Source: Umezawaea tangerina
GTDB lineage: Bacteria; Actinomycetota; Actinomycetes; Mycobacteriales; Pseudonocardiaceae
NCBI RefSeq assembly: GCF_003002815.1
Contig: NZ_PVTF01000016.1
Span: forward strand, 1-64,000
DNA length: 64,000 nt
Direction: 5' to 3'
The notes beneath the pieces are model-generated. The model did no database searches, had not been told where the DNA came from, and saw only the letters and a list, made by a program, of their open reading frames with translations. Below, in pieces: positions 1 through 64,000 of this stretch. The translations under genes and the position numbers were made by a program. How positions within the stretch are numbered: position 1 is the stretch's first letter; every line of letters starts with the position of its first letter.

Positions 1-3000
1 TCGTGGCTCGTTTCGAGGACCGGAAGTCCAAGCGGCTCGCGGTGTCGCACGCGTTCCACTCGCCGCGGATGGACGGCATGCTCGCCGAGTTCCGCACGGT
101 CGCCGCGGGGCTGTCGTTCCGCGCGCCGATGATCTCCATCGTCTCCACCCTGACCGGCAAGCTGGTCTCCTCCGACGAGATCACCTCGCCGGACTACTGG
201 GTCAAGCACGTCCGCGAGGCCGTCCGGTTCGCCGACGCGGTCAGGTCGCTGGAGTCCGAGGGCGTGTCGACGTTCCTGGAGCTGGGCCCCGACGGCGTGC
301 TCACCGCGATGGGCGCGGACAGCGCCACCAACGCGGCGCTGGTGTCCGCGCTGCGCAAGGACCGGTCCGAGGTGCGCAGCATCGTCTCCGCGCTCGGCCA
401 GGTGCACAGCCGCGGTGTCCGGGTCGACTGGTCGGCCTACTTCGCCGGGTCCGGCGCGCTGCGCGTCGAGCTGCCCACCTACGCCTTCCAGCGCGAGCGC
501 TACTGGCTCGACGGCGCGAAGCTCAAGCAGGACGTCACGTCCGCGGGCCTCGGTGCCGCCGACCACCCGCTGCTCGGCGCCGTCCTCCTCGCACCGCACG
601 GCGAAGCCCTGTTCACCGCGCGCCTGTCGCGGGCCGCGAACGTGTGGCTCACCGACCACGTCGTCGCGGGATCCGTGGTGGTGCCGGGCACCGCGCTCGT
701 CGACCTCGCCATCCGCGCGGGTGACCAGCTCGGCTGCGGACACCTCGACGAGCTGCTGCTCCAGGCCCCGCTCACGCTGCCCGAGCGCGGCGGCGTCATG
801 GTGTGCGTGTCCGTGGCCGAGCCGGACGCCTCCGCGCGCCGGTCGGTCACCATCTACTCCCGCGCCGAGGGCGACGAGGAGTCGCCGTGGACGACGCACG
901 CCACCGGTGTGCTCGCCGACGACGCCGTCACCCCCGGCTTCGACCTCGCCGCCTGGCCGCCCGCCGGTGCCGAACCGGTCGAGCTGGGCGACATCTACGA
1001 CGACCTGGCCGGTGCCGGCCTGTCCTACGGCCCGGTGTTCCGCGGCCTGAAGGCGGCCTGGCGCTCCGGCGACGACGTGTACGCCGAGGTGGCGCTGCCC
1101 GAGTCGGAACACCGCCAGGCCACCAAGTTCGGGGTGCACCCGGCGCTGCTCGACGCCGTCCTGCACGCGCTCGCGCTGGGCTCCGGCAAGGGCGAGGGCG
1201 GCTCGCTCCCGTTCTCCTGGAACGGGGTGAGCCTGCACGCGCAGGGCGCCACCGTGCTGCGCGCCAAGATCTCCCCGGTCGGCCAGGGCGACGCCGTGTC
1301 CGTCAGCGTCGCCGACGGCGGCGGTGCCCCGGTCGCGCGGATCGACTCGCTGGTGCTGCGCCCCATCGGCGGCCAGCTGGTGAAGGCGGCCACCGGTCAG
1401 CCGGACTCGCTGTTCCGGGTCGACTGGACGCCGTTGTCGTTGGAGGACAAGGAAGAGCACCCGAACACCGTCACGCTGGTCGTCCCGGACGGCGACGCCC
1501 GCGAGGTGACCGCCCGCGTGCTGGCCGACGTGCAGGCCTTCCTCGCCGACGAGCAGTCCGAGGCGGTGCTGGTCGTGGTGACCAACGGCGCCGTGTCGGT
1601 GACGCCCGGCGAGCGTTCCACCAACCTCGCGCACGCCGCCGTGTCCGGTCTGGTCCGGACCGCGCAGTCCGAGCACCTGGACCGGATCGTCCTGGTCGAC
1701 AGCGACACCCCGGACAGCGTGCCGGGCACCGCCGCCGCCAGTGGCGAGAGCGAGATCGCGTTCCGCGGTGGGAAGGCGTTCGCGCCCAGGCTCACCCGTG
1801 CGTTCGCCGGGACGGTTCCGGCGTTCGACGGTGACGGCGCGTGGCGGATGGACTTCACCGAGCAGGGCACGGTCGACAACCTGATCACGATCCCCTGGCC
1901 CGACGCCGAACGTGAGTTGGAGCCGCACGAGGTGCGGATCGCGGTGCGGGCGGCCGGGGTGAACTTCCGCGACGTGATGAACGCCCTGGGCATGTACCCC
2001 GGTGATGCCGGCCTGATGGGCCTGGAAGCCGCCGGCGTCGTGTTGGGTGTCGGGTCCGCGGTGGTGGGGTTGGCGCCGGGTGACCGGGTGATGGGCATGA
2101 TGGACGCCGCGTTCGGCCCCGTCGCCGTGGCCGACCACCGCATGGTCTGCCCCATGCCCGCCGGGTGGACCTTCACCGAAGCCGCCGGCGTCCCCCTCGT
2201 CTTCCTGACCGCGTTGTACGGGTTGGGTGACCTGGCGGGGTTGTCGGCGGGGGAGTCGGTGCTGATCCACGCCGCCGCGGGCGGGGTGGGCATGGCCGCC
2301 ACCCAGGTCGCCCGCCACTTGGGTGCCGAGGTCTACGGCACCGCCTCCACCGGCAAGTGGCACGTCCTGCGCGCCGCGGGCATCCCCGAGGACCACATCG
2401 CCTCCTCCCGCACCACGGAGTTCGAACAGCAGTTCACCACCGCCACCAACGGGCACGGGGTGGACGTGGTGCTGGATGCGTTGTCCGGCGAGTTCGTCGA
2501 CGCCTCCCTGCGCCTGGTCGGCCTCGGCCGGGCCGGTCGGTTCGTGGAGATGGGCAAGACGGACGTGCGCGACATCGACGAGGTCGCCACCCAGTACCCC
2601 GGTGTCCGCTACCGGGCCTTCGACCTGATCGAGGCCGGCCCGGACCGGATCCGGGAGATGCTCTACCAGCTCCACGACTGGTTCAGCGCCGGACACCTCA
2701 CACCACTCCCGGTCACCACCTGGGACCTGCACCGCGCCCCCGAGGCCTTCCGCTACCTGGGGCAGGCCAAGCACATCGGCAAGGTCGTCCTCACGATCCC
2801 GGCCAAGGTGGAGGGCACGGTCCTGATCACCGGCGGCACCGGCGGCCTCGGCGCCGAACTCGCCCGCCACCTGGTCACCCAGCACGGCATCAAACACCTG
2901 GTCCTGACCTCCCGCCGCGGCCTGGACGCCCCCGGCGCCACCGAACTGGTCGAGGAACTGGACGCCCAGGTCGACGTCATTGCGTGTGACGTGTCCGACC

Positions 3001-3854
3001 GCGACGCACTCGAAGCCGTGCTGGCGACCATCCCGGATTTGCACGGGGTCGTGCACACCGCGGGTGTGCTGGCCGACGGGATCCTGGAGTCGTTGACCCC
3101 GGAGCGGATCGATGCGGTGTTCGGGCCGAAGGTGGACGCGGCCTGGTACCTGCACGAGCTGACCCGTGACCGTGATCTGGCGATGTTCGTGCTGTTCTCC
3201 TCCTCGGCGGGGTTGTTGGGGTCGCCGGGGCAGGCGAACTACGCGGCGGCCAACACCTACCTCAACGGGTTGGCGGCTCATCGTCGTGCCGCGGGGTTGC
3301 CGGGTATCGCGTTGGACTGGGGGTTGTGGGACCAGAGCGCGGGGATGGGCGCGGGGCTGTCCAAGGTGGACCTCGCCCGCATGGCCCGCGCGGGCATCCC
3401 GGCGCTCTCGGTCCCCGAGGGCCTGGCGCTGTTCGACGCCTCCCTCGTCCTCGACGCCGCCGTCGCCGTCCCGATCAAGCTCGACCTCGCCGCACTGCGC
3501 TCCAGCAAGAACGAGCTGCACCCGTTGATGCGCGGCCTGGTCCGCGTGCAGGTGCGCCGGGCGGCCGCCGGTGCCGCCGCCGAGTCCTCGCAGTGGAGCC
3601 AGCGCCTGGCCGCGCTGAGCACCGCCGAGCAGGACGACCTGCTGCTGGACATGGTCCGCGGCCAGGTCGCCGTCGTGCTCGGCTTCTCCTCCGCCCAGCA
3701 GGTCCAGCCCGGCCGCGGCCTGGTGGACATGGGTCTGGACTCCCTGTCCGCCGTCGAGCTGCGCAACACCCTCAGCGCCGCCACCGGACTCCGGCTGCCC
3801 GCCACCGTCGTCTTCGACTACCCGACCCCGCAAGCGATTGCCGGTCACCTTCGC
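1..3854 (+). other. Module M1 (partial): [KS]-AT(malonyl)-DH-ER-KR-ACP, fully reducing
   Basis: The window opens inside the AT. HAFH at 48-59 (residues 16-19) is the malonyl-CoA signature. DH 561-1367 has an intact HxxxGxxxxP motif starting at His219 (657-659) and the HPALLD Asp384. ER 1842-2801 has the NADPH loop [11 protein letters not shown] near 2268. KR 2811-3500 has GGTGGLG, Tyr1080 and Asn1084; VLADG retains the second Asp of the B-type LDD motif and there is no A-type Trp, so B-type. ACP 3648-3854 carries GLDSL with Ser1247 (3741-3743). The predicted result is a fully saturated beta-carbon. The KS and most of the AT lie upstream of the window. Confidence 0.93.
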
Positions 3855-6800
3855 GTCGAGCTGGCCGACACCGCCGAGAGCCCGGCGACGCAGGTCGTGG
3901 CCGCGAGGGTCGGGTCGGACGAGCCGATCGCGATCGTCTCGATGGCCTGCCGCCTCCCCGGCGGCGTCCGCTCCCCCGAAGACCTCTGGGACCTCGTCTC
4001 CACCGGCCGCGACGCCATCTCGCCGCTGCCCGTGAACCGCGGCTGGGCGACCAACGGGCTCGGGTTCGACGTGTCGGGCGGCGGTTTCGTCGACACGGCC
4101 ACGGACTTCGACCGCGACTTCTTCGGCATCAACCCCCGCGAAGCCCTCGCGATGGACCCCCAGCAGCGGCTGCTGCTGGAGACCACCTGGGAGACGTTCG
4201 AACGGGCGGGGCTCGACCCGAAGTCCGTGCGCGGCAACCAGGTCGGCGTGTTCATCGGCGGCAGCGCCACCGACTACGGCGACGGCTCGGAGATCCCCGA
4301 GGAGCTCGCGGGCCTCATGCTCACCGGCATCACGCCGAGCGTCATGTCCGGCCGCATCGCCTACACGTTCGGCCTCGAAGGCCCCGCCCTCACCGTCGAC
4401 ACCGCCTGCTCGTCCTCACTGGTGGCACTGCACCTCGCCGCCCAGGCCCTGCGCAACGGCGAGTGCGAGAGCGCGCTGGTCGGCGGTGTCATGGTCCTCG
4501 CGACCCCGTCGGTGTTCGCGGAGTTCGCCAAGCAGAGCGGGCTGTCGCCCGACGGGCGCTGCAAGGCGTTCTCGGCCGAGGCCGACGGCACCGGCTGGGC
4601 GGAGGGCGTTGGCATGCTCCTGGTGGAGCGGCTGTCCGACGCCCAGCGCAACGGCCACGACGTCCTCGCCGTCGTCCGCGGCTCGGCGGTGAACCAGGAC
4701 GGCGCGTCCAGCACGATGACCGCCCCGAACGGTCCGTCGCAGCAGCGCGTCATCCGCCAGGCGCTGGCCAACTCCGGCCTGTCCGCGGCCGAGGTCGACG
4801 TGGTCGAGGCGCACGGCACCGGCACCAAGCTCGGCGACCCCATCGAAGCCCAGGCCGTCCTCGCCACCTACGGCCAGGACCGCGAACACCCCGTCCTCCT
4901 CGGCTCCCTCAAGTCCAACATCGGCCACGCCCAGTCCGCCGCAGGCGTCGCGGGCGTGATCAAGATGGTCCAGGCCCTGCGCCACGGCTTCGCGCCGAAG
5001 ACCCTGCACGTCGAGGACCCGTCGCCGCACATCGACTGGGCCTCCGGGGCCGTCGAGCTGCTGGCCGACACCGTCCCATGGCCCGAGACCGGCCGTCCGC
5101 GCCGGGCCGCGGTGTCCGCGTTCGGCATCGGCGGCACCAACGCCCACCTGGTGCTGGAGCAGGCGCCCGAAGGCTCTTCGTCTTCCCGGCCTGTCGTCGA
5201 AACGCCCCAAGAGCGCACGCCGGTCCCGCTGGTGCCGGTCCTGGTGTCCGGCAAGACGTCCGACGCGCTGCGCGACCAGGCCGCGAACCTGGCGGCGTTC
5301 CTGCACGACGAGACGACCGAGCTGGTCGACGTCGGCTACTCGTCCTCGGCGACCCGCGCCACGTTCGACCACCGCGCCGTCGTGGTGGCCGAGGACTGGA
5401 ACGACCTGGTCGAGGGCCTGGACGCGCTGGCGCTCGGCCAGTCGCCGACCGGTGGTGTGACCACCGGCGGGCTCGCCTTCCTGTTCACCGGCCAGGGTTC
5501 GCAGCGGCTCGGCATGGGCCGCGGGCTGTACGAGGCGTTCCCGGTCTACGCCACCGCGTTCGACGAGGTGTGCGCGCAGTTCGACGTGCCGGTGCGCGAG
5601 GCCGTGTTCGGCACCGACGCCGAGGCGCTCGACCAGACCGGCCTGACCCAGCCCGCGCTGTTCGCGGTCGAGGTCGCCCTCTACCGGCTCGCCGAGTCGT
5701 TGGGGGTGAGGCCCGACTACCTGGCGGGCCATTCGATCGGCGAGCTGGCCGCCGCGCACGTCGCCGGGGTGCTGTCCCTGGCCGACGCCTGCGCCCTGGT
5801 CGGCGCGCGCGGCAGGCTCATGCAGGCCCTGCCCGCCGGCGGGTCGATGGTCGCGGTCCAGGCCACCGAGTCCGAGGTCCGGGCGCACTTGACGGCACGG
5901 GTGTCGATCGCCGCGATCAACGGGCCGACGTCCGTGGTCGTCGCCGGTGACGACGAAGCCGTCGACGCCGTCGTGGCCGCGTTCGCCGACCGGCGCACCA
6001 AGCGGCTCAGCGTCTCGCACGCGTTCCACTCGCCGCGGATGGACGCCATGCTCAACGACTTCCGCGCGGTCGCCGACCGGTTGGCGTTCCACGAGCCCCG
6101 CATCCCCATCGTCTCCACGCTGACCGGCCGGATCGCCGAGGCCGAGGACCTGTCGTCGCCGGACTACTGGGTGCGCCACGTGCGCAACGCGGTCCGGTTC
6201 GCCGACGCCGTGCGGACGCTGGAGTCCGAGGGCGTCACCACGTTCCTGGAACTGGGGCCCGACGGTGTGCTCACCGCGATGGGCCAGGACTCCGTCACCG
6301 ACGCGGTGCTCGTGGCCGGGCAGCGCAAGGACCGCCCGGAGGCAAAGACGTTCCTGCGGGCCCTCGGCCACCTGCACTCCCGCGGTGTCGAGGTCGACTG
6401 GGCGGAGTTCTACGAGGGCACCGGCGCGCGACGCGTCGACCTGCCCACCTACTCCTTCCAGCGCGAACGCCTGTGGTTCGAACCGGCCGTCGCGTCCGGG
6501 TACGCGCCGGACTCGATCGAGGCCCGCTTCTGGGACGCGGTCGAGCACGAGGACCTGGACTCGCTGGGCGCCGCCCTGTCGGTCGAGGACTCGCAGGCGT
6601 TCGACGCCGTGCTGCCGGTGCTGTCCCGCTGGCGCCGCGACCGCCGCAGCGAGTCCACTGTGGAGGGTTGGCGCTACCGGGTCGAGTGGCGGCCCACCGA
6701 CGTCGGCACCGCCACCGCGCGGGGCCGTTGGCTGGCAGTCGGGTCCGACGACGCCGTCACCGCGCTCACCGACCGCGGTGTCGAGGTCGTCACCGTCGAC

Positions 6801-9800
6801 GCCTCCGCCGACCGCGCCGCGCTGGCCGCGGCGTTGACCGACCTCGGCCGCTTCGACGGCGTGGTCGCCTTCCCGGCGGACGTCACCGAGGCGCTGGTGC
6901 TCACGCAGGCCCTCGGCGACGCGGCCGTGGCCGCCCCGCTGTGGCTGGTGACGCGCGACGCCGTGATGACCGGCCGCGCCGACCGCCCGAGCAGCCCGGA
7001 GGCCGCCCAGATCTGGGGCTACGGCCGGGTGGTCGCCCTGGAGCTGCCGGAGCGGTGGGGTGGTCTGGTCGACCTCCCCGCGACCCTCGACAGGCGCGCG
7101 GGCGACCGGTTCGCCGCCGTGCTGGCGGGCACCGAGGACCAGGTGGCGCTGCGCTCGGCCGGGGTCTTCGGCCGCCGCCTCGCCCACGCCCCCGCGGGCA
7201 CCGGCTCGTCCTGGACGCCGCGCGGCACGGTGCTCGTCACCGGTGGCACCGGCGCGCTCGGCGGGCACGTCGCCCGCTGGCTCGCCGGGTCCGGCGCCGA
7301 GCACGTCGTGCTCACCTCCCGCCGCGGCGCGCAGGCGCCGGGTGCGGCGGAGCTGACCGCTGAGATCGAGGCGCTGGGCGCACGGGTCACGGTCGCCGCG
7401 TGCGACGCCGCCGACCGCGACGCCGTCGCCGCACTGGTCGCCGAGCACGCGTTCACGGCCGTCTTCCACGCCGCGGGCACCGACCACACCGAGCCCGTCG
7501 ACGACCACGACCCCACCGCGTTCACCGGGGTGCTGGCGGGCAAGGTCGACGGCGCCCGGCACCTGGACGAGCTGGTCGGCGAGGTCGACGCGTTCGTCCT
7601 GTTCTCCTCCATCGCGGGCATCTGGGGCAGCGGCGGCAAGTCCGCCTACGCCGCCGCCAACGCCCACCTGGACGCGCTCGCCGAGTCCCGCCGGGCCCGC
7701 GGCCTGACCGCGCTGGCGGTCTCCTGGGGCCCGTGGGCCGAAGCGGGCATGGCCGTCGAGGGCGACGCCGCCGAGCAGCTGCGCCGCCGGGGCGTGGTCG
7801 CGATGGCGACCGCGTCCGCGCTCACCGCGCTGCGCCAGGCGATCCGGCTCGACGACACCGCGGTCACCGTGGCGGACGTGGACTGGGCCCGGTTCGCTCC
7901 GGTCTTCACCGCCGCCCGGCCCAGCCCGTTCCTGGCCGACCTGCCCGAGGTGGCGGAGAAGCCCGCCGCGGTCGTCGAGGAGTCCTCGCTGGCCCGCCGG
8001 ATCGCGGCACTGCCCGAGTCCGAGCAGTCCCACGTGCTGGTGGAGCTGGTCCGCACCCAGGTCGCCGCCGCGCTCGGCCACACCTCCGCCGACGCCGTCC
8101 GGCCCGACCGGGCGTTCAAGGAGCTCGGCTTCGACTCGCTGACCGCCGTGGAGCTGCGCAACAGCCTGGTCACCGCGACCGGGCTCGGCCTGCCCGCGAC
8201 GCTCGTCTTCGACTACCCGAACCCGGCCGCGCTGGCCGAGCACCTGCGCACCGAGCTGGTCGGCAGGCGGCCCGCCGCCCTGACCCCGGTCACCGCTGCG
8301 GTGACCGACGACCCGATCGCGATCGTGGCGATGTCCTGCCGCTTCGCGGGTGGCGTCTCCTCGCCGGAGGACCTCTGGCAGCTGCTGCTCGACGGCCGCG
8401 ACGCGGTCACCGGCTTCCCGACCGACCGCGGCTGGGACCTGGACGGCCTGTACGACCCGGACCCCGACGCGGCGGGCAAGTCCTACGCCCGCGAAGGCGC
8501 GTTCCTGCACGAGGCGGGGGAGTTCGACGCGGCGTTCTTCGGGATCTCGCCCCGCGAGGCGTTGGCGATGGACCCGCAGCAGAGGTTGCTGCTGGAGACG
8601 TCGTGGGAGGCGTTCGAGCGGGCCGGGATCGACCCGGCGTCCGTGCGCGGCGCCCAGGTCGGCGTCTTCGCCGGTACCAACGGCCAGGACTACGGCACGC
8701 AGCTCACCTCGCTGCCCACCGAGCTGGAGGGCTTCTTCGGCACCGGCAACGCGGCCAGCGTGTTCTCCGGCCGCATCTCCTACACGTTCGGGTTGGAAGG
8801 CCCGGCCGTCACGGTCGACACCGCGTGCTCGTCGTCGTTGGTGGCCTTGCACCTCGCGGTGCAGGCGCTGCGCAACGGCGAGTGCGACCTGGCACTGGCC
8901 GGTGGTGTGACGATCATGTCCTCGCCGGGCGCGTTCATCGACTTCTCCCGCCAGCGCGGCCTGGCCGCCGACGGCCGCTGCAAGGCGTTCGCCTCCGGCG
9001 CCGACGGCACCGCGTGGGGCGAGGGGATCGGCATGCTCCTGGTGGAGCGGCTGTCCGACGCCCAGCGCAACGGCCACCAGGTCCTCGCGGTGGTCCGCGG
9101 CACGGCCGTGAACCAGGACGGCGCCTCGAACGGCCTGACGGCCCCGAACGGTCCGTCGCAGCAGCGGGTGATCCGCCGGGCACTGGCCCGCGCCGGTGTC
9201 GCACCGTCCGAAGTGGACGTCGTCGAGGCGCACGGCACCGGCACCGCGCTGGGCGACCCGATCGAGGCCCAGGCGCTGCTCGCGACCTACGGCCAGGACC
9301 GCGAGACCCCGCTGCTGCTGGGATCCGTCAAGTCCAACATCGGGCACACGCAGGCCGCCGCCGGTGTCGCCGCGGTGATCAAGTCGGTCATGGCGATGCG
9401 GCACGGGATCGTGCCCAGGACGCTGCACGTGGACGAGCCGTCCGCCCAGGTCGACTGGACCTCCGGCGCGGTCGAGCTGGCCACCGAGACGGTGGACTGG
9501 CCCGTCACCGGTCGTGCCCGCCGGGTCGGCGTGTCCTCGTTCGGCATGAGCGGCACCAACGCCCACGCCATCCTCGAGCAGGCTCCCGACGCCGTGAACA
9601 GCGGCTCCGGAAGCTCCCCGCTCGCCGAGGGCAGGCGCCACGTGCCGGTGCCGGTGCTGCTGTCGGCGAAGACCCCGGCGGCCCTGCGCGACCAGGCCTC
9701 GCGGCTGGCGGGCGTGGACGCGGACCTTTCCGACATCGGCCTCACACTTGCCACCGGGCGCGCGGGCTTCGAGCACCGCGCGGTGGTCATCGCCAACGGT

Positions 9801-12731
9801 GCCGACGAGCTCGAACGGGGCCTCACCGCGGTCGCCGGTGGTACGGGCGCACCCGAGGTGGTGCGCGGGACGACCGCGACCGGTCGGCTCGCCTTCCTGT
9901 TCACCGGCCAGGGTTCGCAGCGGCTCGGCATGGGGCGTGAGCTGTACGAGGCGTTCCCGGTGTTCGCCGACGCGTTCGACGCGGTGTGCGCCCGGTTCGA
10001 CCTGCCGCTGCGCGACGTCGTGTTCGGCGACGACCCGGCGCCGCTCGACCGGACCGGGTACACCCAGCCCGCGCTGTTCGCGGTCGAGGTGGCGCTGTTC
10101 CGGCTGACCGAGTCGTGGGGTGTCAAGCCCGACTACCTGGCGGGGCACTCCATCGGCGAGCTGGCCGCCGCGCACGTCTCCGGCGTGCTGTCGCTGGACG
10201 ACGCGGCCACCCTGGTCGGCGCACGGGGCCGCCTGATGCAGGCGCTCCCCGCCGGTGGCGAGATGGTCGCCCTGCAGGCCACCGAGGCCGAGGTGCTGGA
10301 GCACCTGACCGACCGGGTCTCCATCGCCGCCGTCAACGGGCCGTCGTCGGTCGTCGTGGCCGGGGACGAGGACGCCGTGCGGCAGGTGGTCGATGCGTTC
10401 GGCGACCGGAAGTCCAAGCGGCTCAGCGTCTCCCACGCGTTCCACTCGCCGCGCATGGACGCCATGCTCGAGGAGTTCCGCGTGGTGGCCAAGGAGCTGA
10501 CCTTCTCCGCGCCGCGCATCCCGATCGTCTCCACGCTGACCGGCGAGCTCGCCACCACCGAGGACGTGACCTCGGTCGACTACTGGGTCCGCCACGTCCG
10601 CGACACCGTCCGCTTCGCCCACGCCGTGCGCACCCTGGAACTGGCCGGTGTCACGACGTTCCTGGAGCTGGGCCCGGACGCGGTGCTGACCGCGATGGGC
10701 GCCGAGAGCGTCACCGACGCCGAGCTGGTGCCCGCGTCGCGCTCGGACAAGCCCGAGGTCGACACCCTCGTCACGGCGCTGGCGAAGCTGCACGTCCGCG
10801 GGGTCGGCGTCGACTGGACGCCGTTCTTCGCGGGGTCCGGCGCCCGCCGGGTCGGCCTGCCGACCTACCCGTTCCAGCGCGAGCGCTTCTGGCTCGCCTC
10901 CGACGAGAACCCCGGCACCGACGCCCTGCGCTACCGCGTCGAGTGGACGCCCGTCGCGGAAGGCGGCAACACGGCCTCCGGCCTGTGGCTGGTCGTCACC
11001 CCGACCGGTGTCGAGGAGTCCGAGCTGGTCGCCGGGCTGTCCCGGCGCGGGCTCGACATCGCCTCGATCGGCGCCTCCGGGGACCGGGCCGCGCTGGCCG
11101 AGACCCTGGCCGGGCTCGACGCGGTGGACGGCGTGCTGTCGCTGTCCGACAGCGTCACCGACAACCTGGTGCTGGTGCAGGCGCTCGGCGACGCCGGTGT
11201 CGACGCCCCGCTGTGGGCGGCGACCCGCGGCGCGGTGTCGACCGGCTCGGACGACCCGGTGCTCAGCCCGGCGCAGGCCCAGATCTGGGGCCTCGGCGTG
11301 GTCGCCGCACTGGAGCACCCCGACCGCTGGGGTGGCCTGGTCGACCTGCCGGAGCACTGGGACGAGACCGTGCTCGACCACCTCGTCGCAGTGCTGGCGG
11401 GCGTGGAGGACCAGGTCGCGGTGCGGCCGTCCGGGGTCGTGGCCCGCAGGCTGGTGCACGCACCGGCCGGGCCGTCGACCGGCACGTGGACGCCGCGCGG
11501 CACCGTGCTGGTGACCGGTGGCACCGGGGCGCTCGGCGGGCAGGTCGCCCGCTGGCTGGCCGGTGCCGGTGCCGAGCACCTGGTGCTCACCGCCGACCAC
11601 GACGCCCCCGCCGACCAGGGGCTGCTGGCCGAGCTCGCCGCGCTCGGCGTCCGGACCACCGTCGCGCACTGCGACGTGACCGACCGGGCCCAGGCCGCGG
11701 TGCTCGTCGACCAGCACAGCCCCGACGCCGTGGTGCACGCGGTCGAGGTCGCGCAGTCGACCCCGTTGCGCGACAACGACGTCGCCGGGTTCTCCTCGGT
11801 GCTCGCCGCCAAGATCATGGGCGCCGCGCACCTGGACGACCTGCTCGGCGACACCCCACTGGACGCCTTCGTGGTGTTCTCCTCCACGGCCGGTGTCTGG
11901 GGCAGCGCGAACCAGGCCGCCTACGCGGCGGGCAGCGCCTTCCTCGACGCGCTGGCCGAACAGCGCCGCTCCCGCGGCCGCACCGGGCTCTCGGTGGCCT
12001 GGGGACCGTGGGCCGGTGGCGAGCAGGACGACGTGCTGCGCCGCACCGGACTCCCCGCCCTGCGCCCGGAACGGGCGGTCGCCGCGCTGCGGCAGGCCGT
12101 GGAGTCCGGCGACACGACGGTCACCGTCGCGGACGTGGACTGGGACCGCTTCTCGGCGATCTTCACCGCTACCAGGCCGAGCCCGCTCATCGCGGACCTG
12201 CCCGAGGTGCGTCGGGCCGCGGCGGGCGACGACGGGTCCGGTGTGGACACCAGCGCCGCCCTGCGGACGAAGCTGTTGGCACTGGCCGAGTCCGACCGGG
12301 ACCGGCTGCTGATCGACCTGGTGCGCGAGCAGGTCGCCTCGGTGCTCGGCCACACCTCGGCCGCCTCGATCGAGGCCGACCGGGCGTTCCGCGAGCTCGG
12401 CTTCTCCTCGCTCACGGCGGTGGAGCTGCGCAACAACCTCAACACCACGACCGGCCTCAGGCTGCCCGCCACGCTCGTCTTCGACTACCCGACGCCCCTG
12501 CTCCTGGTCGACCTGCTGCGCACCGAGCTCCTCGGTGACACGGCGGAGACCGAGGTGCGCCAGGCGCTCGCGGGTCTGTCGTTGGACCGGCTGCGCGAGG
12601 CGGGCCTGCTCGACGCGCTGCTGCGGCTGGTGAACGGCGAGGCCGAACCGGCCGCGGCCGACGGGGAGTCGATCGACGACATGGACGTCGACAACCTCGT
12701 CGAGATGGCACTCGACAGCAGCAACTCCTGA
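1..12731 (+). CDS. ORF1: modular type I polyketide synthase, 5'-partial (end of M1, M2, M3)
   Basis: The reading frame is open from the first base; the GTG at base 3 lies inside an AT domain and is not the start. Visible domains, numbering that GTG as residue 1: AT C-terminus (1-122), DH (187-455), ER (614-933), KR (937-1166), ACP (1216-1284); then KS (1307-1722), AT (1823-2111), dimerization-element-like segment (2171-2222), KR (2223-2635), ACP (2678-2749); then KS (2770-3195), AT (3295-3583), KR (3642-4054), ACP (4102-4173) and a C-terminal docking tail. It is a cytosolic assembly-line enzyme adding three malonate-derived units. ORF2 starts 25 bp downstream, so the two are probably cotranscribed. 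Oddities are concentrated in the last module: a KR with altered cofactor residues and an ACP with SSL instead of DSL. PKS identity is certain; specificity is inferred from motifs. Confidence 0.98.
3921..8249 (+). other. Module M2: KS-AT(malonyl)-DE-KR(A-type)-ACP
   Basis: KS 3921-5168 has the active-site Cys1469 in DTACSSS. AT 5469-6335 has GHSIGE (Ser1911) and HAFH (6018-6029), predicting malonyl-CoA. A roughly 52-residue segment with [10 protein letters not shown] and WRRDRR (6513-6668) fits the dimerization element (DE) found in KR-only modules. KR 6669-7907 includes the structural half; the catalytic half starts near 7218 with GGTGALG and an intact SRRG cofactor loop. The Lys in AGKVDGA, Tyr2549 and Asn2553 are all present, and GIWGSGG marks an A-type KR, predicting an L-configured hydroxyl. 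ACP 8034-8249 has GFDSL with Ser2712. This is the canonical reference for the KR-only modules that follow. Confidence 0.93.
8310..12521 (+). other. Module M3: KS-AT(malonyl)-KR(aberrant)-ACP(SSL)
   Basis: KS 8310-9587 has Cys2942 in DTACSSS. AT 9885-10751 has GHSIGE (Ser3383) and HAFH (10434-10445), predicting malonyl-CoA. Only about 20 residues separate the post-AT motif from the KR, so the DE-like segment of M2 is absent. KR 10926-12164 keeps GGTGALG, Lys3937, the catalytic Ser3961 and Tyr3974. However, the usual SRRG reads ADHD (residues 3864-3867), HAAG reads HAVE (3912-3915) and the tetrad Asn is Ser3978. ACP 12306-12521 reads GFSSL: the acceptor Ser4136 is kept but the preceding Asp is Ser4135. 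The beta-carbon may stay a ketone or be reduced with altered cofactor preference. This is the last module of ORF1. Confidence 0.9.
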
Positions 12732-12756
12732 TCAGCCCCGAAGTGCGGAGCACAAG

Positions 12757-34524
<21,768 letters not shown>

Positions 34525-34545
34525 CCACCACCCCTGCCGCACCCG

Positions 34546-34582
34546 CCGCCACCCCCTCCGACCAGGTCGGAGGGGGTGGCGG
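34546..34582 (+). terminator. Strong GC-rich hairpin after ORF2, likely terminator
   Basis: A perfect 18-bp inverted repeat has arms at 34546-34563 and 34565-34582 and begins 21 bp after the ORF2 stop. With a minimal loop, about 16 bp of nearly all G/C stem can form. No T-tract follows, but U-less hairpins commonly serve as terminators in high-GC actinobacteria. A small CCCG/CGGG hairpin around a T4 run follows at 34595-34607. It could alternatively act as an mRNA 3'-end stabiliser. Confidence 0.75.
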
Positions 34583-34617
34583 TGCTGGGGAGAACCCGGT
34601 TTTCGGGGCGTTTCCTC

Positions 34618-34659
34618 AGGGGCCCGTAGGGGCCCGCTAGGGGTTGAGGGGTGTTGGGG
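34618..34659 (+). promoter_or_regulatory. Phased G-tract array: tandem AGGGGCCCG repeats, potential G-quadruplex
   Basis: Two tandem 10-bp repeats, AGGGGCCCGT and AGGGGCCCGC (34618-34637), lead into three more G4 runs. The five runs start at 34619, 34629, 34640, 34648 and 34656, with loops of 6, 7, 4 and 4 nt. That meets a canonical G-quadruplex pattern and overlaps the predicted -35 element. The direct repeats could instead be an operator. Function is not known. Confidence 0.5.
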
Positions 34660-34672
34660 CCACGGACAGAAT
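34644..34672 (+). promoter_or_regulatory. Candidate housekeeping-type promoter for ORF3-ORF5
   Basis: TTGAGG (34644-34649) and CAGAAT (34667-34672) are separated by 17 bp. This is close to the actinobacterial principal-sigma pattern TTGAC-N17/18-TAGRRT. Transcription would begin near 34679 and leave a leader of about 95 nt before the ORF3 ATG. It is the only promoter-like sequence I found in an intergenic region here, and it lies after the ORF2 hairpin. Confidence 0.5.
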
Positions 34673-34684
34673 CGTTTCGTGAGC

Positions 34685-34705
34685 TGAAGTGTGCCAAGCG
34701 CTTCA
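34685..34705 (+). promoter_or_regulatory. Imperfect palindrome in the ORF3 leader
   Basis: TGAAG (34685-34689) and CTTCA (34701-34705) form a 21-bp imperfect palindrome just downstream of the predicted transcription start. The position fits a repressor operator or a leader hairpin. No regulator gene is in the window to match it to. Confidence 0.3.
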
Positions 34706-34773
34706 CATTCACGACGATCTCATTCTCCTGCGCCGGAGAAACCCTGTCGTCCGTAGCGAAGAGGTGCTCTTAA

Positions 34774-37700
34774 ATGGCGAATGAAGACACGCTCCGGGAG
34801 TATCTCAAACTGGTGACGGCGGATCTCCACACCACCCGGCAGCGGCTTCAGCAGCTGGAGGAGGGTGACCAGGAGCCGATCGCGATCGTGGCGATGAGCT
34901 GCCGTTATCCCGGTGGGGTCCGGTCGCCGGAAGATCTGTGGCGGCTGGTCGACTCCGGTGGCGACGCCATTTCCCCGCTTCCCGACGACCGCGGCTGGGG
35001 CACCGAGAACGGTGTTTTCGCGGTCGAGGGCGGCGGGTTCCTCTATGACGCGGCCGATTTCGAGCCCGCGTTCTTCGGTATTTCCCCGCGCGAGGCGCTG
35101 GCCATGGATCCGCAGCAGCGGCTGCTGTTGGAAACGACGTGGGAAGTGTTCGAACGGGCCGGAATCGACCCCAGGTCCCTGCGCGGCAGCCAGACCGGCG
35201 TGTTCGTCGGCGGCAGCGCCATGGGCTACGGGATCGGCCTGACCGAGGTGCCCGACGAGGTCGCGGGCCACCTGCTCACCGGTGCCGCCCCCAGCGTCCT
35301 GTCCGGCCGCCTCTCCTACACCTTCGGCCTCGAGGGCCCCGCGGTCACGGTCGACACCGCGTGCTCCTCCTCGCTCACCGCGCTGCACCTCGCCGCCACC
35401 GCCCTGCGCAACGGCGAGTGCTCGATCGCGCTCGCGGGCGGCGTGATGGTGATGAGCACCCCGGCCGTGTTCACCGAGTTCGGCAAGCAGGGCGGCCTCT
35501 CCCCGGACGGCCGCTGCCGCGCGTTCTCCGACGACGCCGACGGCACCGGCTGGTCCGAGGGCGTGGGCCTGCTGCTCGTCGAGAAGCTCTCCGACGCCCG
35601 GCGCAACGGCCACGAGGTCCTCGCCGTCATCCGCGGCAGCTCGGTCAACCAGGACGGCGCCTCCAACGGCCTGACCGCCCCCAACGGCCCCTCGCAGCAG
35701 CGGGTGATCCTCCAGGCGCTGGCCAACGCCGGTCTCGCGCCCGCGGACGTGGACGTCGTCGAGGCGCACGGCACCGGCACGCGGCTGGGCGACCCGATCG
35801 AGGCGCAGGCCATCCTCTCCACCTACGGCCAGGACCGCGAGCGCCCGGTGCTGCTGGGCTCGCTCAAGTCCAACATCGGCCACACCCAGTCCGCGGCGGG
35901 CGTCGCGGGCGTGATCAAGATGGTCATGGCGATCCGGCACGGGGTCGCCCCCAAGACGCTGCACGCCGACGAGCCCTCGCACCAGGTCGACTGGGAGGCG
36001 GGCTCGCTGGAGATCCTCACCGAGGCCCGCCCGTGGCCCGAGACCGGCAACCCCCGCCGCGCGGGCGTCTCCTCGTTCGGCGTGAGCGGCACCAACGCCC
36101 ACGTCGTGCTGGAGCAGGCACCGGCCGAGGAGCCGGTCGAGGTGCCGCGCGCCTCCCGCGAGGTGCTGCCGTGGCTGCTGGCCGCGCGCACCGAGGACGG
36201 CCTGCGCGAGCAGGCCCGGCGGCTGCGCGAGCGGCTCGACGGCGCCGACGCGCACCCGGACGACGTGGCGTTCTCCCTGGCGACGACCCGCACCGCGCTC
36301 GCCCACCGCGCGGTCGTGGTCGGCGACGGCCCGGCGGCCCTGCACGCCGGTCTCGACGCCCTGGTCGACGGCACCCCCTCCGCGGGGGTGCAGCGCGGCG
36401 CGGTCACCGACGGCGGCCTGGCCGTGGTCTTCACCGGTCAGGGCAGCCAGCGGCTCGGCATGGGCCGTGAGCTGCACGCGGCGTTCCCGGTGTTCGCCGA
36501 GGCGTTCGACGCGGTGTGCGCCGAGTTCGAGTCGCCGGTCCGGGACGCGGTGTTCGGGGATGACGCCGCCGTCCTGGACCAGACCGGCATGACGCAGCCC
36601 GCGCTGTTCGCCGTCGAGGTGGCGCTGTTCCGGCTGGTCAGCTCGTGGGGTGTGCGGCCGGAGTTCCTGGCGGGGCACTCCATCGGCGAGCTGGCCGCGG
36701 CCCACGTGGCCGGGGTGCTGTCGCTGGAGGACGCGGCCGCGCTGGTCGAGGCGCGCGGCCTGCTGATGCAGGCGCTGCCCACCGGTGGCGCGATGGTCGC
36801 CCTGGAGGCCACCGAGGAGGAAGTGCTCGGGATGCTGGACCAGCACGTGTCCATCGCGGCCGTCAACGGCCCGAGGTCGATCGTGCTGGCCGGTGACGAG
36901 GACGCGGTGCTCGCGGTCACCGACGCGTTCCACGACCGGAAGTTCAAGCGGCTCAGCGTCTCCCACGCGTTCCACTCGCCGCACATGGACGCCATGCTCG
37001 ACGACTTCCGCGCGGTGGCGGCCCGGCTGACCTACTCGCCGCCCGCCATCCCGATCGTCTCGACGGCCACCGGCGGGCTCGCCACCGCCGCCGAGCTGTG
37101 CTCCGCCGACTACTGGGTCTCCCACGTGCGCCGCGCCGTCCGGTTCGCCGACGCGGTCCGCGCGCTGGAAGCCCAAGGCGTGTCGACGTTCCTGGAGCTC
37201 GGCCCCGACGCCGTGCTCACCGCGATGGGTGCCGAGAGCGCCACCGACGCCGTGCTGGTCCCCGCGCTGCGCAAGGACCGCCCCGAGGTCGCGGCCATCA
37301 CCACCGCGCTCGCGGGTCTGCACGTCCGCGGCGTCCGGATCGACTGGGCCGCCTACTTCGCGGGCACCGGCGCCCAGCGGATCGACCTGCCCACCTACGC
37401 CTTCGACCGCCAGCGCCTGTGGTTGGAGGACAACGGTTCTGTCGGTGACGTGACCTCGGCAGGCCTGTCCACCGCGGGCCACCCGCTGCTCGCCGCGGTG
37501 CTCCCGATGCCCGACGGCGGCGTGCTGTTCACCGCGCGGCTGTCCGTCGCCACCCACGGCTGGCTGGCCGACCACGTCGTCGCCGACAACGTGGTCGTGC
37601 CCGGCACCGCGCTGGTGGAGCTGGCGATCCGCGCGGGCGACCAGGTCGGCTGCGGCCACCTGGAGGAGCTGCTGCTCCAGGCCCCGCTCGTCATCCCCGC

Positions 37701-40700
37701 GCGGGGCGGCATCAGCCTGCACGTGGAGCTGGACGCCGAGCCCGGCCGCCGGATGATCACCGTCTACTCCCGCACCGACGAGGACGACGCGGCGTGGGTC
37801 GTGCACGCGACCGGTGTGCTGACCGACGAGCCCGCGACGCCGGGGTTCGAGCTGACCCAGTGGCCGCCCGCCGGGGCCGTCCCCCTTGACCTGACCGGCC
37901 TTTACGAGGACCTCGCCGCGGGCGGCCTGCGCTACGGCCCGGTCTTCCGCGGGCTGGCGAACGCCTGGCGCAGCGGCGACGACGTGTACGCGGAAGTCGC
38001 GCTGCCCGAGGCGGAACAGCGTCGGGCGGGCGCGTTCGGCGTCCACCCGGCGTTGCTCGACTCCGTCCTGCACACGCTGGGCATCGCCGACGGCGACACC
38101 GCGGAGCGGAGCGGCCCGGCGTCGCTGCCGTTCTCCTGGACCGGGGTGAGCCTGTTCGCCTCCGGCGCCGAGACGCTGCGCGCCCGCGTTTCCCCGTCAC
38201 CGCAGGGAGACGGCATCTCGGTCGACGTCGCCGACGGCACCGGCTCGCCGGTCGCCCGCGTCGACTCGCTGGTGCTGCGCCCGATCAGCGGCGAGCAGTT
38301 CACCCGCGGCGGCGGCACCGACTCGCTCTACCGGGTCGACTGGACGCCGGTCTCGCCCGCCGTTGAGTCGAACACAGCCCCCGCGGCCATTTCCGGTGAC
38401 TCCGTCGAGGACGTGACGATCCTGCACGTCGCCGACTCCGCCAACGTGCACACCGTCACCGCCGAGCTCCTGGCGGGCCTCAAGTCCTTCGTGGAGCAAC
38501 GGTCCGACGAGTCGGTGCTGGTCGTGGTGACCAGCCACGCCGTCGCCGCGCTGCCCGGCGAGGACATCACCGTCCCCGCCCAGTCCGGCGCGTCCGGGCT
38601 GGTGCGCTCCGCGCAGTCCGAGCACCCCGGCGCGATCGTCCTGCTGGACCTGGACGACGTGACCGCGATCGACGAGGTCCTGCCCGCCGTGCTCGGCGCG
38701 CGGGAGCTGGAGGTCGCGGTCCGCGCGGGCACGCTCTACGCCCCGCGCCTGGTCCGCGCCACCTCCGGCTCGATCGCCCCGATGGCCACGGACTCCGCGT
38801 GGCGGCTGGACTTCACCGCCTCCGGCACGGTCGACAACCTGACCACGATCCCGTGGCCGCACGCCGAGTCGGCGCTGGAGCCCGGCGAGGTCCGGATCGC
38901 GATGCGGGCCGCGGGCGTCAACTTCCGCGACGTGATGAACGTGCTCGGCATGTACCCCGGTGACGCCGGGATCATGGGCCTGGAGGGCGCGGGCGTCGTG
39001 CTGGAGGTCGGTCCCGGTGTGGACGACCTCGCGGTCGGCGACCGGGTCATGGGCATGGTCGACGCCGCGTTCGGCCCGGTCGTGATCGCCGACCGCCGCA
39101 AGGTGTGCCCGATCCCGGAGGGCTGGTCGTTCACCCAGGCCGCCGGTGTGCCGCTGGTGTTCCTCACGGCGCTGTACGCGCTGGAGGACCTGGGGGGCCT
39201 CAAGTCCGGCGAGTCCGTCCTCGTCCACGCCGCCGCGGGCGGTGTCGGCATGGCCGCCACCCAGATCGCCCGCCACCTCGGCGCGGAGGTCTACGGCACG
39301 GCCAGCACCGGCAAGTGGGAGGCTCTGCGGGCGGCCGGGATCGCCGACGACCACATCGCCTCCTCGCGCACCATCGACTTCGAGCACGAGTTCACCATCG
39401 CCACCGACGGCCGGGGTGTGGACGTCGTCCTCAACGCCCTGTCCGGCGAGTTCGTCGACGCCTCGCTGCGCCTGCTGGCGCAGGGCGACGGCGGCCGGTT
39501 CCTGGAGATGGGCAAGACCGACGTGCGGCGCCCCGACGAGGTCGCCCGGCAGCACGTGGACGTCGAGTACACCGCGTTCGACCTGATCGAGGCCGGACCC
39601 GACCGGATCGGCGAGCTGCTGACCCGCCTGCACGGCTGGTTCGCCGACGGCTCGCTCAAGCCCCTGCCCGTCACGACGTGGGACGTCCACCGCGCCCCGG
39701 AGGCGTTCCGGTTCCTCGGGCAGGCCAAGCACACCGGCAAGGTCGTGCTGACCATCCCGACCCCGCTCGACCCGGACGGCTCGGTGCTCATCACCGGCGG
39801 CACCGGCGGACTGGGCGCGCTGGTGGCCCGGCACCTGGTGGCCGAGCACGGCGTCCGGCACCTGGTGCTGACCTCGCGCCGCGGCCCGGACGCGCCCGGC
39901 GCCACCGCGCTGGCCGACGAGCTGACCGCCCTCGGCGCCACCGTGGAGCTGGCGGCGTGCGACGTCGCCGACCACGCCGCGGTCTCCGCACTGCTCAAGG
40001 GGATCGAGCACCCGCTGACCGGGGTGGTGCACGCGGCCGGTGTGCTCGCGGACGGCGTGCTGGACTCGCTGACCCCGGACCGGCTGTCGGCCGTGCTCGG
40101 CCCGAAGGCGGACGCGGCCGCGCACCTGCACGAGCTGACCGCCGACCTCGACCTGGCGATGTTCATCGTCTTCTCCTCCGCCTCCGGCCTGTTCGGCGGG
40201 GCGGGGCAGGCGAACTACGCCGCCGCCAACACCTTCCTCGACGCGCTCGCCGTGCACCGCCGCGCCAAGGGCCTCCCGGCCATCTCGCTGGCCTGGGGCC
40301 CGTGGGACCAGACCGCGGGCATGGGCGCGTCCCTGTCCGACGCGGACATCGCCCGGATGGCCCGCTCCGGCATGCCGGTGCTGTCCGCCGACGACGGCCT
40401 CGCGCTGTTCGACCTGGCCCGCGTCACCGACGACGCCGTGCTGGTGCCGGTCAAGCTGGACCTGGCCACCCTGCGCGACGCCGGTGAGGTGCACCCCCTG
40501 CTGCGCGGCCTGGTCCGCGCCCCGGCCCGCCGAGCGGCCGCCGCCGCGGGCAAGGCCGAGCCCGCTTCGTGGTCGCAGCGGCTCGCGGGCAAGACCAGGG
40601 CCGAGCAGGACGAGCTGCTGCTGGACCTGGTGGTCGGCCAGGTCGCGGTGGTGCTCGGCTACGAGTCGCCGCTGGACATCAAGCCCACGCTGGCGTTCAA

Positions 40701-41085
40701 GGAGCTCGGCTTCGACTCGCTGTCCGCGGTGGAGCTGCGCAACACGCTCAGCGCCGCGACCGGCGTGAAGCTGCCCGCGACGCTGGTCTTCAACTACCCC
40801 AACGCGATCGAGCTGGCCGCCCACCTCCGCGCGGAGCTGGCGGGCGCCGACGGCACGGCCGCGACCCTCCTGGACGAGCTCGACCGGCTCGACCTCGCCT
40901 TCGCCGAGGTCGGCGCGGACGACCCGATGCGCACCAAGATCACCAGCCGACTGCAGCGCGTGCTGGCCAAGTGGAACGGGATCGGAGCGGACGCCGCGTC
41001 CTCCGATTCGGGGAAGGCCACGTTGGACGAGGCGGGCTACGACGAGCTCTTCGACTTCATCGACAACAACCTCAGCTCCTCGTGA
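34774..41085 (+). CDS. ORF3: monomodular type I polyketide synthase (M9)
   Basis: A 2103-residue single-module PKS: N-terminal docking helix (1-33), KS (34-450), AT (548-836), DH (902-1171), ER (1343-1662), KR (1668-1901), ACP (1948-2019) and a C-terminal docking tail ending in [12 protein letters not shown]. The ATG follows GAAGAGG (34758-34764) with 9 bp spacing, and MANED is a standard PKS N-terminus. It is the first gene after the hairpin and candidate promoter, so it probably leads an ORF3-ORF5 transcript. It adds one malonyl unit and reduces it completely. Its DH-ER-KR block closely resembles M1, suggesting shared origin. Confidence 0.98.
34873..40830 (+). other. Module M9: KS-AT(malonyl)-DH-ER-KR-ACP, fully reducing
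   Basis: KS 34873-36123 has Cys197 and the GGSA/KQGGL subtype. AT 36415-37281 has GHSIGE and HAFH, predicting malonyl-CoA. DH 37477-38286 has His934 in [10 protein letters not shown]: the Gly of the family motif is Asp938, and the catalytic Asp1096 is present. ER 38800-39759 has [11 protein letters not shown] starting at His1485. KR 39775-40476 has GGTGGLG, SRRG, Tyr1815 and Asn1819, with VLADG indicating B-type. ACP 40615-40830 has GFDSL with Ser1982. The predicted beta-carbon is a methylene. Confidence 0.92.
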
Positions 41086-41227
41086 TCACCCACAACTTGT
41101 CTGAACCGCTGTAGAGGAGACGACTCGAATGGCCAACGAAGACAAGGTCCTCGCCTACCTGCGAAAGGTGACGAGCGAGCTCGACGACGCGAAGCGCAGG
41201 CTGCGCGAGCTCGACCGCGAGGGCCAG
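40831..41227 (+). other. Docking junction ORF3>ORF4
   Basis: The ORF3 tail (40831-41082) carries [11 protein letters not shown] and then a [12 protein letters not shown] helix. The ORF4 head (41129-41227) has [18 protein letters not shown]. The 43-bp spacer (41086-41128) contains AGAGGAGA (41113-41120) as the ORF4 ribosome binding site and no terminator or promoter that I can see, so ORF3 and ORF4 are probably cotranscribed. Confidence 0.8.
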
Positions 41228-44200
41228 GAGCCCATCGCGATCGTCGGCATGGGCTGTCGTTTTCCCGGCGGTGTGTCGTCCCCCGACCAGCTGTGGCGGT
41301 TCGTGGAGTCCGGCGGTGACGCCATCGGCGGCATGCCGGGCGACCGGGGCTGGGAGGTCAACCTCGACGACGACTCCGAGGCGGCGGGCAGCACCTACGT
41401 CGCCGACGGCGGCTTCCTGCACGACGCGGCCGAGTTCGACGCGGCCTTCTTCGGCATCAGCCCCCGCGAGGCGCTGGCCATGGACCCCCAGCAGCGGGTG
41501 CTGCTGGAGACCTCGTGGGAGACCCTGGAGCACGCGGGCATCGACCCGGCCACGTTGCGCGGCAGCCGGACCGGCGTCTTCGTCGGCGCCGCCCAGTACC
41601 AGTACGGCAACGCCGCCGAGACCGCCGACGCCGAGGACGGCGTGGAGGGCTACCTGCTCACCGGCAACGCCACCAGCGTCGCCTCCGGCCGCATCTCCTA
41701 CACGCTGGGCCTGGAGGGTCCCGCGGTCACGATCGACACCGCGTGCTCGTCCTCGCTGGTCGCCCTGCACTGGGCGATCCAGGCGCTGCGCTCCGGCGAG
41801 TGCTCGCTCGCGCTCGCCGGCGGTGTCGCGGTCATGGCGACCCCCGGCATGTTCGTCGAGTTCTCCCGCCAGCGCGGCCTGTCCACCGACGGCCGCTGCA
41901 AGGCGTTCTCCGCCGACGCGGACGGCACCGGCTGGGCCGAGGGCGTCGGCATGCTGGCCGTGGAGAAGCTGTCCGACGCGCGCCGCAACGGCCACCAGGT
42001 CCTCGCGATCGTGCGCGGGTCGGCCATCAACCAGGACGGCGCTTCCAACGGCCTGAGCGCCCCCAACGGCCTCGCCCAGGAACGCGTCATCGCGCAGGCG
42101 TTGGCCAGCGGCAGGCTCGGACCGTCCGATGTGGACGCCGTCGAGGCGCACGGCACCGGCACCAAGCTGGGCGACCCGATCGAGGCGCAAGCCCTGCTCG
42201 CCGCGTACGGCCAGGACCGCGAGAACCCTTTGCTGCTCGGCTCGTTCAAGTCCAACATCGGCCACGCCCAGGCCGCCGCCGGTGTCGCCGGTGTCATCAA
42301 GATGGTCATGGCCATCCGGCACGGCGTCGTCCCGAGGACGCTGCACGCGGAGAACCCCACCCCGCACGTCGACTGGACCTCCGGCGCCGTCGAGCTGGTC
42401 ACCGAGAACCGGGCGTGGCCCGAGACCGGTCGTCCGCGCCGCGCGGCGGTGTCGTCGTTCGGCATCAGCGGCACCAACGCCCACACGATCCTGGAGCAGG
42501 CCGCGCCCGAAGACGCGAACGGCGTCGCCGCGAACCCTGACCCCGCAAGGATTTCCGCGCTCCCCGTCGTCCCCCTGGTCCTGTCCGCGAAGACCCCCGA
42601 GGCGCTGCGCGCGCAGGCCGCCCGGCTCGCGTCACTGGTGGACGGCGACGTCGACCTGACCGACGTGGCCCACTCCCTGGTCGCGCACCGCTCCCGCTTC
42701 GACCACAGCGCGGTGCTCGTCGGCTCCGAGCGCGCCGAGCTGGCCGCCGGACTGCGCGGCCTGGCCGAGGACGGCCCGGTCACCGACCTGGCCCGCGGCG
42801 CCACCGACGTGCGCGGCAAGACCGCCTTCGTCTTCCCCGGCCAGGGTTCGCAGTGGGTCGGCATGGCGGGCGGGCTGCTGGACTCCTCGCCGGTGTTCGC
42901 CGCTCGGATCGCCGAGTGCGAGCAGGCCCTGTCGGCGTACGTCGACTGGTCGCTCACCGCCGTGCTGCGCGACGAGGAAGGCGCGGCGAGCCTGGACCGC
43001 GTCGACGTCGTGCAGCCCGCCCTGTTCTCCGTCATGGTCTCGCTCGCCGCGCTCTGGATGTCCCACGGTGTCAAGCCCGACGCCGTCATCGGCCACTCGC
43101 AGGGCGAGATCGCCGCCGCGTGCGTCGCGGGCGCGCTGTCCCTGGAGGACGCCGCCCGCGTGGTCGCCCTGCGCGGCAAGGCGCTCGTCGCACTGGCGGG
43201 CAAGAGCGGCATGGCCTCCATCGCCCTTCCGCTGGCCGAGCTGGAAGCCCGGATCGCCGACGTGCCCGGCGTGACGGTCGCGACGATCAACGGCCCGCGC
43301 GCCGTCACGCTGTCCGGTCAGCCCGAGGTGCTCGACGCCCTCGTGGCCGAGCTGGAGGCCGAAGGCGTGCGCGCCAAGCGCATCCGCGTCGAGTACGCCT
43401 CGCACTCGCCCGTCGTCGAGGTCATCCGCGACGAGGTGCTGGAGGTGCTCGCGCCGATCACCCCGCGCTCCACCACCATCCCGATGTTCTCCACCGTCAC
43501 CGGCGAGCTGGTCGACGGCTCCGAGCTGGACGCCGCGTACTGGTACGGCAACGCGCGCGGCACGGTCGTGTTCGCCCCCACCGTCGAGACCATGGTCGGC
43601 CAGGGCTTCCGCGCGTTCGTGGAGGTCAGCCCGCACCCGGTGCTCACCATGCCGGTGCAGGACATCCTCGACGACGCCGAGGTCACCGGCCTCGCGGTCG
43701 GGTCGCTGCGCCGCGACCACGGTGGCCTCCGCCGCTTCCTCACCTCGCTGGGCGAGGCCCACGTGCGCGGCCTGGCCGTCGACTGGACCTCGCTGTTCGC
43801 CGGGACCGGCGCCCGCCGGGTCGACCTGCCCACCTACGCCTTCCAGCACCGCCGCTACTGGCTCATCGGCAACGACACCGCCGCCGTGGACGTCACCTCG
43901 GCCGGTCTCGGCGCGGCCGACCACCCGCTGCTCGGCGCGGTCGTGGAGCTGTCCGACGACGGCGGGGTCGTGTTCACCGGCCGCGTCTCGGTCGGCACCC
44001 ACCCGTGGCTGGCCGACCACGTCGTGTCCGGCCTGGTGTTCGTGCCCGGCACCGCGTTCGTGGACCTGGCCATCCGGGCCGCCGACCACGTCGACTGCGC
44101 GCTGCTCGACGAGCTGACCGTGCAGGCGCCGCTGGTGCTCCCGGCGCACGGCTCGGTGCAGCTCCAGGTCGCCGTCGCCGAGCCCGACGCGTCCGGCCGC

Positions 44201-47200
44201 CGCTCGTTCACCATCTCCGCCCGCCCCGACGAGGGTGCCTGGGTGCGGCACGCCACCGGTGTGCTCGCGCCCGCTCCGCTCGCGCCCCGAGGCGACCTGA
44301 CCACGTGGCCGCCCACGGGCGCGGAGTCCGTCGACCTGGACGGCCTCTACGACGCGATGGCCGCGGGCGGCCTGCACTACGGCCCGGTGTTCCAGGGCCT
44401 GCGCGCGGTGTGGCGCGACGGCGACGCCGTTTACGCCGAGGCGGCGCTGCCCGAGGGCACCGACGTGGACGGCTTCGGCCTGCACCCCGCGCTGCTGGAC
44501 GCCTCGCTGCACGCCATCGCGCACGGCGGGTTCCTCGGCTCCGCCGACGGCCCGTGGCTGCCGTTCTCGTGGAGCGGCGTGGAGCTCCAGGCCGCGGGCG
44601 CCACCGCCCTGCGGGTCCGCATCACCCGCGCGGGCACCGACGCCGTGTCGCTGCTCGTCGCCGACGGCGCCGGTCAGCCGGTCGCGTCCGTGGAGTCGCT
44701 GGTGCTGCGGGCGATCTCCACCGACCAGCTCACCGCGGTCCGCTCGGCCGCCCCCGACTCCCTGTTCGCGCTCACCTGGGTCCCGGTCGCCGACGGCACC
44801 AACGACACCGACGGCGCCGACGACGCGGTCGTCATGCCCGTGCGCGGCGGCGAGGGCGTCGACGCCGTCCACTCGACCACGCACTCCGTCCTGGACCTGC
44901 TGCACGAGTGGCTGGCCGGTGACCGCGACCAGCGCCTGGTGCTGGTCACGACCGGGGCCGTGGCCGTCGCGCCCGGCGAGGACGTGACCGACCTGGCCGC
45001 CGCCGCGGCCCGCGGCCTGGTCCGCTCCGCGCAGTCGGAGAACCCCGGCCGGATCCTGCTCGTCGACACCGACGGCCTGCCCACCTCCGAGGCGGCCCTG
45101 CACATCGCGCTCGCCGCCGACGAGTCCGAGGTCGTCATCCGCGACGGCGTCGTGCTGGCACCGCGGCTGGCCAAGGCCTCCGGGTCGGTGGACCTGCCCA
45201 CCGTCGACGGCGCGGTCCTGATCACCGGCGGTACCGGGGGACTGGGCGCGCTCGTGGCCAAGCACCTCGTCGCGGAGCACGGCGTGCGGCACCTGGTGCT
45301 GACCTCCCGCCGCGGCCCCGCCGCCGAAGGCGCGGCGGACCTGCTGGCCGAGCTGGCCGTCCTGGGCGCCGACGCCCGGATCGCCGCCTGCGACGCCGCC
45401 GACCGCGACGCGCTGGCCGCCCTGCTGACCGACATCCGCGCCGAGCGCCCGCTCTCCGGCGTGGTGCACGCGGCGGGCGTGCTGGACGACGGTGTGCTGG
45501 CCTCCCTGACGCCGGAACGGGTCGACGCGGTGCTGCGGCCCAAGGTCGACGCCGCCTGGCACCTGCACGACCTCACCGCCGACGACGACCTGGCGCTGTT
45601 CGTCTCGTTCTCCTCCGCCGCCGGTGTGCTCGGCTCGCCCGGCCAGGGCAACTACGCCGCCGCGAACGCGTTCCTCGACGCCCTGACCGCGCACCGCCGC
45701 GCGCACGGCAAGCCCGCCGTCTCGCTGGCCTGGGGCCTGTGGGAGCGGGCGAGCGGCATGTCCGGCGCGATGGGCGCCGGCGGCCAGGACCGCCTGTCGC
45801 GCGGTGGTTTCAGCGCGCTGACCGACGCCGAGGGCCTGTCCCTGTTCGACGCCGCGCTGGCCACCGGTGGCGACCTGCTGCTGCCGGTGCGGGTGACGCT
45901 CAGCGCGTTGCGCGCGGGTGACGGCACCGTGCCGAGGCTCTGGCGCGGTCTGGTCCGCAACCCGGTGCGCCGCAAGGCGAGCGCGGCCGACGAGGCCGCC
46001 GTCGCCGGGCTCGCGGGCAGGCTCGCCGCGCTGCCCGAGGCCGAGCGGGCGCCCGAGGTGCTGGAGATCGTCCGCGCCTACGTCGCCGCCGTGCTCGGTT
46101 ACGGATCCGGCTCCGAGGTGGACGCGAGCCGCGCGTTCAAGGAGCTGGGCTTCGACTCGTTGACCGCGGTGGAGTTCCGCAACCAGCTCTCGGCCGCGAC
46201 CGGCCTGCGGCTGCCCGCCACGCTGGTGTTCGACTACCCGACCGCCGCCGTGCTCACCGACTTCCTATGCGGCGAGCTGCTCGGCGACCTGCCCGCCGCG
46301 GCCGTCCAGACGAGCACCACCAAGAGCACCGACGAGCCGCTGGCGATCGTGTCGATGGCCTGCCGGTTCCCCGGCGGCGTCGCCTCGCCGGAGGACCTCT
46401 GGCGGATCATGACCGACGGCGTGGACGCCATCTCGCCGTTCCCGACCGACCGCGGCTGGGACCTCGACCTGCTGCGCCAGGCGATGGACTCCAGCGAGGG
46501 CGGGTTCCTGCACAACGCCAGCGAGTTCGACTCGCCGTTCTTCGGCATCACGCCCCGCGAGGCCGTCGCGATGGACCCGCAGCAGCGGCTGCTGCTGGAG
46601 GTCTCCTACGAGACGTTCGAACGCGCGGGCATCGACCCGGCCACCCTGCGCGGCAGCAGGACCGGTGTGTTCACCGGCCTGATGTACCACGACTACGTCA
46701 ACGGGCTGACCACGATCCCGGAGGAGGTGTCCGGCTACCTGGGCACCGGCAACTCCGGCAGCGTCGCCTCCGGCCGCGTGTCCTACACCTTCGGGCTGGA
46801 GGGCCCGGCCGTCACGATCGACACCGCGTGCTCCTCCTCGTTGGTGGCACTGCACGTCGCGGCCCAGTCGCTGCGCGGCGGCGAGTGCGACATGGCGCTG
46901 GTGGGCGGTGTCGCGGTCATGGCGACGCCCGGCACGTTCGTCGACTTCGCCAGCCAGGGCGGCATGGCGGCCGACGGTCGCTGCAAGCCCTTCGCCGCCG
47001 CCGCGGACGGCGCCAGCTGGTCGGAGGGCATCGGCCTGCTGCTCGTCGAGCGGCTGTCCGACGCCAAGCGCCACGGCCACCAGGTCCTCGCCCTGGTGCG
47101 CGGGTCCGCGGTCAACCAGGACGGCGCGTCCAACGGCCTCACCGCCCCGAACGGTCCCTCGCAGCAGCGGGTCATCCGCCAGGCGCTGGCGAACGCCGGA

Positions 47201-50200
47201 CTGTCCACCCAGGACGTCGACGTCGTCGAGGCGCACGGCACCGGCACGAAGCTCGGCGACCCGATCGAGGCGCAGGCCCTGCTGGCCACCTACGGCCAGG
47301 ACCGCGAACGCCCGCTGCTGCTGGGCGCGCTGAAGTCCAACCTGGGCCACACCCAGGCCGCGGCCGGTGTCGCGGGCATCATCAAGGTGGTCATGGCGAT
47401 GCGGCACGGCATCCTGCCCCGCACGCTGCACACCGACGCGCCGACGCCGCAGGTCGACTGGACGGCCGGTGACGTCGAGCTGATCACCGAGCAGGTCGAG
47501 TGGCCCGAGACCGGCCACCCGCGCCGCGCCGGTGTGTCGTCGTTCGGCATCGGCGGCACCAACGCCCACACGATCATCGAGCAGGCGCCGGTCGACTCCC
47601 GGCCGCTGCCCCCGCGGGTCGCGCCGCCGGTCACGCCGGTCGTGCTGTCCGCCAAGAGCGCCGACGCGCTGGTCGCGCAGGCCGAGAACCTGGCGGCCGT
47701 GGCCGAGTCGGCGGAGCTGGCCGACCTCGGTTTCTCCGCCGCCACGACCCGCGCCCACCTGGAGCACCGGGCCGTCGTGGTCGCCGCCGACACCGACGAG
47801 CTGCTGGCCGGTCTGCGGTCGCCCGCCGTGCGCGACACCGTCGTGCAGGGCAAGACCGCGATCCTGTTCACCGGCCAGGGTTCGCAGCGGCTCGGCATGG
47901 GCCGCGAGCTCTACGAGGCCTACCCCGTGTTCGCCAAGGCCTTCGACGACGTGTGCGCCGCGCTGGACGTCCCGGTCGCCGAGATCGTGTTCGGCGTCGA
48001 CGCCGACGCCGACGCGCTGAACCTGACCGGCAACGCCCAGCCCGCCCTGTTCGCGCTGGAAGTGGCTCTCTACCGGCTGGTCGAGTCGTGGGGCGTCAAG
48101 CCCGACGCCGTCGGCGGCCACTCGATCGGCGAGATCGCCGCGGCCCACGTGGCCGGGGTGCTGTCGCTGGAGGACGCGGCCAAGCTCGTGTCCGCGCGCG
48201 GCCGCCTGATGCAGGCGCTGCCGACCGGTGGCGCGATGGTCGCGTTGCAGGCCACCGAGGACGAGGTCGAACCCCACCTCGCCGTCGGCGGAGCCGACGA
48301 TCTGGCGAAATCCTTGGTTTCCCTCGCGGCGGTCAACGGTCCCAGGTCCGTCGTCATCGCCGGTGCCGAAGCCGCGGTCGAGCAGGTGCTGACCCACTTC
48401 GCCGACCGGAAGTCCAAGCGGCTTGCCGTGTCGCACGCGTTCCACTCGCCGCTGATGGACCCGATGCTGGACGACTTCCGGGCCGTCGTGTCGACGCTGA
48501 CCTTCACCGACCCGAAGATCGCGGTGCCGGGCGAGGTGACCGACCCGGAGTACTGGGTCCGCCACGTCCGCGGCACGGTCCGCTTCGCCGACACCGTCAC
48601 GACCCTGGAGGCGCAGGGCGTCCGGACGTTCCTGGAGCTGGGCCCCGACGGCGTCCTCACCGCGATGGCCGCCGACAGCGTCCGCACCGCCGCCCTGGTC
48701 GCGGGCCTGCGCAAGGACCGCCCCGAGGCGCGCTCGGTCGTCACCGCGCTCGGCGCCCTGCACGCCCGCGGCGTGAAGGTCGACTGGGCCGCGTTCTTCG
48801 CGGGCTCCGGCGCCCGGCGCGTCGACCTGCCCACCTACGCGTTCCAGCACGAGCAGTACTGGCTGGAGCGCCCGGCGGTCACCGCCGAGGTGGACGAGGT
48901 CGACGCCCGCTTCTGGGACGCCGTCGAGCGCGAGGACCTGGAGTCGCTGGCCGCCTCGCTGTCGCTGGAGAGCGAGACCGTCGGCACCGTCCTGCCCGCT
49001 CTGGCGCGGTGGCGCCGCGACCGCCGCGGCGAGTCCACTGTGGAGGGCTGGCGCTACCGGATCGAGTGGCGGCACACGACGCCCGGCGCGGCCACCGCGT
49101 CCGGCCGTTGGCTGCTGGTCGGTCCCGAGGACCTGGCACTGCCGGGTGTCGAGATCGTCCGCATCCCCGCCTCGGCGGAGCGTGCGGATCTGGTTACCGG
49201 GTTGGGGACCGTCGGCGAGGTCGATGGGGTGCTCTCCACCTGCACGGACGTCGCCGAGGTGCTTGCACTCGTGCAAGCCCTCGGTGACGCCGGGATCTCC
49301 GCACCGCTGTGGTGCACGACCCGCGGCGCGGTCGCGACCGGCCGCGCGGACGTGGTCGGCAATCCCGACCAGGCCACGATCTGGGGCCTGGGACTGGTCG
49401 CGGGGCTGGAGCACCCGGACCGCTGGGGCGGTCTCGTCGACCTCCCCGAGACGCTGGACAAGCGCGGGTACGAGCGGCTCGCCGCCGTGCTCGTGGGCAC
49501 CGAGGACCAGGTCGCTCTGCGCGGTTCGGGCGTCTTCGCCCGCCGACTGGCGCACGGGCGGACCGCTGAGGCTGTAGGGGGCTTCGCACCGCGTGGGACC
49601 GTGCTCGTCACCGGGGGCACCGGCGCACTTGGCGCGCGGGTGGCCCACTGGCTGGCGGAGGCGGGCGCGGAGCACCTGGTCCTCACCTCCCGTCGGGGCG
49701 CGGACGCGCCCGGCGCCACCGGGCTGGCCGACGCGTTGCGGGACAGGGGGGTCCGCGTCACGCTGGCCGCCTGCGACGTCGCCGACCGCGACGCCGTGGC
49801 CGCGCTGGTGGCGGAGTTCCCGCCCGACGCGGTGATCCACGCCGCGGGCGCCGAGCAGTTCACCCCGCTGGCCGAGTACGACCCGGCCGACTTCGCCGCG
49901 CTGCTGGCCCCGAAGGTCGTCGGCGCGCGGAACCTGGACGAGCTGGTCGGCGAGGTCGACGCGTTCGTCCTGTTCTCCTCCATCGCCGGGACGTGGGGCA
50001 GCGGCGGCCAGTCCGCCTACGCCGCCGCGAACGCCTACCTGGACGCGCTGGCCGAGTCCCGCCGCGCCCGCGGCCTCACCGCGCTGTCGGTGGCCTGGGG
50101 CGCGTGGGCCGAGGCGGGCATGGCCACCGGTGACGCGGGGGAGCAGCTGCGCCGCCGCGGCGTCACCGCGATGCGCCCCGAGGCCGCGCTGACCGCGCTG

Positions 50201-53200
50201 CGCCAGGCGATCCGCTTCGACGACACCGCCGTCGCGGTCGCCGACATCGACTGGGCGCTGTTCGCCCCGATCTTCACCACCCTGCGGCCCAGCCCGTTGA
50301 TCGGCGACCTCCCCGAGGTCCGCGCGGCGCTGGAGGCGGCACCGACCCAGGACGCGCCGAGCACGTCGAAGTTCGCCGCGCTCTCCGCCGGGGACCGCTC
50401 CCGCGCGCTGCTCGACCTGGTGCGCCACGAGGCCGCGCTCGTCTGCGGGTACGCCTCCGGTGACGACATCACCAGCACCCGGCCGTTCCGCGAGCTCGGG
50501 TTCGACTCGCTGACCGCCGTCGAGCTGCGCAACCGGCTCACCACCGAGACCGGTCTGGCGCTGCCCGCGACGCTGGTCTTCGACTACCCGACCCCGGCCG
50601 TGCTCGCCGAGCACCTGGACACCCAGTTCGGCGGTGCGGGCACCGCACTCGACACCGTCACCGCCAGCACGCCGGTGGACGACGAGCCCATCGCGATCGT
50701 CGCGATGTCCTGCCGCTTCCCCGGTGGCGTCTCCTCGCCCGAGCAGCTGTGGCAGCTCGTCGCCGAGGGCCGCGACGCCATCTCGCCGTTCCCCGGCGAC
50801 CGCGGCTGGGACGCCGACGCCCTGTTCGACGCCGACCCGGACAGCCAGGGCTCGTCCTACGTCGTCGAAGGCGGGTTCCTGGAGGGGATCAGCGCGTTCG
50901 ACCCGGCGTTCTTCGGCATCTCGCCCCGCGAAGCCCTCGCGATGGACCCGCAGCAGCGACTGCTGCTGGAGACCTCGTGGGAGGTGTTCGAGCGGGCGGG
51001 TCTGGACCCGACCTCGTTGCGCGGCCAGCAGATCGGCGTGTTCGCCGGTACCGCGAACCAGGACTACTCCGCGCTGCTCGTGGCGGGCGGCGACAACGTC
51101 GAGGGCTACCTCGGCACCGGCAACATCACCAGCGTCGCCTCCGGCCGGGTGTCCTACACCTTCGGCCTGGAGGGTCCGGCCGTCACGGTCGACACCGCGT
51201 GCTCGTCGTCGTTGGTGGCCCTGCACCTGGCCGCGCAGGCGCTGCGCTCCGGTGAGTGCACGATGGCGCTGGCGGGCGGCGTGACGATCATGTCCACGCC
51301 CGGCACGTTCGTCGAGTTCTCCCGCCAGCGCGGTCTCGCGACCGACGGCCGCTGCAAGGCGTTCGCCGCCGCCGCGGACGGCACCGGCTGGGGCGAGGGC
51401 ATCGGCATGCTCCTGGTGGAGCGACTGTCCGACGCGCGGCGCAACGGCCACCAAGTCCTCGCGATCGTGCGCGGCTCGGCGGTGAACCAGGACGGCGCGT
51501 CGAACGGCCTGACCGCCCCGAACGGTCCGTCGCAGCAGCGGGTGATCCGCCAGGCGCTGGCCAACTCGGGTCTGTCCACTTCGGACATCGACGTGGTCGA
51601 GGCGCACGGCACCGGCACGGTGCTGGGCGACCCGATCGAGGCGCAGGCCGTGCTCGCGACCTACGGCCAGGACCGCGAGATCCCGTTGCTGCTCGGCTCG
51701 CTCAAGTCCAACATCGGCCACGCCCAGTCGGCGGCGGGCGTCGGCGGCATCATCAAGATGGTCATGGCCATCCGGCACGGCGTCGCCCCCAAGACGCTGC
51801 ACGTCGACGAGCCGTCGCCCAAGGTCGACTGGACCTCCGGCGCGGTCGAGCTGCTGACCGAGGCGCGCGACTGGCCCGAGACCGGTCGCCCGCGCCGCGC
51901 GGCGGTGTCGTCGTTCGGCATCAGCGGCACCAACGCCCACACGATCATCGAGCAGGCACCGGTCACCGAGGAGGCCGTCCCCGAGGGCAAGCCGCTGCCG
52001 GTGCTGCCCCTGGTGCTGTCCGCGAAGACGGCGGAGGCGCTGGCGGAGCAGGCCGAACGGCTGCTCGACCACCTCGGCTCCGCCGCCGACGCCACCGACA
52101 CGGCGTTCTCCACCGCGACCACGCGTGCCCACCTGGAGCACGGCGCGGTCGTGGTCGGAGCGGGCCACGACGACCTCGTCCGCGGTCTGACGGCGCTGGT
52201 GCGCGGTGACCGGGACGCGGGCCTGGTGCGCGGCACGGCCGCCGAGGGCCGTCTCGCGATCCTGTTCACCGGCCAGGGTTCCCAGCGCCTCGGCATGGGC
52301 CGCGAGCTGTACGACGCGTTCCCCGTGTTCGCCGACGCCTTCGACGCCGTCTGCGCCCACTTCGAGCAGCCGGTCGGCGAGGCCGTGTTCGGCGTCGAGG
52401 CCGACGCGCTCAACGCGACCGGCACCACCCAGCCCGCCCTGTTCGCCCTGGAGGTGGCGCTCTACCGGCTGGTCGAGTCGTTCGGCGTGCGCCCCGACTT
52501 CGTCGGCGGCCACTCCATCGGCGAGATCGCCGCCGCCCACGTGGCCGGGGTCCTCACCCTTGAGGACGCCGCGAAGCTGGTCGAGACCCGCGGCAGGCTC
52601 ATGCAGGCCCTCCCGGCCGGCGGCGCGATGGTCGCGTTGCAGGCCACGGAAGCCGAGGTCGCGCCGCACCTCACCGACGCCGTGTCGATCGCCGCGGTCA
52701 ACGGGCCGGCGTCCGTGGTCGTCGCGGGTGCGGAGGACGCCGTCGCCCAGGTGGTCGCCCACTTCGCGGACCGGAAGTCCAAGCGGCTCACCGTGTCCCA
52801 CGCGTTCCACTCGCCGCTGATGGACCCGATGCTCGACGAGTTCCGCGCGGTCGTCACGAAGCTGGCGTTCAACGAGCCGACCATCGCCGTGCTGGGCGAC
52901 GTCACGAACCCGGAGTACTGGGTCTCCCACGTCCGCGACGCCGTCCGGTTCGCCGACACCGTCACGACGCTGGAAGCCCGTGGCACGTCCACCTTCCTGG
53001 AGCTGGGCCCGGACGCGGTCCTCACCGCGATGGGCGCGGACAGCGCCGCGGACGCCGTGCTGGTGCCCGCGCTCCGCGCCGACCGCCCCGAGGTCACGAC
53101 CTTCGTCCGCGCGCTCGGCTCGCTGCACACCCTGGGCAACCGGGTCGACTGGGCCGCGTACTTCGCCGGTTCCGGCGCCCGCCGGGTCGACCTGCCCACC

Positions 53201-56200
53201 TACGCGTTCCAGCGCGAGCGCTTCTGGCCGCAGCCCGCGCAGGGCTGGGCCGACGTGGCCGCGCTCGGCCTGCGCGACGTCGACCACCCGATGCTCGGCG
53301 CGGCGCTGTCGCTGGCCGACGGCGACGGCCTGGTGCTGACCGGCCGCCTGTCGACGGCGGCCCAGCCGTGGCTGGCCGACCACGTCGTGCTCGGCTCGAT
53401 CCTGGTGCCCGGCACCGCGTTCGTGGAACTGGCGCTGCACGCGGCCGAGCAGGTCGGCCTCGACCTGCTGGAGGAGCTGACCCTCGAGGCCCCGCTCGTC
53501 GTCCCCGAGCACGGCGACGTGGCGCTCCAGCTGACCGTGGCCGCCGAGGACAACGGCCGCCGCACCCTCCTGGTGCACTCCAGCGTCGCCGACGGCCTGT
53601 GGACCCGGCACGCCAGCGGCTCCCTCGGCACCGGCACGGGTGCTCGGACCGCGCTGACCGAGTGGCCTCCCGCCGACGCCGAAGCCGTCGACCTGACCGG
53701 CTTCTACGACGCCCTGGCCGAGTCCGGCTACGGCTACGGCCCGGCGTTCCAGGGCCTCAGGTCCGCCTGGCTGCGCGACGACGAGGTCTTCGTCGAGGTG
53801 GAGGTGGCCGACGCCACGGGCTTCGGCCTGCACCCGGCGCTGCTGGACTCCGCGCTGCACGCCGCGGGCCTCGGCGGTCTGCTGTCCGACACCGACGTGG
53901 TGCGCATCCCGTTCGCCTGGACCGACGTCTCGCTGACCGCCGTCGGCGCGAATGCCCTGCGGGTGAAGCTCTCGCGGGGCAAGCACGACGGCATCACCCT
54001 CGACGTGGCCGACCGGACCGGTGCGCCGGTCGCACGGGTCGAGTCCCTGGTGCTGCGCCAGGTGTCCGCCGACCAGGTGGCCGCCTCGACCACCACCGAC
54101 TCGCTGTTCAAGGTCGACTGGGTAGCCCTGCCCACGACGGAGGACACCGCGTCGATCGCCGTGCTGGACGCCGACCTCGCGTTCGCGCTCGGCGTCATGT
54201 CCACAGTGGACCTCGACAGCATCGCCGAGGTGCCGGACGCGGTCCTGGTGACCGCGACCGACACCCACGAGGTGCTGGCGCTGGCGCAGGCCTGGATCGC
54301 CGACGACCGGTTCGCCGACGCGAAGCTGGTGTTCGTCACCGGTGGCGCGGTCGCCACGGCGGGGGAGGACGTCACCGACCTCGCGGGCGCCGCGATCTGG
54401 GGTCTCGTCCGCTCCGCGCAGACCGAGCACCCCGACCGGTTCGTGCTGCTCGACCTCGACGGTCAGGAGGCCTCTCACCGTGTGCTGCCCCACGCGCTGG
54501 TTCCGGGGGCCCCTCAACTGGCACTCCGCGACGGCGATGCCCGCGCGCCGCGTCTGGCCCGCGTGGCGGCGGCCGTGGGGGCACCGCCCGCGCTCGACCC
54601 GACCGGGACGGTACTGATCACCGGTGCCACCGGTGCTCTGGGCGGTCTGGTCGCCAAGCACCTCGTCACCCGCTACGACGTCACCAACCTGCTGCTGGTC
54701 AGCAGGCGCGGCGCCGACGCGCCCGGCACCGAGGAGCTGGCCACCGAGCTGGCCGGGCTCGGCGCGGCCGCGACGTTCGCCGCGTGCGACGTGTCCGACC
54801 GCTCCGCTCTGGAGCGGCTGCTCGCCGGGATCCCGGCCGAGCGCCCGCTGACCGGTGTCGTGCACACCGCGGGCGTGCTGGACGACGGCACGTTCGAGGC
54901 GCAGACCCCGGACCGGCTCGACGCCGTGGCGCTGCCCAAGGCGGACGCCGCCAGGCACCTGCACGAGCTGGTCGGCGACGTCGAGCTGTTCGTCCTGTTC
55001 TCCTCGCTGTCCGGCACCTACGGCACGGCGGGCCAGTCGAACTACGCCGCCGCCAACGCCTACCTCGACGGCCTCGCCCACCACCGCCGGGCGAACGGGC
55101 TCGCCGCCACGTCGCTGGCGTGGGGCCTGTGGCAGACCGACACCGGCATGGGCACCGACTCCGACCGGGCGGCACGCGGCGGTATCGGCACGTTGTCCAC
55201 TGTGGACGGCTTGGCGCTGTTCGACGCCGCGCTCGCCAGCGGGGAGGCCCACCTCGTCCCGGTGCACCTTGACCTCGCGGTCCTGCGCACCCACCCGACC
55301 GTGCCCGCGATCCTGCAGGGCCTGGTCCGCCCGGCCCGCCGGGCCGCCCGCTCCGCCGACACCGCGTCCCGCCTCGGTCTGGCCGACCTGGTCGGCCCCG
55401 AGCGGCACCGCGCGGTGCTGGAGCTGGTCCGCACGCAGGTCGCCGCCGTCCTGGGCTACGACTCGCCGGACGCCGTCCACGCCGGGCGCGCGTTCAAGGA
55501 GCTGGGCTTCGACTCGCTGACGGCGGTGGAACTCCGCAACGGCCTCAACGCCGTCACGGGGATGCGCCTGCCCGCCACGCTGGTCTTCGACTACCCGAAC
55601 GCGGGCGCGCTGGCCGACCACCTCGTCGAGGAGCTGTTCGGCGCGGTGGAGGCATCGGCGGTGGAGGTCCGCGCGGCGAAGGTCGCCGACGACGAGCCGA
55701 TCGCGATCGTGTCCATGAGCTGCCGCTACCCCGGCGGCATCCGCACCCCCGAGCAGCTGTGGGACCTCGTGGTCGCCGGGAACGACGGCATCTCGCCGTT
55801 CCCGACCGACCGCGGCTGGGACCTGGAGAACCTGTTCGACTCCGACCCCGACACCCCCGGCACGACCTACGCCCGCGAAGGCGGCTTCCTGCACGACGCC
55901 GCGCAGTTCGACCCGGCGTTCTTCGGGATGGGGCCGCGCGAGGCGCTGGCCACCGACCCGCAGCAGCGGTTGCTGCTGGAGACGTCGTGGGAGACGTTCG
56001 AGCGCGCGGGCATCGACCCGACCTCGGTGCGCGGCAGCAAGACCGGTGTCTTCGCCGGTGTCATGTACTACGACTACGCCTCCCGGCTCACGCTGATCCC
56101 GGAGGAGGTCGAGGGTTTCGTCGGCACCGGCAACTCCGCCAGCGTCATCTCCGGCCGCGTCGCCTACACGTTCGGGCTGGAAGGTCCGGCCGTCACGGTC

Positions 56201-59200
56201 GACACCGCGTGCTCCTCCTCGTTGGTGGCACTGCACTTGGCGGTGCAGGCGCTGCGGTCCGGCGAGTGCGACCTGGCGCTGGCCGGTGGTGTCACGGTGA
56301 TGCCGTCGCCCGGCACGTTCACCTCCTTCAGCCGCCAGCGCGGCCTCGCCGAGGACGGCCGCGTCAAGTCGTTCGCGGCCGGTGCCGACGGCACGGCGTG
56401 GGGCGAGGGCGTGGGCCTGCTGCTCGTCGAGCGGCTGTCCGACGCGCGCCGCAACGGCCACCCGGTGCTCGCCATCGTCAAGGGCACCGCGGTCAACCAG
56501 GACGGCGCCTCGAACGGCCTGACCGCCCCGAACGGTCCGTCGCAGCAGCGGGTCATCAAGCAGGCGCTGGCGAACGCCCGCCTCGGCGCCGACCAGATCG
56601 ACGTGGTCGAGGCGCACGGCACCGGCACCACGCTGGGCGACCCGATCGAGGCGCAGGCCCTGCTGGCCACCTACGGCCAGGAGCGCTCGGGTGACGAGCC
56701 GCTGTGGCTCGGCTCGATCAAGTCCAACATCGGCCACACGCAGGCCGCCGCCGGTGTCGCCGGTGTCATCAAGATGGTGCAGGCGATGCGGCACGGCGTG
56801 CTGCCCAAGACGCTCAACGTCGACGCCCCGTCCCCGCACATCGACTGGAGCGCGGGCGAGGTCGAGCTGCTGACCGAGGCGCGCGAGTGGCCGTCGACCG
56901 GCCGCCCCCGCCGGGCCGCGATCTCCTCGTTCGGCATCTCCGGCACCAACGCCCACACGATCATCGAGCAGGCGCCGGAAGCTCTGCCAAGCGCGGAGCC
57001 GACGATCACCGAACAGGTCGTTCCGGTGCTGCTGTCGGCTCGCGGCGAGGAAGCCCTGAAGGCGCAGGCGATCCAGCTGCACGCCCACCTGGCGGCGCAC
57101 CCGGAGCTGGACCTGGTCGAGGCGGCGGGCACGCTCGCCACCCACCGGGCCGCACTGGAGCACCGCGCGGCGTTCGTGGCCGAGTCCCGCACCGAGCTGC
57201 TGGGCAAGCTGGCCGCGTTCGACGCCATCACCGGTGGTGTCGGGGGTTCGGGCAAGACGGCCTTCCTGTTCACCGGCCAGGGCTCGCAGCGGCTGGGCAT
57301 GGGCCGCGAGCTGTACGAGGCCTTCCCGGTGTACGCCAAGGCGTTCGACGAGGTCTGCGACCGCTTCGACGTCCCGGTCCGCGAGACCGTGTTCGGCGCC
57401 GACGCCGACGCCCTCGACCAGACCGGCCTGACCCAGCCCGCGCTGTTCGCGGTCGAGGTCGCGCTGTTCCGGCTGCTGGAGAGCTGGGGCGTGCGCGCCG
57501 ACCACCTGGCGGGCCACTCGATCGGCGAGCTGGCCGCGGCCCACGTGGCCGGGGTGCTCTCGCTGGACGACGCCACCGCTCTGGTCGGTGCCCGCGGTCG
57601 GCTCATGCAGGCGCTGCCGACCGGCGGCCTGATGATCTCCGTCCGCGCGGCCGAGTCCGACGTGCTCCCGCTGCTGACCGACGGCGTCTCCATCGCCGCG
57701 GTCAACGGGCCGCGCTCGGTGGTCGTCGCCGGTGACGAGGACGCGGTCCTCACGGTGGTCGGCGGGCTGGCCGAGCAGGGCGTGAAGACCAAGCGCCTCA
57801 AGGTCTCCCACGCGTTCCACTCGCCGCTGATGGAGCCGATGCTCGACGAGTTCCGCGCCGTCGCGCAGGGCCTGACCTACTCCACCCCGCGCATCCCGAT
57901 GCTCGGCGACGTGACCGACCCGGAGCACTGGGTCCGGCACGTGCGCGACGCCGTCCGGTTCGCCGACTCGCTGACCGAGCTGACCCGCCTGGGCGTCACC
58001 ACGTTCCTGGAGGTCGGTCCGGACGGCGTCCTCACGGCGATGGCCGCCGAGGCCGACGTGACCGCGGTCCCGGTGCTGCGCAAGGACCGGGCCGAGGTCG
58101 CCACGCTGACCACGGCGCTGGCCGACCTGCACGTCCACGGCGTGGGGGTCGACTGGCGGGCGTTCTTCGCCGGTCGCGCCACGCGCCAGGTCGAGCTGCC
58201 CACCTACGCGTTCCAGACCTCGCGGTACTGGCTGGAGGACGCGGCCACGGCGGTCGACGTCTCCTCGGCCGGACTCGCCTCCGCCGACCACCCGCTGCTC
58301 GGCGCGGCCGTGCCGCTGGCCGACGCGGACGGCTTCCTGTTCACCGGCAGGCTTTCCCTCGAAACGCACCCGTGGCTGGCCGAGCACGAGGTCCACGACG
58401 TGGTCCTGCTGCCCGGCACGGCCTTCGTGGAGCTCGCCCTGCGGGCCGGGGACCAGGTCGGCTGCGGCGCCGTGGAGGAGCTGACCCTCCAGTCGCCGCT
58501 CGTGCTGCCGAAGACCGGCTCCGTGCAGCTCCAAGCCGTCGTGGGCGCTCCCGACGAGTCCGGCGCCCGGCCGTTCGCGCTGCACAGCCGCGGTGGCGAC
58601 GAGCCGTGGACCCGGCACGCCACGGGGTCCCTGGTGGCGTCGGACGTCCCCTCCTTCGACCTGGCCCAGTGGCCGCCGACCGGCGCCGAGGCGGTCGACG
58701 TGACAGGTGTCTACGACGGCTTCGCGGTCGCCGGGTTCGGCTACGGGCCGCTGTTCCAGGGTCTCGGCGCCGCCTGGCGACTGGGTGACGACGTCTACAC
58801 CGAGGTCGCGCTGCCCGCCGACGCCGACGCGAGCGCCTACGGCGTGCACCCGGCGCTGCTGGACGCGGCGCTGCACGGCATCGGCGCGGGCGGCCTGCTC
58901 TCCGGTGACGGGCTGCTGCCCTTCGCCTGGAGCGGCGTGCGGCTCTACTCGACCGGCGCGAAGTCGTTGCGGGTCAAGCTCTCCGCCACCGGCGAGTCCG
59001 TCGCCATCCAGCTCGCCGACGGCACCGGAGCCCCGGTCGCCGCGGTGGACTCCCTCGCGCTGCGGGCCATCTCGGCCGACCAGCTCGCCGGTGCCCCGAC
59101 CCACGTCGACTCGCTGTACCGGGTCGAGTGGACCGCGGTCACCACCGGGACGCCCGTTGCGGACGTCACCTACGCCGTGCTCGGCGACGACGAGCTGAAG

Positions 59201-60943
59201 GTGGGCGCGGGCCTCGAACAGGCCGGTGTCCGCCTGGTGCCCGGCGGCGACGCCGACGTGGTCTTCGCCTCCTTCGTGGCGAGCCAGGACGACTCGGTCC
59301 GCTCCGCCACGACCGGCGTGCTCGACCTGCTGCGCACCTGGCTCGCCGACGACACCCGCGAGGACCAGCACCTCGTGCTGGTCACCCGCAACGCGGTCGC
59401 CGTCGGTGCCGACGACGACGTCGCCGACCTCGCCAACGCCGCCGCCCGCGGCCTGGTGCGCTCGGCGCAGGCCGAGCACCCCGGCCGGTTCGTCCTGGTG
59501 GACCTGGACGAGGCGGACACCTCGGCGCTGGCGCTGACCGCCGCGCTCGCCGCCGGTGAGCCGGAACTGGCCCTGCGTGACGGAGTCGCGTTCGCGCCCC
59601 GCCTCGCCAAGGTCGGCCCGGCCGCCGAGCCGACCGCGCTCGACCCGAACGGCACGGTGCTCGTCACCGGTGCCACCGGCACCCTCGGCGGCCTGGTCGC
59701 CGAGCACCTGGTGACCCGGCACGGCATCCGCAACCTGGTCCTCACCAGCAGGCGCGGCCTGGCCGCCCCCGGCGCGGAGGACCTGCGCGACCGGCTCGTG
59801 GCCAAGGGCGCCGCGGTGGAGTTCGTCGCCTGCGACGTCGCCGACCGCGACGCCGTGACCGGGCTGCTGGCCGGTGTCCCGGCCGAGCACCCGCTGACCG
59901 CCGTGGTGCACACCGCCGGTGTGCTCGACGACGCCACGATCACCTCGCTGACCGCCGACCAGCTCGACCGCGTGCTGCGGCCGAAGGTCGACGCGGCGAC
60001 CACCCTGCACGAGCTGACCCGCGACCTGGACCTGGCCGCGTTCGTCCTGTTCTCCTCCACCGGCGGTGTGTTCGGGGCGGCGGGCCAGGGCAACTACGCC
60101 GCGGCCAACGCCTACCTCGACGCGCTGGCCCAGCGCCGGCGGTCGACCGGTCTGGCCGCGACCTCCGTGGCGTGGGGCCTGTGGGTCACCGAGGACGGCA
60201 TGGGCGCCGACCTCACCGAGGCCGACGTCCAGCGCATGGCGCGGGCCGGTGTCGCACCGCTGACACCGGGCCAGGGCCTGGAGCTGTTCGACACCGCGCT
60301 GGGCCACGACCTCGCCGCGCTGGTGCCGATCAACCTGGACCTCGCGGTGCTGCGTTCGCAGGCCGCCGCCGGCACCCTCGCACCGCTGCTGCGGGGCCTG
60401 GTGAAGACGCCGGTCCGCCGGTCCGCCGAAGCCGCTGTCGTCGAGGTCTCCTTGTCCGCCAGGCTCGCCGGACTGTCCGGTGTGGACCGCGACCGCGCGG
60501 TCCTCGACCTGGTCCGGCAGCACGCGGCCACGGTGCTCGGCTACGAGTCCTACACCGCCGTGGAGGCCGGTCGCGGCTTCCTGGAGCTCGGCTTCGACTC
60601 GCTGACCGCGGTGGAGTTCCGCAACCGGATCACCGCGGCGACGGGCCTGCGCCTGCCCGCCACGCTGATCTTCGACTACCCGTCACCGACGGCGCTCGCC
60701 CAGCACCTCGGCACGATCGTGCCGACCGAGGACGCGGCGGGCACCACCGGTGTGCACACCGAACTGGACCGACTGGCCGCCGCACTGGGCACGGCCGCAC
60801 CGGACGACGCCGAGAAGCAGGTGATCGCGGCCCGGCTGCGCGACCTGCTCGCCGGGCTGGACGCCGGAGCGCCGCAGGACGACGACCTCGGCTCCGCCAC
60901 CGCGGACGAGTTGTTCGACCTGCTCGACAACGAGCTGTCGTGA
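41129..60943 (+). CDS. ORF4: tetramodular type I polyketide synthase (M10-M13)
   Basis: A 6604-residue PKS: docking helix (1-33), M10 KS-AT-DH-KR-ACP (34-1714), M11 KS-AT-DE-KR-ACP (1735-3164), M12 KS-AT-DH-KR-ACP (3185-4833), M13 KS-AT-DH-KR-ACP (4855-6528) and a C-terminal docking tail with [12 protein letters not shown]. The ATG follows AGAGGAGA with about 8 bp spacing. M10 has the only methylmalonyl-type AT in the window. Predicted outputs are an alpha-methyl alkene, a hydroxyl and two alkenes. ORF5 begins 38 bp downstream and is probably cotranscribed. All catalytic residues I checked are in place, in contrast to ORF2. Confidence 0.98.
41228..46270 (+). other. Module M10: KS-AT(methylmalonyl)-DH-KR(B-type)-ACP
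   Basis: KS 41228-42508 has Cys206 in DTACSSS. AT 42818-43720 differs from the rest: GHSQGE (Ser657) and YASH (residues 756-759, 43394-43405) are the methylmalonyl-CoA signatures, and it starts FPGQGSQ instead of FTGQGSQ. DH 43919-44716 has an intact HxxxGxxxxP from His964 and Asp1124. KR, with its structural half, is 44759-45913: GGTGGLG, SRRG, LDD (45482-45490), Tyr1509 and Asn, B-type. ACP 46055-46270 has GFDSL. The predicted product is an alpha-methyl-alpha,beta-unsaturated thioester, usually the trans isomer for a B-type KR. Confidence 0.93.
46331..50620 (+). other. Module M11: KS-AT(malonyl)-DE-KR(A-type)-ACP
   Basis: KS 46331-47590 has Cys1901 and the LMYHDY motif that in this window marks KSs receiving an alkene. 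AT 47852-48721 has GHSIGE and HAFH and carries the same insertion as the M4 AT. A DE-like segment lies at 48887-49048 ([17 protein letters not shown]). KR 49049-50275 has [11 protein letters not shown], Lys in APKVVGA, Tyr2964 and a canonical Asn four residues later, with GTWGSGG (A-type). ACP 50405-50620 has GFDSL. The predicted outcome is an L-hydroxyl. DE and KR most resemble M2. Confidence 0.92.
48275..48365 (+). repeat. AT-internal repeat, copy 2 (partner 14794-14884)
   Basis: This is the M11 copy of the 91-bp stretch with the GGADDLAKS-encoding insertion described for M4, about three mismatches by hand alignment. Confidence 0.85.
50681..55627 (+). other. Module M12: KS-AT(malonyl)-DH-KR(B-type)-ACP
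   Basis: KS 50681-51961 has Cys3358 and a FAGTANQDY motif, like other KSs that receive a beta-hydroxy chain here. AT 52250-53086 has GHSIGE and HAFH. DH 53282-54064 has [10 protein letters not shown] from His4085 and Asp4240. KR, with its structural half, is 54101-55288: GGATGALG-like loop, SRRG, GVLDDG (B-type), Tyr4639 and Asn. ACP 55412-55627 has GFDSL. The predicted outcome is a trans double bond. Confidence 0.92.
55691..60712 (+). other. Module M13: KS-AT(malonyl)-DH-KR(B-type)-ACP
   Basis: KS 55691-56977 has Cys5028 and the VMYYDY motif expected downstream of an alkene-forming module; it also reads ATDPQQ where the others read AMDPQQ. AT 57254-58090 has GHSIGE and HAFH. DH 58286-59071 has His5753 in [10 protein letters not shown] (Asp5757 at the usual Gly position) and Asp5912. 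KR, with its structural half, is 59111-60355: SRRG, GVLDDA (B-type), Tyr6323 and Asn. ACP 60497-60712 has GFDSL. The predicted second consecutive double bond makes a diene with M12. Confidence 0.91.
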
Positions 60944-61080
60944 GCCACGTGACCGCCGCCAACGCCAGAGGAGATGATCACGTGGCGAACGAGGACAAGT
61001 ACCTCGCCTACCTGAAGCGGGCCACCGCCGACCTGCGGGACGCGCGCAAGCAGCTCCGCGACGTCGAGGACAAGGCCTCC
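60713..61080 (+). other. Docking junction ORF4>ORF5
   Basis: The ORF4 tail (60713-60940) ends in a helix with [14 protein letters not shown]. The ORF5 head (60982-61080) has [18 protein letters not shown]. The pairing type matches the ORF2>ORF3 and ORF3>ORF4 junctions, so the chain should continue into ORF5. Confidence 0.8.
60968..60973 (+). promoter_or_regulatory. Ribosome binding site that sets the GTG start of ORF5
   Basis: GAGGAG sits 8 bp before GTG 60982. An ATG at 60974 directly after it is in another frame and too close to the site. The GTG opens the [11 protein letters not shown] docking helix, which is homologous to the ORF3 and ORF4 starts. Confidence 0.85.
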
Positions 61081-64000
61081 GAGCCCATCGCGATCGTCGC
61101 GATGTCGTGCCGCTTCCCCGGTGGGGTCACCACCCCGGAGGACCTCTGGGACCTCGTGGCGAACGGTCGCGACGCGATCTCCGGGTTCCCGACCGACCGC
61201 GGCTGGCAGGTCGAGGACATCCCCCTGGAGGGCGGTTTCCTCTACGACGTCAGCGCGTTCGACCCGGCGTTCTTCGGCATCTCGCCCCGCGAGGCCCTGG
61301 CGATGGACCCGCAGCAGCGGTTGCTGCTGGAGACGTCCTACGAGGCGTTCGAACGGGCGGGCATCGACCCGTCGACGCTCAAGGGCAGCCGGACCGGCGT
61401 GTTCGCCGGCCTGATGTACCACGACTACGCCGCCCGCGAGATCGCGCCGCCGGAGGGCGTCGAGGGCTACCTGGGCAACGGCAGCGCGGGCAGCATCGCG
61501 TCCGGCCGCGTCGCCTACACCCTCGGCCTGGAAGGCCCGGCCGTCACCATCGACACGGCGTGCTCCTCGTCGCTGGTCGCACTGCACTGGGCCGTGCAGG
61601 CCCTGCGGCTCGGCGAGTGCGAGATGGCGCTGGCCGGCGGTGTCGCGGTCATGTCCACGCCCGGCACGTTCATCGACTTCGCCCGCCAGGGCGCCCTGGC
61701 CTCCGACGGCCGCTGCAAGGCGTTCTCCGCCGAGGCCGACGGCACCGGCTGGGGCGAGGGCGTCGGCATGCTCCTGCTGGAGCGGCTGTCCGACGCCCAG
61801 CGGCTCGGCCACGAGGTCCTGGCCGTCGTGCGCGGCAGTGCGATCAACCAGGACGGCGCCTCCAGCGGCCTGACCGCCCCGAACGGCCCGTCGCAGCAGC
61901 GCGTGATCAAGCAGGCGCTGGCGTCGGCCGGTCTGTCCACTTCGGACGTCGACGTCGTCGAGGCGCACGGCACCGGCACCTCGCTGGGTGACCCGATCGA
62001 GGCGCAGGCCCTGCTGGCCACCTACGGCCAGGACCGCGAGGACCCGCTGTGGCTGGGCTCGCTCAAGTCCAACATCGGGCACACGCAGGCCGCCGCCGGT
62101 GTCGCGGGCATCATCAAGATGGTCATGGCCCTGCGCAACGGGGTCCTGCCGAAGACCCTGCACGCCGACCACCGCTCGCCGCACGTCGACTGGGCCGACG
62201 GCAACATCGAGCTGCTGACCGAGGCCCGCGAGTGGCCCGCGAACGACCGTCCGCGCCGCGCGGGCATCTCGTCGTTCGGCATCAGCGGCACCAACGCCCA
62301 CACGATCATCGAGCAGGCCCCGGCGGTAGAGCCCGTCGAGGCGGTCGCCCAGGAGCCGGTCGCGGTTCCGTTCGTGCTGTCGGGCAAGACGGAGCAGGCC
62401 CTGCGTGCCCAGGCCGCCAAGCTGAGCGAGCACCTGGCCGCGCACCCCGACAGCACCCCGCGCGACCTGGCCTGGTCCCTCGCGACCACCCGCACCGCGC
62501 ACACCCACCGTGCCGCCATCGTCGGCACTGACCTGGCCGACGTGGTGCGCGGGCTCGACTCGCTGAACCCCGGCGTGGCCAAGGAGTCCGGTCTCGCGTT
62601 CCTGTTCACCGGCCAGGGTTCGCAGCGCGCGGGCATGGGCCGTGAGCTGTACGCGGCGTTCCCGGTGTTCGCGAAGGCGTTCGACGAGGTGGCGGCGCTG
62701 GTGGACGTGCGGGACACCCAGGAGGAGTTGGACCGCACGGAGTTCACCCAGCCCGCGATCTTCGCCCTGGAAGTGGCGCTGTACCGGCTGGTCGAGTCGT
62801 GGGGCATCCGTCCCGACTTCCTGGGCGGGCACTCCATCGGTGAGATCGCCGCGGCCCACGTGGCGGGTGTGCTCTCGTTGGAGGACGCCGCCAAGCTGGT
62901 CAACGCCCGCGCGCGGCTGATGCAGGCCCTTCCGGCCGGTGGCGCGATGATCGCGTTGCAGGCCACCGAGGACGAGGTCACGCCCCACCTCACGGACACC
63001 GTCTCCATCGCCGCGATCAACGGCCCGAAGGCCATCGTGCTCGCTGGCGAGGAAACCCCCGTCGCGCAGGTGGTCGAGAAGTTCGCCGACCGGAAGTCCA
63101 AGCGGCTCAGCGTGTCGCACGCGTTCCACTCGCCGCTGATGGACCCGATGCTCGACGACTTCCGCGCCGTCGTCACCACCCTGACCTTCCAGCGGCCCCG
63201 GATCGAGCTGCTCGGCGACGTGACCGACCCGGAGTACTGGGTCTCCCACGTCCGCGACACCGTCCGCTTCCACGACGCCGTGCGGACCCTGGAGGAGCGC
63301 GGGGTCACCAAGTTCCTGGAGCTGGGCCCGGACGGCGTGCTCGCCGCGATGGCCGAGGTCCCCGTGACCCCGTTGCTGCGCAAGGACCGCGATGAGGTCG
63401 AGTCCGTTGCCACGGCGGTCGGTGCCCTGCACGTCAGCGGCGTCACCGTCGACTGGACCGCGTACTTCGGCGGCGGCACGAAGGTCTCCCTGCCCACCTA
63501 CGCGTTCCAGCGCGACCGCTACTGGCTCGACGTGGTCCCCGGCGGCGTCCGGCTCGGCGCGTCCGACCACCCGCTGCTCGGCTCCACGGTCTCGCTCGCC
63601 GACTCAGACGGCCTCGTGCTCAGCGGCCACCTCGCCCTGGACACGCACGCCTGGCTGGCCGACCACGCCGTGTCCGGCACGGTCCTGCTGCCCGGCACCG
63701 CGTTCGTCGAGCTGGCGATCCACGCGGCCGACGAGGTCGGCTGCGAGCTGCTGGAAGAGCTCACCCTCGAAGCGCCGCTGGTCGTGCCCGAGCACGGCGG
63801 CGTGCAGGTCCAGGTCGGTGTCAGCGGTCCGGACGACACCGGCCGCCGCGCCCTGACCGTCCACTCGCGACTCGACGGGCCGTGGACCCGGCACGCCACC
63901 GGCACCCTGCTCCCGACCGCGCCCGCCACGACGTTCGACCTGTCGCAGTGGCCGCCCGCCGGTGCCCAGCCGGTCGCGGTCGACACCCTCTACGACGACC
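60982..64000 (+). CDS. ORF5: modular type I polyketide synthase, 3'-partial (start of M14)
   Basis: The frame is open from GTG 60982 to the window end (1006 codons). It encodes an N-terminal docking helix (1-33), KS (34-447), AT (537-803) and the first part of a DH (from 862). The start is chosen by GAGGAG at 60968-60973 and the MANED docking motif. It lies 38 bp after ORF4 and is probably cotranscribed with it. It is the next assembly-line protein and adds another malonyl unit. How many modules follow, and whether a thioesterase ends it, cannot be seen. Confidence 0.96.
61081..64000 (+). other. Module M14 (partial): KS-AT(malonyl)-DH-...
   Basis: KS 61081-62322 has Cys194 in DTACSSS and an LMYHDY motif, like M11 and M13, consistent with receiving the alkene made by M13. 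AT 62590-63390 has GHSIGE and HAFH, predicting malonyl-CoA. DH begins at 63565 with an intact [10 protein letters not shown] motif (His895, 63664-63666). KR, ACP and any ER are beyond the window. If it is a DH-KR module, M12-M14 would make a conjugated triene. Confidence 0.9.

What the first reader, a model, noticed from the sequence alone, without database searches (positions are those of the whole stretch)
3921..34293. Seven KR-only modules alternate strictly between two architectures
Seen directly: M2, M4, M6 and M8 have a roughly 50-residue segment (FW.AV...DL ... WRR/WRK) between AT and KR. M3, M5 and M7 lack it and run straight from the post-AT motif into the KR. Established knowledge: this segment matches the dimerization element described for KR-only modules. 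The same three modules carry the abnormal KR residues. A +/-/+/-/+/-/+ pattern over about 30 kb and two proteins suggests the line encodes a repeating two-module operation, for example hydroxyl/ketone or opposite hydroxyl configurations, and not a uniform polyol.
Basis: partly seen in the sequence, partly recalled or inferred. Interest (0 to 1): 0.75.

Follow-up and report, generated by a model that had tools for sequence, protein, structure and literature searches.

The report
Alternating two-module repeat in polyketide line
A giant bacterial assembly line for an unknown polyketide contains a stretch where two kinds of module strictly take turns, apparently made by copying a two-module block, and every second one has a reducing domain that looks unable to reduce.

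Summary
Pfam's dimerisation element (PF18369) lies between AT and KR in M2, M4, M6, M8 and not in M3, M5, M7; the order is the same in two other genomes of the genus. The window is part of a line with 24 extension modules in G002 and starter genes like those of guanidinobutyrate-primed linear polyenes. Trees reject the three adjacent pairings tested (M5+M6, M6+M7, M7+M8) and recover M5+M7 (KR, AT, weakly KS) and M6+M8 (KS, KR), so copying of a two-module block is likely. Odd KRs lack residues for reduction: M3 lost the cofactor motif; M5/M7 have Lys to Arg and Asn to Asp. Best reading: hydroxyls at M2/M4/M6/M8 alternate with ketones at M3/M5/M7. Opposite configurations are not predicted: all seven KRs are A-type by motif. 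Two corrections: M4, M6, M8 also lack the tetrad Asn, so their activity is not certain; and element loss does not mark dead KRs elsewhere (21 of 21 element-less KRs intact, 7 of 7 altered ones keep the element). Odd KRs remain under purifying selection. The product is unknown.

The parts
3..12731 (+). PKS protein with M1 (DH-ER-KR-ACP, cut at the contig end), M2, M3
   Evidence: ORF, Pfam domains; the G002 orthologue is 4963 aa stop to stop
12757..34524 (+). PKS protein with M4-M8 (five KR-only modules)
   Evidence: ORF, motifs; Pfam scan of its first 4000 aa only
6519..6647 (+). dimerisation element of M2
   Evidence: PF18369, 59.3 bits
7224..7742 (+). M2 KR catalytic part, canonical K/S/Y/N, A-type
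   Evidence: PF08659; residues
10857..11498 (+). M3 post-AT motif to KR catalytic part: linker and KR structural part, no dimerisation element
11499..12014 (+). M3 KR catalytic part: SRR motif lost, HAAG to HAVE, Asn to Ser, Lys kept
   Evidence: PF08659; residues
15421..15537 (+). dimerisation element of M4 (lowest score of the four)
   Evidence: PF18369, 40.1 bits, 35.6 bits
16162..16686 (+). M4 KR catalytic part, Asn to Ser, otherwise canonical
   Evidence: PF08659; residues
19765..20343 (+). M5 post-AT motif to KR catalytic part: linker and KR structural part, no dimerisation element
20344..20850 (+). M5 KR catalytic part: catalytic Lys to Arg, Asn to Asp, lid shortened
   Evidence: PF08659; residues
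23971..24099 (+). dimerisation element of M6
   Evidence: PF18369, 63.0 bits
24700..25224 (+). M6 KR catalytic part, Asn to Ser, otherwise canonical
   Evidence: PF08659; residues
28321..28902 (+). M7 post-AT motif to KR catalytic part: linker and KR structural part, no dimerisation element
28903..29376 (+). M7 KR catalytic part: Lys to Arg, Asn to Asp, about 14 residues after beta-2 missing
   Evidence: PF08659; residues; model
32509..32634 (+). dimerisation element of M8
   Evidence: PF18369, 53.2 bits
33250..33774 (+). M8 KR catalytic part, Asn to Ser, otherwise canonical
   Evidence: PF08659; residues

Best explanation
M4-M8 of this PKS arose by copying a two-module block (KS-AT-DE-KR-ACP followed by KS-AT-KR-ACP); M2-M3 is an older or recombined pair of the same pattern. 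The even modules (M2, M4, M6, M8) reduce the beta-ketone to a hydroxyl. The odd modules (M3, M5, M7) keep a KR fold for structure but do not reduce, so each leaves a ketone. The growing chain should then carry ...CH(OH)-CH2-C(=O)-CH2-CH(OH)-CH2-C(=O)-CH2-CH(OH)-CH2-C(=O)-CH2-CH(OH)... between a saturated unit from M1 and one from M9. Absence of the dimerisation element was inherited together with the odd KR type and is not what sets the chemistry. Shown: the architecture, its conservation in three genomes, the residues and the tree patterns. Inferred: loss of reduction, the product, and the duplication route.
For: Element pattern confirmed and the same in 3 of 3 genomes found to hold the line. 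Trees: M5+M7 are one side of a branch in KR (99/93), AT (93/89) and KS (76/42, weak); M6+M8 in KS (100/100) and KR (98/94); M4+M6+M8 in KR (100/99). The three adjacent pairings tested (M5+M6, M6+M7, M7+M8) are rejected in KS, KR and AT (9 of 9 tests, p-AU 0.0025 or less). Odd KRs: M3 loses SRR and has HAVE for HAAG (3 of 3 orthologues); M5 and M7 have Lys to Arg and Asn to Asp (6 of 6). M7 shows no helix between beta-2 and beta-3 in its model (mean pLDDT 70). Lys to Arg is in no other of 252 surveyed KRs. A review states that all reductase-active KRs have the Tyr/Ser/Lys/Asn tetrad (PMC5331325, passages); 12% of KRs of actinobacterial beta-modules in a product-annotated set are C-type (PMC11228615, passages). 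Since the M5/M7 split the KR branches are 0.26 and 0.37, since the M6/M8 split 0.05 and 0.05; the KS branches of the same modules differ far less (0.14, 0.23; 0.12, 0.12).
Against: By the same tetrad rule M4, M6 and M8 (Asn to Ser) would also be suspect. The odd KRs are not decaying: dN/dS of the catalytic part is 0.18 (mean of 3 modules) against 0.16 (mean of 9 with the element), which fits structural constraint or kept activity. M3 keeps Lys, and M5 keeps its cofactor motifs. Homogenisation among the even KRs could give the branch contrast without loss of function. KS: M3 does not group with M5+M7 (held-together tree rejected, p-AU 0.005) and M4 does not group with M6+M8 (p-AU 0.042); AT does not recover M6+M8 (not rejected, p-AU 0.30) and pairs the adjacent M2 and M3 (81/59). 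M2+M3, M3+M4 and M4+M5 were not tested as clades. M3+M5+M7 in KR has 89/96 and only 64 in the larger tree. No product is known, and no test of a ketone intermediate was made.
Confidence: 0.55

Rival explanations
1. All seven KRs reduce; the segment is a uniform polyol of one configuration, and the alternation is only a trace of how the modules were copied.
For: All seven KRs carry the A-type Trp and catalytic Ser and Tyr; odd KRs remain under purifying selection; in the other lines parsed 21 of 21 element-less KRs are intact.
Against: M3 cofactor motif lost; Lys to Arg and Asn to Asp in M5 and M7, and M7 lacks a helix in its model; long odd-KR branches.
Confidence: 0.2
2. None of M3-M8 reduces, because all six lack the canonical tetrad; the chain carries a run of six ketones.
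For: Asn to Ser in M3, M4, M6, M8 and Asn to Asp in M5, M7. Asn to Ser is in 0 of 97 KR-only KRs of other lines and 0 of 120 DH-module KRs. The review's rule names Asn (PMC5331325, passages).
Against: M4/M6/M8 KRs are otherwise canonical and alike (0.79-0.87 identity). No cyclase or aromatase family was among the Pfam matches of the ten flanking proteins scanned (other flanking genes were not scanned). A free hexaketone would be reactive (general knowledge).
Confidence: 0.1
3. Odd modules reduce only partly, so the strain makes a mixture of ketone and hydroxyl congeners.
For: [quoted passage not shown] M5 keeps its cofactor motifs.
Against: No direct evidence here.
Confidence: 0.12
4. The alternation sets opposite hydroxyl configurations (A-type against B-type KRs).
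For: Two KR classes alternate.
Against: All seven have the A-type Trp and no LDD.
Confidence: 0.03

Closest known systems
Guanidinobutyrate-primed linear polyene polyol PKSs (clethramycin, mediomycin, ECO-02301)
   Same: Families expected for the starter: amine oxidase, CN-hydrolase (G002), AMP ligase and an agmatinase-family protein (G000), with an ACP motif before the first KS. [quoted passage not shown]
   Different: 24 extension modules in G002 and 23 in G001, against 27 for clethramycin/mediomycin (PMC5704753, passages). The module order, the VinK-like acyltransferase, the run of DH-KR modules and the alternating segment seen here were not compared with those clusters. A TE motif is present, so a macrolactone is not excluded.
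KR-only module with dimerisation element (PDB 4imp, titled The missing linker; AmphI KR, PDB 4l4x)
   Same: M4 aligns over element and KR with 4l4x and 4imp.
   Different: M3, M5 and M7 lack the element.
C-type (non-reducing) KRs, e.g. C2-type PDB 3qp9
   Same: KR fold kept (the M7 model matches 3qp9, A-type and other KRs); cofactor or tetrad residues altered.
   Different: The extender is malonyl by motif, so there is no alpha-centre to epimerise; M5 and M7 alter Lys and Asn, and M5 keeps the cofactor motifs.

Membership tests
PKS dimerisation element (PF18369) | match over Pfam cut-off between AT and KR in M2, M4, M6, M8 | tested here: met
PKS dimerisation element (PF18369) | same in M3, M5, M7 | tested here: not met
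A-type KR | Trp eight before catalytic Tyr, no LDD | tested here: met
   for M2-M8
Reductase-active KR | Tyr, Ser, Lys, Asn tetrad | tested here: not met
   of M2-M8 met in M2 only; Asn altered in M3-M8, Lys altered in M5 and M7
Reductase-active KR | NADPH-binding motifs | tested here: inconclusive
   present by motif in M2, M4, M6, M8 and M5 (SRH in this genome, SRR in the two others); lost in M3; second Arg lost and helix missing in M7
C-type KR | ketone left in the product | not testable with these tools
   product unknown
Guanidinobutyrate-primed linear polyene PKS | arginine oxidase, amide hydrolase, CoA ligase and loading ACP | tested here: inconclusive
   families fit at Pfam level and an ACP motif precedes the first KS; substrate specificity and the form of the product were not tested

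The most novel reading that the evidence does not exclude
M4-M7 is a two-module cassette that makes a strictly alternating hydroxyl/ketone segment. The M5/M7 KRs, with the paired Lys to Arg and Asn to Asp change, are a retained non-reducing KR type kept by selection, possibly to hold or pass on the beta-keto chain. The same paired change occurs once elsewhere, in a module that has the element (L099).
Probability: 0.2. Interest if true: 0.6.

Novelty: new variant of a known kind. Interest (0 to 1): 0.42.

Why it matters
If true, it is a natural example of PKS growth by two-module blocks, with trees that reject pairing of neighbours among M5-M8. It gives three orthologous lines in which the question whether KRs with Arg/Asp or Ser in the tetrad can reduce is directly testable. 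And it predicts a poly-hydroxyketone segment in an undescribed Umezawaea polyketide.

Tried and rejected
A general rule 'no dimerisation element means dead KR' was tested on 97 KR-only modules of other lines (11 regions of 8 genomes) and rejected: 21 of 21 element-less KRs keep K, S, Y and N; 7 of 7 with K, S or Y altered keep the element; 1 has a weak element score. By the listing one of the seven (G024C1 at 25716) differs only at Ser. The regions were chosen because they scored, and some of them look like relatives of each other (G024, G025), so the counts are not independent.

Decay of the odd KRs was tested by pairwise dN/dS among three genomes and not supported. AF2 models are of moderate quality (mean pLDDT 70.3 for M7 and 64.5 for M6, 8 rows each), so no active-site geometry was read from them. 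The M6 model was not searched.

Other odd-type KRs: of 394 genomes of the class (at most 8 candidates a genome scored), the best match outside this genome was 245 bits, against 304-349 for the odd KRs and 254 or less for other KRs of this genome. Of the 30 loci read one is M5 itself; of the 29 others 28 have K, Y and N intact and L099 has Arg/Asp. A strict DNA pattern for Arg...TyrxxxAsp, in two spacings, in 197 genomes each, found M5 and M7 and one place in G129 that lies within L099's match; codon or motif variants would be missed. The controls for uncoupled changes (Arg with Asn, Lys with Asp) were not run. A first pattern was faulty, as it missed M5 and M7, and its zero means nothing.

Literature: nine full-text searches were made. 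None was aimed at alternating dimerisation elements alone, so I do not claim that such alternation is unpublished. PMC11008115 was read whole; PMC12636015, PMC9421130, PMC5704753, PMC8944477, PMC11228615, PMC5331325 and PMC6155766 in passages only; other hits were seen as listings.

Full report
What the window is. The window is the first 64 kb of contig C16 of a 10.68 Mb genome. Its genus is very likely Umezawaea: of two loci found in named genomes, the close one (89% identity) is U. endophytica DSM 103496, whose contig has the length of G001 C9, and G001 is of the same genus as the window. G002, also of the same genus, has nearly the size of Umezawaea sp. Da 62-37 (PMC11008115, read whole: 11,793,683 bp; held contig 11,793,583 bp). 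G002 shows the whole line on one contig: an ACP motif before the first KS, then 24 extension modules in seven proteins, ending in a TE motif. In G000 the protein like the first one of G002 lies on another contig, C22; in G001 the first protein has five modules, not six. Among the flanking proteins scanned are an amine oxidase, a CN-hydrolase and a LuxR-type regulator upstream in G002, and an AMP ligase, a VinK-like acyltransferase, an arginase/agmatinase-family protein and a glycosyltransferase downstream in G000. The oxidase, hydrolase, ligase and agmatinase fit the primer genes listed for guanidinobutyrate- or aminobutyrate-primed linear polyene polyols (PMC8944477, passages); specificity is not shown.

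The observation. M2, M4, M6 and M8 carry the Pfam dimerisation element; the linkers of M3, M5 and M7 show none, even at E up to 10. The same order holds in all three genomes. [quoted passage not shown] Of the 97 KR-only modules of other lines that I parsed, 75 have the element, 21 lack it and 1 is weak (my threshold was 10 bits, with an HMM from the 17 Pfam hits of this genome). No other parsed protein shows more than three KR-only modules in strict succession of plus and minus (only modules with a KR and a found AT are listed).

How the alternation arose. In trees of 35 rows (12 KR-only modules in three genomes, one absent from G001), the three adjacent pairings tested (M5+M6, M6+M7, M7+M8) are rejected in KS, KR and AT (9 of 9 tests, p-AU 0.0025 or less). 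M5+M7 is found in all three domains, weakly in KS; M6+M8 in KS and KR; M4 joins M6+M8 in KR. This fits copying of a two-module block. Against a simple story: M3's KS groups with A2 (100/99), M4's KS with M2 (100/98), AT does not recover M6+M8, and AT pairs the adjacent M2 and M3 (81/59). So recombination between modules has probably also acted (the quick trees, with all modules, are broadly in line: KS M6+M8 100, M5+M7 90; AT M5+M7 95, M4+M6 93; KR M3+M5+M7 only 64).

What the KRs look like. M2 is canonical in the tetrad. M3 (3 of 3 orthologues) has lost the SRR cofactor motif and has HAVE for HAAG and Ser for the tetrad Asn. M5 and M7 (6 of 6) have Arg for the catalytic Lys and Asp for the Asn; M7 also lacks about 14 residues after beta-2, and its model shows no helix there. 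M4, M6 and M8 (9 of 9) have Ser for Asn and are otherwise canonical; the finding does not mention this. In the survey Arg for Lys is found only in M5/M7 (6 of 252 KRs), and Ser for Asn only in M3/M4/M6/M8 (12 of 252). All 35 KR-only KRs of the three lines have the A-type Trp. The ATs of M2-M8 carry HAFH, the malonyl motif (meaning of the motif from PMC8944477 passages, and general knowledge).

Activity. A review states that all reductase-active KRs have the Tyr/Ser/Lys/Asn tetrad (PMC5331325, passages). By that rule M5 and M7 fail twice, M3 fails on Asn and on the cofactor, and M4/M6/M8 fail on Asn. Since M4/M6/M8 are intact elsewhere and alike, I take them as probably active; this is inference. 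Since the M5/M7 split the KR branches are 0.26 and 0.37, since the M6/M8 split 0.05 and 0.05, while the KS branches are 0.14 and 0.23 against 0.12 and 0.12. Yet among the three genomes constraint is normal (dN/dS 0.25, 0.17 and 0.12 for M3, M5, M7; mean 0.156 for nine KRs with the element). That fits a past loss of function with a kept structural role, but also a new role, or homogenisation of the even KRs.

The element. In the other lines 21 of 21 element-less KRs keep K, S, Y and N, and 7 of 7 KRs with K, S or Y altered keep the element. The one other Arg/Asp KR (L099, G129) also has an element (41 bits). So element loss and KR change are separable; here they seem to travel together by descent.

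Conclusion. The likeliest product segment is alternating hydroxyl and ketone over M2-M8, laid down by a copied two-module block. The chemistry is unproven. Opposite configurations are not supported.

Noticed in passing
window 16162-16686, 24700-25224, 33250-33774: KRs of M4, M6 and M8 have Ser in place of the tetrad Asn (9 of 9 orthologous rows), seen elsewhere in the survey only in M3.
   Followed up: partly
L099 (G129:C10:6278-6880): A KR in another family of the class has the same Arg/Asp pair as M5 and M7 but keeps a dimerisation element.
   Followed up: partly
G000:C22, module A4 (loci L013, L014): Module A4 has a truncated dimerisation element (FWSIVDNGDL kept, rest short; 5.4-7.7 bits with my HMM in three genomes); the Pfam search did not list it.
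   Followed up: no
window 1-8259 and L012 (G000:C12:1-8235): Contigs C12 and C16 both begin in similar PKS DNA (82.8% identity over 8.4 kb): a second line has modules like M1-M2, which may be why the assembly breaks there.
   Followed up: partly
G001:C9, first PKS protein (loci L024, L025): G001 has five modules in the first protein where G000 and G002 have six: a KR-only module with element, A2 by my naming, is missing.
   Followed up: no
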